From Asanoa hainanensis (GTDB lineage: Bacteria > Actinomycetota > Actinomycetes > Mycobacteriales > Micromonosporaceae): a DNA stretch of 64,000 nt. Made by a program: the position numbers and the translations under genes. Shown piece after piece: positions 1 through 64,000 of the stretch; position 1 is the stretch's first letter; each line of letters starts with the position of its first letter. The stretch is taken from positions 620,001-684,000 of the forward strand of contig NZ_FZPH01000003.1 in NCBI RefSeq assembly GCF_900188485.1, read 5' to 3'. The notes below the pieces were generated by a model. It searched no databases, was not told the DNA's origin, and was given only the letters and a program-made list of their open reading frames with translations.

Positions 1-75
1 GACGAAACCGAGCAGCCGCTGCCGGCTGGCCCGGTAGAACTCGTCGAAGTCCGCCCCGTCCACGAAGACCAACAC
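1..75 (-). CDS. SigE-family ECF sigma factor, 5' end only
   Basis: The minus strand reads into the left edge with residues DFDEFYRASRQRLLGF, the opening of region 2 in actinobacterial SigE-family extracytoplasmic-function sigma factors, which bind core RNA polymerase and redirect it to stress promoters. Only about 25 codons lie in the window. The start is uncertain: GTG at 75 or GTG at 63, with no clear ribosome site for either. It follows the M50-like gene by about 25 bp in the same direction, so the two may be cotranscribed. The family call is from a short motif, so it is moderate. Confidence 0.55.
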   Translation of the reverse strand, partial: MLVFVDGADFDEFYRASRQRLLGFV

Positions 76-100
76 GCACGAGCGGCGAAGTTGGTTGCCG

Positions 101-841
101 CTACGTGGCGATTCCCGCAGCGCGCAGGACCGGCTCGGCCAGCAGGTAGCCGCCGACCAGCAGGGCGACGAGGGCGACCGCACCGAACAGGGTGACCCAG
201 AGGAGCGCCGGCACGTGGGTGACCCGGGCGAGTTGGTCGGCGTCCGAGTCGGGCAGCCGGCCCCGGCTGCGCAACGTCTGGAGCTCGCCGACCGGGCGCA
301 CGCCGCCGATCAGCAGGAACCAGACCGCGAGGTACGCGAAGATCGCCTGCACCTGCGGCGAGCCGAACCAGGAGACCGCGAACACCACGGCACCGGTCAG
401 CACGACCGAGAAGACGCCGTACGGGTTCCGGATCAGCATCAGCATCGCCAGCAGCAACACGACCGTGACCCAGAGCAGCAGCGTGATGTGGTTGCCGCCG
501 AGCAGCAGCGCACCGCCCAGCCCGAGCAGCGACGGGGCCACGTACCCGCTGAACAGGGTGATCGCCATGCCCGGACCCGTCGGCCGCCCGGCCGACAGGG
601 TCAGCCCCGACGTGTCGGAGTGCAGGCGCACGCCGCGCAGCCGGCGCCCGGTGAGCACGGCCGCCAAGGCATGACCGCCCTCGTGGGCGATGGTGATCGC
701 GTTGCGGGCCACCCGCCACGGACCGCGCACCGCGACCACGGCCAGGGCCAGCAGGGCGGTCACCACGACCAGCCAGGAGGGTGGGTCGGGTTGGGCGCCG
801 AACAGGCGATCCCAGATGTCCGTCACCTCGTCGAGCCGCAT
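101..841 (-). CDS. M50-like membrane metallopeptidase
   Basis: A 246-residue polytopic membrane protein with an HEGGH zinc-binding motif at residues 53-57 inside the second membrane segment, as in site-2-protease-like M50 peptidases that cleave membrane-embedded substrates. Five or six further hydrophobic segments follow (roughly 95-185 and 212-240). An Asp-rich SDAD loop near residue 200 could supply the third zinc ligand, but this is not certain. I chose the ATG at 841 because the reading frame upstream runs through the preceding small gene. It lies 14 bp after that gene and about 25 bp before a sigma factor. Control of a sigma factor by intramembrane proteolysis is possible, but that link is inference. 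Confidence 0.75.
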   Translation of the reverse strand: MRLDEVTDIWDRLFGAQPDPPSWLVVVTALLALAVVAVRGPWRVARNAITIAHEGGHALAAVLTGRRLRGVRLHSDTSGLTLSAGRPTGPGMAITLFSGYVAPSLLGLGGALLLGGNHITLLLWVTVVLLLAMLMLIRNPYGVFSVVLTGAVVFAVSWFGSPQVQAIFAYLAVWFLLIGGVRPVGELQTLRSRGRLPDSDADQLARVTHVPALLWVTLFGAVALVALLVGGYLLAEPVLRAAGIAT

Positions 842-855
842 GGCCCGCGACAGTA

Positions 856-1065
856 CTACGCGTCGCGGCTCATGGGCACGGCCGTGGTGGCGGGCGTGCG
901 CCGCAGCCGCGCCGCGCAGGCGGCCAGCGCGCCGCCGGTCGCCAGGCACAGGAGGGTGATCAGCACGGTGAGTCCCGCGTTGACCACGACGAGCAAGAGG
1001 TCGCCGATCGCGACCAGCGCCCAGAGCAGATAGCTCGGAATAGAGCCGTGTCGCCGGTGAACCAT
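856..1065 (-). CDS. Small membrane protein, 69 aa, unknown function
   Basis: A 69-residue protein with two closely spaced hydrophobic segments (about residues 11-29 and 30-52) and a basic, Ala/Thr-rich tail. The ATG at 1065 has a very strong Shine-Dalgarno sequence, AAGGAGGTGACGAG, directly upstream, which fixes the start. It sits between the Ser/Thr kinase gene (62 bp upstream) and the M50-like peptidase (14 bp downstream), all on the minus strand, so it is probably part of that operon. I do not recognise the family. It could be an accessory subunit or a substrate of the peptidase; nothing in the sequence decides. Confidence 0.7.
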   Translation of the reverse strand: MVHRRHGSIPSYLLWALVAIGDLLLVVVNAGLTVLITLLCLATGGALAACAARLRRTPATTAVPMSRDA

Positions 1066-1127
1066 CTCGTCACCTCCTTCCGTCCCGCGGGTGTCATTAC
1101 CCAACGGGACCGGAGGCAATCCGGGTT

Positions 1128-3296
1128 TTACCGCCTGGCCGGCTTGAACCCTTCGATCATCACTTGGAGCATCGGCTGGCTGGCCCGCCACTGGCTGTCC
1201 GGCGTGCTGAGGTAGATCGAGTACGCCTGGTCGCGGGCCGTGACGAAGCCGCGGTTGAGCACGTGCAGCCGGGTGCCGCTGCTGGACGTGTAGGTGAACT
1301 CCCAGTCCGCCGCGGCACGCCAGTACTTGACCGTCTCGATCCGGACCCGGGCGTAGTTCCGGTAGCCGCTCTTGCGCGCCTGCTCGTTGTTGAGCCAGTC
1401 CTGCTTCGGGTCGGGCTTCGGGTTCCGGGTCTGGTCGATCAGCAGGAAGCGGTTGCCGTTGGGCTCGGTCCACCGGGCCCGGCCGCCGCCGTCGTTGCTG
1501 TAGGTCCAGCCCTCGGGCACCGGCACCTGGAACCCGCTGCCGTTGTCGCGCATGCGCCAGCCCGCCGGGAGCGTGAAGGCCGGCGGCGATGGAGGTGTCG
1601 TCGGCTGCGCCGGTGGCTTGGTGGTCGTCGCCGACGTCGGCGCGGGCTTCGTGGCCCCCTTGGTGGGGGCCGCCTGGGCCGCCGGGTTGGTGCGGGCCGT
1701 GTTCGGGTTCTTCTTGGTGTCTGAGTTGTCGCGGAGGAGGAGCAGGACGGCGGCCATCATGAGTACGACGGCCGCCAGCGCCGCGGCCACGATGGCCAGG
1801 GACCTGGTCCGCTGGTCTGTCCCACGTGGAGGGTTGCCCTGGTGGACCCGGCCCTGGGCGGGCGGTGGCGGTGGTGGCGGGACCGAGGCGCGGCCGGCCG
1901 GGGAGATCGGGCGGGCGACCGGGCCGCCGGGCGAGACCGGACGCGCCGCGGGCGAGACGGGGCGGGCCGCGGGTGAGACCGGGCGGGCTGCGGGCGAGAC
2001 CGGGCGGGCGGCCGGCGAGGTCGGGCGGGCTGTCGGGCCACCAGGCACGACCACCGGGCGGGTTTCGTCCGCCGGTGGTGTTGGCGGCGCGGCGGGTGAG
2101 GTCGGTGTCGGGGCCGCCGGGGACGTCGGGGTGACGGCCGGAGCCGCAGCCGCCGATGAGGCCGGTGCCGCCGCCGGGCTGGTCGGTGCGGCGGTGGGGC
2201 CGGCTGGTGAGATCGGCCAGACGCCCGCGCCGGGCGGGTTGTGCGGGGTGCGCTGGCGTGGCGCCGGGTGCGGGGGCGCGCTTTGCGGAGCGGCTGTGAT
2301 CGCGTTTTGGGGGGTCGCGTTCTGGTGCGCGGCCGGGCTCAGCGGAGCTGCCGGGCTTTGCGGAGTCGGCGCGGCCGGCGAGGAGGGTGCGGCCGGGAGG
2401 GGCGGGAAGCCCTGGCGGTCGCGGAGCGCGGTGGGCCGGCGTACCCCGTCGAGAAGCGGGCGACGCGCGACGGTCTTGCGGCCGGACGCGCGGCGCAATA
2501 GTCGGTCGGCCTCGTCCGGGTCGATCCGGTCGGCGGGCTCCTTGCGCAGCAGTCCACTGAGGACGGGCCGGAGCGCACCGGCCCGGCGGGCCGGAGCGGG
2601 CGGCTCGGTGGCGAGGGCGGCCAGCGTGGCCAGGGCGGAGGGCCGGGCGAACGGCGACTGCCCTTCGACCGCGGCGTAGAGCGTGGCGCCGAACGACCAC
2701 ATGTCGGTCCGCGGCCCGGAGGTGCCGTCGCGGGCCCGCTCGGGCGCGATGTAGGCGGGCGAGCCCAACACCAGCCCGGTGCGGGTGACGTTGGGGTCAC
2801 CGGGGATCGTGGCCAACCCCCAGTCGGTGAGCACGACGCGCCCGTCTTCGGCCAGCAACACGTTGGCGGGCTTGACGTCGCGGTGCACGACCCCGGCGCG
2901 GTGCGCGGTGCGGAGGGCGGCCAGCATGCCGAGCCCGATCTCCGCGACCCGGACCACGGGAAGCGGCCCGTCGTTGGCGATCACGTCCTGGAGCGAGCGG
3001 GACGCCACGTATTCCATGACGATCCACGGATCACCGTCGGTGCGGAGAACGTCGAAGATGCGTACCACGTTGATGTGGTTGAGCCGGGCGATCGCGCGGG
3101 CCTCGCGCAACGACCGCTCGCGCATCTCCCGACGCTCGTCGTCGGTGAGCCCCGGGGGCGGGACGAGTTCCTTGATCGCCACTTCGCGGTGCAACACCTC
3201 GTCGAGGGCCCGCCAAACTCGGCCCATGCCGCCTTGACCGAGCGGTTCGAGGAGCCGATACCGGTCGGCAATGAGCTGCGGCTGAGTCATCGACAT
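1128..3296 (-). CDS. Membrane-anchored Ser/Thr protein kinase with extracellular domain
   Basis: A Hanks-type kinase of about 722 residues. The N-terminal kinase domain (about 10-265) shows the glycine loop LGQGGMGRVW, the AIK lysine, HRDVKPAN in the catalytic loop and SPAYIAPE in the activation segment. The magnesium motif is DWG rather than the usual DFG. A long Pro/Ala/Ser linker follows, with a tandem 7-residue ARPVSPA repeat, then one membrane span (about 505-525) and an extracellular domain of about 150 residues rich in W and Y. There are no PASTA repeats. GTG at 3299, ATG at 3296 and ATG at 3290 are in frame; a -10 box 8 nt before 3296 favours that start on a leaderless message. The extracellular tail resembles that of the kinase at 33.2 kb. 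Confidence 0.9.
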   Translation of the reverse strand: MSMTQPQLIADRYRLLEPLGQGGMGRVWRALDEVLHREVAIKELVPPPGLTDDERREMRERSLREARAIARLNHINVVRIFDVLRTDGDPWIVMEYVASRSLQDVIANDGPLPVVRVAEIGLGMLAALRTAHRAGVVHRDVKPANVLLAEDGRVVLTDWGLATIPGDPNVTRTGLVLGSPAYIAPERARDGTSGPRTDMWSFGATLYAAVEGQSPFARPSALATLAALATEPPAPARRAGALRPVLSGLLRKEPADRIDPDEADRLLRRASGRKTVARRPLLDGVRRPTALRDRQGFPPLPAAPSSPAAPTPQSPAAPLSPAAHQNATPQNAITAAPQSAPPHPAPRQRTPHNPPGAGVWPISPAGPTAAPTSPAAAPASSAAAAPAVTPTSPAAPTPTSPAAPPTPPADETRPVVVPGGPTARPTSPAARPVSPAARPVSPAARPVSPAARPVSPGGPVARPISPAGRASVPPPPPPPAQGRVHQGNPPRGTDQRTRSLAIVAAALAAVVLMMAAVLLLLRDNSDTKKNPNTARTNPAAQAAPTKGATKPAPTSATTTKPPAQPTTPPSPPAFTLPAGWRMRDNGSGFQVPVPEGWTYSNDGGGRARWTEPNGNRFLLIDQTRNPKPDPKQDWLNNEQARKSGYRNYARVRIETVKYWRAAADWEFTYTSSSGTRLHVLNRGFVTARDQAYSIYLSTPDSQWRASQPMLQVMIEGFKPARR
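1927..2031. repeat. 21-bp in-frame tandem repeat in kinase linker
   Basis: Five consecutive 21-bp units encode the 7-residue repeat ARPVSPA in the Pro-rich linker of the kinase. Units differ at only a few bases, so copy number probably varies between strains by slippage. It would change only the length of the cytoplasmic tether. Confidence 0.8.
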
Positions 3297-3304
3297 CACC
3301 CAAA

Positions 3305-3310
3305 ACCGTA
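3305..3310 (-). promoter_or_regulatory. -10 box of the kinase gene, leaderless
   Basis: TACGGT lies 8 nt before ATG 3296 (5 nt before GTG 3299) with no Shine-Dalgarno between. This is the layout of a leaderless actinobacterial transcript. Confidence 0.4.
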
Positions 3311-3367
3311 CCTGTGCCCCCTGACAGCCACACGGGCGGCAGTTACTCGTGTGACGTACACCGGCCG

Positions 3368-3373
3368 TACGCT
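3368..3373 (+). promoter_or_regulatory. -10 box of accE
   Basis: TACGCT ends 6 nt before the accE ATG at 3380. The GGTGGG between could also act as a weak ribosome site. Confidence 0.35.
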
Positions 3374-3379
3374 GGTGGG

Positions 3380-3583
3380 ATGTCGGAGGAACCCCTGTTC
3401 AAGGTCACCCGCGGAGTGCCAACCGCCGAGCAGCTGGCGGCCCTGGTAGGCGCGCTGTCGGTCCGCCTCCGTCCGGCGCCCGGCGGGGCTTCGCCCGTTT
3501 CATCACTTTGGACGAGATCGGCCCGCCCCGGTGCGGTGCCTCCCGGTCCCGGCGCCTGGCGAGCCTCAGGCCTGCCGCGCTAA
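3380..3583 (+). CDS. accE: Acyl-CoA carboxylase epsilon subunit
   Basis: A 67-residue protein with both conserved ends of the actinobacterial epsilon subunit: an N-terminal FKVTRGVPTAEQLAALVGAL and a C-terminal PGPGAWRASGLPR. Epsilon stabilises the alpha6-beta6 acetyl/propionyl-CoA carboxylase, which makes malonyl- or methylmalonyl-CoA for fatty acid and polyketide synthesis. In most actinomycetes it follows the beta subunit gene (accD/pccB). Here no beta gene lies upstream; a divergently transcribed kinase does. The alpha subunit is 7 kb downstream. The start is the first ATG after a -10-like TACGCT. The gene looks intact. Confidence 0.8.
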   Translation: MSEEPLFKVTRGVPTAEQLAALVGALSVRLRPAPGGASPVSSLWTRSARPGAVPPGPGAWRASGLPR

Positions 3584-3597
3584 ATCGCACAATCAGG

Positions 3598-3617
3598 GCT
3601 GCGCCCTCGAGCGCAGC
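3598..3617 (+). terminator. Small hairpin after accE
   Basis: A perfect 6-bp stem (GCTGCG/CGCAGC, 8-nt loop) begins 14 nt after the accE stop, without a T-run. It may end accE transcription or mark the upstream edge of the inserted cassette. A -10-like TAGCCT at 3623-3628 could serve the type VII genes downstream. Confidence 0.3.
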
Positions 3618-3670
3618 AGCGCTAGCCTCACGGTCAGCAACCACTCGGTGACCACGAGGAGGGATGGCGC

Positions 3671-4093
3671 GTGGCTCTGTCCAACGAGGACCTCCCACCG
3701 GCCTGGCTCCGCGACTACGCAACGATCGAAGCGGACATAGGCCGAATGGAAGAGTTCGCCGCCAAGCTGGACGCGGAAGTCCGCGACAACTTCGCGCCAC
3801 ACGTCGCCCGCATTTATGACGACATGTCCGTCGACCTGCCTAACGCCCATGACGACTTCCCGGAGCTCGGGTCATTCCTTGACGCACACCGGGCGTCGGC
3901 GCTGGACACCGCCGACTTGATCTACTTCTATCGCGAAGCCACGGGCGCGTTCGCGACCGCAGCGGGCACGGTCAGCGCCCAGTACCGAAACGCGGACGCA
4001 TTCGCGACCGCACGGGTGAGTGACGTCAACAAGGCCCTGAACGCGACGTCTGCCGCCATGCCCGTGCCTGGGTGGAACGCACCAGATGCATGA
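3671..4093 (+). CDS. Helical type VII secretion-associated protein (ESX/WXG-like)
   Basis: A 140-residue, mostly helical, acidic protein without signal peptide or membrane segment. It has the size and helix-rich make-up of WXG100/Esp-type substrates or partners of the type VII secretion system, but no clear WxG turn (the closest are PAWLRDY near the start and PGWN near the end). The GTG start at 3671 is set by GAGGAGGG 8 nt upstream. Its stop overlaps the next gene by 8 nt (ATGCATGA), indicating translational coupling. Assignment rests mainly on context with the mycosin two genes on. Its base composition is less GC-rich than flanking genes. Confidence 0.55.
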   Translation: MALSNEDLPPAWLRDYATIEADIGRMEEFAAKLDAEVRDNFAPHVARIYDDMSVDLPNAHDDFPELGSFLDAHRASALDTADLIYFYREATGAFATAAGTVSAQYRNADAFATARVSDVNKALNATSAAMPVPGWNAPDA

Positions 4094-5309
4094 CAACGAC
4101 GGACTCCCCCAGCGCGAGTCAACAACGAACTGGCAGGCACACGACACTCCGTCGATGTGGCGAATGATCGAGTCACAACAGACGGACGCCCAGTGGCGAC
4201 ACGTGTCCGGCCTCCGCAGAATGGCGGAACTGACCGCCACACACCTCGGCCGCCTCCAGCGCTACCGCGACGGTCTCGCGGAGGCTTGGCCACCAGAGCG
4301 GAGCAAGGCCTCGCAGGCCTTCATCTCCCGCCTGGACTACTTGATCGAGCACGTCCGCAGCACCCACGAGGTAGCCGCGGCCAACTACACCACCGTCTCC
4401 ACCGCCACGGCGGCCGTAGAAGCCACCCGCAGCGACATGGCAAAACTGCACGCCGAGTACCTGGCAAAACTGAAAGCTGTTAGGACCTACGAAGCTCTGG
4501 TACAAGCCGAACAAACCAGCCAACTACCTGGCACCACCATTGGCCCTCCGCCAACGACACAACTCGATCTTGAAGCCGTTAACGCGCGCGCCCGATCCGT
4601 TATGTCCGGCCTGAGCACGACGCTAGTTCTCGCCCACGTTCAACTGCGACGGCCTACTCCTTACCAGCATCGAGCGGTTATCGAGGGCGGGCCCCCAATT
4701 CCGGTGATCATCACGCGGACGGCCTCGACCGGGGTTCAGGCGGTACAGGCTGTGCGCACGCCCGACACGGGAGCAACAAATGTCAGGCGGCCCGAAGGGG
4801 ACGCAATGAACCACGGGCCGACGCCGAGAGACCTCATACCATCAAACCCACACCCGGCAAGCGAGGCAAACGGGTCTCGCGGTGCGGTGATCGCCGGGAG
4901 TGGACCCGCTACCAGAGCAAGCCGTCCTGAGACTGGGCAACGAAAGGATTACCTCCGAGCAGCAGGCGCAACGCCGACCTCCGCCTTGAACGCCAACCCT
5001 GGGTCCACCGTGCCAAGGCCGGAGCGTTCTGTGGCGGGGAGTGGTCTCATAGCACCATCAGGTGCCGGCGCACGGGACCCGGAGCGGGTCAACCCCGTAG
5101 GGGGAGTAATTGGAACTCCTCAATCAGGAAGCCACCTCGCTAGTCATCCGGGAACAGGCCAAGGCCCTTCGTCACAGTCGACCCGTTCTAATACACGCAA
5201 GGACCTAGGCGAGCCTTGGCAGATCAACGAGGGCGGTCCGGCAGTGGTCATGCCACCGGCGGTGGCAGCCGGGTTCGATCCTGGACCCGCCATAGGGATC
5301 GACAAGTGA
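4086..5309 (+). CDS. Putative type VII secretion substrate with disordered tail
   Basis: A 407-residue protein. Residues about 20-185 are helical with a W-P-P element (LAEAWPPERSKASQAFISRLD) like the helix-turn-helix of PPE/EspA-like type VII substrates. Residues about 190-407 are Pro/Gly/Ser-rich and probably disordered. There is no signal peptide. It overlaps the upstream gene by 8 nt and the mycosin gene by 4 nt (GTGA), so the three are one operon. Codon use is noticeably less GC-biased than neighbours around 4430-4700 (AAA, GTT and AAT codons are common). The exact family is not recognised; cell-surface or secreted fate is inferred from the partner mycosin. Confidence 0.6.
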   Translation: MHDNDGLPQRESTTNWQAHDTPSMWRMIESQQTDAQWRHVSGLRRMAELTATHLGRLQRYRDGLAEAWPPERSKASQAFISRLDYLIEHVRSTHEVAAANYTTVSTATAAVEATRSDMAKLHAEYLAKLKAVRTYEALVQAEQTSQLPGTTIGPPPTTQLDLEAVNARARSVMSGLSTTLVLAHVQLRRPTPYQHRAVIEGGPPIPVIITRTASTGVQAVQAVRTPDTGATNVRRPEGDAMNHGPTPRDLIPSNPHPASEANGSRGAVIAGSGPATRASRPETGQRKDYLRAAGATPTSALNANPGSTVPRPERSVAGSGLIAPSGAGARDPERVNPVGGVIGTPQSGSHLASHPGTGQGPSSQSTRSNTRKDLGEPWQINEGGPAVVMPPAVAAGFDPGPAIGIDK

Positions 5310-6412
5310 AGATCAGGTTGTTCGCCGTTGCCGCGGCCGCCGTGGTCTGCGGCGCTGTTGCAGCACCCGTCCCGGCCGTTGCCGACGAAATTCGTGACCG
5401 GCAGTGGCACCTCAACTTCCTACAAGTTAGGCGCGCTCACGCGATCAGCGATGGCACCGGCACAACCGTCGCGGTGATTGACACCGGTGTAGAGCCTCAT
5501 CCGGACCTCTCGAGCAACCTTCTGGTGGGCAAAGCGTTCGGCGTCGCTGCATCCGGCGATGGCAGGCGAGACGAGGTTGGCCACGGGACCGGAATGGCCG
5601 GGATAATTTCGGCACATGGGCACGGCTCAGACGACGGCGCACTTGGCGTCGCTCCGGGGGCCCACATCTTGCCGATCATCGACAGCCCTGATGGCGCCCA
5701 AGGCGGAGCTCGCTTCACAGCTCAGGCCATCGATTGGGCAGTCGCCCAGGGCGCCGACGTAATAAACGTCTCTTCGCATGGCGGTCCTTCGGCTGAGTTG
5801 CGAATTGCCATCGCTGCCGCAATCGCGAGTGATGTCGTCGTGGTCGCCGGCGTCGGAAATCGCCCCGGCCAGAACTCAATTGGCTTTCCCGCCTTCTACC
5901 CAGGAGTGGTGGCAGTCGGCGCCACCGATCGCAGCGGCAGACTTGCTTCATTGTCTGTCACGGGCGAAGGCGTGACCCTCACTGCTCCTGGGGTGGACAT
6001 CATGACGACTCGTCCGGGAGGACGTTACAGCGCAGGCAGCGGAACATCTGACTCAACGGCGATCGTTTCTGGTGCTGCAGCCTTGGTCCGAAGTCGTTTC
6101 CCCGATCTGTCTGCGGCGGAAGTCATTCGTCGCCTGACCCTCACAGCTACAGACGCGGGCGCGCCTGGGCGGGATGAGGAGTATGGCTTTGGGGTGATCA
6201 ACATCGTGGCTGCGCTTACCGCTGACATTCCTCCACTGTCGCCCTCCACAGCGGCCGCCACGCCGAGCGCTACCGACATCGCCGCACCGCCTGGCGGGGG
6301 TGGGGGTGCTGCCGGGGTTGTGGCTTTGGTTGTGGGTGGGGGGCTTATCGGGGGCTTCGTACTCATCGTGCTTGCCCGTCGGCATCGCGCGAGAAGGCGA
6401 CCGGTACCGTAG
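5306..6412 (+). CDS. mycP: Mycosin-type subtilisin-like serine protease (type VII secretion)
   Basis: A 368-residue S8 peptidase. It has a signal peptide (about 1-27), the catalytic triad Asp59 (AVIDTGVEPHPD), His93 (VGHGTGMAG) and Ser248 (GTSDS), an oxyanion Asn near 185 (GVGN), a Pro/Ala linker, then a C-terminal membrane anchor (about 335-358) followed by a basic tail. This is the full architecture of mycosins, the membrane proteases that are structural parts of type VII secretion machines. The GTG at 5306 overlaps the upstream stop. A longer frame begins at 5216, but it would bury the signal peptide. No EccB, C, D or E genes are nearby, so the secretion machine must be encoded elsewhere. 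Confidence 0.88.
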   Translation: MKIRLFAVAAAAVVCGAVAAPVPAVADEIRDRQWHLNFLQVRRAHAISDGTGTTVAVIDTGVEPHPDLSSNLLVGKAFGVAASGDGRRDEVGHGTGMAGIISAHGHGSDDGALGVAPGAHILPIIDSPDGAQGGARFTAQAIDWAVAQGADVINVSSHGGPSAELRIAIAAAIASDVVVVAGVGNRPGQNSIGFPAFYPGVVAVGATDRSGRLASLSVTGEGVTLTAPGVDIMTTRPGGRYSAGSGTSDSTAIVSGAAALVRSRFPDLSAAEVIRRLTLTATDAGAPGRDEEYGFGVINIVAALTADIPPLSPSTAAATPSATDIAAPPGGGGGAAGVVALVVGGGLIGGFVLIVLARRHRARRRPVP

Positions 6413-6418
6413 CTCCCC

Positions 6419-7051
6419 GTGCGTACGGCTGGATCTACAACCTTGGTGTTGGCGTCTGCGAGCCCCGCCCGGCGGGCGTTGCTCAACTCGGCTGGGATCG
6501 ACGTGGAAGTGGTGGTCAGCGGGGTCGACGAAAGCGCCGTTCAGGAGCCCACGGCTCAAGAGCTCTGTCAGACCCTCGCAAGACTGAAGGCGACCGAAGT
6601 CGCTCGGCGACTCGGAACCGAGGGCATCGTGGTCAGTCCCGGCGGACGGCTTCTGGTGCTCGGGTGCGACTCCGTGCTCGAGTTCGACGGGCAGGTGCTC
6701 GGTAAGCCGGCCGATGCCGACGACGCGGTGCAGCGGTGGCGGAACATGCGCGGGCGGACCGGGGTCCTGCACACCGGTCACTACCTGATCGATCTCGCCG
6801 GCGTGACCGTCGGCGCTGTCGGGTCGACCACCGTCGAGTTCGCTGAGCTCACTGACGAGGAGATCGCCGCTTACGTTGGGACCGGTGAGCCCTTGCACGT
6901 CGCCGGGGCGTTCACCATCGACGGGCTTGGTGGGCCGTTTGTCGAGCGGATCGAGGGTGACCACGGGAACGTGGTCGGGTTGAGCCTGCCGCTGCTACGC
7001 CACCTGCTCGACGATCTCGGTGTGCGGCTCACCGATCTTTGGAAGAGCTAG
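6419..7051 (+). CDS. maf: Maf family nucleoside triphosphate pyrophosphatase
   Basis: A 210-residue Maf/Ham1-fold protein. Maf enzymes hydrolyse non-canonical or modified nucleoside triphosphates (dTTP, UTP, m5UTP) to monophosphates and affect septum formation. The N-terminal LASASPARRALL motif, the CDSVLE acidic motif near residue 80, GKP, and the late IDGLGGPFVERIEGDHGNVVGL signature are all present. The GTG start at 6419 follows the mycosin stop by 6 nt, with a possible -10 TACCGT overlapping that stop. In related genomes maf lies right after accE, so the type VII cassette looks inserted between them. The 3' end overlaps the convergent MFS gene by 57 bp. Confidence 0.9.
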   Translation: MRTAGSTTLVLASASPARRALLNSAGIDVEVVVSGVDESAVQEPTAQELCQTLARLKATEVARRLGTEGIVVSPGGRLLVLGCDSVLEFDGQVLGKPADADDAVQRWRNMRGRTGVLHTGHYLIDLAGVTVGAVGSTTVEFAELTDEEIAAYVGTGEPLHVAGAFTIDGLGGPFVERIEGDHGNVVGLSLPLLRHLLDDLGVRLTDLWKS

Positions 7052-8197
7052 CGACCGCGCCAGCCAGACCGTCAGGCCTACCGCGGCCGCGATGAAGGCC
7101 GGCAGCACCAGGAACGCCTCGTGGGTTCCTGATCTGTCGGCCAGCGCGCCCAGAAGCACGGGGGCCACGCCGAAGCCCAGCGCTACCGGGTAGCTGGTCA
7201 GGCCCGCCGCTCGGTCTGCCTGGCCCGGGGCGGCGGCCAGGGCCAGGGAGATCACCAGCGGGTACTGGACGGCTATCCCAAGGCCCACCACGAACAGGCC
7301 CCCAACCGCCAGCCAGGGCACGGTGCCCACCCAGAACAGGGCGAAGCCCGCCAGCGTCACGCCCAGCGACAGCAGCAGCAGGCGGATCGTCGGCACGTGC
7401 AGCGCTACCCGGCCCGCGGCCAGGCGGCCCACGAACATGCCGGCCAGCACCGCCGCGAAGCCCGCCGCGGCCGGGCCCGAGGACATGCCGGCGTGGGTGC
7501 GCAGCACGTCGACCGCCCACAGCGAGAAGCAGACCTCGATCGACGAGGTGGCGGCGAGCAGGACGAGGGTGATCCAGTACGGCCTGGGTAGGCGGCGGTC
7601 CGAGGCGACAACCGCAAACGCCTGCGCAGAGCGCACGGGGACGGGTACCCGCCAGAGCGACGTCAGCAGCAGGACGCCCAGGATAAGCAGCACCACCAGC
7701 GACAGGGCCGGTCGCCAGCCAAGGCCCGCCGCGACGAACGCTCCCACCACCAGCGGTGACACGACACCGGTGAAGGCAGCGGCCGCGTTCGCCTCGCTCA
7801 GGGCCGCCGGGGCGGCGGCGCCCTGGTGGTCGGAGAGGGCGGCGTTGACGCCGTTGACGATGAACGAGCCGAAGATCGAGGCCAGTACGGCCGCCCCGAC
7901 CGTCAACGGCAGCGGGCGGGCCACCCACAGGACGCCGATCACCAGCGCCACGCCCACCAGGCCCGTCCAGATGGTGGCGCCGCGGCCGATCCGGCGGGAC
8001 AGCGGCGAGAAGACGAAGCCCGCGATCAGCACGCCGACCGCGAGGCCCGTGCCGTGCAAACTGGCCAGCGCCGCGCTGACCCCCTGCTCGTCGCGGAGCA
8101 GCGGCACGACCGGGCCGAAGCCGTAGAGAAAGAAGCCCCAGACACCCAGCTGCGCATAGAGCAGGAGGGTCAGGCGGTCGTGGACGAGACGCGGCAC
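6995..8197 (-). CDS. MFS transporter
   Basis: A 400-residue major facilitator superfamily protein with about 12 membrane segments. It has the loop 2-3 motif GFVFSPLSRRIGRGATIW and an internal duplication typical of the fold. Substrate is not predictable; the overall pattern is closest to small efflux-type MFS proteins of the YfcJ/arabinose-exporter kind. The start at 8197 is followed by MPRLVHDRLT. It converges on maf, with a 57-bp overlap of coding ends, and is separated from the ABC genes by about 110 bp holding a strong hairpin. Confidence 0.85.
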   Translation of the reverse strand: MPRLVHDRLTLLLYAQLGVWGFFLYGFGPVVPLLRDEQGVSAALASLHGTGLAVGVLIAGFVFSPLSRRIGRGATIWTGLVGVALVIGVLWVARPLPLTVGAAVLASIFGSFIVNGVNAALSDHQGAAAPAALSEANAAAAFTGVVSPLVVGAFVAAGLGWRPALSLVVLLILGVLLLTSLWRVPVPVRSAQAFAVVASDRRLPRPYWITLVLLAATSSIEVCFSLWAVDVLRTHAGMSSGPAAAGFAAVLAGMFVGRLAAGRVALHVPTIRLLLLSLGVTLAGFALFWVGTVPWLAVGGLFVVGLGIAVQYPLVISLALAAAPGQADRAAGLTSYPVALGFGVAPVLLGALADRSGTHEAFLVLPAFIAAAVGLTVWLARSLALPKIGEPHTEIVEQVA

Positions 8198-8272
8198 GAC
8201 CTCACGTTAGCTGGAGAACGCGCTCTCACAGATCGCCGGAAATCGGGGTGGCCTACATCTCAACCAACCGGC

Positions 8273-8303
8273 GGTGCCCGCGACCCCGTGGTCCGCGGGC
8301 ACC
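8273..8303 (-). terminator. Strong hairpin after the drrAB-like genes
   Basis: GGTGCCCGCG pairs with CGCGGGCACC (10 bp perfect, with an inner ACC/GGT). It lies 9 nt past the permease stop on the minus strand. There is no T-run, as is common in actinobacteria. It probably ends the ABC operon. Confidence 0.55.
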
Positions 8304-8311
8304 CCGGAGAT

Positions 8312-9085
8312 TCAGCGAACGCTGCGAGCGAACTCGCGCGCGGCCCACCAGACCGCCAGCACCGTCAGCACCGCGACGATCAAGAGGCCCTGCCAGACGC
8401 GGTCGTTGCCGATGTCGCCCGCGAACAGGGCGCGGGTGCCGTCGACCGCCCAAGAGAAGGGGTTCCACTTGGCCACGTCTTCGAGCCAGCCCGGGGCGAA
8501 CTGCAGCGGTAGCAGGATGCCCGAGAGCAGCAGCACCGGCTGGGCGACGGTGTTCATCAGCGGCGCCAGGGCGTCTTCGCTCTTGACCGCCAGCGCGACG
8601 CCGTAGGAGACCGCCGAGGTCATCAGCGCGATCAGCGCCAGCATCAGGTAGGCCAGCAGCAGGTCGCCGATGAACACCCGCAGGTCGAAGAAGAGCGCCA
8701 GGATCGTGATGATGCCGGCCTGGGCGATCAGCGACACCACGTCGCGCAGCGACCGGCCGAGCAGCAGCGCGAAGCGGCTGACCGGGGTCACCCGGGACCG
8801 CTCGATCACACCCGCCCGTAGCTCGGCGATCAGCCCGAAGCCCTGGAACAGCCCACCGAAGATCGCCAGCAGGACCAACAGGCCGGGCACGAACACCCGG
8901 TAGGCCTCGGCGTCGCTGGTGACGCCCAGGGGTGACAACGCCGGCTTCAACAAGGGGGCAAAGAGCAATAGGTACATCACCGGCTGGAAGACACCGACGA
9001 AGACCCACACCGGGTTGCGGAGCAGCAGCTGCATCTGCCGCGCGAAGATCAGCCACGTGTCTCGGAGGAATTTCATGAGAGTCAC
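8312..9085 (-). CDS. ABC-2 type permease, DrrB-like
   Basis: A 257-residue membrane protein with six hydrophobic segments, the FQPVMYLLLFAPL stretch after the first segment, and a GVIERSRVTPVSRFALLLGR cytoplasmic loop, as in DrrB/ABC-2 permeases that export daunorubicin-like drugs or lipids with a DrrA ATPase. The GTG at 9085 overlaps the ATPase stop (GTGA), so the two are coupled; ATG at 9076 is the alternative start. It is the last gene of the padR-drrA-drrB row. The exported substrate is unknown. Confidence 0.88.
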   Translation of the reverse strand: MTLMKFLRDTWLIFARQMQLLLRNPVWVFVGVFQPVMYLLLFAPLLKPALSPLGVTSDAEAYRVFVPGLLVLLAIFGGLFQGFGLIAELRAGVIERSRVTPVSRFALLLGRSLRDVVSLIAQAGIITILALFFDLRVFIGDLLLAYLMLALIALMTSAVSYGVALAVKSEDALAPLMNTVAQPVLLLSGILLPLQFAPGWLEDVAKWNPFSWAVDGTRALFAGDIGNDRVWQGLLIVAVLTVLAVWWAAREFARSVR

Positions 9086-10044
9086 TTCTCCCGCAGCGAA
9101 CGGCCGGTCTTGGTCAGGAAGACGTCGTCGAGGCTCGGGCGGTGCAGCTCGATCGACTTGAGGGTGACGCCGTTGCGCTCGAGCTCGCGCAGCACCTGCG
9201 GCATCGCAGTGGCGCCGTCTTCGACGAACAGCCGCAGGCCGTCGCCGGTGTCGAGCTTTTCGAGCCGGGACACGAACGTGACGGAGTCGAGCAGGGTCGC
9301 GGCCTCCGCGGTCGCGCCGTTGAGCCCGACGGTGATCACGTCGTGGGAGATCTCGCGCTTGAGCGCGGCCGGCGTGCCCTCGGCGACCACCTCGCCGTTA
9401 TCCATGATCGCGATGCGGTCGCAGAGCGCGTCGGCCTCTTCGAGGTAGTGGGTGGTGATGAAGACCGTCATGCCCTCGGTGCGTAGCCGGCGGATCTCGT
9501 CCCACATGTGTGCCCGGCTCTGCGGGTCGAGCCCGGTGGTCGGCTCGTCGAGGAAGACGACGCGCGGCTCGTGGATGATGCCCAGCGCGATGTCGACCCG
9601 ACGCCGCTGGCCACCCGAGTAGGTCTTGCATTTGCGGTCGGCGTATTCCGACAGCTGGAAGGCGTCCAACGCACGAGCGGCACGCTCCAGAGCCACCGAT
9701 TTGCCGATGCCATAGAGCCGCGCCTGGAGCACCAGCTCTTCACGCGCCGTCGAGTCGTCCCACGTGCTGCCGCCCTGCGCCACGTAGCCGATGCGGCGGC
9801 GCACCTCGCCCGGGTCGCGCATCAGGTCGACGCCCGCGACCGTGGCCGCACCACCGTCGGGAACGATCAGCGTGGCGAGCATGCGCAGCGTGGTGGTCTT
9901 GCCCGCGCCGTTGGGGCCGAGGAACCCGAAGATCTCACCCTCGTCGACGCGCAGGTCGACGCCGCGCACGGCCTCGACCGTCTTCTTCTCTCTGCCCTGG
10001 CGGGAGCGGAACGACTTCCGCAGCCCGCTGGTCTCGATGATCAC
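9082..10044 (-). CDS. ABC transporter ATPase, DrrA-like
   Basis: A 320-residue ATP-binding subunit with Walker A GPNGAGKTT, the Q-loop, the signature YSGGQRRRVDIA, Walker B VVFLDEPTTGLD and the H-loop (ITTHY). It carries the C-terminal extension of about 90 residues that DrrA-type ATPases use to dock to their permease. It works with the overlapping permease gene in drug or lipid efflux. A -35/-10 pair lies just upstream, overlapping the end of padR. The preceding PadR regulator suggests ligand-induced expression. Confidence 0.92.
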   Translation of the reverse strand: MIIETSGLRKSFRSRQGREKKTVEAVRGVDLRVDEGEIFGFLGPNGAGKTTTLRMLATLIVPDGGAATVAGVDLMRDPGEVRRRIGYVAQGGSTWDDSTAREELVLQARLYGIGKSVALERAARALDAFQLSEYADRKCKTYSGGQRRRVDIALGIIHEPRVVFLDEPTTGLDPQSRAHMWDEIRRLRTEGMTVFITTHYLEEADALCDRIAIMDNGEVVAEGTPAALKREISHDVITVGLNGATAEAATLLDSVTFVSRLEKLDTGDGLRLFVEDGATAMPQVLRELERNGVTLKSIELHRPSLDDVFLTKTGRSLREK

Positions 10045-10077
10045 GAAACACCCCCGGATCGACTGATGTCACCGGGG

Positions 10078-10107
10078 ACTCTAACGCGATATAACTCGAC
10101 TGGTCAA
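10078..10107 (-). promoter_or_regulatory. Promoter of drrA-like gene with PadR-operator-like symmetry
   Basis: TTGACC (10107-10102) and TAGAGT (10083-10078) are spaced 18 bp, ending 33 bp before the ATPase start. An imperfect inverted repeat (ATAACTC at 10091-10097 against GAGTAT at 10112-10117) and a CAACGTTG palindrome overlap the -35 element. This is a plausible PadR operator. Confidence 0.45.
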
Positions 10108-10739
10108 CGTTGAGTATTGCTTGACCTTTCGAGATATTCGGCGAACTCCGGAGACTCACGGAGGGTATCGGGGGTGTATGACACTCCTGAGTCGATCAGG
10201 TCGGCGATGCGCTCACACCAGTCGATCTCGCCGGCCATCCGCGCGATGCTGAGCTCGAACATCCACGCGACGTGCGTCGGCTTGAGCTCACTGATCCACC
10301 GCGACTCCAGCGAGGCCTTCATGCCGTCGACCGTCGCTCGCAGCACGGTCGCCCGGTGCCGCAACGCGGACGTGGCCTCGGAGCGCGGCAGAGAAGGAAG
10401 AAAGGAAAGAGCGGCGAAGAAGGGGTCCGTCGGCGGAGCGGCATTCCACCACAGATCGCGCAACAACGTCTCGAACTCAGCCAGACCCTTGGACGTGATC
10501 TCGTACGACGTGCGGGCCGGTCGCCCACCCACCTGGTCGGTCCCGACCTCGCGCAGCATCGACTCCTCGGTCAGCTTGCGCAGGCCGTGATAGATCGATC
10601 CAGGTTGTACGTTCGCCCACCGGTCGGCACCCCAACTCAGCAGCTCACGCCGCACGTCGTAGCCGTGGACGGGCTGCATCAACCGCACCGCGCCGAGGAT
10701 CATCATCCGGGTAGCCGACACGTGACAAGCGTTGCACAT
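10104..10739 (-). CDS. PadR family transcriptional regulator
   Basis: A 211-residue PadR-type repressor. An N-terminal winged helix ([25 protein letters not shown], then [13 protein letters not shown] and a [11 protein letters not shown] wing) is followed by a long helical dimerisation/ligand region. PadR proteins often repress an adjacent multidrug ABC pump until the drug binds. Here drrAB-like genes follow by about 60 bp. The ATG at 10739 was chosen because the winged helix begins about 10 residues in and AGGAGT lies 9-10 nt upstream. The longer frame has no support. It is divergent from accA. Confidence 0.87.
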
Positions 10740-10778
10740 CCCACAGCTACTCCTAGGTAAGTTGATCATCCGCGCCGA

Positions 10779-10784
10779 TACACT
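10779..10784 (+). promoter_or_regulatory. -10 box of accA, leaderless
   Basis: TACACT ends 7 nt before the accA ATG at 10792, with no ribosome-binding site between. Transcription would start at or next to the initiation codon. Confidence 0.45.
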
Positions 10785-10791
10785 CCCGAAT

Positions 10792-14018
<3,227 letters not shown>

Positions 14019-14054
14019 CGGCTCGCGGCAGGTCACCTGTGCCCAGGGCGGGCT

Positions 14055-14633
14055 TTAGCCCGGCGCGAACAGCGGGCGGATCACCTGGCGGGCTGCCTCT
14101 TCCGGGTCGCCGCCGAGGTCCGCCGGCAAGGCACCGCTGACCCACAGGGTCGCGAAGCCGTGCACGATCGACCAGGCGGACAGGCCGGCGATCCGGGCGT
14201 CGGCACCGCGCCGCTGTGGCGCCTCGACGGTGGCCACGGCGCTGCGGAGGGCACCTGAGGCCCGATCCTGGGCCGCGAGCAGCTCCGGGTCGGTGCGGTT
14301 GAGCAGATCGGGCTGGAACATCACCGAGAAGTGCGCACGGTGCGCGACGGCGAAGCGCACGTAGCCCACGCCGGCGTCGAGCACGCCGCCGCCGGCCGCC
14401 CTGGTCCGGTCGAGCTCGTCGGCGAGCAGCCCGAAGCCCTCCGCCGCGAGCGCGGTGAGCAGCCCGGCCTTGTCGCCGAAGTGGTGTGCGGGCGCGGCGT
14501 GCGAGACCCCGGCCCGGCGGGCCAGGTCGCGCAGGCTCAACGCGGCCGGCCCGCTTTCGGTGATCGCCTCGGCCGCCGCGGCCAGCAGGGTCCGTCGTAG
14601 GTCGCCGTGGTGGTACGGCCGCGTATCTCTCAT
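14055..14633 (-). CDS. TetR/AcrR family transcriptional regulator
   Basis: A 192-residue TetR-type repressor. The N-terminal helix-turn-helix (about 8-55: HHGDLRRTLLAAAAEAI, LSLRDLARRAGVSHAAPAHHFGDKAGLL) and the C-terminal WHG-like domain (AWSIVHGFATLWVSGAL) are clear. GTG at 14639 and ATG at 14633 are in frame; TAGAGT 6 nt before the ATG favours the ATG. It is divergent from a DoxX gene. The 70-bp gap holds two matching palindromes overlapping both promoters, so it probably represses itself and doxX. Confidence 0.9.
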   Translation of the reverse strand: MRDTRPYHHGDLRRTLLAAAAEAITESGPAALSLRDLARRAGVSHAAPAHHFGDKAGLLTALAAEGFGLLADELDRTRAAGGGVLDAGVGYVRFAVAHRAHFSVMFQPDLLNRTDPELLAAQDRASGALRSAVATVEAPQRRGADARIAGLSAWSIVHGFATLWVSGALPADLGGDPEEAARQVIRPLFAPG

Positions 14634-14639
14634 GAACAC

Positions 14640-14645
14640 ACTCTA
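14640..14645 (-). promoter_or_regulatory. -10 box of tetR
   Basis: TAGAGT ends 6 nt before the tetR ATG at 14633 and touches the proximal operator copy. This implies leaderless, autoregulated expression. Confidence 0.4.
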
Positions 14646-14663
14646 ACTTGCCACTGACAAGTT
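14645..14663. promoter_or_regulatory. TetR operator copy 1
   Basis: AACTTG-N7-CAAGTT, a perfect 6-bp inverted repeat. It covers the doxX -35 element and abuts the tetR -10 box. Confidence 0.6.
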
Positions 14664-14676
14664 CGGCTGCTAACTT
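14648..14676 (+). promoter_or_regulatory. doxX promoter
   Basis: TTGCCA (14648-14653) and TAACTT (14671-14676) are spaced exactly 17 bp, upstream of the ATG at 14703. Each hexamer lies in one of the two operator copies. Confidence 0.5.
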
Positions 14677-14690
14677 GACACCGACAAGAT
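14672..14690. promoter_or_regulatory. TetR operator copy 2
   Basis: AACTTG-N7-CAAGAT is almost identical to copy 1, with centres 27 bp apart. It overlaps the doxX -10 element. Confidence 0.55.
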
Positions 14691-14702
14691 TGGAGTGTCG
14701 CC

Positions 14703-15149
14703 ATGATGCCTCTCGTTTTCCTCGCCATCGGCTTCGTCCTCGCCCGCCTCACCGGCCTCGCCGGAGTCGACGCCCTCGACGGCTGGCAGCCGGCGCTGCG
14801 GGTCGGCCTGGCCCTCATGTTCGTGGTCACGGGCCTGGCCCACTTCGCACCGCGAATGCGGGCCGGCATGATCGCGATGGTCCCGCCCCGACTCCCCCGT
14901 CCGGACCTCCTGGTCACCGTGACGGGCGTGCTGGCGCTGGCCGGCGCGATCGGCCTACTGATCCCAGCGACCGCCCGCCTGGCCGCGGGGGCCTTGGCCC
15001 TGCTGATGATCGCGATGTTCCCGGCCAACGTCTCGGCGGCCCGCCGCAAACTGTCGCTGGGCGGCCGCCCAGTCCCGTCGATAGGACCCCGCACCGCCCT
15101 CCAACTGCTCTGGGTAGGCCTAGCCACCGCACTCGCCTTCGCGGCGTGA
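14703..15149 (+). CDS. DoxX family membrane protein
   Basis: A 148-residue protein with four membrane segments and the DoxX-like features [13 protein letters not shown] and [33 protein letters not shown]. DoxX proteins are often tied to thiol or redox stress in actinobacteria; the substrate is unknown. ATG at 14703 and the next ATG at 14706 are both possible starts. It is probably controlled by the divergent TetR regulator through the twin operators. A very strong palindrome follows 11 bp after the stop. Confidence 0.82.
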
Positions 15150-15159
15150 TGATCTCCCC

Positions 15160-15223
15160 TTGCTCTGCACCCATATACGCAACACCCCTGGCGCGGGGTG
15201 GTGCGTATATGGGTGCAGAGCAA
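15160..15223. repeat. Long palindromic intergenic element (29-bp arms)
   Basis: Two 29-nt arms (15160-15188 and 15195-15223) are inverted copies with a single mismatch, separated by a 6-nt loop (TGGCGC). Each arm begins TTGCTCTGCACCCATATACG. As RNA it would form a near-perfect 29-bp hairpin and could end doxX transcription, but the arms are far longer than a terminator needs. It looks like a dispersed palindromic (REP/MITE-like) element. A smaller hairpin (CGGGTG/CACCCG, 15226-15244) sharing the TGCAGAG core follows. Confidence 0.75.
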
Positions 15224-15540
15224 AGCGGGTGTGCAGAGCACCCGGCCGACCCGGCGGGAAAGCAGGACGCGAGGGCTGCAGGCCGACCGCCAAGGCCGCA
15301 CGGAGGCACGCGGGACGCGGGCGCGGCGCACGGGCGCACGCGGCACACGCCCGAGCCAGCGCCCCGACGGCCCGGACGCCGGGCAGGGGAACGGCCGTGC
15401 GGGAACGAGGTGTCAGGAGGTGGCCGGTGCCCGATCATCGGGGCGGGCGCGATGATCCGCAGATGCAACACGCGCCACAGCTATCGCCCGTTCGATCACC
15501 GGTAGGCTTGCCGAAGGTGTGCCGGGAAGGCTGGTCGGCG
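15224..15540. other. Non-coding stretch before nhaA
   Basis: About 320 bp of GC-rich sequence without a convincing gene. It holds the small hairpin at 15226-15244 and a -10-like TAGGCT at 15503-15508 that could start the nhaA transcript with a 5' leader of about 25 nt. Open frames through it show no family resemblance. Confidence 0.4.
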
Positions 15541-16851
15541 ATGCCGTCGCCGACCGTTGGGGGAGCCTCTGTGGCTGACAAGAAGCCAGCCGGCCGCCTG
15601 TTCGCTCGCGGCAGTCTCGTCGAGACGACGCGCGTCGCCGAGATTCTGCGCACCGAGACCGCTGGTGGGTTGTTGCTCGTCGGTGCGGCGGTGGTCGCTC
15701 TGGTCTGGGCGAACTCACCCTGGTCCGGCACGTACGAGACGATCTCGGACGCCACCTTCGGGCCGGCCGCGCTCCACCTCGACCTGAGTGCCGCCGCGTG
15801 GGCGGCCGACGGGCTGTTGGCCATCTTCTTCTTCGTCGCCGGGCTGGAGCTCAAGCGCGAGTTCGTCGCCGGTGATCTGCGTGACCCGCGCCGGGCGGCA
15901 CTGCCGGTCGCCGCCGCGGTCGGCGGGATGATCGCGCCAGCGATCATCTACCTCGCGGTCAACGCCACCATGGCCGACGGTGCTCCGCGCGGGTGGGCGA
16001 TACCCACGGCGACCGACATCGCCTTCGCGCTGGCCGTGCTCGGTCTGATCAACACGCACCTGCCGGCGGCTCTGCGGACCTTCCTGCTCACCTTGGCCGT
16101 GGTCGACGACCTGCTGGCCATCACGATCATCGCGGTGTTCTACACGAGCAGCCTGCACGCCGTGCCGCTGCTGCTCGCGTTGCTGCCGATCGCGGCGTTC
16201 GGCGTGCTGGTGCAGCGCCGCGTCAGATCGTGGTGGCTGCTGCTCCCGCTCGCCGTCACCGCGTGGGCGCTGGTGCACGCGTCCGGCGTGCACGCGACCG
16301 TCGCCGGCGTGTTGCTGGCCTTCACCGTGCCCGTGCGGCGCAAGGACGAAAGCGACGGGCCCGGGCTCGCCGAGCACTTCGAGCATCGCTGGCGCCCCTT
16401 GTCCGCAGGCATCGCGGTGCCGCTGTTCGCCTTCTTCGCGGCCGGTGTCACGGTGGCGGCCGCGAACGTCGGCGCGCCCGTGACCATCGGCATCGTCGCC
16501 GGGCTGGTCGCCGGCAAGACGATCGGGGTGCTCGCGTCGACCTGGCTCGTGCAGCGCTTCACCCGGGCCGAGCTTGCCAAGGGCCTGTCCTGGTGGGATG
16601 TGCTCGGCCTGTCGATGCTGGCCGGCGTCGGCTTCACCGTCTCGCTGCTGATCGGTGAGCTCGCGTTCGGCGCCGGCACCGACCGGGACGCCGACGCGAA
16701 GCTCGGCATCCTGATCGGGTCGGTGCTGGCCGCGGCCGCCGCGACCGTGCTGCTGCGGGTGCGCAACCGCCACTACCGCGAGCTCGTCGAAGAGGAGAGC
16801 CGCGACGAGGACGCCGACGGCATCCCCGACGTCTATCAGCGCGGGGACTGA
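15541..16851 (+). CDS. nhaA: Na+/H+ antiporter NhaA
   Basis: A 436-residue polytopic protein of the NhaA family. It exchanges Na+ (or Li+) for protons across the membrane and supports pH and salt homeostasis. The transport-site motifs are present: [13 protein letters not shown] and [15 protein letters not shown] with the essential aspartate pair, plus [13 protein letters not shown] near the N-terminus. ATG at 15541 (GGAAGG upstream) and GTG at 15571 (GGGGGAG upstream) are both plausible; the mature protein is the same from ADKKPAGRL on. Its last 16 bp overlap the convergent ThrRS gene. Confidence 0.93.
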
Positions 16852-18035
16852 CCGGCGGCGGCGATCAGGCGCAGCGCGTCCGCCGCCGGCATGGGCGGGA
16901 GCTCACGGCCGCCGCGTTCGCGCAGCGCCACCTCGCCTGACGAAGCCTCTCGCGCCCCGATCACCGCCACGTACGGGACCTTCAGCGCCGCCGCGTCGCG
17001 TACCCGGGCGCCCAGGGAACCGCCTTCGGCCGCGACGTCGGCGCGCAGCCCGGCCGAGACGGCGGCGGCCGCGAAGGACGAGGCAGCCGAGGCCGCGTCG
17101 GCCGACACCGGCAGGACCCGCAGTTGCAGCGGCGCGTACCAGACCGGGAAGGCTCCCGCGTGCGCCTCGATCAGGTAGCCGAAGAGCCGCTCCATGCTGC
17201 CGACCAGGCTGCGGTGGATCAGCACCGGCCGTGCACGGGCACCGCCGGCATCCACATAAGACAGGTCGAAGCGCTCCGGTTTGTCGAAGTCGAGCTGCAC
17301 GGTCGACAGGGTCCAATCCCGGCCGGCCGCGTCCGCCACCTGGATGTCGATCTTCGGCCCGTAGAAGGCAGCCTCCCCTGGGGCCTCGACATAGGGCCGG
17401 TCGCCGAGCGCCGAGCGCAACAACGACTCGGCCAGCTCCCACGACGACGAAGAGCCGATGTACTTCGAGCCCGGCCCGCGCAGCGCCAGCCGCAGGCCGC
17501 TGACCTGGACACCGAGCGCGGCATGCGCCACGTCCACCAGCCGGAGCACCGACGCCACCTCGGCACCCACGTCGGCCAGGGCGCAGAAGATATGCGCGTC
17601 GTTGAGGTGGATCGCGCGGACCCGGCTCAGCCCGCCGAGCACCCCGGACCGCTCGCTGCGGTACATGCCACCGATCTCGGCGACCCGCAACGGCAGCTCC
17701 CGGTACGACCGCCCGCGCGCGAGATAGACCAGGCAGTGATGTGGACACAGCGCCGGCCGCAGGAAGAGCTCATCGTCGTCGGAGACTCGCATCGGCGGGA
17801 ACATGTCGTCCTCGAAATACCCGAGGTGCCCGGACAGCTCGAACAGCTCGCGCCGGCCCAACGGTGGTGAGTAGACGTGCTGGTAGCCGTTGCGCCGCTC
17901 CAGGTCACGCAGGTATTCCTCGACGGCGTGCCGGGCGGTGGCACCGGCCGGCAGCCAGATCGGCAGGCCCGCGCCGGAACGCGGGTCGGAGTGGAAGATC
18001 CCGAGCTCACGCCCGAGCTTGCGATGGTCGATCAT
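16836..18035 (-). CDS. Short threonyl-tRNA synthetase lacking TGS and editing domains
   Basis: A 399-residue class II synthetase corresponding to the catalytic core (about 1-295) and anticodon-binding domain (about 300-395) of ThrRS. The three zinc ligands that select threonine are kept: Cys97 (RPALCPHH), His148 (NDAHIFC) and His273 ([20 protein letters not shown]). Motif 2 reads [20 protein letters not shown]. The N-terminal TGS and editing domains of a normal ThrRS of about 640-690 residues are absent, so it cannot clear Ser-tRNA(Thr) in cis. It may be a second, regulated or inhibitor-resistant enzyme beside a housekeeping ThrS. The ATG at 18035 has CAGGAG 6 nt upstream. A Thr-codon leader and terminator precede it. 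Confidence 0.88.
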
Positions 18036-18080
18036 TGTGCGCTCCTGACGGAAAGGGCGGCGACCCCGTCGGCGAGCAGC

Positions 18081-18110
18081 GAAAAGCCCCGAGCGGAGTC
18101 GCCCGGGGCT
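18081..18110 (-). terminator. Attenuator terminator upstream of ThrRS
   Basis: On the minus strand an 11-bp stem (AGCCCCGGGCG against CGCTCGGGGCT, one G-U pair, 4-nt loop ACTC) runs straight into TTTT. This is a classic intrinsic terminator, rare in this genome type, placed between a leader peptide and the synthetase start 45 nt downstream. Its upstream arm contains CCGGG, able to pair with CCCGG in the 3' arm of the preceding hairpin (18139-18158), so alternative folding is possible. Confidence 0.7.
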
Positions 18111-18128
18111 GGATCGATGACGGTAGGG

Positions 18129-18182
18129 TCAGCGCAGCACGCCGGGACATCCCGGCGTCGTCGTGCGTGCAGGCCCAACCAT
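18129..18182 (-). CDS. Thr-rich leader peptide (attenuator) for ThrRS
   Basis: A 17-codon frame on the minus strand encodes MVGPARTTTPGCPGVLR, with three consecutive ACG threonine codons at positions 7-9, and stops 18 nt before an intrinsic terminator stem. The third Thr codon opens a perfect 9-bp hairpin (ACGCCGGGA/TCCCGGCGT, 18139-18158). A ribosome stalled for lack of Thr-tRNA would block that hairpin, as in trp/thr-type attenuators. There is no strong ribosome site before its ATG, so translation is inferred. Function would be sensing charged tRNA(Thr), not the peptide product. Confidence 0.6.
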   Translation of the reverse strand: MVGPARTTTPGCPGVLR

Positions 18183-18243
18183 GCCGCCAGGCTAGCGAGC
18201 CGGCCGCCCGGGCCGCATCCCAATAAGACCCCCGAGGAATGGC

Positions 18244-19173
18244 ATGCGTACGAAGCCGGAGCTGACCGCGGCGATCCGCGCGGCACGCCGGGCCGTGCTC
18301 CTGGTCAACGCCCACTCCCGCCGCGGTCGGCGGCTCTACCCGGAGGTGCTTCGCCGCGTCGAGGCGGCCGGCTTCGACCTGCTCGGCCGGTTCCCTGTCG
18401 AGGACCCGCGCGAACTGCGCAGCAGCCTCGAGTCGGCCACCGAGCTCGGCCCCGACGTGCTGATCGTCGGTGGCGGCGACGGCACGATCGGCGCCGCCGC
18501 GCGGCATCTGGCACACCGCGACGTCGCGCTCGGGCTGCTGCCGCTCGGCACGACCAACAACTTCGCCCGTACGCTCGGCATCCCGCTCGATCTGGACGCG
18601 TCGGTGGGGATCCTGACCGGTGGCAAGGTGATCGACGTCGACCTCGGGCTGGCCGGCGAGATGCCGTTCGCCAACCACGTCGGTGTCGGGATGTCCGCGG
18701 AGATCTTCGCGACCGCACCGCCCCGGTTGAAGAAGGTGGTCGGTCGGCTCGCCTATCCGGCGACCGCGCTGGCGCTGCTGACCCGGCACCGGCCGATGCG
18801 GGTCACGGTGCGGGCCGACGGGCGCTCGCACGAGTACGTGACGCACCAGCTCTACGTCGCCAACGGCGGGTTTCACGCCGGCCGCCCGATCACCGCGGAT
18901 GCCGACGCCGACGATCGGCTGCTGGTCGCGTACCCCGTCGGCGATGCCAACCGCGTGCGGCTCCTGCGGGAGACGGCGCGCAACGCGGCGACCGGCCATC
19001 TGCGCTCCCACGGCGAGGAGCCGTTCCTGGCCACCGACGAGATCTGGCTGGAGACCGACCGGCCGGTGCCGATCGAGGTCGACGGCGAGCCGCGGGGCTA
19101 CACACCGCTGCGGATCGGCCTGGCGCCCAACGCGTTGCGGGTGATGGCCGCGCAGGACGCGATCGACCGATAG
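18244..19173 (+). CDS. Diacylglycerol kinase family lipid kinase
   Basis: A 309-residue YegS/DAGK-type kinase. It has the nucleotide motif VGGGDGTIGAAARHL (about residues 78-92), LPLGTTNNFARTLGIP, and a C-terminal beta-sandwich domain (about 140-300) ending with VEVDGEPRGYTPLRIGLAPNALRV. The family phosphorylates diacylglycerol or related lipids. The ATG at 18244 follows GAGGAA. The gene is divergent from the ThrRS leader (62 bp between starts) and converges on the transglutaminase operon. Confidence 0.9.
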   Translation: MRTKPELTAAIRAARRAVLLVNAHSRRGRRLYPEVLRRVEAAGFDLLGRFPVEDPRELRSSLESATELGPDVLIVGGGDGTIGAAARHLAHRDVALGLLPLGTTNNFARTLGIPLDLDASVGILTGGKVIDVDLGLAGEMPFANHVGVGMSAEIFATAPPRLKKVVGRLAYPATALALLTRHRPMRVTVRADGRSHEYVTHQLYVANGGFHAGRPITADADADDRLLVAYPVGDANRVRLLRETARNAATGHLRSHGEEPFLATDEIWLETDRPVPIEVDGEPRGYTPLRIGLAPNALRVMAAQDAIDR

Positions 19174-19174
19174 C

Positions 19175-20023
19175 TCAGCGGCGCCGGGTGATCTTGACTT
19201 CGACCGCCTGGCCGGTGTTCGGCGGGCCGGCGTAGACGCCCTTGAGCGGTGGCACGTCGCCGTACTCCCGGCCGCGGCCGACGATGACGTGCCGTTCGCC
19301 GATCGCGACACCGTTCGTCGGGTCGAAGCCGCTCCACCGGCCCGCCCACCACTCCACCCAGGCGTGGCTCTGGCCGACCACCGTCTCGCCGACCGGCGCG
19401 TCCGGCGTCGGATGCAGGTAGCCGGACACGTACCGGGCCGGCACGCCCATCGCCCGCAGCAGCCCGACGGTCAGGTGGCTGAGGTCCTGGCAGACCCCGC
19501 TGCGCTGGCGCCAGGCCTGCACGGCGTCGGTCTGCACCCCGGTCGAACCGGCCACGTACGCGACCTCGGTGTGCACCCGCTCGCACGCGGCCAGGGCGGC
19601 GGCGTGCGGAGTGCGGTGCGCGCCGCGAAGCTCCTCGGCCAGCGCGGTCAGCTCTTCGTCGAGCGCGGTCCGCGGAGTCGGCAGCAGCAGCTCGTGCCAA
19701 CGGTCGACAGTGTCAGACAAGGCCAGGTCGGCCCAGGTCGCCGGGGCCAGCAGGTCGCCCGGCGGCAGCGTCTCGACCGTGGCCGACGCGGTGACCGCCA
19801 ACCGCTCGTGCGGGGTGTGCACGTCGAACGCCGTCACCACCGTGCCCCAGTAGTCCGCATAGCGATACGTGCTGGCCGCCGGCCACACCGCGACCCGGGC
19901 GTCGAGCACCGCCTGGTGCGGCTCGTCGCGGGGCGTCATCCGGGCCTCGTTGTAGGACGCGCCGACCCGGCCGTCGTAGCTGAACCCGGTCTCGTGCTGG
20001 ATCTCCAGCCGCCAGCTGTTCAC
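19175..20023 (-). CDS. Transglutaminase-like cysteine protease family protein
   Basis: A 282-residue protein with an N-terminal beta domain (about 1-135) and a transglutaminase core: Cys in RSGVCQDLSHL, His in GQSHAWVEWW and Asp in GFDPTNG form the triad. It is the third gene of an operon with an alpha-E protein and a permuted ATP-grasp enzyme, a widely conserved trio predicted to make or break peptide bonds or isopeptide links. The GTG start at 20023 overlaps the alpha-E stop by 4 nt (GTGA). An upstream extension of the frame is the shadow of the alpha-E gene. Confidence 0.9.
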   Translation of the reverse strand: MNSWRLEIQHETGFSYDGRVGASYNEARMTPRDEPHQAVLDARVAVWPAASTYRYADYWGTVVTAFDVHTPHERLAVTASATVETLPPGDLLAPATWADLALSDTVDRWHELLLPTPRTALDEELTALAEELRGAHRTPHAAALAACERVHTEVAYVAGSTGVQTDAVQAWRQRSGVCQDLSHLTVGLLRAMGVPARYVSGYLHPTPDAPVGETVVGQSHAWVEWWAGRWSGFDPTNGVAIGERHVIVGRGREYGDVPPLKGVYAGPPNTGQAVEVKITRRR

Positions 20024-20961
20024 GCCACCGCCTCCGACACCCACATCACCGCGGAGGTCGCCCGGAAGTAGCGGCGGGACACCGCGTCGTTGACCTGCGA
20101 GCAGGTGCGTTCCAGCCCGGCCAGCACGCCGGCCAGGTCGTCGAGCAGCTCGTCGGCGCCGCGGAACTCGAGGTTCGTGCGGGATCGGCCGACGATCCGC
20201 TGTGCGTCGGTGGCGACGCCGGCCCGCCCCGGGCCCGGTGCAAGCTCGGCGAGGCAGGACTCGGCGGTGGACAGCGCCGCGAACACCGAGCGCGGGAAGA
20301 GCCGGTCCAGCAGCAGGAACTCGGCAGCGTGCCGGTCGTCCAGCGAGCCGCGATAGGTGCGCAGGAACGTCTCCCAGGCGCCGCACGAGCGCAGCAGGGT
20401 GAGCCAGGACGGGATCGAGCCGCCGGCCCGGGCGTGGGTGGACAGCAGCCGCGCCGACATGTCGACCCGTTCGACGCTGCGCCCGAGCACCAGGAACAGC
20501 CAGCCCTCGTCCCGGCTCATCGTCGCGTCGGCCAGGCCGGCCAGCACCGCGCAGCGTTCCCGCACCCAGCCGAAGAAGGCGTGCACGCCCTGCTGTTCGA
20601 CCCGCGCCCGGGCGTCGGGCAGGCCGAGCCAGGTGGCGTTGAGGCACTCCCACATCTCCGACGAGACCGTCTCCCGGGCACCGCGGGCGTTCTCGCGGGC
20701 GGCGGCCAGGGCGCCGATCACCGAGCTCGGGTTGCCGCTGTCGAGCCCGAGCAGCGTGACGACCCGGCCCGCCGACAGCGGCATGTCGTCCGAGGTGGGA
20801 GCACCCATCACGGACAGCAGGGAGCGGCAGGCAGCGTCCTCCGCCACCCACGGGTCCGCCAGCATCTGGTGCAGGTGCACGTCGAGGATGCGGGCGGTGT
20901 CCTCGGCCCGCTCGACGTAGCGGCCGATCCAGTAGAGCGACTCGGCGATCCGGCTCAGCAC
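20020..20961 (-). CDS. Alpha-E domain protein
   Basis: A 313-residue all-helical alpha-E domain protein with the signature MLSRIAESLYWIGRYVERAEDTARILD at its start. The function is unproven. It always travels with permuted ATP-grasp and transglutaminase genes and is thought to help a peptide-ligase-type reaction. The GTG at 20961 overlaps the ATP-grasp stop by 7 nt and its own stop overlaps the transglutaminase start, so the trio is tightly coupled. Confidence 0.9.
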   Translation of the reverse strand: MLSRIAESLYWIGRYVERAEDTARILDVHLHQMLADPWVAEDAACRSLLSVMGAPTSDDMPLSAGRVVTLLGLDSGNPSSVIGALAAARENARGARETVSSEMWECLNATWLGLPDARARVEQQGVHAFFGWVRERCAVLAGLADATMSRDEGWLFLVLGRSVERVDMSARLLSTHARAGGSIPSWLTLLRSCGAWETFLRTYRGSLDDRHAAEFLLLDRLFPRSVFAALSTAESCLAELAPGPGRAGVATDAQRIVGRSRTNLEFRGADELLDDLAGVLAGLERTCSQVNDAVSRRYFRATSAVMWVSEAVA

Positions 20962-22526
20962 GACGCACCACCCTGCTGTTGTTGTTGCTGCTGCTGGCTC
21001 GAGGTGGCGCCCGGGCCCGGGTCCGGTCGCGGTGCCGGCGAGGCGTGCGGCGCGGCGGGCCGGGGCTCCGGCGCGGGTTCGGCCGGCCCCAGCGGCGCCG
21101 CCAGCACCCAGGTGTCCTTGGATCCGCCGCCCTGGCTGGAGTTGACGACCAACGCTCCCTCGGGCAACGCGACCCGGGTGAGCCCGCCGGGCAGCACCGA
21201 GATCCGGGTGCCGTCGTTGACGGCGAATGGCCGCAGGTCGACGTGCCGCGGCCGGAGCCGGTTGCCGATCAGGGTGGGCACCATCGACAGCTTCACCTCG
21301 CGTTGCGCGATCCAGCCGCGCGGGTCGCGGCTAAGCCGGGCCCGCACCTCGGCGAGCTCGGCGTCGGTGGCCTGCGAGCCGATCACGATGCCGGCACCGC
21401 CCGAGCCGTCGACCGGCTTGAGCACGAGGGTGTCGAGCCGGTCGAGGACGTGGGCCAGCACGTCGGGGTCGGCCAGCCGATAGGTCTCGACGTTGGGCAG
21501 CACCGGATCCTCGCCGAGATAGAACCGGATCAGATCGGGGACGTACGTGTAGAGCAGCTTGTCGTCGGCGACCCCGTTGCCGACCGCGTTGGCGATCGTC
21601 ACCTGCCCGGCCCGGGCGGCGTTGAGCAGCCCGGCCACGCCGAGGATCGAGTCGGTGCGGAACTGCACCGGGTCGAGGAACTCGTCGTCGATCCGCCGGT
21701 AGATGACGTCGACCCGCTGCTCGCCGGCCGTCGTGCGCATGGCCACCTGGTTGCCCGCGCAGATCAGGTCGCGCCCTTCGACGAGCTCGACGCCCATCTC
21801 CCGGGCCAGCAACGCGTGCTCGAAGTACGCGGAGTTGTGCACGCCCGGCGTGAGCACCACCACGGTCGGCTCGTCGCCGGCGCCCGCCGGGGCCGCGGCC
21901 CGCAGGGCGCCGAGGAGCTGGCTGGGGTACGACTCGACGGGCCGGATCCGGGTCGACGCGAACACCTCGGGCAACACGTGGCTCATCGCGCGCCGGTTCT
22001 CGATGACATAGCTGACCCCGGACGGCACCCGCACGTTGTCTTCCAGCACCCGGAAGACGCCTGCCTCGTCGCGCACCAGGTCGACGCCGGCGACGTGCAC
22101 CCGGACGCCGTTGTGCGGGACGATCCCGGCCGCCTCGCGGTGGAAGTGCGCGCTGGTCACCACGACCGAGCGCGGCACCACCCCGGCGGCCAGCACCTCG
22201 CCGGCGCCGTACACGTCGGAAAGGAACGCCTCCAGGGCCCGGATCCGTTGCGCGACACCGGTCTCGACCACCGACCACTCGGCGGCCGCGATGATCCGCG
22301 GCACGATGTCCAGCGGGAAGGGCCGTTCGATGCCTTTGAGCGCGAACGTGATGCCCTGGTCGAGAAAGGCCCGCGCGAGCACGTCGGCCCGCACGCCGAG
22401 GTCAGCGCTCGAAAGTGGCTGAAGGGTGGCGTGCAGCGACTCGTAGGTCTCGCGCGGCATGCCCGCCGTGGCGAACATCTCGTCCCAGCCCGGTCCGAGC
22501 CGATAGTTCTCGAACAGGTCCGCCAT
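20955..22526 (-). CDS. Circularly permuted type 2 ATP-grasp protein
   Basis: A 523-residue CP_ATPgrasp_2 protein. It shows DMVxxDWSVVE-like AAEWSVVETGVAQR, FRVLEDNVRVPSGVSYVIENR, the substrate/metal loop LKPVDGSGGAGIVIGS and the late RPFAVNDGTRISVLPGGLTRVA. The fold suggests ATP-dependent ligation of a carboxylate to an amine. About 45 residues at the C-terminus are Pro/Ala-rich and hold a run of eight Gln ending in GGASC, encoded by mixed CAA/CAG codons; this is unusual. First gene of the trio. A TAGCGT box 6 nt before the ATG suggests a leaderless transcript. Confidence 0.9.
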   Translation of the reverse strand: MADLFENYRLGPGWDEMFATAGMPRETYESLHATLQPLSSADLGVRADVLARAFLDQGITFALKGIERPFPLDIVPRIIAAAEWSVVETGVAQRIRALEAFLSDVYGAGEVLAAGVVPRSVVVTSAHFHREAAGIVPHNGVRVHVAGVDLVRDEAGVFRVLEDNVRVPSGVSYVIENRRAMSHVLPEVFASTRIRPVESYPSQLLGALRAAAPAGAGDEPTVVVLTPGVHNSAYFEHALLAREMGVELVEGRDLICAGNQVAMRTTAGEQRVDVIYRRIDDEFLDPVQFRTDSILGVAGLLNAARAGQVTIANAVGNGVADDKLLYTYVPDLIRFYLGEDPVLPNVETYRLADPDVLAHVLDRLDTLVLKPVDGSGGAGIVIGSQATDAELAEVRARLSRDPRGWIAQREVKLSMVPTLIGNRLRPRHVDLRPFAVNDGTRISVLPGGLTRVALPEGALVVNSSQGGGSKDTWVLAAPLGPAEPAPEPRPAAPHASPAPRPDPGPGATSSQQQQQQQQGGASC

Positions 22527-22532
22527 GCGCGC

Positions 22533-22538
22533 ACGCTA
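22533..22538 (-). promoter_or_regulatory. -10 box of the ATP-grasp operon
   Basis: TAGCGT lies 6 nt before the ATG at 22526, with no ribosome site between. Confidence 0.35.
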
Positions 22539-22572
22539 CGCCCCACTCGTTGCGAGTTCGTAACACGTGCGG

Positions 22573-22603
22573 GGGCCGTCGGCACGGGACCTGCCGACGG
22601 CCC
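22573..22603. other. 12-bp perfect hairpin in the DedA upstream region
   Basis: GGGCCGTCGGCA (22573-22584) and TGCCGACGGCCC (22592-22603) form a perfect 12-bp stem with a 7-nt loop. It sits in the 266-bp gap between the divergent ATP-grasp and dedA starts, about 190 bp ahead of dedA. The rest of the gap is also G-run rich and could fold into a structured leader for dedA. I cannot assign a riboswitch class. Confidence 0.5.
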
Positions 22604-22792
22604 AGAGGTGGCGGCCCGGCACACCAGGAACGGGGGACCCGACGTGCCGGACCGCACATTCTTACGGTACGCCGCCAGCCCGTTGACGTCTGTAGGGTCG
22701 AATGCCGGACAGCGGTTGGGGGCCGCCACCGAAGTGTCCCCCATCAGGGCTTTCCGGAAACTATCCTGAGCCCGGCGGATGGAGGTTGGGGG

Positions 22793-23509
22793 ATGGCGGA
22801 CGTGCTCAGCACGGTGACGTCGCCCGTGTCCGCCTATCTGCTGTTGCTCGGCCTGCTGATCGTCGACGCCTTCGTGCCGGTCATACCGACCCAGGCCATC
22901 ATGATCACGGGCGGCGCGCTGACCGCCTACGGCCACCTGAGCTTACCGACCACCATCGTGGTCGGCACCTTGGGAGTCATCGTCGGCGACTGGGCCTGCT
23001 ATCTCCTGGGCCGCTCGACCCACCACCGCACCGGACCGATCGCGCGGCTGCGCAAGCGGTGCGGCATGCAGACCGACGACGTCGCCAAGGCGGCGGCCCG
23101 CACCGGCAAGGCCCGGGCGGCCGCCCGCAAGCTGACCCGCGGCCTGCGCGAGCCCGGCCCGCTGGTCATCCTGATCTGCCGGTTCGTCCCCGGTGGGCGG
23201 ATGGCCGCCTGCTTCTCGGCCGGCCGCGCCCGCTATCCCTACAAGCACTTCCTGCTCTACCAGGCGCTGGCGGCGGTGGGCTGGGCCACGTACGGCACGC
23301 TCGTCGGCCACCTCGGCGGCGCGGCGCTCACCTCGTCGGGCTGGCGCCTGATCGTGGTGGCCGTCATCGCGGCGGCGGTGTTCGCCGGCGCCGGCTGGGG
23401 CCTCGCCATGTGGGGCCCGGCCAAGCTCCGCGGCGCCGGCCCGACCGCGCCGGCGCCGCTCGAGGTCACTCCGGTTCGTGCAGCATCAGCTGACGCGCCG
23501 CCTCAGTGA
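22793..23509 (+). CDS. DedA family membrane protein
   Basis: A 238-residue DedA/SNARE-associated-domain protein. It has the re-entrant loops VDAFVPVIPTQAIMITGGAL and CRFVPGGRMAACFSAGRARYPYKHFLLYQALAAVGWATYGTLVGHLGG, about five membrane segments, and a Pro-rich cytoplasmic tail. DedA proteins include undecaprenyl-phosphate and phospholipid flippases and affect membrane homeostasis. The ATG at 22793 has GGAGG 7 nt upstream. Its 3' end overlaps the convergent lpdA gene by 44 bp. The GC-rich gap upstream may hold a structured leader. Confidence 0.9.
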   Translation: MADVLSTVTSPVSAYLLLLGLLIVDAFVPVIPTQAIMITGGALTAYGHLSLPTTIVVGTLGVIVGDWACYLLGRSTHHRTGPIARLRKRCGMQTDDVAKAAARTGKARAAARKLTRGLREPGPLVILICRFVPGGRMAACFSAGRARYPYKHFLLYQALAAVGWATYGTLVGHLGGAALTSSGWRLIVVAVIAAAVFAGAGWGLAMWGPAKLRGAGPTAPAPLEVTPVRAASADAPPQ

Positions 23510-24869
23510 TCGACCCCGACAGCGAGGGATAGATCGTGATGGTGTGGGCGAGCTGGTCGACGGTCATGTTGTTCTCCACCGCCAGGGTGATCGGCAGGAT
23601 CAGCTCCGACGCCTTCGGCGAGACCACGACACCGCCCACCACCTGACCGCTGGCCGGCCGGCAGAACAGCTTGACGAACCCGTCGCCCAGGTCGGCCATC
23701 TTCGCGCGGGCGTTGCCGGCGAGCGTCAGCATGACCTCGCGGGCCGGCACCCGGCCGGCGTCGACGTCGTTCTGGCTGACCCCGACGGTCGCGAGCTCCG
23801 GGTCAGTGAACGCGTTGGCGGCCACCGTGCGCAGCCGCAGCGGCTGGACGGCCTCGCCGAGCGCGTGCCACATCGCGATCCGGCCCTGCATGGCGGCGAC
23901 GCTGGCCAGCGCGAGCACGCCGGTGCAGTCGCCGGCCGCGTAGATGCCCGGCACGTTGGTGCGGGAGACCCGGTCGACGGTGACGTAGCCGCCCTTCGCG
24001 ACCGCCACCCCGTACTCCTCCAGGCCCAGGCCCTCGGTGTTGGGCACCGAGCCGACCGCGATCAGCGCGTGTGAGCCGGTGACCGTGCCACCGCCGCTGA
24101 GCTCGACCTCGACGCCGTCAGCGGTGCGGCGGACCGCGTTGCCCCGGGCGTTGTTGAGTATGGTCATGCCCCGCGAGCGGAAGACCCGCTCGATGGCCTG
24201 CGCGGCGTCGGCGTCCTCGTGCGGCATCACCCGGTCCCGGCTGGAGACCAGGGTCACCCGCACGCCCATCGCGAGGTACGCGCTGGCGAACTCGGCGCCG
24301 GTCACCCCGGAGCCGATCACGATCAGGTGCTCGGGCAGCTCCGGCAGGTCGTAGAGCTGGCGCCAGTCCAGGATCCGCTCGCCGTCCGGCACGGCGCTGG
24401 GCAGCACGCGGGGGGTCGCCCCAGTGGCGATCAGCACAGTGCTCGCATCGACCGAGTACGGCGTGTCACCGCTCGCCGGGGTGATCTCGACCCGGTGGGT
24501 GTGACCCAACGTGTCAGCGCCGAGCCGTGCGGTGCCGGCGACGAACGTGACGCCCGCCTTGAGGAGCTTGTTGTGGATGTCATTCGACTGGGCCTGTGCG
24601 AGATTCTTCACCCGCTCGTTGACGGCCCTGGCATCGACGGTGACCGCTTCGAGACCACCCGAGTGGACGCCGAAGCGGTCGGTGTCCCGGTAGCCGGTCA
24701 CCACGTCTGAGCTGGCAATAAAGGTCTTTGAGGGTACGCAGTCCGACAGCACGCAGGCGCCGCCGGCGCCCTCCGCCTCGACCACCGTCACGTCGGCGTC
24801 GAGCTGCGCGGCGACCAGTGCTGCTTCGTAACCAGCCGGGCCGCCACCCACGATAACGATTCGTGTCAC
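23466..24869 (-). CDS. lpdA: NAD(P)H-quinone dehydrogenase, LpdA-type flavoprotein
   Basis: A 467-residue flavoprotein of the dihydrolipoamide dehydrogenase superfamily. It has an FAD motif IVIVGGGPAGYEAALVAAQL, Cys pair GGACVLSDCVPSK (C-x4-C), an NAD(P) motif IGSGVTGAEFASAYLAMG and FAD contact YAAGDCTGVLALASVAAMQG. The C-terminus reads YPSLSGSITEAARQLM and lacks the His-Pro/Glu acid-base pair of true lipoamide dehydrogenase. This matches mycobacterial LpdA (Rv3303c), which reduces quinones. The GTG at 24869 begins the FAD-binding strand directly; an upstream extension has no support. It is divergent from the cyclotransferase gene. Confidence 0.9.
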   Translation of the reverse strand: MTRIVIVGGGPAGYEAALVAAQLDADVTVVEAEGAGGACVLSDCVPSKTFIASSDVVTGYRDTDRFGVHSGGLEAVTVDARAVNERVKNLAQAQSNDIHNKLLKAGVTFVAGTARLGADTLGHTHRVEITPASGDTPYSVDASTVLIATGATPRVLPSAVPDGERILDWRQLYDLPELPEHLIVIGSGVTGAEFASAYLAMGVRVTLVSSRDRVMPHEDADAAQAIERVFRSRGMTILNNARGNAVRRTADGVEVELSGGGTVTGSHALIAVGSVPNTEGLGLEEYGVAVAKGGYVTVDRVSRTNVPGIYAAGDCTGVLALASVAAMQGRIAMWHALGEAVQPLRLRTVAANAFTDPELATVGVSQNDVDAGRVPAREVMLTLAGNARAKMADLGDGFVKLFCRPASGQVVGGVVVSPKASELILPITLAVENNMTVDQLAHTITIYPSLSGSITEAARQLMLHEPE

Positions 24870-24901
24870 GTGTCGTATTCTCCACGACCCGCCAACCGGG
24901 C

Positions 24902-24907
24902 TATCGT
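24902..24907 (+). promoter_or_regulatory. -10 box of the cyclotransferase gene
   Basis: TATCGT ends 7 nt before the GTG at 24915. No ribosome site lies between, which fits a leaderless message. Confidence 0.4.
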
Positions 24908-24914
24908 CATCGCC

Positions 24915-25376
24915 GTGCGTCATTACGCCGCGTACGGCTCAAACCTTGATCCCGCCCGAATGCGTGCTTACTGTCCGCATTCGCCGATGGTGGGCACCGG
25001 CTGGCTGGAAGGCTGGCGACTCACCTTTGCCGGTGAAGACGTCATCGGCTGGGAGGGCGCGGTCACCACGATCGTCGAATCACCGGGCGATCGGGTCTTC
25101 GTCGCGCTCTACGACGTGCACCCGTGGGACGCCTCCCAGCTCGACGAGGTCGAGGGGGTCACCGGGGAGACCTACCGCAAGCTGCACATGCGGGCGGTCA
25201 CCCTGGACGGCGAGGAGACCGTCTGGGTCTACATCTTCAACGGGTACGAGGGCGGCCTGCCGACCGCGTGGTATCTCTCGGAGATCGCCAACGCGGCCGA
25301 GAAGGCCGGCGCCCCGGACGACTACGTGACGGAGCTACGCGGCCGCCCGACGAAGACGTCGTCGCCGGAGGTCTAG
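24915..25376 (+). CDS. Gamma-glutamylcyclotransferase family protein
   Basis: A 153-residue GGCT-fold protein with the substrate-binding loop YAAYGSNLDPARM at the N-terminus and the probable catalytic Glu in LDEVEGVTGETY. The family releases 5-oxoproline from gamma-glutamyl amines or peptides. The GTG at 24915 is preferred because the YGSN loop follows within ten residues and a -10 box precedes; the upstream frame back to 24870 is likely untranslated. Its stop overlaps the stop of the convergent GNAT gene (CTAG shared by both strands). Confidence 0.85.
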   Translation: MRHYAAYGSNLDPARMRAYCPHSPMVGTGWLEGWRLTFAGEDVIGWEGAVTTIVESPGDRVFVALYDVHPWDASQLDEVEGVTGETYRKLHMRAVTLDGEETVWVYIFNGYEGGLPTAWYLSEIANAAEKAGAPDDYVTELRGRPTKTSSPEV

Positions 25377-26329
25377 GCGGCCTTGATCTTCTGCTCGAAG
25401 ATGTCGGCCTCGTAGATCGCGGTCATCCCGGCGGCGAGGTAGACGTTGGCGGCCCCGGTCGGGCTCGACAGGTCGACCCCGAGCCCGGCCTGGGTGCGTC
25501 CCTTGGCGGCGTAGACGGTGAACGCGTGCCGCAGCAGGGCGCCGCCGACCCCACGCTTGCGGAACTCGCGCAGGACCGCGAGGTTCTTGATCCAGCCCTC
25601 GTTCTGCTCGAGCTGCTGGTCGGCCGACATCAGGATGCCGGCGGGCACGCCGTCGACCTCGGCGATGAACCACTCGTCCCAGGAGACCGTGGTCAGCCCC
25701 GCGACGTAGGTGCGCCACGAGTCGTAGTCGCGCGGCTGGTAGTCGTACGCGTCGCGGAAGCCCGTGTCGTAGATCCGGTGGAACAACCGCAGGTCTTCGT
25801 CGTCGTCGGGCCGGACCAGCCGGATCGTCACTCCCGCCGGCAATGGCGTCGGGGTGACCCCGTCGAGCGAGCGCCGCATACGCGCGAAGCGCTTGACGAA
25901 CTCGAAACCGGCCGCCTGGATCTCCGCGATGTAGTCGGTCTCCGCCGGCAGCGCGCCGGCCTTGGCGGTCACCTCGGCGAACCCCCGCTCGGTGGCCCGC
26001 TCGGCGACCCGGCGCACCAGCAGGTCGATCAGTGTCGCCCGGCTCGGCGCGCCGCCGTCGGGGTGCACGTAGACCTCGACGAACTCGTTGTCGCCGCCGT
26101 TCTCGTTGTCGATGTAGGCCCAGCCGCCCAGCCGGCCGTCGGGCTGGTAGGCGAGCCAACAGTCGCGCGCCGGGTCGACGTGCGGCGAGGTCAGCGCCGC
26201 CTTGATGTCGTCGGCGCTGGTCTCCGGCTCCCCCGTGGCGGCGATGTCGCTCGCCCGCATCAGCTCGAGGATCGCCGGCAGGTCGTCGAGGGTGGGCCGG
26301 CGCGTGGTCCAGCCATCAGGGAACGCCAC
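25373..26329 (-). CDS. Tandem GNAT family N-acetyltransferase
   Basis: A 318-residue protein with two GNAT folds (about 5-150 and 165-318). The acetyl-CoA loop is best kept in the second, LAVLREFRKRGVGGALLRHAF, with late N-x4-A-AGM. The layout resembles mycothiol synthase MshD and related two-domain acetyltransferases, but I see no reason to call it MshD itself. The first domain looks degenerate. The ATG at 26329 begins MAFPDGWTTRRPTLDDLP. Substrate unknown. It ends tail-to-tail with the cyclotransferase gene. Confidence 0.85.
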   Translation of the reverse strand: MAFPDGWTTRRPTLDDLPAILELMRASDIAATGEPETSADDIKAALTSPHVDPARDCWLAYQPDGRLGGWAYIDNENGGDNEFVEVYVHPDGGAPSRATLIDLLVRRVAERATERGFAEVTAKAGALPAETDYIAEIQAAGFEFVKRFARMRRSLDGVTPTPLPAGVTIRLVRPDDDEDLRLFHRIYDTGFRDAYDYQPRDYDSWRTYVAGLTTVSWDEWFIAEVDGVPAGILMSADQQLEQNEGWIKNLAVLREFRKRGVGGALLRHAFTVYAAKGRTQAGLGVDLSSPTGAANVYLAAGMTAIYEADIFEQKIKAA

Positions 26330-26370
26330 GTGGAGTTTGTCTCACACCCGGTGGCAGCGAAGCCAACGAA

Positions 26371-27141
26371 TTAGTCGCTCGTGGCGAGGGCGGGCTCGCT
26401 GCCGGGCGGGCGGAGGCCCTTGCGCGCGCTGTCCAGCAGCCCGAGCAGCTCGATCCGCTCCTCGACGGTCAACGTCGCGTACGCCGACGAGACGATCCGG
26501 TCGGTCACCGCCTCGGCCCAGACCCGGCGGCGAAGCAGCGGACCGACACCCGGGTACGGCGGCTGCCAGCCCCAGGCCACCGCGCCCGCCTCGCCCTCCG
26601 GCCCGGAGATGATCGCCTCCACCGGGCTGAGCCCGCTGGCCCGCACGGCGAGCAGGTGCGCGCCGGCGCGGTGCTCACGCAGCAGGTGCAACAGCACCGC
26701 CGCCTGCGCGCCCAGGTTGTCGTCGGGCACCGGCATGGCCCGCCAGGCGGCGAACAGCGGCAGCGCGGACGCGTCGGCGGCCAGCACCACCCGCTGGGTC
26801 AGGTCGACCAGCCGCTCCACCCTCGGGAAGCCACCGAGCTGCTCGACACCCCAGCGGCAGCACTCGGCCAGGTGCACCGCCGCCACCTCCGTGGGTGGCA
26901 GCACCCGGCGGGCACCGTCCCAGCCGTCGGCGACCGCCTCGGGCGCGATGAAGCCGAGGGCCGCCGCCACCGTGTCGGGCCGCACGTCGCCGAGCGCGCC
27001 GCCCCGGCCGGCGACGTAGAACGCCCAGCCGGACAGGCCGAGCTGGCGGGCCCGCCGCAGGGTCCGCGGACATTCCGCGTACGCCCCGCCCAGCTCCAAC
27101 ACGGCGTCCCGGGAAGCCTGCGCCGTCTGCTCAGGGGTCAT
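26371..27141 (-). CDS. SCO6745 family-like protein, function unknown
   Basis: A 256-residue helical protein. The segments WAFYVAGRGGALGDVRPDTVAAALGFIAPEAV and VLPPTEVAAVHLAECCRWG match the pattern I associate with SCO6745-type actinobacterial proteins, some of which are found near natural-product genes. No enzymatic motif is evident. Its start overlaps the stop of the coiled-coil gene by 4 nt (ATGA), so it is the third gene of a three-gene operon. The family name is moderate-confidence recognition; function is not known. Confidence 0.65.
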   Translation of the reverse strand: MTPEQTAQASRDAVLELGGAYAECPRTLRRARQLGLSGWAFYVAGRGGALGDVRPDTVAAALGFIAPEAVADGWDGARRVLPPTEVAAVHLAECCRWGVEQLGGFPRVERLVDLTQRVVLAADASALPLFAAWRAMPVPDDNLGAQAAVLLHLLREHRAGAHLLAVRASGLSPVEAIISGPEGEAGAVAWGWQPPYPGVGPLLRRRVWAEAVTDRIVSSAYATLTVEERIELLGLLDSARKGLRPPGSEPALATSD

Positions 27142-27995
27142 TCGTCGTCGTCCAACGCTTCGAGGGCCGCCTCGACGTCGCCCACGCGGCGGCGGGCCTG
27201 GGTGGCGGCGCGTTCGGCGGCCTTGCGGGCGGCCCGCAGCCGGCCCAGCTCGGCATCCGCGTCGGCGCGGGCACGCTCCGCCTCCTGCAGGGCCGCTTCG
27301 GCCCGCTCGACCGCCGCCGCGCCGTCGGTCTCGGCCTTGCCGGCCTTCTCCAGGTCCTTGGCGGTCGACTTCTCGGCGGCCCGGGCCGCACCCAGCTCGC
27401 GCTCGATCGCCCGCCGCCGCGCGGCGCGCTCCGCCTCGGCCGCGCGTTTCGAGCCGGCGCCGGTGTCCGGCTCGTCGACGGGCTCGGGCTGCTCGTCGGT
27501 GACCAGGCGCAGGTTCGGCCGCGGCACCTCACCGAACCCGGCGTAGCTGGCGGCCCGGACCAGGCGGCCCGAGCGGACCTGCTCGGCGACCTCGGCGTCG
27601 GACACGGCGGCGGTCAGCGTCGCCTCGACCTCGGCCGCCGGCAGCTTGGCGCGGTTGCCGGGGTCGGCCTTGGCGGCCAGCGCGAGCGCTTCCTTGACGA
27701 GCGCGCCGACCGCCTCCCGCCGCTGCCTGGTCAGCTCGCGCAACGCGTCGCCCTTGAGCTGGCGCTGCGCCGAACGCAGTGCCGCGGACAGTTCGACGAG
27801 CTGGTCGACCAGCTCCGGCCGGCGGATCGCGAGGAGGTTGACCACCCAGGCGGCGACGGTGGGCTTGCGCAACTTGCCCAGCTGCTTGGCGCGGTCGGCC
27901 TGTCCCGCTGCCTTGGCCGCGGCGACCAGTTCGGCACGGGCGGCGACGAAGCCGTCCGGTGGTGCGGTGTAGAGCTCGACGACCGGGTCAGGCAT
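27138..27995 (-). CDS. Coiled-coil protein, function unknown
   Basis: A 285-residue protein. The first 150 residues are helical, beginning MPDPVVELYTAPPDGFVAARAELVAAAKAAG. From about residue 180 to 280 it is a long Ala/Glu/Arg coiled coil. No membrane segment or signal is present. The ATG at 27995 overlaps the stop of the upstream metallo-hydrolase by 8 nt and the gene's own stop overlaps the SCO6745-like gene, so the three are coupled. The family recurs in actinomycetes without known function; a structural or nucleoid role is only a guess. Confidence 0.7.
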   Translation of the reverse strand: MPDPVVELYTAPPDGFVAARAELVAAAKAAGQADRAKQLGKLRKPTVAAWVVNLLAIRRPELVDQLVELSAALRSAQRQLKGDALRELTRQRREAVGALVKEALALAAKADPGNRAKLPAAEVEATLTAAVSDAEVAEQVRSGRLVRAASYAGFGEVPRPNLRLVTDEQPEPVDEPDTGAGSKRAAEAERAARRRAIERELGAARAAEKSTAKDLEKAGKAETDGAAAVERAEAALQEAERARADADAELGRLRAARKAAERAATQARRRVGDVEAALEALDDDE

Positions 27996-28620
27996 CGACG
28001 CTCGCACCCGGGGCCAGGCGCTGGTAGTCGACCTTGAGCAGGCGCCCGAGGACACCGTCGACGAGCTTGCCACCGGCCTCGTTGATGATCCCGTCGTGCA
28101 GCGCGTACGCGTGGCGGGGTGCGACGGCCCGGACGAAGTCGACCGACTCGCTGATCTTCAGCCACGGTGCCGACACCGGCACGAACAGCGTCTCGACCCG
28201 GGCGCCCTCGGGCACGTCGAACGAGTCGCCCGGGTGGTAGACGGACTCGTTGACCAGGAAGCCCAGGTTGGCGATCCGCGGGATGTCCGGGTGGATCTCG
28301 GCGTGCATGCCACCGAAGGCGCGCACCGGCACGCCGGCGGCCGAGAAGGACTGTCCAGTCTCGACGGCGGTCACCATGTCGCCCAGCGCGGAGAGCTTGC
28401 CGGCGACGTCGGCGTTGGTGTGGATGGTCGCGTTCGGACGCTTGGCGAGCGCGTCGGAGACCGCGTCGACGTCGAGATGGTCGGGGTGCTCGTGGGTGAT
28501 CAGCACGGCGTCGACCCCGTCGAGCGCCGCCCGTTCACTGAACCCTCCCGGATCGATGACCAGCACGGCACCGTCCTGCTCGATACGTACACAGGAATGG
28601 CCAAATTTGGTCAGTCGCAT
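27988..28620 (-). CDS. MBL-fold metallo-hydrolase (UlaG-like)
   Basis: A 210-residue beta-lactamase-fold hydrolase. The metal motif THEHPDHLD (about residues 52-60), later HAEIHPD, the Asp in YHPGDSFD and a late ALHDG histidine are all present. This UlaG/YycJ-like clade contains lactonases and phosphoesterases; substrate cannot be called. The ATG at 28620 begins MRLTKFGHSCVRIE, the usual start of the family, with AGGGGG upstream. First gene of a coupled three-gene operon; divergent from the DUF4349 lipoprotein. Confidence 0.88.
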   Translation of the reverse strand: MRLTKFGHSCVRIEQDGAVLVIDPGGFSERAALDGVDAVLITHEHPDHLDVDAVSDALAKRPNATIHTNADVAGKLSALGDMVTAVETGQSFSAAGVPVRAFGGMHAEIHPDIPRIANLGFLVNESVYHPGDSFDVPEGARVETLFVPVSAPWLKISESVDFVRAVAPRHAYALHDGIINEAGGKLVDGVLGRLLKVDYQRLAPGASVDA

Positions 28621-28734
28621 CTCGTGACCCCCTGGCTGCCGAATCGTGATGTCCCCTGGCGAGTCTGCCGGAACCGGCGCGCGCACGCTGCGCGTCTGAC
28701 CGACGAACTCGCACACGATTCGGAGGGGACAGAT

Positions 28735-29748
28735 ATGGGCAGCGTACGACGGGGGCGAGCGCTGGCCGCCCTGGCGGCCGGTGGGCTCGCGGCCGGCTTG
28801 GCGTTGGCCGGCTGCGGCGCCGGGGAGGATTCGGGGAACAGCGGCAGCGCGGTCGCGCCCGCGGCCGCCGGGGCTGACTCGGCCGTCGAGGACCGCACCC
28901 AGACCAGCGGCGACGCAGGCGCGGGCGACCAGGCGAAGGCCGCCGAGGGCGCGCCCAACCAGGCTCAGGCCCAGCAGGGCGGTGCCGGCGACGTGGATCT
29001 CGCCGTCGACCAGCGCCAGATCATCTACACCGGGTCGATCATGGTCCGGGTCGAGAACGTCGAGCGCACCGCCGCCGAGATCACCTCGCTGGTGGCCGGC
29101 GCGGGCGGCTTCGTCGGTGGTGACAAGCGCACCGACGACGGCGGCCGCTCCGAGGCGGTGCTGACCCTGCGGGTGCCGGCCGACCGGTTCACCTCGGTCG
29201 TCGACGAGATCGCCGGCAAGGGCACCGACGACCGGCGCGAGATCAGCACCCAGGACGTCACCGAGGACGTCGTCGACCTCGACGCCCGGATCACCACCCA
29301 GCGCGCCCGCGTGGAGAGCGCCCGGCGGCTGCTCGGCCAGGCCAAGACGATCAACGACCTGGTCTCGCTGGAGAACGAGTTGGGCCGGCGCGAGGCCGAC
29401 CTGGCGTCGCTGGAGGGCAAGAAGCGCCGGCTGGCCGACCTGACCGCCCTGTCGACGATCACGGCGACCCTGCTCGGGCCAGAGGCGCAGGCGCCGCCAC
29501 CGCCGCCGGACGACGACAACACCGGCTTCCTGGCCGGCCTACGCGGCGGCTGGAACGCCTTCACGGCCACCCTTGGTGTCGCACTGACCGTGCTGGGCGC
29601 GCTGGTGCCGTGGCTGGTCCTGGTCGGGCTGGGCCTGCTGGTCTGGGTCTACGTGCGCCGCCGGCGCGCCGGGCCGGGGGTGCCGGCGGTGGCCGGGCCG
29701 GCGATACCGACCCAGCCGGTCGCGGCCGAAGAGAGCGAGAAGGTCTAG
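28735..29748 (+). CDS. DUF4349 lipoprotein
   Basis: A 337-residue exported lipoprotein. It has a signal sequence with lipobox LALAGC (Cys near residue 27), an Ala/Gly/Gln-rich disordered stretch, then the DUF4349 domain (about 90-250) with RQIIYTGSIMVRVENVERTAAEI and a coiled coil (about 195-250). A membrane span (about 285-308) and basic tail follow. Lipid anchor plus C-terminal span is typical of the family, whose role is unknown; an envelope function is likely. The ATG at 28735 has GGAGGGG 7 nt upstream. Its stop shares CTAG with the convergent M20 gene. Confidence 0.87.
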   Translation: MGSVRRGRALAALAAGGLAAGLALAGCGAGEDSGNSGSAVAPAAAGADSAVEDRTQTSGDAGAGDQAKAAEGAPNQAQAQQGGAGDVDLAVDQRQIIYTGSIMVRVENVERTAAEITSLVAGAGGFVGGDKRTDDGGRSEAVLTLRVPADRFTSVVDEIAGKGTDDRREISTQDVTEDVVDLDARITTQRARVESARRLLGQAKTINDLVSLENELGRREADLASLEGKKRRLADLTALSTITATLLGPEAQAPPPPPDDDNTGFLAGLRGGWNAFTATLGVALTVLGALVPWLVLVGLGLLVWVYVRRRRAGPGVPAVAGPAIPTQPVAAEESEKV

Positions 29749-30971
29749 AAGGTGCCGGCGGCGAGGGCGGCCAGGGCGGTGTGCACCATGACGCGCACGC
29801 CGTAGCCGATGGCCTTCTCGTCGACGTCGAACGTCGACTGGTGGATGTCGGGCTTGACCTCGGCGCCCTGCGGCGTGGTGCCGAGCCGGATCATCGCGCC
29901 GGGCACCTGCTCGAGATAGAACGCGAAGTCTTCGCCACCCATGCTGATCTCGGCCTCGACCACCCGGTCGGGGCCGAGCGCGGCACCGGCCGCCCCGGCC
30001 ACCACGGCGGTGGCCATCCGGTCGTTGATCACCGGCGGCACGCCGCGGGTGTAGGTCACCTCGACCTCGGCGCCGGTCGCGGCGACGACGTCGTGGATCA
30101 GCTTCGTGATCAGCTCGGGCGCCTCGCGCCAGGCCTCGCGGTTGAGGATCCGGACGGTGCCCTTGAGGTTGGCCACGGCGGGGATCGCGTTGTAGGCCTC
30201 GCCCGCGTGCGCCCGGCCCCAGACCATCGAGACGCCCGCGCGGGCGTCGACCCGGCGGTCAAGCAGCGACGGCACGTCGACGATCACTCGGCCCATCGCG
30301 TGCACCAGGTCGGTGGTCAGGTGCGGGCGGGCGGTGTGGCCGCCGCGGCCGCGCAGGTTGACCTCGATCGTGTCGGCGGCCGCGGTGAACGGGCCGGAGC
30401 GCACGCCGACCAGGCCGACCGGGAGTTGCGGGGCGCAGTGCAGCGCGTAGATCGCCGCGACGTCCTTGAGCCCGCCGGCCGAGATCACCTCGGGCGCACC
30501 GGAGGGGATGCACTCCTCGCCGGGCTGGAACAGCAGCCGGACCCGTCCGGGCAGCTCGTCGCGCTCGGCGAGCTGGGCGAGCGCCAGGCCCGTGCCGAGC
30601 AGGATCGTGGTGTGCACGTCGTGGCCGCAGGCGTGCGCGACGCCGTCGACGGTGGACCGGTAGGGCACGTCCTTGCCGTCCGGCAGCGGCAGCGCGTCGA
30701 GGTCGGCGCGCAGCGCGATCACCCGGTCACCCTCGCCCACGTCGCAGATCACGCCGTTGCCCTTGGGCAGCAGGCGTGGCGTCAGGCCGGCGACGGCCAG
30801 CTCCCGCGCGACCAGGGACGCGGTCTCGAACTCCTGGTGGGAGAGCTCCGGGTGGGCGTGGATGTGACGACGTACGGCTACGAGCTCGGCGCCCCGGGCG
30901 GCCAGCCAGCGGTCTAGCTGACCTGGGAGGGGGTCGGCGCCAGGCGGTGTCTCAGGCCATGAGGACGCCAT
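29745..30971 (-). CDS. M20 family amidohydrolase/peptidase
   Basis: A 408-residue M20D-type metallohydrolase. Zinc ligands are visible in ACGHDVHTTILLG, QPGEECIPSGAPEV and the late GGEDFAFYLE, with RRHIHAHPELSHQE near the start. The family removes acyl groups or cleaves small peptides (aminoacylase/hippuricase type). The ATG at 30971 is chosen; GTG at 31010 or the open frame further upstream (to 31193) are alternatives, but the added residues do not resemble the family. It is preceded by a long non-coding gap. Confidence 0.9.
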   Translation of the reverse strand: MASSWPETPPGADPLPGQLDRWLAARGAELVAVRRHIHAHPELSHQEFETASLVARELAVAGLTPRLLPKGNGVICDVGEGDRVIALRADLDALPLPDGKDVPYRSTVDGVAHACGHDVHTTILLGTGLALAQLAERDELPGRVRLLFQPGEECIPSGAPEVISAGGLKDVAAIYALHCAPQLPVGLVGVRSGPFTAAADTIEVNLRGRGGHTARPHLTTDLVHAMGRVIVDVPSLLDRRVDARAGVSMVWGRAHAGEAYNAIPAVANLKGTVRILNREAWREAPELITKLIHDVVAATGAEVEVTYTRGVPPVINDRMATAVVAGAAGAALGPDRVVEAEISMGGEDFAFYLEQVPGAMIRLGTTPQGAEVKPDIHQSTFDVDEKAIGYGVRVMVHTALAALAAGTF

Positions 30972-31427
30972 CGGGCTGCTGTTGGAAGGCAGCGTCAACG
31001 CACTCGTCACGTGAAAATCTCGATCACTCTGGGCGGAATGGGACTTGGCTAGCCTAGACCTCCGACGGTGACGCTGCGCAACATCATTATGGTGATGATC
31101 AGATCGCGCAGGGTCACGAATGCCCTGGTAGGAGCCCTCGTCGAGTGGCGGGGACGCGTCAGCGGTCGACTTGAACCCTGCCAACTGTCCCACACCTCCT
31201 ACAACGCGTGATGGTGGCGGCGGACACGGCCACGCCGCTGGATCGCACGTGAAATCCGGTTATCTGACGTCAATCTACCCGGCGGGTGGTCACCTTGCCG
31301 GGTGAGGCGACTTACGCTGACACGTTCCCGGGACTCAAAGCCGCACAGCCGGTGCGCCAGATCTTCATTGCTGAGCGTAACCGCGCGCTGTCCCTTCGAG
31401 GTTAACGCACCGTAACAAGGCTTCGGG
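30972..31427. other. 456-bp gap upstream of the M20 gene
   Basis: No convincing gene. It holds a hairpin at 31278-31302 (CCCGGC/GCCGGG arms with inner GGTG/CACC) and, on the minus strand near 31190-31205, a strong GGAGGTG with no well-spaced start. A 48-codon minus-strand frame starting at that site ends in a hydrophobic run, but the spacing to its GTG is wrong. The acyl-CoA mutase stop lies at 31428; no T-rich terminator is seen. Confidence 0.4.
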
Positions 31428-33008
31428 TCAGAACCGCTCGACCGGGCGGTAGACCCCCCATACCTCGCGAAGGGCGTTGCAAACCTCCCCCACTGTGGCG
31501 TACGCGCGCAAGGCCTCGCGCATCGGGTAAAGCACGTTGTCGGTGCCCTGCGCCGCCCGTTTGAGCTCGGCCAGCGCGGCCTGCACCGCGGCGCCGTCCC
31601 GGGACTCCCGGATCGCGGCCAGCCGCTTGGCCTGGGCCGCCTCGATCGCCGGGTCGACCCGCAGCGGCTCGTACGGCTCCTCCTCGGCGATCGTGAAGCG
31701 GTTGAGCCCGACCACCACCCGCTCGCCGCTGTCGATCTCCTGCGCCACCCGGTAGGCCGAGGTCTCGATCTCGTTCTTCTGGAAGCCGGCCTCGATCGCG
31801 TCGACCGAGGAGCCGTAGGACGCGACCCGCTCCATCAGGGCCAGCGCCCCGGCCTCGATCTCGTCGGTCATCGCCTCCACGACGTACGAGCCGGCGAACG
31901 GGTCGACGGTCGCGGTCAGGTCGGTCTCGTAGGCGAGCACCTGCTGGGTGCGCAGGGCCAGCCGCGCCGCCTTCTCGGTCGGCAGCGCGATCGCCTCGTC
32001 GTACGAGTTGGTGTGCAGCGACTGCGTGCCGCCCAGCACCGCGCCCAGGCCCTGCACCGCCACCCGGACCAGGTTGACCTCGGGCTGCTGGGCGGTGAGC
32101 TGCACGCCGGCCGTCTGGGTGTGGAACCGCAGCATCATCGACTTCGGGTCCTGCGCGCCGAACTCGTCGCGCATCAGCCGGGCCCAGATCCGCCGGGCCG
32201 CGCGGAACTTCGCGACCTCCTCGAGCAGCGTGGTGCGGGCGACGAAGAAGAACGACAACCGGGGCGCGAAGTCGTCGACGGCGAGCCCGGCCGCGATCGC
32301 GGCGCGTACGTAGTCGACGCCGTTGGCCAGCGTGAACGCGATCTCCTGCGTGGGCGTCGCTCCCGCCTCCGCCATGTGGTAGCCGGAGATGGAGATGGTG
32401 TTCCACTTCGGCACTTCGGCCCGGCAGTACGCGAAGGTGTCGGCGACCAGGCGCAACGACGGCTTCGGCGGGAAGATGTACGTGCCGCGCGCGATGTATT
32501 CCTTCAGGATGTCGTTCTGGATCGTGCCGTTGAGCGCGCTGCCCGGGATGCCGGCCTCTTCCGCGACGAGCTGGTAGAGCAGCAACAGCACCGACCCGGG
32601 CGCGTTGATCGTCATCGACGTCGACACCTTGTCGAGCGGGATGCCGTCGAACAGCGTCTTCATGTCGGCCAGCGAGTCGATCGCCACGCCGACCTTGCCG
32701 ACCTCGCCGTGCGCGACCGGGTCGTCGGAGTCGTACCCCATCTGGGTCGGCAGGTCGAACGCCACCGACAGGCCCATCGTGCCGTGCTCGAGGAGCTGGT
32801 GATAGCGGGCGTTGGACTCGGTCGCGGTGCCGAAGCCCGCGTACTGGCGCATCGTCCACGGGCGCGAGGTGTACATCGTCGGATAGACACCGCGGGTGTA
32901 CGGAAACTCGCCCGGACGGCCCGTCCGCTTGTCGATGTCGCCGGGAAGGTCTGACTGGTCGTAGACCGGCTTGACCGGAAAACCCGACTCCGTCTTTCGC
33001 TGCGCCAT
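31428..33008 (-). CDS. Acyl-CoA mutase large subunit (methylmalonyl-CoA mutase family)
   Basis: A 526-residue TIM-barrel half of a B12-dependent acyl-CoA mutase: [24 protein letters not shown] near the start, [44 protein letters not shown] and [17 protein letters not shown]. The Tyr in RGVY and Arg in PSLR correspond to the methylmalonyl-selecting residues; isobutyryl-CoA mutases carry Phe and Gln there. There is no cobalamin-binding domain (DxHxxG), so a separate small subunit encoded elsewhere is required. The ATG at 33008 follows TAGGAT by 6 nt. It may feed propionate into succinyl-CoA or balance extender units. Confidence 0.88.
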
Positions 33009-33014
33009 TAACGA

Positions 33015-33020
33015 ATCCTA
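33015..33020 (-). promoter_or_regulatory. -10 box of the acyl-CoA mutase gene
   Basis: TAGGAT ends 6 nt before the ATG at 33008. A leaderless transcript is likely. Confidence 0.4.
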
Positions 33021-33188
33021 AGGCTCGCCGACGTCCGCCACCGTGAGGCATTGGGCACAGACGGTTCGGGTGTTTGACACCCAACGTCGATGATCCATCA
33101 CAACAGGTGATGCGGTTTCCCTTATCGGGCCGCCTCCCCCAAGATAGGGAGGTTGGTAACTGGCCCTCGACCCCCCGGCGGCTTTTCA

Positions 33189-35027
33189 GTGACTCAGATT
33201 CCGACGTGGAGCGGCTCCGCCACCTCCGGATCCAACAACTCAGCACCAGCTACGGCGGTCTCGGGCAGCCGTGCCGCGCCCGGCGCGATGATCGGCGGTC
33301 GCTACTCCCTCCGCGCCGCCGTCGGCCACGGCGGCATGGGCACCGTCTGGCGGGCCAACGACGTCCTGCTGCGCCGTGACGTCGCCGTCAAGGAGGTCGT
33401 GCTCCCGCCGGGCCTCGCGCCCAGCGACCGCGACTCCATGTACGAGCGGACGATGCGCGAGGCGCGCGCCGCGGCGGCCCTCCAGCACCCGTCGGTCGTC
33501 CAGGTCTACGACGTCGTCCAAGAGAACGGTCGACCGTGGATCGTCATGGAGCTGCTCGACGCCCGCAGCCTCGCCGACATGGTGATCGAAGACGGCCCGG
33601 TCGCGCCGCGCGCGGTCGCGAAGATCGGCATCGCGCTGCTCGGCGCGCTGGAGATCGCCCACGCCAACGGTGTGCTGCACCGTGACGTCAAGCCGGCCAA
33701 CGTGCTCATCTGCTCCGACGGTCGGTGCGTGCTCACCGACTTCGGCGTCGCCCGGATGCCCACCGACGTGCAGCTCACCACGCCGGGCATGGTGCTCGGC
33801 TCGCCGCACTTCATCTCGCCCGAGCGCGCCATGGGCCAGGACTTCGGCCCGCCCAGCGACCTGTTCTCGCTCGGCGTGACGCTCTACACCGCCATCGAGG
33901 GGCGCCCGCCGTTCGACCGGGGCGACCCGATCGAGACGATGCACGCCGTCGTCGAGGACCCGCCGGCGCCGACCAGCCGCGCCGGCGTGCTCAACGACGT
34001 GCTGATGGGCCTGCTGGAGAAGGACCCGGCCCGCCGGTTCGACGCGAACACGTCCCGCGCCATGCTGCGCGAGCTGCTGGCCGGGCCGTTGGTCAGCAAG
34101 GCGCCGGTGCACATGATGACCGACCCGTACGCGGTCGTGCCGGCCCAGCGCTCCCCCTGGCAGGCGCCCGCGCCGCAGCCGCAGCAGGAGCGCCCGACCG
34201 GCCAGATCGGTGGCCGGGCGATGCTGGCGCCGGGCGAGTCGCTGTCCGACCGGCTCGGCGCCGGGCCGGGCAGGCCCGTCCCGCAGTCCCACGGGCCGCT
34301 GCAGGCCCCGACCGGCCAGATGCCCGCACCGAGCTGGGGTCCGCCCCCGGGCCAGCCGTCCGGCGGCGGGTCGCTGGGTGGCCTCAAGCGCCGCGGCGGC
34401 GACCTGGTCGACACGGTCAAGGGCTGGCCGCGCAAGGTTCAGCTTGGCGTCGCCGGCGGCCTCGCGGTCGTGCTGATCCTGATCGGGTTCGTCGCGCTCA
34501 ACGGTGGCGGCGGCGACGAGCCGACCGGCAACACCACCCCCGTCCAGGCGGGCGGGCCGACCGGTGCGCCGGCGGCGGCCGACTTCCCCACCCAGCAGCA
34601 CTCCGAGCGCGGTGTCTCCGTCAACGTGCCGAAGGGCTGGAAGAAGGCCGGCGGCGGGAAGTCCGTCTACTTCGACTACATCGATCCGGACGACTCGGGC
34701 CGCAAGGTGCGCATCCTCGTCGAAACGGTCAGCACGAAGGCCACCCCGACCGGGTTCCTCCAGGCCGCCGAGCGCGGGCTCAAGGGCAACAGCAAGTCCT
34801 GCCCCAAGCCGTACGAGCGGGTCGACCTGCGCGACGGCGAGATCGGCGGCCGGGTCTCCAGTGAGCTGGAATACACCTGCGGGGGCGAGTCGAGCCGGCA
34901 CGGCGTCTGGGGCGCGGTGGTCAAGGACGGGAAGGCGTACTCGTTCTTCCTGACCAGCACCGAGGACCGGTTCGCCGACAGCAAGCCGATCTTCGACGAG
35001 ATGGTCAGGTCCTTCGAGCTCACCTGA
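33189..35027 (+). CDS. Membrane-anchored Ser/Thr protein kinase
   Basis: A 612-residue Hanks-type kinase. The kinase domain (about 35-290) has VGHGGMGTVW, AVKEV, HRDVKPANVL, a regular DFG (LTDFGVA) and SPHFISPERA. A Pro/Gln/Gly linker follows, then one membrane span (about 430-450), and an extracellular domain of about 140 residues with ERGVSVNVPKGWKK and two Cys residues (SCPKP, YTCGG). There are no PASTA repeats. The extracellular part resembles that of the kinase at 1.1-3.3 kb, so they are probably paralogues sensing similar cues. The start is uncertain: GTG 33189 was taken; ATG 33153 and ATG 33288 are in frame. Confidence 0.9.
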   Translation: MTQIPTWSGSATSGSNNSAPATAVSGSRAAPGAMIGGRYSLRAAVGHGGMGTVWRANDVLLRRDVAVKEVVLPPGLAPSDRDSMYERTMREARAAAALQHPSVVQVYDVVQENGRPWIVMELLDARSLADMVIEDGPVAPRAVAKIGIALLGALEIAHANGVLHRDVKPANVLICSDGRCVLTDFGVARMPTDVQLTTPGMVLGSPHFISPERAMGQDFGPPSDLFSLGVTLYTAIEGRPPFDRGDPIETMHAVVEDPPAPTSRAGVLNDVLMGLLEKDPARRFDANTSRAMLRELLAGPLVSKAPVHMMTDPYAVVPAQRSPWQAPAPQPQQERPTGQIGGRAMLAPGESLSDRLGAGPGRPVPQSHGPLQAPTGQMPAPSWGPPPGQPSGGGSLGGLKRRGGDLVDTVKGWPRKVQLGVAGGLAVVLILIGFVALNGGGGDEPTGNTTPVQAGGPTGAPAAADFPTQQHSERGVSVNVPKGWKKAGGGKSVYFDYIDPDDSGRKVRILVETVSTKATPTGFLQAAERGLKGNSKSCPKPYERVDLRDGEIGGRVSSELEYTCGGESSRHGVWGAVVKDGKAYSFFLTSTEDRFADSKPIFDEMVRSFELT

Positions 35028-35070
35028 TCCCGTCGGTGCCGCCCAGCGCGACACGTGCTATCAAAACGGG

Positions 35071-36717
35071 ATGACTGACCTCGACGACCTGGAGGCCCGT
35101 GCGCGGGCGTGGCTGGCCGACGACCCCGACGAGACGAGCCGGGCCGAGCTGGCCCGGGTGCTCGACGGGCTGCCCGGCACCGCCGCCGATCTGGCCGACC
35201 GGTTCGCCGGGCCACTGACCTTCGGCACGGCGGGGCTGCGCGGCCCGCTGCGGGCCGGACCGAACGGGATGAACCTCGCCGTGGTCACCCAGGCGGCGGC
35301 CGGCCTCGTGAGCTGGCTCGGCGCCCGCGGTGCGTCCGGTCCGCTGGTCATCGGGTACGACGCCCGCCACGGCTCGAAGGAGTTCGCCGAGCGGACCGCC
35401 CGGGTCGCGACCGGTGCCGGGCGGGAGGCGCTGGTGCTGCCGCGCCCCCTGCCGACGCCGGTGCTGGCGTACGCGGTCCGCAAGCTCTCCGCCGCCGCCG
35501 GTGTGATGGTGACCGCCAGCCACAACCCGCCGCAGGACAACGGCTACAAGGTCTACCTGGGTGCTTCGCTTGGCGGGTCGCTCGGTGCCGGTGCGCAGAT
35601 CGTGCCGCCGGCCGACGTCGAGATCTCGGCCGCCATCGCGGCCGTCGGTGCGCTGTCGTCCGTACCGCTGGGATCGCTCGGGGTGGTTCTCGACGAGGAC
35701 ATCGTCGAGTCCTATGTGGAGGCGGCGGCCCGGGTCGTCGATCCGGACGGGCCGCGTGACCTGGCGGTGGCCTACACACCGCTGCACGGCGTCGGAGCCC
35801 AGGTGCTGGCGGCGGCGTTCGCGCGGGCCGGTTTCGCCCGGCCGCACGAGGTCGCCGAGCAGACCGAGCCCGACCCGCTCTTCCCCACGGTGGCGTTCCC
35901 CAACCCGGAAGAGCCCGGCGCGATCGACCGGGTGATCGAGCTCGCCACGGTGACCGGCGCCGACATCGCGATCGCCAACGACCCCGACGCGGACCGGTGC
36001 GCGGTGGCGATCCCGGGCCCCACGGGTTGGCGGATGCTGCGCGGCGACGAGGTGGGCGTGCTGCTCGCCGACCACCTTCAGCGGCGCGGGGTGACCGGGC
36101 GCTTCGCCACGACGATCGTCTCGTCCTCGCTGCTGTCCCAGCTGTGCTCGCGGCGCGGAGTTCCTTACGGTGCGACGCTGACCGGCTTCAAGTGGATCGT
36201 GCGGGCCGGTGACGACCTTGCTTTCGGGTACGAGGAGGCGCTCGGGTACTGCGTGGCGCCCTCGTTGGTCCGGGACAAGGACGGCATCACGGCGGCGCTG
36301 CTGGTGGCCGAGCTCGCGGCGGGGTTGAAGGCGTCGCTGCGGACGATCGGCGACCGGCTGGACGAGATCGCCGCCGAGTACGGCGTGTACGCCACCGACC
36401 AGCTCTCGGTCCGCGTCGACGACCTTTCGGAGATCGACACGGCGATGGCGTACATCCGCAACAAGACGCCAGGTTCGCTGCTCGACGACGCGGTGATCTC
36501 GGTCGAGGACCTGGCGCCCGCGAACGACGTGCTGATTCTGCGCACCGAGTCCGCCCGGGTCGTGGTCCGGCCGTCGGGCACCGAGCCCAAGCTGAAGGCG
36601 TACCTGGAAGTGGTCGAACCCGTCGTGGACGGCGACGTGGCGGCGGCGCGGGAGCGGGCTTCGGCGTCGGTCCGGGCTCTGCGCACGGAGACGGCGGCGG
36701 CGCTCGGGATCTGGTGA
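35071..36717 (+). CDS. Phosphosugar mutase (phosphoglucomutase/phosphomannomutase)
   Basis: A 548-residue alpha-D-phosphohexomutase. All four site motifs are visible: phosphoserine loop TASHNPPQDNGYKVY, metal loop NDPDADRCAVA, sugar loop GYEEALGYCV and phosphate loop RPSGTEPKLKAYLEV. It interconverts hexose 1- and 6-phosphates; the length and the N-terminal AxxWLxDDPDxxTR-like segment fit the PgmB/ManB type of actinomycetes, which can also act on pentose phosphates. The ATG at 35071 lies 43 bp after the kinase stop. It abuts the convergent membrane protein gene without a gap. Confidence 0.92.
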   Translation: MTDLDDLEARARAWLADDPDETSRAELARVLDGLPGTAADLADRFAGPLTFGTAGLRGPLRAGPNGMNLAVVTQAAAGLVSWLGARGASGPLVIGYDARHGSKEFAERTARVATGAGREALVLPRPLPTPVLAYAVRKLSAAAGVMVTASHNPPQDNGYKVYLGASLGGSLGAGAQIVPPADVEISAAIAAVGALSSVPLGSLGVVLDEDIVESYVEAAARVVDPDGPRDLAVAYTPLHGVGAQVLAAAFARAGFARPHEVAEQTEPDPLFPTVAFPNPEEPGAIDRVIELATVTGADIAIANDPDADRCAVAIPGPTGWRMLRGDEVGVLLADHLQRRGVTGRFATTIVSSSLLSQLCSRRGVPYGATLTGFKWIVRAGDDLAFGYEEALGYCVAPSLVRDKDGITAALLVAELAAGLKASLRTIGDRLDEIAAEYGVYATDQLSVRVDDLSEIDTAMAYIRNKTPGSLLDDAVISVEDLAPANDVLILRTESARVVVRPSGTEPKLKAYLEVVEPVVDGDVAAARERASASVRALRTETAAALGIW

Positions 36718-38520
36718 CTAACCGGTGCGCCACACCCAGGCGCCGCCGACGTCGTCGGGGATCTCGCCGGTCAGCTCGATCACCAGTTGCCTGAGCTGGC
36801 CGGCGTTGGTCTCGGTCTGCGGCAGCACCAGCGCGTCGGCGCGCCAGAAGGCCACGTCGTCCGCGAACTTGGCCCTGGTCTCGTCGGTGACCGGCGGCAG
36901 GTCGCCGGTGCGGCTGGTCTGGTCGAACAGGGCGCCGCTGAACCGGGTCGGCGCGTTGAAGATGGCCCGGTTGTCGGCGCCCTCGGTGGCGGGTCCGAGG
37001 AAGTACCCGCCGGCGATGGCGAAGCCGATCTGCGCCTGGGCGGCCCAGCGCATGCCGTCGAGGTAGATGTTGTCGGTGACGGGCACGAAAACCAGACTGC
37101 GACCGTCGGCGGCATAGTCGCGCCAGAGGCCCTGGGTGACGAACGCGGGTGTGCTGGGGACGTCGACGGTCGGGAGTTGCTTCGGCGCCAGCGGCACGAG
37201 TGCGCCGAGGATCGCCGCAGCGGTGACGCATCTGATGGCCACGGCCACGTTCGCGTTGCGCCGCGTTCGCGCGAATCGCAGCGCCTGGTCGGCGCCGAGC
37301 GCCAGCAGGGCAGCGGCGACGGGCACCACGATCAGCGAGAGGCGCGTCGGCACGACCGAGTTGAAGATCGGCAGGTTCTCCAGCCAGCGCCATGGCCCGT
37401 CGACCCCGGTGTCGTCCTGGTCGATCATGATGTGCGGCCCGAGGGAGAGGGCGCCGAAGAGCAGGCCGGTGACGACCAAGGCCCAGGTCGTCCTGCGCCG
37501 CCAGGTGAGCGCGACGCCGATCACACACATGACCAGCAGCGGCCAGCCGAGGAAGCTGTTCTCCTCGGCCGGGCCCTGGGTGAGCCGCTCGGCTGACTCG
37601 GTGCTGCCGGCGATCGAGAGGCGGGCGAAGGCCGGGTAGGCCGCGAGGTCGGTGCTGACGTCCTTCACCGCCGTGGGCACGCCGCGGTAGCTCTGCGGGC
37701 CGAAGAACTGCACCCAGAGCGGGTACGCGAGCAGGGCGCCGGCCGTCACGATCGCGATGGCGAGGCCGCCGAGGAAGCTCGGGATCCTGGCCTTGGTTTT
37801 CTTGGGGTTGAACAGGACGTAGCAGAGGACGAAGACGAACAGCCCGAGCGCGGTGTAGAGCAGGACCTCCTCGTTGACGAAGGCCTGGTAGGTGACGAGG
37901 AGGCCGAGCCAGATCCCGCGCCGGACCGCCCGGCCAGGTCGGGCGAGCCGGATGACCGCGACGACGAGCCAGGGGACGACGAACTGGGCGGTCCAGTTGA
38001 CGTGGCCCTGGGCGTGGCTGACCAGCCCGGGCGCGAACCCGCAGAGCGCGCCGGCGGCGAACGCGACGAGCCGGTTGTCGACGAGGTGGCGGCTGAACAC
38101 CCAGTACCAACCGAAGGCGGTGCCGGCGAGCCCGATCACCAGGAGGACCGCGAAGGCGGTCTCAGGCCCGGCGAGCAGGGTGATCGGCGACATCGGGATG
38201 CCGAGCCCGAGCACGGAGGTGTTGGCCATGAGATTGACGCCGTCGGGCATGTTGAGCGACTTGGTGGTGAAGGGATAGATCCCGTGCTCGGCCACCTGCG
38301 CGCCGTGGGCGAGGACCCACTGGAAGAAGACGTGGTCCTGCGGGTTGACGGCGGGGGTGGCCTGGCCGAGATCCACCCACAACCGCCCGGTGACCGCGAA
38401 AGCGGCACCGAGGTAGAGCAGGGCGACGCCAACTGTTACTGCCGGGCCGACCCACGTGGGCCGGGCGAGCCGCTCTGCGCCGGCCGGCGGTCCCGTTTGA
38501 TCGCTGACGGCAGAGGCCAC
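36718..38520 (-). CDS. Polytopic GT-C-like membrane protein
   Basis: A 600-residue protein with about 11-12 membrane segments and a soluble C-terminal domain (about 470-600). The first extracellular loop carries PQDHVFFQWVLAHG and FTTKSLNMPDGVNLMANTS, a pattern seen in GT-C-like glycosyltransferases and the related actinobacterial 'glycosyl transferase' annotations. No soluble transferase domain is present. A role in transfer of lipid-linked sugars to the cell surface is likely but unproved. Its stop directly abuts that of the phosphosugar mutase, whose product could feed it; this is only proximity. Confidence 0.7.
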   Translation of the reverse strand: MASAVSDQTGPPAGAERLARPTWVGPAVTVGVALLYLGAAFAVTGRLWVDLGQATPAVNPQDHVFFQWVLAHGAQVAEHGIYPFTTKSLNMPDGVNLMANTSVLGLGIPMSPITLLAGPETAFAVLLVIGLAGTAFGWYWVFSRHLVDNRLVAFAAGALCGFAPGLVSHAQGHVNWTAQFVVPWLVVAVIRLARPGRAVRRGIWLGLLVTYQAFVNEEVLLYTALGLFVFVLCYVLFNPKKTKARIPSFLGGLAIAIVTAGALLAYPLWVQFFGPQSYRGVPTAVKDVSTDLAAYPAFARLSIAGSTESAERLTQGPAEENSFLGWPLLVMCVIGVALTWRRRTTWALVVTGLLFGALSLGPHIMIDQDDTGVDGPWRWLENLPIFNSVVPTRLSLIVVPVAAALLALGADQALRFARTRRNANVAVAIRCVTAAAILGALVPLAPKQLPTVDVPSTPAFVTQGLWRDYAADGRSLVFVPVTDNIYLDGMRWAAQAQIGFAIAGGYFLGPATEGADNRAIFNAPTRFSGALFDQTSRTGDLPPVTDETRAKFADDVAFWRADALVLPQTETNAGQLRQLVIELTGEIPDDVGGAWVWRTG

Positions 38521-38651
38521 GGTTTCACAGCGTAGTGGCGCGGTCGCGCTCCGACGTGGTGTTCAGACCGCGCCCACAGCGAGTTGGCAGCCACCCGTGA
38601 CCCACCGGCCTGGCCTCCAACCGGCTGCGGGCCGGGCGGCACGCCCCCACC

Positions 38652-38670
38652 GCGGGCCAGCAAGGCCCGC
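38652..38670 (-). terminator. Hairpin after GPP34
   Basis: A perfect 7-bp stem (GCGGGCC/GGCCCGC, 5-nt loop) lies about 40 bp past the GPP34 stop, in a very GC-rich 190-bp gap without genes. There is no T-run. Confidence 0.35.
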
Positions 38671-38711
38671 GCGACCGGCCACCGCCGCGGGCCGCGAGGC
38701 CTGGCGGTTGC

Positions 38712-39401
38712 CTAGTGGGTTACCGGGCGGGGGGTGCCCAGGGCGGCCTGGATGGCCTTGCCGAGCGCGATGACGACCAGGGCGACCGACGGGCGGACCG
38801 TCGACTGGTCGAGGCCGATGCCGCCCGAAAAGCCGGCGCCGCTGGCGATGCGCTCTAGCTTCTCGTGTGCGGTGGCGGCTTCGTCGCCGGTCAGGCCCAG
38901 GGCGGCCTCCATGCGGCTCGCGGCGATCAGCGTCGCCAGGGCCGCCGTGCGCTCGTCGGGGGCGCCCTCGCCGGACAGGGCGGCGGCGAGGCGGCCGCGG
39001 GTCTCGTTCTCGACCGTCGCGTCGACCGATGGGTAGCGGTGGACGTGGATGAACTCGAGCTCGACCTCGTCGACGTCGCGGATCACGCCGCGGCCGACGA
39101 GGTCCGAGAGGACGCGGTCGCGCAGGCCGTGGCGGAGCCGCTGGACCCAGGAGGCCGGGGTGTGCGGCACGTTCGACTCGATCTTGGCAAGCACCTCGTC
39201 GGCCACGGGCACGCCCGTCGGTGTCGCGTCGACCACCACGATGTTGCCGTCCGCGTACGCGATCCGGCCCGCGAGGGCCAACTCCACCAGCACTGCCGCG
39301 GCCATGCCGAGGTCGAGCCCGATCCGCGAACCGGTCGCCTTCCCGGACTCGTTGTCGTAGGCGAGCAGCAGAAGCTCCTCGGCGATCGGAACAGTGGTCA
39401 T
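38712..39401 (-). CDS. GPP34 (Golgi phosphoprotein 3-like) family protein
   Basis: A 229-residue mostly helical protein with the GPP34 pattern: IAEELLLLAYDNESGKATGSRIGLDLGMAAAVLVELALAGRI at the N-terminus, LRDRVLSDLVGRGVIRDV in the middle and a hydrophobic LVVIALGKAIQAALG helix at the end. The eukaryotic homologue GOLPH3 binds phosphatidylinositol-4-phosphate; the bacterial role is unclear, with several paralogues per actinomycete. The ATG at 39401 has a TACCGT box 8 nt upstream; an upstream extension to 39500 is not supported. It lies downstream of upp. Confidence 0.88.
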   Translation of the reverse strand: MTTVPIAEELLLLAYDNESGKATGSRIGLDLGMAAAVLVELALAGRIAYADGNIVVVDATPTGVPVADEVLAKIESNVPHTPASWVQRLRHGLRDRVLSDLVGRGVIRDVDEVELEFIHVHRYPSVDATVENETRGRLAAALSGEGAPDERTAALATLIAASRMEAALGLTGDEAATAHEKLERIASGAGFSGGIGLDQSTVRPSVALVVIALGKAIQAALGTPRPVTH

Positions 39402-39409
39402 GGCCCGGA

Positions 39410-39415
39410 ACGGTA
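39410..39415 (-). promoter_or_regulatory. -10 box of GPP34
   Basis: TACCGT ends 8 nt before the ATG at 39401. Confidence 0.3.
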
Positions 39416-39456
39416 GCCGCTTCGCGCCCGCGTCGCACTCACCGGTCGCCCATGCG

Positions 39457-40089
39457 TCAAAAACGGGGCATTCCGCCGAACTGGCGGTCACCCGCGTCAC
39501 CCAGGCCCGGCACGATGTACATCTTGTCGTTGAGCTCGTCGTCGATCGATGCCGTGACCAGGCGCAGCGGCAGCCCCGAGCGCTCCAGGCGGGCGATGCC
39601 CTCCGGGGCGGCCAGGACGCAGATCACCGTGATGTCGGTGCAGCCGCGGTCGGCCAGGAGCCGGCAGCAGTGCTCCAGCGAGCCGCCCGTGGCCAGCATC
39701 GGGTCGAGCACCAGCACCGGAATGCCGCTCAGGTCGGCCGGGAGCGACTCCAGGTAGGCCCGGGGCTCGAAGGTGACCTCGTCGCGGGCCAGGCCGACGA
39801 AGCCCATCGACGACTCGGGTAGCAGCGCCAGCGCGGAGTCGGCCATGCCCAGCCCGGCGCGCAGGACCGGCACCAACAGCGGCGGGTTGCCCAGCCGGGT
39901 GCCCTGGGTCGGTGCGACGGGGGTCTCGATGGGGTACTGCTCGATCGGGAAGGCGCGCGCCGCCTCGTACACCAGCATCGTGGTGAGCTCGTGCAACGCT
40001 GCCCGGAAGCTGCCGGGCTCGGTGCCCGCTTCGCGCATCGCCGTCAGGCGGGTCTGCGCGAGGGGATGGTTAACAACTTGTACGTCCAC
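39457..40089 (-). CDS. upp: Uracil phosphoribosyltransferase
   Basis: A 210-residue enzyme of pyrimidine salvage that makes UMP from uracil and PRPP. Typical motifs are [14 protein letters not shown] at the start, VLRAGLGM, the PRPP loop [12 protein letters not shown] and the C-terminal [14 protein letters not shown]. The length is standard. The GTG at 40089 lies 8 nt after a TACCTT box, again suggesting no leader. It is divergent from deoC across 106 bp that contains DnaA-box-like repeats. Confidence 0.96.
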
Positions 40090-40097
40090 GGTTGGTC

Positions 40098-40103
40098 AAG
40101 GTA
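40098..40103 (-). promoter_or_regulatory. -10 box of upp
   Basis: TACCTT ends 8 nt before the upp GTG at 40089. Confidence 0.35.
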
Positions 40104-40119
40104 CCGGTCGCTGATGATC

Positions 40120-40158
40120 TGTGGGCAGGCCTGTGGATAGTGCCCCACCTGTGGATAA
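40120..40158. repeat. Cluster of DnaA-box-like repeats
   Basis: Three CTGTGG repeats in the upp-deoC gap. The plus-strand copies TGTGGATAG (40132-40140) and TGTGGATAA (40150-40158) match the DnaA box TTATCCACA at 8 of 9 and 9 of 9 positions read on the other strand; the first (TGTGGG, 40120) is weaker. Confidence 0.45.
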
Positions 40159-40182
40159 CTCATCGACCTCACGCCGCACCCG

Positions 40183-40188
40183 TACACT
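40183..40188 (+). promoter_or_regulatory. -10 box of deoC, leaderless
   Basis: TACACT ends 7 nt before the deoC ATG at 40196. It is identical in sequence and spacing to the accA box. Confidence 0.45.
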
Positions 40189-40195
40189 CGTCCGC

Positions 40196-41146
40196 ATGAC
40201 AGCGACGACGGCGTCGGACCTGTCCTCAGTAACAAGCTCCGACGCGGCCCTTCGGGCATTTTTGCACGGTCTGCCCGGGGTCGACCAGGTTGGCGCGGAA
40301 CAGCGCGCCGCGATGCTCGGCACCCGGTCGATCAAGACGACCGCCAAGGCATGGGCGATCGACCTGGCGATCCGCATGGTCGACCTGACCACGCTGGAAG
40401 GCGCCGACACCCCCGGCAAGGTGCGCGCGCTCTGCGCGAAGGCCCGGCGACCCGACCCGGCCGACCCGACCTGCCCGCCGGTGGCCGCGATCTGCGTCTA
40501 CCCGGCGATGGTGCCGGTGGCCACCGAGGCCCTGGCCGGCTCCGGCATCCACACGGCGAGCGTGGCGACGGCCTTCCCCTCCGGCCAGGCGCCGCTCGAG
40601 ATCAAGCTCGCCGACACCAAGGCCGCCGTGGCGGCCGGCGCCGACGAGATCGACATGGTGATCAACCGGGGTGCCTTCCTGGCCGGGCGCTACCTCGAGG
40701 TCTTCGAGGAGATCGCGGCGGTCAAGCAGGCCTGCGGCCCGGCCCACCTCAAGGTCATCCTGGAGACCGGGGAGCTGTCGACCTACGACAACGTCCGCCG
40801 CGCCTCCTGGATCGGCATGCTGGCCGGCGGCGACTTCATCAAGACGTCGACCGGCAAGGTCCCGGTCGCGGCGACGCTGCCGGTCACGCTGGTGATGCTC
40901 GAGGCGGTCCGCGACTTCCGCGACCTGACCGGGCGCCAGGTCGGCGTCAAGCCGGCCGGCGGCATCCGCACGACCAAGGACGCGATCAAATACCTGGTGC
41001 TGGTCAACGAGACGGCCGGCGACGACTGGCTCGACCCCGACTGGTTCCGGTTCGGCGCGTCGACGCTGCTCAACGACCTGCTGATGCAGCGCACCAAGCT
41101 CACGACCGGTGTCTACGCCGGTCCCGACTACTTCACGCTGGACTGA
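40196..41146 (+). CDS. deoC: Deoxyribose-phosphate aldolase
   Basis: A 316-residue class I aldolase that splits 2-deoxyribose 5-phosphate into glyceraldehyde 3-phosphate and acetaldehyde. Visible features are CVYPAMVPVA, ADEIDMVINRGAFLAG with the proton-relay Asp, LKVILETGEL with the Schiff-base Lys region, KTSTGK and VGVKPAGGIRT. The enzyme is of the longer (about 315-residue) type. The ATG at 40196 has a -10 box 7 nt upstream. Two aldehyde dehydrogenase genes follow in the same operon; they could oxidise the acetaldehyde released. Confidence 0.95.
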   Translation: MTATTASDLSSVTSSDAALRAFLHGLPGVDQVGAEQRAAMLGTRSIKTTAKAWAIDLAIRMVDLTTLEGADTPGKVRALCAKARRPDPADPTCPPVAAICVYPAMVPVATEALAGSGIHTASVATAFPSGQAPLEIKLADTKAAVAAGADEIDMVINRGAFLAGRYLEVFEEIAAVKQACGPAHLKVILETGELSTYDNVRRASWIGMLAGGDFIKTSTGKVPVAATLPVTLVMLEAVRDFRDLTGRQVGVKPAGGIRTTKDAIKYLVLVNETAGDDWLDPDWFRFGASTLLNDLLMQRTKLTTGVYAGPDYFTLD

Positions 41147-41148
41147 CG

Positions 41149-42579
41149 ATGTTCGAATACGCCCCCGCCCCCGAATCCCGCGCGGTCGTCGACATCAAGC
41201 CGTCCTACGGCCTGTTCGTCGACGGCGCCTTCGTCGACCCCGCCGACGGTGCGTACTTCAAGACGATCAACCCCGCCTCCGAAGAGGTGCTCTCGGAGGT
41301 CGCCGAGGCCGGCCCCGCCGACGTCGACCGTGCGGTCGCCGCGGCCCGGAAGGCCTACGACAAGGTCTGGTCCCGCATGCCGGGTCGCGACCGCGCCAAA
41401 TACCTCTACCGGATCGCCCGGATCATCCAGGAGCGCGGCCGCGAGCTCGCCGTCCTGGAGTCGCTCGACAACGGCAAGCCGATCCGCGAGTCCCGCGACG
41501 TCGACATCCCGCTGGTGGCCGCGCACTTCTTCTACTACGCCGGCTGGGCCGACAAGCTGGCGCACGCCGGGTTCGGCCCCGCACCGCGCCCGCTGGGCGT
41601 CGCGGCGCAGGTCATCCCGTGGAACTTCCCGCTGCTCATGCTCGCGTGGAAGATCGCGCCGGCGCTGGCCGCCGGCAACACCGTGGTGCTCAAGCCCGCG
41701 GAGACCACGCCGCTGACCGCCCTGCTGTTCGCCGAGATCTGCCAGCAGGCCGACCTGCCCCCGGGCGTGGTCAACATCGTCACCGGCGCCGGCGAGACCG
41801 GCCGCGCGCTGGTCGAGCACGCCGGTGTCGACAAGATCGCGTTCACCGGCTCGACCGACGTGGGCAAGGCGATCGCGCGCTCGGTGGCCGGCTCGCGCAA
41901 GAAGGTCACGCTCGAGCTCGGCGGCAAGGCCGCCAACGTGGTCTTCGAGGACGCGCCCATCGACCAGGCCGTCGAGGGCATCGTCAACGGCATCTTCTTC
42001 AACCAGGGCCACGTCTGCTGCGCGGGCTCGCGGCTGCTGGTGCAGGAGTCGGTCTACGAGCCGGTGCTCGCCTCGCTCAAGCGGCGGATGGCCCGGCTGC
42101 GGGTCGGTGACCCGCTCGACAAGAACACCGACATCGGCGCGATCAACTCGGCCGCCCAGCTCGAGCGCATCCGCACGCTGTCCGACATCGGCGGCGAAGA
42201 GGGCGCCGAGCGCTGGTCTCCGCCGTGCGAACTGCCCGAGAACGGCTTCTGGTTCGCGCCGACCATCTTCACCGGCGTGACCCAGGCCCACCGCATCGCC
42301 CGCGAGGAGATCTTCGGCCCGGTGCTGTCGGTGCTGACGTTCCGCACGCCCGCGGAGGCCGTCGAGAAGGCCAACAACACGCCCTACGGGTTGTCCGCCG
42401 GCGTCTGGACCGACAAGGGCTCCCGGATCCTGTGGATGGCCGACCGGCTGCGCGCCGGCGTGGTCTGGGCCAACACGTTCAACAAGTTCGACCCGACGTC
42501 GCCGTTCGGCGGCTACAAGGAGTCCGGCTACGGTCGCGAGGGCGGCCGCCACGGGCTGGAGGCATACCTCGATGTCTGA
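41149..42579 (+). CDS. Aldehyde dehydrogenase (ALDH16-type N-terminal partner)
   Basis: A 476-residue NAD(P)-dependent aldehyde dehydrogenase. It has PWNFPLLMLAWKIAPALAAGNTVVLKPAE, FTGSTDVGKAI, the general-base Glu in LELGGKAANVV, catalytic Cys in FFNQGHVCCAGSRLL and EIFGPVLSVLTF. The start ATG at 41149 is 2 bp after the deoC stop. Its stop overlaps a truncated ALDH gene by 8 nt. A full ALDH followed by a partial one is the domain order of ALDH16 proteins, here as two genes. The likely role is oxidation of acetaldehyde from the deoC reaction. Confidence 0.93.
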   Translation: MFEYAPAPESRAVVDIKPSYGLFVDGAFVDPADGAYFKTINPASEEVLSEVAEAGPADVDRAVAAARKAYDKVWSRMPGRDRAKYLYRIARIIQERGRELAVLESLDNGKPIRESRDVDIPLVAAHFFYYAGWADKLAHAGFGPAPRPLGVAAQVIPWNFPLLMLAWKIAPALAAGNTVVLKPAETTPLTALLFAEICQQADLPPGVVNIVTGAGETGRALVEHAGVDKIAFTGSTDVGKAIARSVAGSRKKVTLELGGKAANVVFEDAPIDQAVEGIVNGIFFNQGHVCCAGSRLLVQESVYEPVLASLKRRMARLRVGDPLDKNTDIGAINSAAQLERIRTLSDIGGEEGAERWSPPCELPENGFWFAPTIFTGVTQAHRIAREEIFGPVLSVLTFRTPAEAVEKANNTPYGLSAGVWTDKGSRILWMADRLRAGVVWANTFNKFDPTSPFGGYKESGYGREGGRHGLEAYLDV

Positions 42580-43393
42580 CGCACGCGTGGCGGTCCGCAA
42601 GACCTACAAACTGTTCATCGGCGGCAAGTTCCCGCGCAGCGAGTCCGGCCGCTCCTACATAGCACAGGACGCCAACGTGGCCCTGGCCTCCCGCAAGGAC
42701 GTCCGCGACGCGGTCGTCGCCGCCCGGGCCGCGGTGAAGGGCTGGTCGGGTGCGACCGCCTACAACCGCGGCCAGATCCTCTACCGCGTGGCCGAGATGC
42801 TCGAAGGCCGCCGCGACCAGTTCATCGGCCTGGGCCTGCCCACCGCCGAGGTCGACGAGGCGATCGACCGCTGGGTCTGGTACGCCGGCTGGTCCGACAA
42901 GATCAGCCAGGTCTACGGCGGCGCCAACCCGGTCGCCGGCCCGTACTTCAACCTGTCGTCGCCCGAGCCCACCGGCGTGGTCGGCCTGGTCACCCCGCCG
43001 TCGTTCCTGGGACTGGTCAGCGTCATCGCCCCGGCCATCGTCACCGGCAACACGGTGGTCGCCCTGGCCGCCCACGACGCGCCTCTCGCGGCGGTAACGC
43101 TCGCCGAGGTCTTGGCCACCTCCGACCTACCCGGCGGCGTCGTCAACATCCTGACCGGCGACCCGGCCGAAACCGCGCCGTGGCTGGCCGCCCACATGGA
43201 CGTCAACGCCATCGACCTGGCCGGCGTCACCGACCAGACCCTGGCGACGTCGCTGGAGGAAGCCGCCGCCGGCAACCTGAAGCGCGTCATCCGCCCCTCG
43301 GCGTCGACCCCCAGCTGGTCCGACGACCCGGGCCTGACCCGCATGACGGCCTTCCTGGAAACCAAGACGGTCTGGCACCCCAAGGGCATCTGA
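42572..43393 (+). CDS. Truncated aldehyde dehydrogenase-like protein without catalytic domain
   Basis: A 273-residue ALDH homologue covering the N-terminal oligomerisation and NAD-binding region (TYKLFIGGKFPRSESGRSY, VKGWSGATAYNRGQILYRVAEMLE, EPTGVVGLVTPPSFLGLVSVIAPAIVTGNTVVALA). The LELGG glutamate, the catalytic cysteine domain and the C-terminal third are absent. It ends on a proper stop and is coupled to the full ALDH by an 8-nt overlap (ATGTCTGA), so it is a kept pseudoenzyme rather than decay. It probably assembles with the upstream ALDH. Confidence 0.85.
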   Translation: MSDARVAVRKTYKLFIGGKFPRSESGRSYIAQDANVALASRKDVRDAVVAARAAVKGWSGATAYNRGQILYRVAEMLEGRRDQFIGLGLPTAEVDEAIDRWVWYAGWSDKISQVYGGANPVAGPYFNLSSPEPTGVVGLVTPPSFLGLVSVIAPAIVTGNTVVALAAHDAPLAAVTLAEVLATSDLPGGVVNILTGDPAETAPWLAAHMDVNAIDLAGVTDQTLATSLEEAAAGNLKRVIRPSASTPSWSDDPGLTRMTAFLETKTVWHPKGI

Positions 43394-43702
43394 CCGCCCT
43401 GCCTCGCCGCCAAACGTGGCGGCCCGCCCACCGGGCCGCCACGTACGCACAGACCGGAACGCCACGTCCGGCGGCGCGGTCGCCGACCGTGGCAACCGGA
43501 CCGCGCTCGCCGGCGACATGGCCCCTACTCGGGTGCGTCGGCCGGCGGTGGTCGAGTGCGATGTCGGCTTGGTCTTCCTCGTCGTCTCGTGCGCAGCCGT
43601 CGCAGGCGATGTCGAAACACCGTCGGTGTCAGAGCGTCGTCGGTGTAGATGACCATCCAGTTCTTGGTTTCCATCGCGACCACCTCCCGGGTCACGCGGA
43701 AA
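43394..43702. other. Intergenic stretch after the deoC operon
   Basis: It holds a strong hairpin near its left end (43414-43444). A minus-strand frame at about 43525-43716 begins METKNWMVIYTDDALTPTV and then turns into Arg-rich sequence; in another frame FDIACDGCARDDEEDQADIALDH appears. This could be a frameshifted remnant of a small gene, but no intact gene is supported. Confidence 0.4.
43414..43444 (+). terminator. 12-bp perfect hairpin terminating the deoC-ALDH operon
   Basis: ACGTGGCGGCCC and GGGCCGCCACGT pair perfectly over 12 bp with a 7-nt loop, 20 bp after the last stop of the operon. There is no T-run, as usual for this group. Confidence 0.65.
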
Positions 43703-44080
43703 CTACCGGCTGCCACCGACAGAAAACTCCTGTCCGCGGGCGGCGTTGATCTCGGGTGCGTGCTCGACCGCCCACTCGCCGATCGCGATGACCAGCGGCA
43801 GCAACGAGCGGCCCAGGTCGGTCAGGGCGTACTCGACGCGCGCCGCCGTCTCCTGGCGGCTCACCAGGCCGTCGCTGACCAACGTCCGCAACGTCCGCGT
43901 CAGGATTCGGCGGCTCAGGCCGTGGATGGCGCGGTCGAGCTCGTTGAAGCCGTACGGATGCTCGCGCAACAACGCCAGCACCAGGACGCTCCACTTCTCA
44001 CCGACGCGGCGCAGTACGTCCGTGGCGGCGCAGGCCGCGCGGTCAGTTTCCGTGACGGGCAACGGGAGCACAGGTGACAT
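43703..44080 (-). CDS. HxlR family transcriptional regulator
   Basis: A 125-residue winged-helix regulator. It has VLRRVGEKWSVLVLALLREHPYGFNELDRAIHGLSRRILTRTLRTLVSDGLVSRQ, then the wing VEYALTDLGRSLLPLV, the standard HxlR domain. HxlR/MarR-like proteins often respond to aldehydes or electrophiles. It is divergent from an SDR gene 47 bp away, which it probably controls. The ATG at 44080 is preferred over a longer frame (44158) that would overlap the SDR start. Confidence 0.88.
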   Translation of the reverse strand: MSPVLPLPVTETDRAACAATDVLRRVGEKWSVLVLALLREHPYGFNELDRAIHGLSRRILTRTLRTLVSDGLVSRQETAARVEYALTDLGRSLLPLVIAIGEWAVEHAPEINAARGQEFSVGGSR

Positions 44081-44127
44081 GGATGTGCCTTCTTTCGGAC
44101 GGGCCGCGATGCCGCACAGGATCGAGT

Positions 44128-44874
44128 ATGCGCACAGTGGTGATCGCGGGCGGCACACGCGGCATCGGCGGGGCTCTCGCCGCCCGGCTGAGGGAGCGGG
44201 GCGACAACGTGATCGCGATCGGCAGCGCCGACGCCGACCTCACGTCGGTCCGGCAGACCACCCGGCTGATCGACCGGCTGCCGGGCCGCATCGACGCGCT
44301 CGTGCTCGCGGCCGGGCGCTTCGACCAGCGGCGGGTGGAGACCGGCGAAGGGCTGGAGCAGACCTTCGCGATCTACGTGGTGAGCCGCTACCTGCTGGCC
44401 GACCGGCTGCGGCCGGCGTTGGAGGCCGCGGCGACGACACCCGTGGTGCTCAACCTCAGCGGCACGGGCGGCATCAAGGCCGGCCGCATCCATTGGGACG
44501 ACCTTCAGCTCACCCGCGACTACACGATGTTCAGGGCGACGATGCAGGGCGCCCGATCCAACGACCTGCTCGGCATCGACTTCGCCGCGACCCGGCCCGG
44601 CCGCGTTCGCTACGTCCTCTACAACCCGTTGTTCGTCGACAGCGGCATGCACCGCCAGTTCCGGCAACCGCTGCGCACGCTGATCGGCACGGCAGCCGCG
44701 CTCCTCGGGACCACAGTGGACGCTGCCGCCGTACCCCTGGCCGATCTGCTCGATAATCCGCCCGACGCACCACTGACCGCGCTCCGCCGCGGGAAGCCGG
44801 TGGCATTGTCCGCGGACCCCGCTGCGGCCGCGCGCCTCCGGGCCGTCCTCACGGACCTGGTCGACCGGGTGTAG
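44128..44874 (+). CDS. Short-chain dehydrogenase/reductase family protein with altered active site
   Basis: A 248-residue Rossmann-fold protein with the cofactor motif VVIAGGTRGIGGALAARL and LVLAAG in place of NNAG. The catalytic tetrad is unusual: at the Y-x3-K position it reads DYTMFRATMQGAR (Tyr with Arg instead of Lys), and the Ser is in LNLSGTGG. Some SDRs with such changes are still active, others are not. The ATG at 44128 follows an AGGA. Probably regulated by the adjacent divergent HxlR protein. Confidence 0.85.
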   Translation: MRTVVIAGGTRGIGGALAARLRERGDNVIAIGSADADLTSVRQTTRLIDRLPGRIDALVLAAGRFDQRRVETGEGLEQTFAIYVVSRYLLADRLRPALEAAATTPVVLNLSGTGGIKAGRIHWDDLQLTRDYTMFRATMQGARSNDLLGIDFAATRPGRVRYVLYNPLFVDSGMHRQFRQPLRTLIGTAAALLGTTVDAAAVPLADLLDNPPDAPLTALRRGKPVALSADPAAAARLRAVLTDLVDRV

Positions 44875-44907
44875 CTTTCCCGAGCGCGACAGGGAAGGCG
44901 GACACAC

Positions 44908-45468
44908 ATGGAGATCACCGAGGCACTCGCCACCGACGCGGGTATGTGGGGGCTCTGGTCGCCCACGGCCTTTCACGACGTGGTGGACTACGAGACCTGG
45001 GAGGACGCCCTCCTGGAGGACGAGGACATTCTCCGGCACGTCGTCGCCGGCGCCTTCGTGCCGATCAACATCGACGGTGACGGCGCCTACCAGTTCGTTG
45101 CCCGGGTCGGTTCCGCCTCCGAGCCGGCGGGGCTGACGGAGCGCGAAAGCGCGTACACCCTCGTGATCTCGGATCCTTATCTCTTCGTCGCCACCGCCGG
45201 CGCGGTCATCAGCGGCATCGAGCACGTCGGCGACGACCCGGACAACGGTCTGCGGATCCCGCTCGAGCCGGGTCGCTGGCAGGTGACCGTCGCCCTGGTC
45301 GACTGGACCGCCGAGCCCGGTGCGCAGGACGACGACGGTGCCCCCAAACCCGGCGCCCTGCCCGACTTCGTGGTGCTGATCAACCCCGGGACGAGCGGCG
45401 GCTACCGGGCCAAGGTGGAGACTTTCGACCGGGAAGAGGATCAGAGCCGCTTGAACTCCGCGGAGTAG
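44908..45468 (+). CDS. Conserved hypothetical protein, acidic
   Basis: A 186-residue acidic soluble protein without signal or membrane segment. It opens MEITEALATDAGMWGLWSPTAFHDVVDYETWEDALLEDED, followed by a predicted beta-rich region (VPINIDGDGAYQFVARVG, RWQVTVALVDWTAE). It resembles bacterial proteins of unknown function sometimes found with toxin-immunity sets, but I cannot name a family. GGAAGG precedes the ATG at 44908. Its end overlaps the convergent Hsp70-like gene by 28 bp. Confidence 0.65.
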   Translation: MEITEALATDAGMWGLWSPTAFHDVVDYETWEDALLEDEDILRHVVAGAFVPINIDGDGAYQFVARVGSASEPAGLTERESAYTLVISDPYLFVATAGAVISGIEHVGDDPDNGLRIPLEPGRWQVTVALVDWTAEPGAQDDDGAPKPGALPDFVVLINPGTSGGYRAKVETFDREEDQSRLNSAE

Positions 45469-47159
45469 TCGTCGTCGACGAAGCGCAGGGAATCACCGAA
45501 GCAGAAGTACGGATCGTCTCCGTTGACCAGGTCCAGGTTGACCGAGCTGTTCCGCGAGCTGCCCCGATACAGCACGACATCCCCGGTGCCCTTGCTGCTG
45601 GTGACGTACTCCTTCCCGCCCTTGTGGAAGACACTGGCGGTCACTTTGCCGTTTATTCGTTCTGTCCACTTCGTGCCGTTGACCGTGGCCTTCCAGGTGG
45701 CGTTCTTCCAGACGACGGTGACACGCCCGTCGGCCTGGTAGGTCATCGTCACACCCGCACCACCACTGAAGATCGTGTCGTGGCCGTTGATTTTCAGCGT
45801 CTGCTGGCCGCCGATCGACCGCCAACTTCCGACGACACAGCTGTCGACCGGGGCGGAGGACGGCGTCGGCGTCGGCGTCGGCGCGGCCGACTGCGACGGC
45901 GACAGTGGCCCCGTCGAAGCCGCGCCGACAGCGCGCCCCGTGCCGGACCCGTCCGAGCCCAGCGACGGACCCACCACGACCGCGACCGCGGCCACCGACA
46001 CCACAACGGCGGAGAGCACCACGACCTGCCGGGTACGCGACGGCGACCGCGGCACCGGAGACGCGAGCACGGCCGTCGGCGACTCGGCCGCCACGGGTGG
46101 GCGCACGCTGCCCTCCGCGACCACCAGCTCCGGCTGTTCGACCAGGATCGGCGCGACCGAGAAGGCCCGGTGCAGCGCCGTGCTCACGGCTGGCATCCGG
46201 CTGGACCCGCCGGTCAGGTAAATGGCGGCGAGGTCCGCCGTGACGACCCCGGCGGCCTCGATCGCGGCCCGCGTCGCCTCGACGGTTCCGGCCAACAACG
46301 GCGCGGCCAGCTCGTCGAGCTCCTCCCGGCCCACCGTCACGTCGGAGTCGAGCAACGGCACGTGCAGGAGCGCGGACGTGGCCCGGGACAACATCTCCTT
46401 GGCGGTACGCGCGTTCTCCCACAACTGTCGGCTCGCCCGCCGATCGGCGGTGGACGCCGGATTGACCAGCCGCTCCCAGACCTCGGGCGAGGATTGGCCG
46501 ACCGTCGCGCCGAGCCGCCGCACCACGGCCGCGTCGAGGTCCAGGCCGCCGCAGTCGTCCCGGCCCTCGGTGGCGAGCACCTCGAAACCGCCTGGCCCGC
46601 GTCGTACCACCGAGACGTCGAAGGTTCCTGCCCCGAAGTCGTAGACGATCGCGCACCGCCCGACCGGCACGGCCTGACTGGCCACGCCCGCGAACAGGTT
46701 GGCCGCCGCCACCGGCTCCGCGACCAGCTCGACGACCGGGAAAACCCGCTCGGCGGCCTCCGCCAGCACGCGCCGCCGTTCGGTGCCCCAGGCAGCCGGA
46801 AAGCTCAGGGTCACGGACGTCACCGGCTCACCCGCGATCCGCGTCGCCTCCTGGCCGACGCGCGACAGGGTTGCCCCGATCAGTTCCGCGACCGGCACCT
46901 CGCGATCGCCGAGCAGGACGGCGCCGTCGCCGATGCGTTGCTTGGGAAAGGGCTCGAACGCGGCGGGTACGGACAAAGCCGTGTGCCACGCGTCGCGGCC
47001 GACCAACAGACGCCCCGTGCCGTCCAGGCAGACCCCGCTGGGCAGCAGCGGCGAGCCGTCGAACAACACCGTCCGCGGCTCGCGGCCCACCTGTGCCAAC
47101 ACGGCGACCGTGTTGGACGTGCCGTAGTCGATGCCCAACCGCACGCCGTCGCTCGCCAC
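45441..47159 (-). CDS. Membrane-anchored Hsp70 family protein
   Basis: A 572-residue protein with an actin-like Hsp70 nucleotide-binding domain (about 5-355: GIDYGTSNTVAVLA, VTLSFPAAWG, IVYDFGAGTFDVSVV, IYLTGGSSRMPAV). It has no substrate-binding domain or lid. Instead it has a membrane span (about 375-397), a Ser/Thr/Pro linker and a beta-rich extracytoplasmic domain of about 125 residues with two Cys. Such membrane Hsp70s are a distinct actinobacterial set of unknown function, perhaps coupling ATP state to an external ligand. The start is uncertain: GTG at 47159 keeps the Hsp70 start; the frame runs on to a TTG at 47186. Confidence 0.85.
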   Translation of the reverse strand: MASDGVRLGIDYGTSNTVAVLAQVGREPRTVLFDGSPLLPSGVCLDGTGRLLVGRDAWHTALSVPAAFEPFPKQRIGDGAVLLGDREVPVAELIGATLSRVGQEATRIAGEPVTSVTLSFPAAWGTERRRVLAEAAERVFPVVELVAEPVAAANLFAGVASQAVPVGRCAIVYDFGAGTFDVSVVRRGPGGFEVLATEGRDDCGGLDLDAAVVRRLGATVGQSSPEVWERLVNPASTADRRASRQLWENARTAKEMLSRATSALLHVPLLDSDVTVGREELDELAAPLLAGTVEATRAAIEAAGVVTADLAAIYLTGGSSRMPAVSTALHRAFSVAPILVEQPELVVAEGSVRPPVAAESPTAVLASPVPRSPSRTRQVVVLSAVVVSVAAVAVVVGPSLGSDGSGTGRAVGAASTGPLSPSQSAAPTPTPTPSSAPVDSCVVGSWRSIGGQQTLKINGHDTIFSGGAGVTMTYQADGRVTVVWKNATWKATVNGTKWTERINGKVTASVFHKGGKEYVTSSKGTGDVVLYRGSSRNSSVNLDLVNGDDPYFCFGDSLRFVDDDYSAEFKRL

Positions 47160-47225
47160 GACACAACGGTAATCGATGATCACCAACGCGAACCACGGCC
47201 AAAAACGTCAGACCCCGTTCCTAAT

Positions 47226-50200
47226 ATGACCCGCATGACTGGCGATGGGCGTCGGATGCGGTGGGTGGTCGGGGCCGCCGTCGCGGTCCTGCTCGCCGCC
47301 GGTGCCGTGGTGGCTTACGGGGTCGACGGCGCGCTCGGGCTGAGCTATTCGGCTGCCGACGTCCCGGTCGAGCGGGTCGCGGAGGCCGGGCCGGCGCCGC
47401 TCGCCGCACCACCAGCGATCGCGGCGATCCGGGTTCCCGACGACCCGTTGGTGACTCGCGCGGCCGGTGTCGTCGCGGACGCGTTGGAGGCTCGCGGCCG
47501 GCCACGACCGAAAATCGGCGGGACGGGGCCGGCCCAGTTGACGGCCCGGATCGCCGCCCTTCCGGGGGCCCGCTCGCTCGAGAGTTTTCGCCTGACCAGC
47601 GCGGCCGGCGGCATCACCGTCACGGGCGTGACCGCCGCCGGCACCGCCGCAGGTCTCTACGCGGTCGCCGACCGCATCCGGTCCGGTGCCGCGATCACCG
47701 GTGACACCGTGACCGCGCCACGGCTCGGTCTCCGGCTGACCGACGCGGGCTCCGTCGGCCGCGAGGCGGCGCCCGACGAGACCGACTACTCGCTCAACAC
47801 CGACGTCGTGGGCTCGGCGCTGCTGCCGGACGCCCCGTGGGTGGACAGAGCCGCCGCCGAACGAATCGGCGCCCAGTTCCGTGCGTTCGTCGACCACTCA
47901 CTGAGCCAGGGCTACAACGGCATCGTCATCCCGGGCTTCCTGGAATACGTGACGTTCGAGGGCGTCGGCGTCTACGACGACGGCGATGACCACATCGGCC
48001 GCAACGAGGCGTTGGTGGCGGCGTTCGCACCGATCTTCCGGTACGCGGCCGACAGCGGCATGAAGGTCTACTTCCTCACCGACATGCTCGCGCTATCCCC
48101 GCCCCTGGAACGCTTCCTGGCCCGCACCACCGGCGGTCTCGACGCGACCGACCCGCGGCTGTGGGCCGTCTACCAGGCCGGGCTGGCCGAGTTGTTCGAG
48201 CGGATGCCGTTCGCCGGCGGCCTGATGATCCGAATCGGCGAGGGTGGGGCGGTTTACCGGCAACAGGGCTGGGACTACGAGTCCCGGCTCGCTGTCACCA
48301 CGCCCGAGGCGGTGCGGGCGATGCTGACCGCGCTGCTCGCGACGGCGGGCCAGGGTGGGCGCGACATCATCTTCCGCAGCTGGACCGTCGGCGTCGGCGC
48401 CGTCGGAGACCTGCACACCAATCCGGCGTCCTACGACGAGGTGCTCGGCACGATCGACGACCCGCATCTGGTCGTGTCCACCAAATACCCGGCCGGCGAC
48501 TTCTACAGCCACCTGCCACTGAACCCGACGCTGACGAGGGGCAACCAGCGCCGCATCGTCGAGTTCCAGTCGCGCCGCGAGTTCGAGGGCTTCGGCTCGC
48601 TGCCCAACGACCTGACCGCACTGCACCAGCAAGCGCTGCGCACGTTCCTGGCCGCGAACCCGCGCGTCGAGGGCAGCTGGACGTGGACCCAGGACGGTGG
48701 TCCACTGCGGGCCGGCCCGACCTCGCTCTATCTCCGTGCCGGCTTCTGGCAGCTGTACGACCTCAACACGTACGCGGCGGCTCGGCTGGCCTGGCGCCCC
48801 GACACCCCGGCCGAGGAGATCACCCGCGACTGGGTCAGGCAGACCTTCAGCACCGACCCCGCCACCGAGCGCGCGATCACGGGCATGTTGGCCCGGTCCC
48901 GCGCGGCGGTCACCAAGGGCCTCTACATCGGACCGTACGCCGACAAGCAGGTGAAGGCGCTCGGCCTCGAGCCACCGCCGATGATGTGGATCTTCGAGTG
49001 GGACATCGTGACCGGCGACTCGGCCGCGCTCGACAGCATCTACGCCGTGAGCCGGGACCGGCTCGACGAGGCGATCGCCGGCGGTGACCGGGCGGTCGCG
49101 CTCGCCGTCGAGATGCGCGACCTGGTCGCCGCGACGGATCCGGCCACCTACCGCGACCCCGCGTTGCGGCAACGACTGACCGACACCCTCGACTTCCAGG
49201 TCGACCTTTTCGAGACCCTGGCCGCCTACCGGACGACGGTGCTGCGCCATGCCCAGTGGCTCGACACAGGCGATGGCACGGCCCGCCAGCAGTGGCAGGC
49301 GGCACGGGCCGTTTACGAGACGCGCAAGGCGGGGCACCTGGCCCGCTACGGCGGAGACCGGGACCTGCCGGCCTACCAGTTCACCGCGGCCGACCTCGGC
49401 ACCGATCGGGCCGACCGCGACCCCGCGATGGCCTGGCTGGCCCGCGTCCTCCTCGCGCTGGTCCTGCTGGTCGTCGCTCTCGGCGCGGCCAACCGCAACG
49501 CCGCTTGCCGCGCGCTCTGGCTGGGCGCCACCCGTCCGTGGGGGCTAGGCCGGCCGCCCGACCGCGCGACCGCCGCGAGCGTCGTTGCCATCGCCGCGGT
49601 GGCGCTCGTGGCCAGCCGCCTCGTCTACACCTGGTTCGCCGCACCGGCCCACCTGGTCCTCGTGCTGACGGCGTGGCTGGTGTTCGCGCTGATCGCCCGC
49701 GCGCTGACCGACAACCGAACCTGGGCGGTGATCGGCGGCGTGATCCTGCTCCGAACGGCCCTGCTCCTGGGCGCGCTGGCGGTCCGCGGGCCCGGCCACT
49801 ACTGGTTCGAGTTCTGGACGGCGCCCACCGCCCGCGCGGTGTACATCACCGTCGCGTTCGCCGGTTTCGGCTGGCTCTTCGTCGCGGTCACGCTGGCCCA
49901 GCCCGGCACCCGCCGCCGGCGCGCGGTCGGCAACACCCTCGTGGCCGGCGGCGGGACCTTAGCGGTGCTAGCCGCCGGAATCGCGGCGCTCGGCCTCGAA
50001 CGCGCCCTCACGATCTGGAACGACCAACTGGCCCTGCTCCCGTGGGGGCTGTCCCGGATCCTCGGCATCACCGTCTACCTCGGCATCCCGACCAATCTGC
50101 CGCTGGTCGCCCTCGCCGCCGGCGTGGTCACGGCCGCAGCCGGCGCGGCCGTTCGCTGGTCGGCCGCCACCGACGGAGGCGCCAGGCCCGACGGGCGGTC

Positions 50201-50261
50201 GGCGTCCAACACCGGCAGGCAGAGCCGGCTAAGAAGGAGGTCCGTGGCCAGGACGTCATGA
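47226..50261 (+). CDS. Large glycoside-hydrolase-like membrane enzyme
   Basis: A 1011-residue protein. An N-terminal membrane anchor (about 12-33) is followed by an N-terminal alpha/beta domain (about 65-165) like those preceding GH67/GH20 barrels. A catalytic-barrel-like region (about 190-610: GYNGIVIPGFLEYVTFEG, GMKVYFLTDMLAL, GLMIRIGEGGAVY, RVEGSWTWTQDGG) comes next, then a helical part and six or so C-terminal membrane segments (about 740-985). It resembles alpha-glucuronidase-type enzymes fused to a membrane domain, which is unusual. Catalytic residues are not certain. The ATG at 47226 is 66 bp from the divergent Hsp70-like start. Confidence 0.7.
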   Translation: MTRMTGDGRRMRWVVGAAVAVLLAAGAVVAYGVDGALGLSYSAADVPVERVAEAGPAPLAAPPAIAAIRVPDDPLVTRAAGVVADALEARGRPRPKIGGTGPAQLTARIAALPGARSLESFRLTSAAGGITVTGVTAAGTAAGLYAVADRIRSGAAITGDTVTAPRLGLRLTDAGSVGREAAPDETDYSLNTDVVGSALLPDAPWVDRAAAERIGAQFRAFVDHSLSQGYNGIVIPGFLEYVTFEGVGVYDDGDDHIGRNEALVAAFAPIFRYAADSGMKVYFLTDMLALSPPLERFLARTTGGLDATDPRLWAVYQAGLAELFERMPFAGGLMIRIGEGGAVYRQQGWDYESRLAVTTPEAVRAMLTALLATAGQGGRDIIFRSWTVGVGAVGDLHTNPASYDEVLGTIDDPHLVVSTKYPAGDFYSHLPLNPTLTRGNQRRIVEFQSRREFEGFGSLPNDLTALHQQALRTFLAANPRVEGSWTWTQDGGPLRAGPTSLYLRAGFWQLYDLNTYAAARLAWRPDTPAEEITRDWVRQTFSTDPATERAITGMLARSRAAVTKGLYIGPYADKQVKALGLEPPPMMWIFEWDIVTGDSAALDSIYAVSRDRLDEAIAGGDRAVALAVEMRDLVAATDPATYRDPALRQRLTDTLDFQVDLFETLAAYRTTVLRHAQWLDTGDGTARQQWQAARAVYETRKAGHLARYGGDRDLPAYQFTAADLGTDRADRDPAMAWLARVLLALVLLVVALGAANRNAACRALWLGATRPWGLGRPPDRATAASVVAIAAVALVASRLVYTWFAAPAHLVLVLTAWLVFALIARALTDNRTWAVIGGVILLRTALLLGALAVRGPGHYWFEFWTAPTARAVYITVAFAGFGWLFVAVTLAQPGTRRRRAVGNTLVAGGGTLAVLAAGIAALGLERALTIWNDQLALLPWGLSRILGITVYLGIPTNLPLVALAAGVVTAAAGAAVRWSAATDGGARPDGRSASNTGRQSRLRRRSVARTS

Positions 50262-50276
50262 CGGCCGCGGCCCGCC

Positions 50277-50622
50277 GGGCCAGCAGGTGCCGGCCGGCCG
50301 GGGGCCAAGACTTTGACCGGCCGGGGGCCAGCACGTGGCAGCCGGCCTGGCGGCCCAGCACGTGGCAGCCGGCCTGGCAGGGGTTAGCACTTTGACCGGC
50401 CCAGCCGGCCAGTACGTGGTAGCCCGGCGCGGTGGGCCAGCACGTGCCAGCCGACCCGGCGGGCCAACATGTGCCAGCCCGCCCGGCGGGCCAACATGTG
50501 CCAGCCCGCCCGGCGGAGCCGGCTGTTTGACCGGCTCAGCGGGCCAGCACGTGCCAACCGTCCCCGGCGGCCAGCACGTGCCAGCCGGCCCGACAGGGCC
50601 AGCAGGTGCCGGCACAGCCGCT
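50277..50622. repeat. 27-bp tandem repeat array (about 13 units)
   Basis: Thirteen contiguous degenerate units of 23-28 bp, mostly 27. The common unit reads GGGCCAGCACGTGCCAGC then CGGCCCGGC. Units at 50461-50487 and 50488-50514 are identical. Three units (about 50302, 50379 and 50515) carry a second type with a TTTGACCGGC core. Most type-one units contain CACGTG or CATGTG. The array lies between the glycosidase-like gene and blaI. Frames stay open on both strands because 27 is a multiple of three, but no codon bias or start supports a protein. Confidence 0.75.
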
Positions 50623-50746
50623 TGCTCTCCGGCTGTTGCAGAGCACGGCCGCCAAGCGGTCGACAACCACAGGCACGGCCGGCGGTTCTCTGCGGACGGT
50701 GCTGGCCGCCCGGTCGCTACCGGGAGGCGGCCGGGCGCGGGCTGGC

Positions 50747-50763
50747 TACTACGCAGGGTAGGA
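50747..50763. promoter_or_regulatory. BlaI-type operator at the blaI promoter
   Basis: TACTACGCAGGGTAGGA: half-sites TACTAC and GTAGGA flank 5 bp. It overlaps the blaI -10 box, so binding would be autorepressive. It shares the 6-5-6 layout with two boxes before cydA. Confidence 0.5.
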
Positions 50764-50764
50764 T
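50759..50764 (+). promoter_or_regulatory. -10 box of blaI, leaderless
   Basis: TAGGAT ends 6 nt before the GTG at 50771 and lies within the operator-like box. Confidence 0.45.
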
Positions 50765-50770
50765 CGACGC

Positions 50771-51124
50771 GTGACGCGGTTGGGAGATCTCGAGCGGGCG
50801 GTGATGGACGTCCTCTGGGATCGGTCCGCGCCGGCCACGGTCCGTGAAGTCGTCGATGCGCTCAACGGGCGTGACCTGGCCTACACCACCGTGATGACCG
50901 TGCTCGACCGGCTTGCCGGCAAGGGCATGGTCGAGCGTGAGCGCACCGGCCGGGCCTGGAGCTACCAGCCGGTCGCCGGCCGCGACGCGTACATCGCGCA
51001 GCTCATGCTCGACGCTCTCGAGATGGCCGGGGAGAAGGACGCGGCGCTCGTGCGGTTCGCCCGGTCGGTGACCGGCGACGAGGCCGAGGTGCTCCGCGCC
51101 GCCCTGGGCGAAGACAAGGCTTGA
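50771..51124 (+). CDS. BlaI/MecI/CopY family transcriptional repressor
   Basis: A 117-residue winged-helix repressor: LGDLERAVMDVLWDRSAPATVREVVDAL, then the recognition helix region YTTVMTVLDRLAGKGMVERER and a C-terminal dimerisation helix pair. BlaI-type repressors are inactivated by cleavage after an M56 membrane peptidase senses a signal. Such a peptidase gene follows 3 bp downstream. The GTG at 50771 is fixed by the -10 box 6 nt upstream and the domain start. Its likely operators are the TACTAC-N5-GTAGTA-like boxes at its own promoter and upstream of cydA. Confidence 0.92.
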   Translation: MTRLGDLERAVMDVLWDRSAPATVREVVDALNGRDLAYTTVMTVLDRLAGKGMVERERTGRAWSYQPVAGRDAYIAQLMLDALEMAGEKDAALVRFARSVTGDEAEVLRAALGEDKA

Positions 51125-51127
51125 CCG

Positions 51128-52033
51128 ATGCTCTACACCGCACACTTCGGCGCGGCGGTGCTGGGCTGTTATCTCGTGGCCTGGGTGATGCTCCGGTCCC
51201 GCTGGCCGGCCACCAGCCCGACCGTCGCCATCCTCTGCTGGCAGGGCATCGGCCTGGCGGTGGGGCTGTCCGCGATCGGGATCCCGATCTCGTTGGGCCT
51301 GGCACCCTACGGCCGCCCGCCGGGCACCGCTCTGCGGATCCTGGCCGACGACCTGGCCGGCGGCCGCCTCCCAGCCGAGCTCGGCGTCGGCCACCTCGCG
51401 CTGATCAGCGTCGGGCTCGGCATCGGCGTCGTGCTGTTCTGGTCGACCGGCTCCAGCCTCCGGCACGCCGCCAAGGCTCGGCAGCGCCAGCGTGACCTGC
51501 TCGCGCTTGTCGCCCGGGCCGATCCGGCCGCGCCGGGTGCGCTGGTGCTCGACCACCCGAGCGCGGCCGCCTACTGCGTGCCGGGGCTGCGCCCTCGCGT
51601 CGTGATCAGTGCCGGCGCGCTCAGTCTGCTCCGTCGTGACGAGCTCGCCGCGGTGCTCAGCCACGAGCAGGCCCACGCCAAGGAGCGGCACGACCTCGTC
51701 CTGCTCCCGTTCTCCGCCCTGGTCCGCGCGCTGCCCGGGGTGAGCTGGATGGTCCGCGCCATGGCCGCCGTCGCCCTGCTGGTCGAGATGCGCGCCGACG
51801 ACCGGGCCCGCCGCCAGCACACCGACGAGCTGCTGGCGGCCGCGCTGGCCCGGTTCGCGACCGCGCCGTCGCGCGTCACCCCCGCCGGCATGCTCGCCGC
51901 CGCCGACCACGACATCGTCGCCCGGGTACGCCGGCTCCGCGCGCCGCTGGGCCCCACCCCGCTGGCGGCCCTGGTCGCCCTGGCCAGCACCACCGCGCTG
52001 GCCGCGCTCCCGGTCGCCCTGTTCCTCTCCTAA
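51128..52033 (+). CDS. M56 family (BlaR1-like) membrane metallopeptidase
   Basis: A 301-residue membrane protein with about four membrane segments and the zinc motif SHEQAHAKERHDL (HExxH) in a cytoplasmic loop near residue 180. The surrounding VLDHPSAAAYCVPGLRPRVVISAGAL is typical of short BlaR1-like peptidases without a penicillin-sensor domain. It would cleave the BlaI-type repressor encoded 3 bp upstream when triggered. With no extracellular sensor domain the inducing signal is unknown; the cydABDC neighbours suggest respiratory or envelope stress. Confidence 0.9.
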   Translation: MLYTAHFGAAVLGCYLVAWVMLRSRWPATSPTVAILCWQGIGLAVGLSAIGIPISLGLAPYGRPPGTALRILADDLAGGRLPAELGVGHLALISVGLGIGVVLFWSTGSSLRHAAKARQRQRDLLALVARADPAAPGALVLDHPSAAAYCVPGLRPRVVISAGALSLLRRDELAAVLSHEQAHAKERHDLVLLPFSALVRALPGVSWMVRAMAAVALLVEMRADDRARRQHTDELLAAALARFATAPSRVTPAGMLAAADHDIVARVRRLRAPLGPTPLAALVALASTTALAALPVALFLS

Positions 52034-52042
52034 ACGCCAAGC

Positions 52043-52059
52043 TACGACAGCACGTAGTA
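52043..52059. promoter_or_regulatory. BlaI-type operator 1 upstream of cydA
   Basis: TACGACAGCACGTAGTA: half-sites TACGAC and GTAGTA flank 5 bp (5 of 6 symmetric pairs). Confidence 0.5.
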
Positions 52060-52075
52060 GAGTCATGTCCATGAC

Positions 52076-52092
52076 TACTACACAACGTAGCA
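52076..52092. promoter_or_regulatory. BlaI-type operator 2 upstream of cydA
   Basis: TACTACACAACGTAGCA has the same 6-5-6 layout as operator 1, with centres 33 bp apart. A further GCTAC-GT-GTAGC palindrome (52108-52119) and a TATAAC (52125-52130) follow. Confidence 0.5.
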
Positions 52093-52166
52093 CTGATAGG
52101 TAGGGAAGCTACGTGTAGCATCGCTATAACAAGCGAACCTCACTATCCCCTCGGAGGGGCTTGGTC

Positions 52167-53429
52167 ATGGACCCCTTGCCGCTCGCGCGCCTGCAGTTCG
52201 CCACCACGACCTCGATCCACTTCCTGTTCGTCCTCGTGACCCTCGGGCTGGTGACGCTGCTGGTCTATCTCCAGACCGCCGCGTTCATCACCCGCAAGCC
52301 GGTGTACGAGCGGATGGTCCGCTTCTGGGGCACCATCTACCTGATCAACTACGTGCTCGGCATCGCGACGGGCATCGTGATGGAGTTCCAGTTCGGCCTG
52401 AACTGGAGCGGCCTGTCCCGCTACACCGGCAACGTGTTTGGCGCACCGATCGCCATGGAGACGCTGCTCGCGTTCTTCCTCGAGTCGACCCTGCTCGGCA
52501 TGTGGATCTTCGGTTGGCACCGGTTGCGCCGCGGTGTGCACCTGGCGCTGCTCTACGGCGTGGCCATCACGGCGTACCTCTCGGCGTTCTTCATCATGGC
52601 CGCCAACGCGTGGCTGCAGCATCCGGTCGGCTACGAGGTCCGCGACGGGGTCGCCCACCTCACCGACTTCACCGCGTTGCTGACCAACCCCACGTTCACG
52701 ATGGCGCTCGGCCACGTGACGTCCGCCGCGGTGCTGACCGGCGGGATGGTGCTGGCGGGCATCAGCGCCTGGCTGATGCTGCGCCGCAGCCCCGACTACG
52801 AGCTCCTGCGCAAGTCGCTGTGGATCGGTCTGGTCACGGTGACGATCGCGGGCGTACCCCTGATGGGCTTCGGCTTCGCCCAGTTCGGCGCCGTCGGCCC
52901 CGTGCAGCCGACCAAGTTCGGCGACGACGCGGCCAAGGCGCAGGCGGTCGCCGACTTCACGGCGCGCTTCGGACCCGGCGACTACCTGCCACCGGCGTAC
53001 GCCAATGTCGGTCTCGGTTTCATGATCCTGATCGGCTTCACCCTGGCCTGGTCCTTCGTCATGCTGCCGCTCTTCTACCGCGACTGGATCGTCCGGCTGA
53101 AGTTCCCGCTGGTCATCGTCGGGCTCTGTCTGCCGTTGCCGTTCGTGGCCGCGATTCTCGGCTGGCTCACCCGCGAGGGCGGGCGCCAACCCTGGGCCGC
53201 GTACGGGCTGCTCAAGGTCGACGACGCCGTCAGCCCGATCAGCGGCGGCGTGCTGCTGGCGTCCTTCCTCGGCTTCACCGCGCTGCTGCTGACCCTCGCC
53301 GTCACCAACTGGGTGCTGATCGCCAAGCGGGCCGCCCGGGGCACCGCCGACCCCGCCCTCGGCCGCTCCCTGGCCGACATCACCGCCGAAGACGACGAGC
53401 GCCGGCCCGAGCCGGCCCTGGCCCGATAG
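52167..53429 (+). CDS. cydA: Cytochrome bd ubiquinol oxidase subunit I
   Basis: A 420-residue subunit carrying the haems b558, b595 and d of the high-affinity terminal oxidase that reduces oxygen with quinol electrons. The N-terminal LARLQFATTTSIHFLFVLVTLG has the haem b595 His18; GHVTSAAVLTGG carries the b558 His; GRQPWAAYG is the quinol-site motif. The Q-loop is short (total 420 against 522 in E. coli). The ATG at 52167 follows GGAGGGG by 7 nt. First gene of cydABDC; operator-like boxes lie upstream. Confidence 0.97.
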   Translation: MDPLPLARLQFATTTSIHFLFVLVTLGLVTLLVYLQTAAFITRKPVYERMVRFWGTIYLINYVLGIATGIVMEFQFGLNWSGLSRYTGNVFGAPIAMETLLAFFLESTLLGMWIFGWHRLRRGVHLALLYGVAITAYLSAFFIMAANAWLQHPVGYEVRDGVAHLTDFTALLTNPTFTMALGHVTSAAVLTGGMVLAGISAWLMLRRSPDYELLRKSLWIGLVTVTIAGVPLMGFGFAQFGAVGPVQPTKFGDDAAKAQAVADFTARFGPGDYLPPAYANVGLGFMILIGFTLAWSFVMLPLFYRDWIVRLKFPLVIVGLCLPLPFVAAILGWLTREGGRQPWAAYGLLKVDDAVSPISGGVLLASFLGFTALLLTLAVTNWVLIAKRAARGTADPALGRSLADITAEDDERRPEPALAR

Positions 53430-53439
53430 GGGAAGACCG

Positions 53440-54438
53440 ATGGAAATCGCCTGGTACGCGGCCCTGGGGCTGGTCTTCGCCGGCTACCTGGTGCTCGGCG
53501 GCCTGGACTACGGCGTCGGCCTGCTGCTGTCCGGCGTCCGCGACGACGCCCGGCGGCGGACCGCGCTCACCGCGGTCGGCCCGTTCTTCCTCGGCAACGA
53601 GGTCTGGCTGGTCGCGGCCCTCGGCATCCTGTTCGGCGCCTTCCCCCGGCTGGAGGGCGAGCTGCTGTCCGGCTACTACCCGGCCGTGGTCGCGGCCCTG
53701 GTCGGCGTCCTGCTGGTGACCGTCGGCGTGCAGGTGCGCGGCCGCCCGGCCGACCCGGCGGCCCGGGCCCGGTGGGACCGGGTCGTGGTGGCCGGCAGCA
53801 CGCTGGCGGCGCTGGGCTGGGGTGCGCTGCTCGGCGGGCTGCTCCAGGGCCTGCCGCTGGACGCGGACGGACACGTCGCCGGCATCGGCCATCTGGCCAC
53901 CCCGTTCGTCGCCGCGACCGCGATCACACTGGTGACCCTCGTCGCACTGCAGGGCGCCACCTTCCTGTCGCTGCGGATGCCGGCGGGGCAGGCACCGGAC
54001 CGGGCGGGGCTCGTCCGGCGGCTCGTGCCCGTCGCGCTCGGCGCCGTCGGGCTGGCCACCCTGCTCGGCTCGCTCTCGGCGGAGGTGCGGGCGGCGGTGC
54101 ACCCGCGCGTGCTCGTACCCCTGCTGCTGATGGTCTTTGCCCTGCTCGCGGCCCGTCTCCTGGCCGAGCGCAAGGCTGGCTGGGCGTTCGTCGCGAGCTC
54201 GGTGGCCCTGGTGGCGCCGGTCCTGCTGGTCGGTCTGGGCCGCTACCCGGCCGCCCTGGTGTCGACGGTCGACCCCGCAGCGACGCTGACAGTGGCCGAA
54301 GCGGCGGCCGCACCTGCGACGTTGCGGCTGCTCGCCTGGGTGGCGGTGCCGTTCGTTCCGGTGCTTATAGGCTTCCAGGCGATGTCCTGGTGGGTTTTCC
54401 GCGGGCGGATCGACGGCAAGGCCCCGGTCTACTGGTGA
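53440..54438 (+). CDS. cydB: Cytochrome bd ubiquinol oxidase subunit II
   Basis: A 332-residue membrane subunit with about eight or nine spans, the partner of CydA. GGLDYGVGLLL near residue 25 and GPFFLGNEVWLVAALGILFGAFPRLE are family hallmarks, as is the final FQAMSWWVFRGRIDG. It starts 10 bp after cydA with GGGGAAGA upstream and overlaps cydD by 4 nt (GTGA). Confidence 0.95.
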   Translation: MEIAWYAALGLVFAGYLVLGGLDYGVGLLLSGVRDDARRRTALTAVGPFFLGNEVWLVAALGILFGAFPRLEGELLSGYYPAVVAALVGVLLVTVGVQVRGRPADPAARARWDRVVVAGSTLAALGWGALLGGLLQGLPLDADGHVAGIGHLATPFVAATAITLVTLVALQGATFLSLRMPAGQAPDRAGLVRRLVPVALGAVGLATLLGSLSAEVRAAVHPRVLVPLLLMVFALLAARLLAERKAGWAFVASSVALVAPVLLVGLGRYPAALVSTVDPAATLTVAEAAAAPATLRLLAWVAVPFVPVLIGFQAMSWWVFRGRIDGKAPVYW

Positions 54439-56126
54439 GCCGCCGCCGACCTTTCGACCCGCGACTGTTGCGTCGGGTGCCTGCCACCCGGCGCCACTTC
54501 GTCGTGCTCGGATTGTGCGGCGTGGCTACCGCGGTCGTCGTCGTGCTCCAGGCCACCGCGCTGGCGGCGGTGCTCGCCGCGGGCGCCGGTGGCCGGCTCG
54601 ACCGCACCGCCCTCGGCCTCTTCGTCGGCCTGGTCGCCGCCCGCGCCGTTCTCGCCTGGGCGCAGGGCGCGGTCACCGCCTGGAGCGCCGCCGCCGTCAA
54701 GCAGGCGCTGCGGGTCGAACTGCTCGGTTCGGTGACCCGGCGCGACCCGGCCTGGCTCGCCGGCCAGCGCGGTGGCTCGCTGGCGACCCTGGCCGGCCGC
54801 GGCCTCGACGGTCTGGACGCCTACTTCACCGGTTACCTCCCCCAGCTCGTACTCGGCGTCACGATCCCCATCGCCGTCCTCGCCCGGCTGGTGTTCGCCG
54901 ACTGGACGTCGGCCTTGATCGTCGCGGTGACCATCCCGCTGATCCCGATCTTCGGCGCCCTGGTCGGCTGGCAGGCGCAGGTCGCCACCGAGCGGCAGTG
55001 GCGGCGGCTGTCCCGACTTGGCGGCCACTTCCTCGACATGCTCAGCGGGCTGCCCACGCTGCGCGCCTTCGGCCGGGCCCAGGCGCAGGTCGACGTCGTG
55101 CGGCGGATGGCGGACGCCCACCGGGCGGCGACCATGCGGACGCTGCGCATCGCGTTCCTGTCGGCCCTGGTGCTGGAGCTGGTGGCGACGATCTCGGTCG
55201 CCCTGGTCGCGGTGCCGGTGGGGCTGCGGCTGCTGTCCGGCGGGCTGACCCTGCAGGTCGCGCTGCTCGTGCTCCTGCTGACCCCCGAGGCGTACCTGCC
55301 GCTGCGCGCCGCCGGCAGCAAGTTCCACGCCAGCCTCGAAGGGCTCACCGCCCTCGACGACGCGCTCTCCGCGCTGCCGGACGAGCCGGCGCCGGGCGAG
55401 CCGGCGCCGTCGGTGGGCACGGCGGTGGTGCGGCCCGGGCCGATCGTGCTGTCCGGCGTGACGGTCGAGTACGAGCGGACGACCGCCCTGCGCGACGTCA
55501 CCCTGACCATCCAACCGGGCGAGCGGGTCGCGATCGTCGGCCCGTCCGGCGCCGGCAAGAGCACGCTGCTCGGGCTGCTGCTCGGCTTCGTGCGCCCGAC
55601 CGCCGGCCAGGTGCTGGTGTCCGGCGTCGACCTGGCCACCGCGGACCTCGACGCCTGGCGCCGCACGGTCGCCTGGGTGCCACAGCGCGCCCACCTGTTC
55701 GCCGGCACCGTGGCCGACAACGTCCGGCTCGGCGCGCCGGCCGACGCCGACCTCGCCCGGGCCGCCGCCGCCGCGGCCCTCGACGAGGTGGTCGACGCGC
55801 TGCCCGAGGGCTGGCAGACCATGCTGGGCGAGCGGGGGTACGGGCTGTCCAGCGGCCAACGGCAGCGGATCGCGCTGGCCCGGGCGTTCCTGCGGGACCA
55901 GGCCGCGCTGGTGCTCCTCGACGAGCCGACCGCGCGGCTGGACGCCGCGTCCGAGGCGGCCGTGGTCGACGCGACGATCAGCCTCCTCGAGGGGCGCACC
56001 GGCGTCTTCGTCGCGCACCGGCCGGCGCTGCTGGCGGCCGCCGACCGCGTGCTGCGGGTCGAGGACGGCGTGGTGACCGAGATCTTGCGCCCGGCGCCCG
56101 CGCTGCCGACCGGGGTCGGTGGTTGA
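54435..56126 (+). CDS. cydD: ABC transporter CydD (cytochrome bd assembly)
   Basis: A 563-residue fused membrane-ATPase subunit. The six-span domain (about 15-310) is followed by ATPase motifs GPSGAGKSTLL, LSSGQRQRIALARAF and LVLLDEPTARLD. CydD and CydC form a heterodimeric exporter of reducing thiols (cysteine/glutathione in E. coli) or haem-linked cargo, needed to assemble cytochrome bd. The GTG at 54435 overlaps the cydB stop; the much longer frame reaching back to 53772 is a shadow inside cydB. Confidence 0.93.
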   Translation: MSRRRPFDPRLLRRVPATRRHFVVLGLCGVATAVVVVLQATALAAVLAAGAGGRLDRTALGLFVGLVAARAVLAWAQGAVTAWSAAAVKQALRVELLGSVTRRDPAWLAGQRGGSLATLAGRGLDGLDAYFTGYLPQLVLGVTIPIAVLARLVFADWTSALIVAVTIPLIPIFGALVGWQAQVATERQWRRLSRLGGHFLDMLSGLPTLRAFGRAQAQVDVVRRMADAHRAATMRTLRIAFLSALVLELVATISVALVAVPVGLRLLSGGLTLQVALLVLLLTPEAYLPLRAAGSKFHASLEGLTALDDALSALPDEPAPGEPAPSVGTAVVRPGPIVLSGVTVEYERTTALRDVTLTIQPGERVAIVGPSGAGKSTLLGLLLGFVRPTAGQVLVSGVDLATADLDAWRRTVAWVPQRAHLFAGTVADNVRLGAPADADLARAAAAAALDEVVDALPEGWQTMLGERGYGLSSGQRQRIALARAFLRDQAALVLLDEPTARLDAASEAAVVDATISLLEGRTGVFVAHRPALLAAADRVLRVEDGVVTEILRPAPALPTGVGG

Positions 56127-57804
56127 CGTGACCGCCGCCGAACGCGTCGTCCTCCGGATCGCCCGGCCGTGGCTGAGCCGGCTGGTCGGTGCCGGCCTGC
56201 TGGCCGCGGGCACCGAGCTGGCCGGGCTCGCGCTGATGGCCACCGCCACCTGGCTGCTGATCACGGCCGCGGGCCAACCGCCGGTCGCCGCGCTGACGGT
56301 GGCGATCGTGGCGGTCCGGACGCTGGCGATCGCGCGCGGCGCGCTGCGCTACACCGAGCGGCTGGCGGGCCACGACGCGGTCCTGCGGATCATCACCGAG
56401 GTCCGGGCCCGGATCTTCGCCACCCTCTCGACCCGCCCGGCCCGGGCCACCGACCGCTCCGGCGACGCGCTGAGCCGACTGGTGTCCGATGTGGACGCGG
56501 TGCAGGACCTGCTGCTCCGGGTGCTCGTGCCGGGTGCCGCCGCCGGCCTGGTCGCGGTGCTGGCGGTGCTCGGCGCCGGGCTGCTCAGCCCGCTGGCCGC
56601 CCTGCCGCTCGCCGCCGGGCTGCTGCTGGCCGGCGTGGTCCTGCCGTGGCTCGCGTCGGCGCTGACCCGGCGCACGGCCGCCGAGGTGGCGCCGCTGCGC
56701 GGCGCGCTGGCCGTCGACGCGGTGGACCTGACCGCCGGCGCGGCCGACCTGGCGGCGTTCGGCGCCACCGAGGCCGCGCTGGCCAGGGCCGCGGGGCGCG
56801 CCGCCGAACTGGCCCGGCTGGAGCGCCGCCTGGCGCTGATCGGTTGGGCGGTCGACGGCGCCGGAGTGCTGCTCGCCGGCGCCACCTCGGCCGCCGTGGT
56901 GCTCACCGCCCTGCACGCCGGCACCTCCGGCACGCTGGTCGGCGTGCTCGCCGTCGGCACCATCGCCGCCGTCGAGTCGGCCCTGGCGCTGGTCGGAGCC
57001 GCCCGCCAGCGGACCCAGCTCGGCACCGCCCTGTCCCGGGTCTCCGCGCTGCTCACCGATCCGCCCCCGGCGCCCGTCGCCGGAGCGGCCGCCGGCACGC
57101 CCGGCCTCGACGCCGTCTCGGTCACCTACCGGGCCGGCGCGGAGCCCGCGCTGCGCGACGTCACACTGCGGCTGCCGGCCGGGCGGCGGGTGGCCGTCGT
57201 CGGGCCGAGCGGCGCGGGCAAGAGCACGCTGCTGGCCGTCCTGGCCGGTGCGGTCCGGCCCGACCGCGGCACGGTTGTGGGCGCGGGCGACCCGCACCGG
57301 GTGGGCGGGCTGTTCGCGGACGCGCACGTGTTCCACGCCCCGGTGCGCGACAACCTGCTGCTCGCCCGTCCCGACGCGACCGACGAGGACCTCGCCGCGG
57401 CGACCTCCGCCGCCGGCTTCCTCGACTGGGTGCGCGACCAACCGGCCGGCTGGGAGACAGAGGTCGGCGAGGACGGCGGCCAGCTCTCCGGCGGCCAGCG
57501 GCAACGGCTCGCGCTGGCCCGGGCGCTGCTGCTGCGGCCCGAGGTGCTGGTGCTCGACGAGCCGACCGAGGGGCTCGACCCGGGCGCCGCCGACGCGGTG
57601 CTCGCCGCCGTGGTGGCCGCCACCCCCGGCGCGATCGTGCTCGTCACCCACCGGTTGAGCGGTCTCGACGACTTCGACGAGATCCTCGTGCTGGACGCGG
57701 GTCGCGTGGTGCAACGCGGCCGCCACGCGGACCTGGTCGCCCGGCCGGGCTGGTACCGGGACCAGTGGTCGACCCAACAGGGCTACCTCGCCGTCGCGAC
57801 TTAG
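56119..57804 (+). CDS. cydC: ABC transporter CydC (cytochrome bd assembly)
   Basis: A 561-residue partner of CydD. The membrane domain (about 10-315) is followed by an ATPase domain with GPSGAGKSTLLAVLAG, LSGGQRQRLALARALL and VLVLDEPTEGLD. The ATPase domain is somewhat short between Walker A and the Q-loop (GAGDPHRVGGLFADAHVF). The GTG at 56119 overlaps the cydD stop by 8 nt; GTG at 56128 is an alternative start. The last gene of the operon, followed by a hairpin. Confidence 0.92.
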   Translation: MVDVTAAERVVLRIARPWLSRLVGAGLLAAGTELAGLALMATATWLLITAAGQPPVAALTVAIVAVRTLAIARGALRYTERLAGHDAVLRIITEVRARIFATLSTRPARATDRSGDALSRLVSDVDAVQDLLLRVLVPGAAAGLVAVLAVLGAGLLSPLAALPLAAGLLLAGVVLPWLASALTRRTAAEVAPLRGALAVDAVDLTAGAADLAAFGATEAALARAAGRAAELARLERRLALIGWAVDGAGVLLAGATSAAVVLTALHAGTSGTLVGVLAVGTIAAVESALALVGAARQRTQLGTALSRVSALLTDPPPAPVAGAAAGTPGLDAVSVTYRAGAEPALRDVTLRLPAGRRVAVVGPSGAGKSTLLAVLAGAVRPDRGTVVGAGDPHRVGGLFADAHVFHAPVRDNLLLARPDATDEDLAAATSAAGFLDWVRDQPAGWETEVGEDGGQLSGGQRQRLALARALLLRPEVLVLDEPTEGLDPGAADAVLAAVVAATPGAIVLVTHRLSGLDDFDEILVLDAGRVVQRGRHADLVARPGWYRDQWSTQQGYLAVAT

Positions 57805-57808
57805 GGGC

Positions 57809-57825
57809 AACCACCGGAGGTGGTT
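57809..57825 (+). terminator. Hairpin after cydC
   Basis: AACCACC-GGA-GGTGGTT, a perfect 7-bp stem 4 nt past the cydC stop, without a T-run. It may separate the cyd operon from the next gene. Confidence 0.4.
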
Positions 57826-57853
57826 CGGGGCGGTGCGGTGCGAGGGTGGTGCC

Positions 57854-58525
57854 ATGCGCTCCGGCTCCGCCAGCCTCGTCGACGAGCACCTCCAGCGGCT
57901 CGACCGCGCCCTGTCCGGGCCGCGCGGGCTCAAGCGGCGGATGCTGGCCGAGGCCCGCGACGGGCTGGACGACGCGGTGCACGACCTGCGCGCGGCCGGG
58001 CAGCCGGCGGCCAGCGCGCAACGCCAGGCGATCGCCGAGTTCGGCGCTGTCGACGAGGTGGCGCCCGCGTTCCAGGCCGAGCTCGCCGCCTCGGCCGCCC
58101 GGGTGTTCGGACTGCGGGTCATCGCCGTGTTCGCCGTGTCGGCCTTCTGCAGCGACCTGATGTGGCAGGGCGCGCCCTGGTCGGGCCCGCGACCGCCGGC
58201 GGCCTACCTGCTGCTGTCCGACAGCGTCGACTGGCTCGCGCGGGTCGCGGTCGGCGTCGCCCTGCTCGGCAGCCTCGCGCTGTGGTCGGCGACCCGCCGG
58301 GGCCGCGTGGTGCCGGCCCGCCTGCTGCGCGGTGCGCTGGGCGGCCTGGTCGCGGTGCTCACCCTGCTCGGCGCCGGCGCGCTGGCGTTGTTCGGCTGGT
58401 CCGCGGAGATGTGGACCGGCGCGCTCACCTGGCCACCGATGATCGTCGGCGGCGCCGCGATGGCGATCGCGGCCACCTGGATCGGCCGCTCGGCCGCGAC
58501 CGGCCTGCGCGCGGCGCGAATTTAG
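57854..58525 (+). CDS. Permease-prefix-domain membrane protein
   Basis: A 223-residue protein. The N-terminal helical permease-prefix domain (about 1-85: SLVDEHLQRLDRALSGPRGLKRRMLAEARDGLDDAV, RQAIAEFGAVDEVAPAFQAELA) precedes four membrane segments. Such proteins are regularly paired with PadR regulators and probably take part in membrane stress or transport control. The ATG at 57854 is preferred over GTG/ATG options a few codons upstream. It ends tail-to-tail with the PadR gene. Confidence 0.8.
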   Translation: MRSGSASLVDEHLQRLDRALSGPRGLKRRMLAEARDGLDDAVHDLRAAGQPAASAQRQAIAEFGAVDEVAPAFQAELAASAARVFGLRVIAVFAVSAFCSDLMWQGAPWSGPRPPAAYLLLSDSVDWLARVAVGVALLGSLALWSATRRGRVVPARLLRGALGGLVAVLTLLGAGALALFGWSAEMWTGALTWPPMIVGGAAMAIAATWIGRSAATGLRAARI

Positions 58526-58851
58526 ACTGGCTCGGCGCCGCCGAGGAAGCGGCCGACGGTCGAGCTGAACTCGGTCCAGCTGGCCCGCTCACCGGCCAGC
58601 GCGCCGCGACCCGAGGCGGTCAGCTCGTACGTGCGACGCTCCCGACCGTTGACCGTGCTCCAGGTGCTGTCGACGAAACCGGCGCGCTCCAGCCTGCGCA
58701 GCGCCGGATAGACCGTGCCGGTGGGCAGGTTGAGCGAACCGCCGCTGCGGGCCTTGAGCGCCTCGATGACGGCGTAGCCGTGCAAGGGACCGCCCTCGAG
58801 CACCGAGAGCAGGAGCGCGTCGAGGTGGCCGTGCAGGGCCTGCGCCTTCAT
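58522..58851 (-). CDS. PadR family transcriptional regulator (short)
   Basis: A 109-residue single-domain PadR winged helix: HGHLDALLLSVLEGGPLHGYAVIEALKARSGGSLNLPTGTVYPALRRLERAGFVDS, then a TYELTASGRGAL wing and one dimerisation helix. Short PadR proteins of this kind pair with permease-prefix proteins like the convergent neighbour, with which it overlaps by 4 nt at the stops. The start is the ATG at 58851. Confidence 0.9.
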   Translation of the reverse strand: MKAQALHGHLDALLLSVLEGGPLHGYAVIEALKARSGGSLNLPTGTVYPALRRLERAGFVDSTWSTVNGRERRTYELTASGRGALAGERASWTEFSSTVGRFLGGAEPV

Positions 58852-58995
58852 AGGTAGAAAGCCTACTCGTTAGGGCGCCGCCACGCCACGATCGCCACCC
58901 GGGGTGCGGGCGCCGGAGCGGACGGGAGCACACTAAGGTGTTCGTGCGCGAAGTCACCAACGCACGCCCGAAACACACCACTCCCGGAGGTCAGC

Positions 58996-60069
58996 GTGGC
59001 GCGCCAGTCCAACCGGTCCAAGGCCAAGCCGCCGTCCCAGGACGAGCCAGCGGCCGAGGTCGAGGAGACCACGGCCGGTGACGCGCCCGAGGCGCCCGAG
59101 CCCGCTGCGACCGACGAGCCGGTCGAGGCCGTCGACGAGCCGGTGGAGGCAAACGAGGCCGACGACACCGACGAAACCGATGACGATGTCGACCCCGCCG
59201 ACCAGCGCACGTTCTGGGACGAGCTGCGGATCGACCCCATCGAGATCGCGCTGCCCTCGGGCACCGGCTTCACGCTGCGCGCCTACCGGCTGTCCAACGA
59301 GCTGACGCCGACCGACACCTCCGACCGCGAAGACGACGATCCCTTCGCGGCGCGGGCCCGACAGGACGAAGAGGACGAGGACGCCGACCTCTTCACCGAC
59401 GAGGAGCTCGCCGAGCAGGCCGAAGCGGCCGGCCGGGAGGAGCGCCGCAAGGCCCGCTCCGGCGACGCCGACGAGGACGACGACGAAGCCGAGGACACGG
59501 CCGACGAAGCCGAGGAAGAGACCGCCGAGGCCGACACCGAGGACGAGGCGGCCGAGGAGGAAGAGGAAGAAGAGGAGGAGGCCGAAGAGGTCCCCGTCTT
59601 CCTCACCCACCGCGGCAAGCTCCTGCTGTTCCGCAGCGCCGAAGGCCTGGTCAGCTTCATCCGCTCGGGCGCACCGCACGACCTCGCCCAGGTCGACAGT
59701 TGGGCGACCCTGGCCGAGCGGGTCGAGCCGGTCAACATCGCCCCGCTCGACGAGGACTCCTACGAGCTCGACCTCGTGGTGGAGAACCTGCGTGGCGGCC
59801 ACGACAGCTGGGACCCGCCGCTCATCATCGAGGCCGGCGAGGTCGCACGCGATCTGTCGTACGCGTTGCGCCTGCCCTCCGTACTCGACATGCTGTCACC
59901 TGGCAACAGCCTCGACGACCTCGACGAAGCACTACGTGGCGTGGTCAACGGCGGAATCAGCGGCTTCATGGCACGCCGACGACTCCGGAAAATCGGGGCA
60001 CAAACGGCAAGTTTGGGCTGGCGCACGATTATCGGCAAGATCTCTGCCGCTGTGGACTGGCGCGACTGA
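58996..60069 (+). CDS. Acidic conserved protein of unknown function
   Basis: A 357-residue protein. Residues about 15-70 and 110-205 are extremely acidic (long Glu/Asp runs, including nine Glu in a row) and surely disordered. Between and after them lie folded parts: DQRTFWDELRIDPIEIALPSGTGFTLRAYRL (about 68-100) and a C-terminal region (about 205-357) starting VPVFLTHRGKLLLFRSAEGLVSFIR. Homologues occur in actinomycetes, sometimes loosely labelled as primosomal, without evidence I can see here. The GTG at 58996 follows GGAGGT. It is 62 bp upstream of the chimeric IS110-like gene, in the same direction. Confidence 0.7.
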   Translation: MARQSNRSKAKPPSQDEPAAEVEETTAGDAPEAPEPAATDEPVEAVDEPVEANEADDTDETDDDVDPADQRTFWDELRIDPIEIALPSGTGFTLRAYRLSNELTPTDTSDREDDDPFAARARQDEEDEDADLFTDEELAEQAEAAGREERRKARSGDADEDDDEAEDTADEAEEETAEADTEDEAAEEEEEEEEEAEEVPVFLTHRGKLLLFRSAEGLVSFIRSGAPHDLAQVDSWATLAERVEPVNIAPLDEDSYELDLVVENLRGGHDSWDPPLIIEAGEVARDLSYALRLPSVLDMLSPGNSLDDLDEALRGVVNGGISGFMARRRLRKIGAQTASLGWRTIIGKISAAVDWRD

Positions 60070-60131
60070 CCCCTAAACAGGGAACATCAGTCCTTGGCAC
60101 ACGCGATGTGCCCGGGGAGGAGGACGACAAC

Positions 60132-62972
60132 GTGGCGCTCGTGCGGGTGTACTGCGGTCTCGCATCGGCGGAATCGACGGGTCGGCCGGCGGGTGCCGGC
60201 ACCGGCCTGACGGCTGCTGTTGTCGACGACGCCGGGCGGTTGCTCGACGTCTGCGAGATCACCGACGACCCGGCGGGTTACGCCGAGCTTGGCGCTCTGC
60301 TCGCCGAGCGGGCCAACGGCCCAGGCTCCGCCGCGATCGCCGCCGACAGTGACGACCACGAGGTGACCTCGCTGCTCAGCGCGGCCGGTCGCCCCTTGGC
60401 CATCGCCGACGACGACGCGGTCGACGACTTCGCCGAGCGGTTCGCCGACGACGAGTCGATAGAGGAGATGGAGTCCCCCGCGGCCGAGCGTCGCGCGGTC
60501 GGGCTGGCCCGCGCGCTGCAGGCGGGTGCCATCTTCGCCGTCGGTCTCCCGGTGTCCCGTGACCTCGTTCCCTACCGGCCCATCCTGGCCGCGCACTCCG
60601 CGCTCGCCGGCGGCCGGCACTCCGCCGCGGCGACGCTGCGTGAGGTGCTCCGCGAGCTTTACCCCGCGGCCCTGCGTGCCTACTCCGACCCGGCCGAGCC
60701 GCTGACCCTCGCGGTGCTCGACGCGTTGCCCGAGCCCGGCATGGTCTCCGGCACCGCCGCCCGCGGTCGTGACCTGCCGCCGGCCGCCGAGGCGGTCGCC
60801 AAGCGGCTGACCGCCGAGGGGGTCGGCGACGCGGCCGCCGTCACCGAGGCGATCACCGCCCTGCGGGTCGCCATCGCCGAGACGCCGCGCCGCGGCACCG
60901 TCAACAAGAGCCTCGCCAGCGCCTCGGCCGACGCCGTCCGACAGGCGGTGGCCGCGGTGCGTTCGTGTGACGAGGGCTGCGCGGCGCTGGTCGCCACGCT
61001 GGCCGCCCGCACGACCCCCCTCGCCGCCGTGCCGCGCCGTCCGATGCGCCGCGCCGCCGCGAGCGAGCCGGCCGAGCCGGCCGCCGCCGCGACACCGGCC
61101 GGGCTGCACGCGCTGCCGTTGCCGCTGCCCGAGCGTGGCACCGGCCGTCGGCATCGCCCGGAGCCGGCCACCGCGACCACCACGCCGCGCGCGCTGACCA
61201 CCCCGCCGGTCGCTCCCGCCCCCGTGGCGCCGCCGCCGACCGCACCGACGCCGCTGTCCACGACGGCCTCCGTGCCGTTCGCCGAGCCGGCGCAGCCGGC
61301 CGAGCCCCAGCGGGCCGCCAGCCCGTCGCGCCCGCCGAACGCACCGCGCCACCCCGCCACGCCGCGCACCGCGAGCCGTTCCGGCGACCGCACACCGACC
61401 CGCGGCGCCACCCGTTCGGCGGAGCCGCCCGCGGCCGCGCTCGACGCGCCCACACCAGCCGGTGGCACCCCGATGCCCTCGCGCAACCCCGGCCACGCCT
61501 GGTCGACCGGTTTCGACGGCACCAGCCTCTACCAGCCGACCGGCGAAACTCCGCACCTGCCGGAGCCGCCGACCCCGGCCACCCTGCAGCCGCCGGCACC
61601 CATGCCGGCCGCGCCGTCGTCCCCGGCCGCGCCGCGCCGCCGCGGCGCGCAGCCGGCCGCATCCGACGACCTGCCGGCCGCTCCGCTGTCACCGGCGGCG
61701 TCGCGCTTCCCGAGCGCGCCGCGCCTGCCGGGCACGCCGCACCTGCCGGAGACCCACCAGCCCCCGGCTCCGCACCTGCCGCCCGCGCCGCACCTGCCGG
61801 CCGCGCCCATGTCGCCGACGGCGACCCGGGTGCCGCTACCCGGTCGCCCGGTCTCGGCCGGCCCGGTCAACAAGCCGATCTCGTCGCCGCCACCGCCACC
61901 CGGCATGACGCCGATCCCGGCGCAGCGGCCGACCGTGCCGCCGGCCGAGGCCGGCGAGCCGTTCCGGGCGACGCTGACCAACGCGGCCATCAACTCGGCG
62001 CGCGCCGAGCGCAAGCGGCCCACCGTGATCCCGCCGCGGGCCAACGGCCGCCCGGCCGCCACGCCGCCTCCCCCGCCCGAGCCGCCGGTCACCGGGTTCC
62101 AGGCCACCGACCTGAGCGTTCCGGTGCCCGCACCGCGTCCTGAGCCGGGCGCGCGGGCCAACTGGCCGCTCGTCGACAACACCGCGGACGAGCGGGCCAA
62201 CGGTTTCCCGGATCTCAACGACCTGCCGCCGAGCGAGCTCGACCGGCCCACCTACTCGTCCATCGGTGACGACGGACGGGTGCCGCCGCCGTGGCTGGCC
62301 GACGACATGCCGCCGGAGCCGCCGATCCTGCGGCTGGTCGAGCCGCCGCCGCTGGCCGACCGCGCGCTGCGTGACGACGGCCCGCGTGAGAACCGGTCGC
62401 GCGGTCGCGACGACCGGCGCAACCGCGACGACTACGCCGCCCGCTACGAGACGCCTCCGCTGCGCCTCGTGGAGACCCCGATGGACACCGGGAGCCACCC
62501 ACAGCTCCCCGTCGGCATCAGCGCACCGCCGGTCTCCGACGACGACGGCGACGAAGGCCTGCTGATCTTCGCGGCGGCCCGGTCCGCCTGGTTCACCGGT
62601 CACCCCGACGAGAGTGAAGACCTCGCCTGGGCGTCGGTCGCCGACACCGGCTGGCGTGCGGCCGAGAAGGCCTCCTCGCCGTCCATCGGCCTCGAGACGC
62701 AGTCCGGTCTACCCAAGCGGGTCCCGCAGGCCAACCTGGTGCCCGGCTCGCCGTTGCGCGACGAGCGGCCACTGAGGATCGTGCGGGACGCCGCGAGCAT
62801 AGCGGCGCACACCACCGGCTACTTCCGTGGCTGGCGCCGTGGCCAGGAGATCGGCGGCTACGCGGTCGGCGGTCGCCCGGGTCGCGAGGCGGCCGGTGGC
62901 TGGGACTTCAGCCGTGACCACGGTGGACGCGACGAAAGCCAGGAATACGAGTACCGGTCGGCACGTTCGTGA
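60132..62972 (+). CDS. Chimeric protein: degenerate IS110-transposase-like head, Pro-rich middle, Cvn-type tail
   Basis: A 946-residue protein. Residues about 1-300 follow the layout of an IS110 N-terminal DEDD domain (VRVYCGLASAEST, TAAVVDDAGRLLDVCEITDDPAGYAELGALLAER, ALRVAI) but the catalytic acidic positions look lost. Residues about 310-790 are a Pro/Ala-rich disordered tract. The last 120 residues (RSAWFTGHP, GLPKRVPQANLVPG, GYFRGWRRGQE) resemble C-terminal tails of actinobacterial sensor kinases of the CvnA type. The GTG at 60132 has GGGAGGAGG upstream. No terminal repeats surround it, so it is a fixed gene, not an active element. Confidence 0.65.
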   Translation: MALVRVYCGLASAESTGRPAGAGTGLTAAVVDDAGRLLDVCEITDDPAGYAELGALLAERANGPGSAAIAADSDDHEVTSLLSAAGRPLAIADDDAVDDFAERFADDESIEEMESPAAERRAVGLARALQAGAIFAVGLPVSRDLVPYRPILAAHSALAGGRHSAAATLREVLRELYPAALRAYSDPAEPLTLAVLDALPEPGMVSGTAARGRDLPPAAEAVAKRLTAEGVGDAAAVTEAITALRVAIAETPRRGTVNKSLASASADAVRQAVAAVRSCDEGCAALVATLAARTTPLAAVPRRPMRRAAASEPAEPAAAATPAGLHALPLPLPERGTGRRHRPEPATATTTPRALTTPPVAPAPVAPPPTAPTPLSTTASVPFAEPAQPAEPQRAASPSRPPNAPRHPATPRTASRSGDRTPTRGATRSAEPPAAALDAPTPAGGTPMPSRNPGHAWSTGFDGTSLYQPTGETPHLPEPPTPATLQPPAPMPAAPSSPAAPRRRGAQPAASDDLPAAPLSPAASRFPSAPRLPGTPHLPETHQPPAPHLPPAPHLPAAPMSPTATRVPLPGRPVSAGPVNKPISSPPPPPGMTPIPAQRPTVPPAEAGEPFRATLTNAAINSARAERKRPTVIPPRANGRPAATPPPPPEPPVTGFQATDLSVPVPAPRPEPGARANWPLVDNTADERANGFPDLNDLPPSELDRPTYSSIGDDGRVPPPWLADDMPPEPPILRLVEPPPLADRALRDDGPRENRSRGRDDRRNRDDYAARYETPPLRLVETPMDTGSHPQLPVGISAPPVSDDDGDEGLLIFAAARSAWFTGHPDESEDLAWASVADTGWRAAEKASSPSIGLETQSGLPKRVPQANLVPGSPLRDERPLRIVRDAASIAAHTTGYFRGWRRGQEIGGYAVGGRPGREAAGGWDFSRDHGGRDESQEYEYRSARS

Positions 62973-63080
62973 CCTCCCGACAGGGACGACTGTGATTTGA
63001 CTGCGGGCCTGCCGGCCCGGGAGCATACCCGCGTGGTATCTGGCGACGGGCGTCGCCGGTCTGTTGAAAGGCGGCACCAG

Positions 63081-64000
63081 ATGGCGAAGCCGGCGATCGG
63101 CCGGACCCAGCTGACCCGGCGAGGGCTCCTCGTCGCGACCGCTGGGACCCTCTTCACCGCCGCCTGTGGCTCCGACGACACCAACAGCCCCGGCCCCACC
63201 ACCCGAGGCTCCGAAGAGCTCATTATCGGCGCCAGCCTCGAGCTGACGGGGCCTGGCGCGGCACATGGCGTGCTGCAGGAGCGGGCGCTGCGGATCACCG
63301 TCGACACGCTCAACGAAGAGGGCGTGCCGGTCGGCAACCTGCGCCGCAAGATCAAGATGATCTACCGCGACAACGGCAGCCGCCCCGAGACCGCCGCGCA
63401 GCACGCGACCGAGTTCATCCAGAAGGAGAACGTCCACGCGATGCTCGGCGGCGTGCTGGCCGAGACCTCGCTCGCGATGCTGACGGTGGCCCAGACCGAG
63501 CAGGTGCCGTTCATCTCCCTCGCGTCGGCCAGCAACATCGTCACGCCGCTGACCGCGCGCACCTACATCTACAGGCTGCAGCCCAACGCCGAAGACATCG
63601 CCCGGATGATGCGCGACCTGCTCGCCGACCGCGACCTGGGCACCGTCGGCGTGGCCTATTCCGGCGGTGCGTACGGCAAGGGCGGCGTCGCGGCTCTGCG
63701 CGCTGCGCTCGGCAGCTCCATCAAGGTCGAGTCGGTGCTTCCGACCACTGGCACCTCCGTCGACGAGGCCATTGCGAAGGTGGTCGAGAAGAACCCGGCG
63801 GCCGTCATCATCTGGGCACAGGCACCCGACTCCGGCGCAGCCATGGCGGCCCTCCGCGCGGCGAGCTACGGCGGGCAGATCATCTTCGACCCGGGCGGCG
63901 TCGCCGACGACACGTTCTCCAGCCAGGACAGGCAGAGGCAGGCCGAGAAGGCGCTGGCCGTGCACCCCGCGTCGCTGGCCGGCACCTCGCTGACCGACAC
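63081..64000 (+). CDS. ABC transporter substrate-binding lipoprotein, branched-chain amino acid type (partial)
   Basis: The frame runs off the right edge after about 306 codons. The N-terminus carries a twin-arginine-like TRRGLL, a hydrophobic stretch and a lipobox ending FTAAC (Cys near residue 28), so it is a lipoprotein, possibly Tat-exported. The mature part has the Leu/Ile/Val-binding (PBP type 1) pattern: IIGASLELTGPGAAHG, MIYRDNGSRPETAAQHATEFIQKENVHAMLGG, FISLASASNIVTP, YRLQPN. It captures branched-chain amino acids, urea or amides for an ABC importer presumably encoded beyond the window. The ATG at 63081 follows GAAAGG. Confidence 0.88.
   Translation, partial: MAKPAIGRTQLTRRGLLVATAGTLFTAACGSDDTNSPGPTTRGSEELIIGASLELTGPGAAHGVLQERALRITVDTLNEEGVPVGNLRRKIKMIYRDNGSRPETAAQHATEFIQKENVHAMLGGVLAETSLAMLTVAQTEQVPFISLASASNIVTPLTARTYIYRLQPNAEDIARMMRDLLADRDLGTVGVAYSGGAYGKGGVAALRAALGSSIKVESVLPTTGTSVDEAIAKVVEKNPAAVIIWAQAPDSGAAMAALRAASYGGQIIFDPGGVADDTFSSQDRQRQAEKALAVHPASLAGTSLTD

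Follow-up and report, generated by a model that had tools for sequence, protein, structure and literature searches.

The region upstream of a short threonyl-tRNA synthetase (ThrRS) gene in Asanoa hainanensis is, judged from its sequence, very probably a leader-peptide attenuator, specific for threonine, that controls an auxiliary ThrRS devoid of an editing domain. The region lies in the window, by which we mean the whole stretch of 64,000 nucleotides that was analyzed. Upstream of relatives of the short ThrRS, the Thr codons, the start codon, its spacing to a −10-like box, and the two hairpins, H1 and T, are all kept. This conservation within the class strongly supports the original prediction, which had described the arrangement as having the geometry of a leader-peptide attenuator.

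The leader region and the short ThrRS gene

The features of the region in the window are as follows.

18189–18194, minus strand: TAGCCT, a −10-like box separated by 6 nt from the leader ATG
18129–18182, minus strand: leader ORF, 17 codons plus stop, MVGPARTTTPGCPGVLR
18156–18164, minus strand: three consecutive ACG Thr codons (codons 7–9), the presumed sensing site
18139–18158, minus strand: hairpin H1, 8 perfect pairs with a 4-nt loop, opening in the third Thr codon
18085–18110, minus strand: hairpin T, terminator-like and the presumed OFF hairpin, with a stem of 11 pairs, one of them G-U, and a loop of 4 nt
18094–18103, minus strand: segment A, GGCGACTCCG, comprising the loop of T and the adjoining apex of its 5′ arm
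18059–18068, minus strand: segment D, CGGGGTCGCC, downstream of T and upstream of the Shine-Dalgarno sequence
18042–18045, minus strand: Shine-Dalgarno sequence GGAG of the ThrRS gene
16836–18035, minus strand: short threonyl-tRNA synthetase gene, 399 amino acids, ATG at 18035

The 17-codon minus-strand frame with three consecutive ACG codons that had been predicted was confirmed (18182–18129, with the ACG codons at 18164–18156). On the minus strand, codons 1 to 9 read ATG GTT GGG CCT GCA CGC ACG ACG ACG, and codons 10 to 17 plus the stop codon read CCG GGA TGT CCC GGC GTG CTG CGC TGA. The ThrRS start expected after a CAGGAG was likewise found, with GGAG at 18045–18042 and the ATG at 18035. 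H1, which in the window is ACGCCGGG-ATGT-CCCGGCGT, had been described as a perfect 9-bp hairpin at 18139–18158 and actually has 8 bp. For T, a stem of 11 bp followed by TTTT had been claimed. The 11 pairs hold, and the TTTT does not, since this run of four T includes the last stem base and is followed by CG, the real 3′ sequence being TTTCG. The 102-nt leader has a folding energy of −54.1 kcal/mol, compared with −40.1 kcal/mol (sd 3.3) for shuffled sequences (z −4.2). The spacing between TAGCCT and the leader ATG suggests that the transcript is leaderless; a consensus scanner found no sigma-70 promoter in 16500–19500. No Rfam family matched the window at the gathering threshold, and a T-box riboswitch was rejected on this ground.

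The short ThrRS matched TIGR00418 (thrS) only at profile positions 172–559 of 565, and its only Pfam domains are tRNA-synt_2b and HGTP_anticodon, which correspond to the class II core and the anticodon-binding domain. The protein is therefore without the N-terminal TGS/editing region. One other ThrRS is encoded in the genome (G000:C11); it is full length and 43% identical to the short form. Among the relatives kept in this study, the nearest named one is that of Asanoa ishikariensis (94%). Behind the ThrRS gene lies a convergent nhaA-like gene (15160–16851, plus strand) and in front of it a divergent lipid kinase gene (18244–19173, plus strand), so that the ThrRS gene appears to be monocistronic. 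Upstream of the core of the nhaA-like gene, at 15160–15223, there is a near-perfect inverted repeat with 29-nt arms (97% complementary) and a 6-nt spacer.

By eye, some short ThrRS frames of other genomes (L118, L121, L122, and L124) seem to open with His/Asp/Pro-rich stretches before the core. A reading of the short ThrRS as a borrelidin-resistance enzyme was considered and rejected. A passage in PMC4389257 gives L489 of Escherichia coli ThrRS as a borrelidin-resistance position, and the equivalent residue is K or Q in 60 of 62 short ThrRS (62 of 111 loci were matched by the expression used). The organism's own full-length ThrRS also has Q at this position, which means that the residue does not discriminate.

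Conservation of the leader upstream of short ThrRS genes

A GTDB contig scan yielded 210 relatives, of which 80 were kept; these come from Asanoa, Micromonospora, Salinispora, Actinoplanes, Dactylosporangium, and allied genera. A short-ThrRS match (E 1e-104 or better) was found in at least 61 of 394 genomes of the class, in families f1, f2, f19, f20, f21, and f22, this count being a lower bound because genome G208 has a short ThrRS (locus L193) and is yet missing from the list. The set of upstream regions used below comprises 169 rows, namely, the 80 relatives, the window, and 88 regions from other genomes of the class. These rows hold 166 distinct leader-to-start sequences, and some species entered by both routes (e.g., L071 and L167); hence, not all rows are independent.

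All 169 readable upstream regions, from six families, contain a leader ORF in which Thr codons form a run of two or more. The run comprises at least three Thr codons in 163 regions, and Thr-Thr-Pro is encoded in 168. The leader starts with ATG in 158 regions and with GTG in 11, and a TANNNT motif stands 6 to 9 nt before the start codon in 168. Among the Thr codon runs, ACG ACG ACG is the most frequent (108 regions), followed by ACC ACG ACG (47), ACG ACC ACG (7), ACG ACG (6), and a run of four ACG (1). Outside family f1, most leader peptides follow, exactly or closely, the pattern M(K/Q)RAxxTTTPExVPAR, in which PExVPA is encoded by H1.

In principle, H1 and T could be kept for another reason, such as RNA stability or protein binding, with the Thr codons being a by-product of H1. 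The near invariance of H1, which overlaps the third Thr codon in most regions, would fit such an explanation. However, in 139 of the 169 regions H1 does not include the first two Thr codons, and the run of three is nevertheless kept in 163; the ACC/ACG changes, with ACC at codon 1 (47 regions) or codon 2 (7 regions), are synonymous in all 54 cases. The start codon and its spacing to TANNNT are also kept despite a leader length that varies from 15 to 26 codons. We therefore consider this explanation highly unlikely.

We applied a leader rule that combines a TANNNT located 4 to 9 nt before an ATG or GTG with a run of at least three Thr codons. The rule was satisfied by 162 of the 169 homologous upstream regions, compared with 1 of 3380 dinucleotide shuffles, and by none of 20 regions before full-length ThrRS genes. 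In the window, a second site at 52020–52165 (plus strand) also satisfies the rule, with the short ORF MTTTQRSTDR immediately ahead of a gene that, by eye, is cydA-like. CTACTAC/GTAGTA repeats at this site are kept in six genomes of the genus and resemble a BlaI/CopY-type operator; the Thr codons of MTTTQRSTDR are therefore probably a by-product.

A covariance model, R1, was built from 50 sequences spanning the ATG to T; with its 5 pairs, it is essentially a sequence model. R1 sites were found in 52 of 296 genomes of the class, with an E-value no worse than 1.1e-6 in 46 of these genomes. Of these 46 genomes, 43 are also in the short-ThrRS list, and by coordinates the site adjoins the gene. In the other three, the site lies at a contig end (G352), before a short ThrRS (L193), and before a full-length ThrRS (L194). 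Genus g70, which is not that of the window, offered an out-of-sample comparison within 61 genomes, 30 of which have a short-type ThrRS (E 1e-128 or better). An R1 site stands directly upstream, on the same strand, in 29 of these 30 genomes (28 of the 29 being outside the R1 model and one, G138, inside), and in none of the 31 genomes without a short ThrRS. Among seven weak R1 sites, that in G327 is a known short-ThrRS site; those in G272, G339, and G348 and one of two in G275 have no recognizable ThrRS behind them.

The idea that a leader-like ORF stands by chance before an ordinary gene could draw on a search for a loose H1 pattern, which gave two sites in the organism's own genome, the window site and one other. 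The contrast between homologues and shuffles under the leader rule, and that between the two groups of g70 genomes, make chance so improbable that it can practically be disregarded. The link of the leader to the short ThrRS appears to be near-exclusive.

Two exceptions nevertheless count against the preferred reading as a leader-peptide attenuator of the short ThrRS. At L194 (G359:C55:36600-38600, family f19), a Thr leader and hairpins stand, by eye, before a full-length ThrRS. Conversely, the g70 exception G551 (L203, G551:C225:771600-773000) has a short ThrRS without leader and H1, and T, D, and the Shine-Dalgarno sequence are kept (by eye); this natural deletion could be used as a test case. 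Genome G524 (L204, G524:C316:24000-32500), one of the 30 g70 genomes with a short-type ThrRS, has two further ThrRS-like matches without an R1 site. They are 53% and 37% identical to the short ThrRS of the window and lie in a region that by eye looks like a biosynthetic cluster.

Hairpins H1 and T and the question of termination

Using a permissive finder, both the H1 stem and the T stem were detected in 169 of 169 upstream regions. The minimum free energy of the H1 segment was better than that of dinucleotide shuffles, with a mean z of −2.1 and z < −1 in 160 of 169 regions; for the T segment, the mean z was −3.7, with z < −2 in 134 of 169. RNAalifold, applied to a MAFFT alignment, returned only 5 pairs because H1 was misaligned between families, and pairs were therefore counted on each sequence's own stems. 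Such counting favors pairing by construction; the shuffle controls were used for both hairpins. Counted in this way, T has many two-sided compensatory changes, at most positions. H1 has few (e.g., in L009 and L051), owing to its near invariance.

One possible, if somewhat doubtful, explanation is that the element is a purely transcriptional attenuator, in which T is an intrinsic terminator and the complementarities of segment D described below have no regulatory role. T is very stable (median −29.5 kcal/mol), occurs throughout the set, and is followed by TTT in the window. T would then belong to an actinobacterial type of intrinsic terminator for which little or no U-tract is needed. On the other hand, a run of at least four T at the end of the T stem is rare, being found in 14 of the 169 regions, the window included (11 with an earlier finder), and the consensus scanner, which needs 5 T in 8, found no intrinsic terminator in 16500–19500. 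The lack of such a run in 155 of the 169 regions also weighs against the preferred reading as a leader-peptide attenuator; a terminator of the U-tract kind is doubtful for most relatives. In the part of PMC8079986 that deals with thrL of Streptomyces lividans, the authors likewise saw no uridine-rich stretch.

Pairing of CCCGG in H1 with CCGGG in T had been put forward as a possible antiterminator. When a ribosome was modeled on the second Thr codon, 164 of 169 nascent folds engaged at least five T 5′-arm bases in pairing with sequence upstream, which speaks for a transcriptional device. The antiterminator is thus predicted for stalled nascent RNA, but 129 of 169 nascent folds modeled without a ribosome show the same pairing. 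With a median of −17.4 kcal/mol, the antiterminator duplex is less stable than T and could therefore win only kinetically. Both this difference in stability and the ribosome-free pairing are points against the attenuator that we favor. Covariation was uninformative (z −0.60, swap 0.528), speaking neither for nor against the pairing.

Complementarity between segments A and D and the Shine-Dalgarno sequence

In the window, segments A and D share a 10-bp complementarity with a z of −3.2 relative to shuffled D. The test was devised after this complementarity had been spotted by eye, and controls were run later. Across the set, 60 of 67 distinct A segments were tested, 7 being dropped because the D region was shorter than 15 nt. 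The mean z versus shuffled D was −1.80, with 50 of 60 below −1, and the swap value was 0.179, i.e., on average only 18% of foreign D segments fit equally well. Five control pairings with D, involving the lower T 5′ arm, the lower and the top part of the T 3′ arm, and both H1 arms, were near null, with mean z values from −0.32 to 0.20 and swap values from 0.50 to 0.55. The T loop alone, which is part of A, gave a z of −0.94 and a swap of 0.269 against D. Controls with A gave +0.32 against promoter-upstream DNA and −0.24 against the first ThrRS codons.

In relatives, a second complementarity links D to the Shine-Dalgarno sequence, with a mean z of −1.33 and a swap of 0.265 (56 tested), or −1.16 and 0.292 over 78 distinct Shine-Dalgarno segments. 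In the window, the same pairing was not better than shuffles (z +0.89). The A:D helix takes at least three T-stem bases in 56 of 56 cases and therefore excludes at least the top of T. The A:D and Shine-Dalgarno helices share at least three D bases in 34 of 56 cases, and none in 14. Because RNA polymerase reaches D later than T, the conservation of D would argue for a role after the termination decision, and the complementarities of A:D and, in relatives, of D to the Shine-Dalgarno sequence hint at a translational output. Among the matches listed in our search of the open-access literature, none described such A/D/Shine-Dalgarno complementarity.

These pairings could reflect a mainly translational device, in which T would hardly terminate. 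With T open, A would capture D and the Shine-Dalgarno sequence would be free; with T closed, D would block it. We regard this as a serious possibility, though it falls short of being probable. It would account for both sets of complementarities against the near-null controls, for the use of the T stem by A:D in every case tested, and for the overlap of the two helices on D in the majority of cases. Such a device would possibly resemble the leaderless polycysteine attenuators of mycobacteria. Moreover, when T was forbidden with the ribosome modeled at the stop codon, mean predicted Shine-Dalgarno access rose from 0.20 to 0.40 (162 regions).

Between the modeled OFF and ON states, however, access was almost equal, which counts against a translational reading. 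The mean changed from 0.20 to only 0.25 (162 regions), with a rise of more than 0.2 in 20 regions and a fall in 5, and in the window access went from 0.16 to 0.11. Further points against it are that the antiterminator occupies part of A, that the two D helices have no common base in 14 of 56 cases, and that the pairing of D with the Shine-Dalgarno sequence is not significant in the window. The nearly constant access and the nonsignificant pairing in the window are also points against the attenuator that we favor. The purely transcriptional explanation gains from this last result and from predicted access that barely switches. A terminator-only device gives no reason, in turn, for the A:D complementarity or, in relatives, for that of D to the Shine-Dalgarno sequence, because D lies downstream of T.

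Proposed mechanism

For the leader-peptide attenuator that we favor, the following sequence of events can be envisaged. Transcription would start at or next to the leader ATG, and the leader would be translated while RNA polymerase proceeds. With ample Thr-tRNA, the ribosome would reach the stop codon and cover H1, T would form, and the ThrRS gene would be off, T presumably acting through termination. With scarce Thr-tRNA, the likely inducing condition, which could arise when threonine runs short or the housekeeping ThrRS fails, the ribosome would stall on the Thr codons and cover the H1 5′ arm. The freed H1 3′ arm could then pair with the T 5′ arm, so that T would fail and antitermination would allow expression of the ThrRS gene.

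T may have a second, post-transcriptional role, in which its state would determine whether the Shine-Dalgarno sequence is blocked by D; such a role is suggested by the conserved complementarities of A with D and, in relatives, of D with the Shine-Dalgarno sequence. In its fullest form, T would be read twice, first as the attenuator hairpin and then as a mask of A acting as an anti-anti-Shine-Dalgarno, giving a class-wide, two-layer control by Thr-tRNA charging. We put this forward tentatively and consider it rather unlikely.

Comparison with known systems

The original prediction had called a leader-peptide attenuator on an actinobacterial ThrRS paralogue a new regulatory wiring. This can no longer be maintained, as a thrL before thrS has been published (PMC8079986) and attenuators before trpS and leuS have been predicted (PMC1262725), according to the passages on these genes. 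A 2021 paper on S. lividans TK24 lists thrL (MKRVRPFLETTPGFVPAR) ahead of thrS and reports its transcript as leaderless, in line with the −10 geometry in the window; in the passages concerned, thrL is a one-species table entry for which termination is "not clear" (PMC8079986). The two cases are alike in having a leaderless Thr leader before thrS. In the same passages, neither a comparison across the class nor an A:D or D:Shine-Dalgarno element is given, and the short, editing-less form does not come up (PMC8079986). At locus L202, an 18-residue leader identical to the S. lividans thrL peptide stands directly before a short ThrRS, so that the published case, as far as those passages describe it, is very likely the same system as the element in the window.

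Leader-peptide attenuation of a synthetase gene is shared by the window element and by pheST, where the attenuator responds to Phe, has a U-tract terminator, and does not involve an auxiliary paralogue. In mycobacteria, leaderless polycysteine short ORFs are said to act as an attenuator (reportedly Canestrari 2020). Like the leader in the window, they are leaderless short ORFs with a run of a single residue, which in their case is Cys, and they precede another operon. TrpRS1 of Streptomyces coelicolor is also said to be controlled by attenuation. A section of the review PMC9437257 describes TrpRS1 as auxiliary and indolmycin-resistant, and the title of a paper cited there calls it inducible. 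TrpRS1 and the short ThrRS are thus both auxiliary synthetase paralogues; TrpRS1 serves Trp, and resistance is known for TrpRS1, as stated in that section.

Seliverstov 2005, the source of the predicted attenuators before trpS and leuS in Streptomyces, names the pheST attenuator of γ-proteobacteria and, in the passage on threonine operons, reports no conserved RNA structure upstream of these operons in its set (PMC1262725). The trpS and leuS cases and alaL of S. lividans (PMC8079986) have, as here, a leader with cognate codons before a synthetase gene; in the parts of the two papers that cover them, the amino acids are other than Thr. Among the matches listed for the open-access literature searched, there were no other papers on a Thr leader before a short ThrRS. 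At the level of sequence comparison, the wide distribution in the class, the almost exclusive association with the short ThrRS, and the conserved complementarity of A:D and, in relatives, of D to the Shine-Dalgarno sequence appear to be new.

Biological implications

The Thr leader before the short ThrRS is no curiosity of one species, as it occurs in six actinobacterial families, and the arrangement is tied almost only to the auxiliary, editing-less paralogue. The short ThrRS thereby gains a testable role as a backup when charging of Thr-tRNA fails, for example, under a ThrRS inhibitor. The complementarities between A, D, and the Shine-Dalgarno sequence likewise make a dual action of one leader, on termination and on translation, testable. 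If T is indeed read twice, stalling on the Thr codons would both let the transcript through and free the ribosome-binding site of this spare ThrRS.
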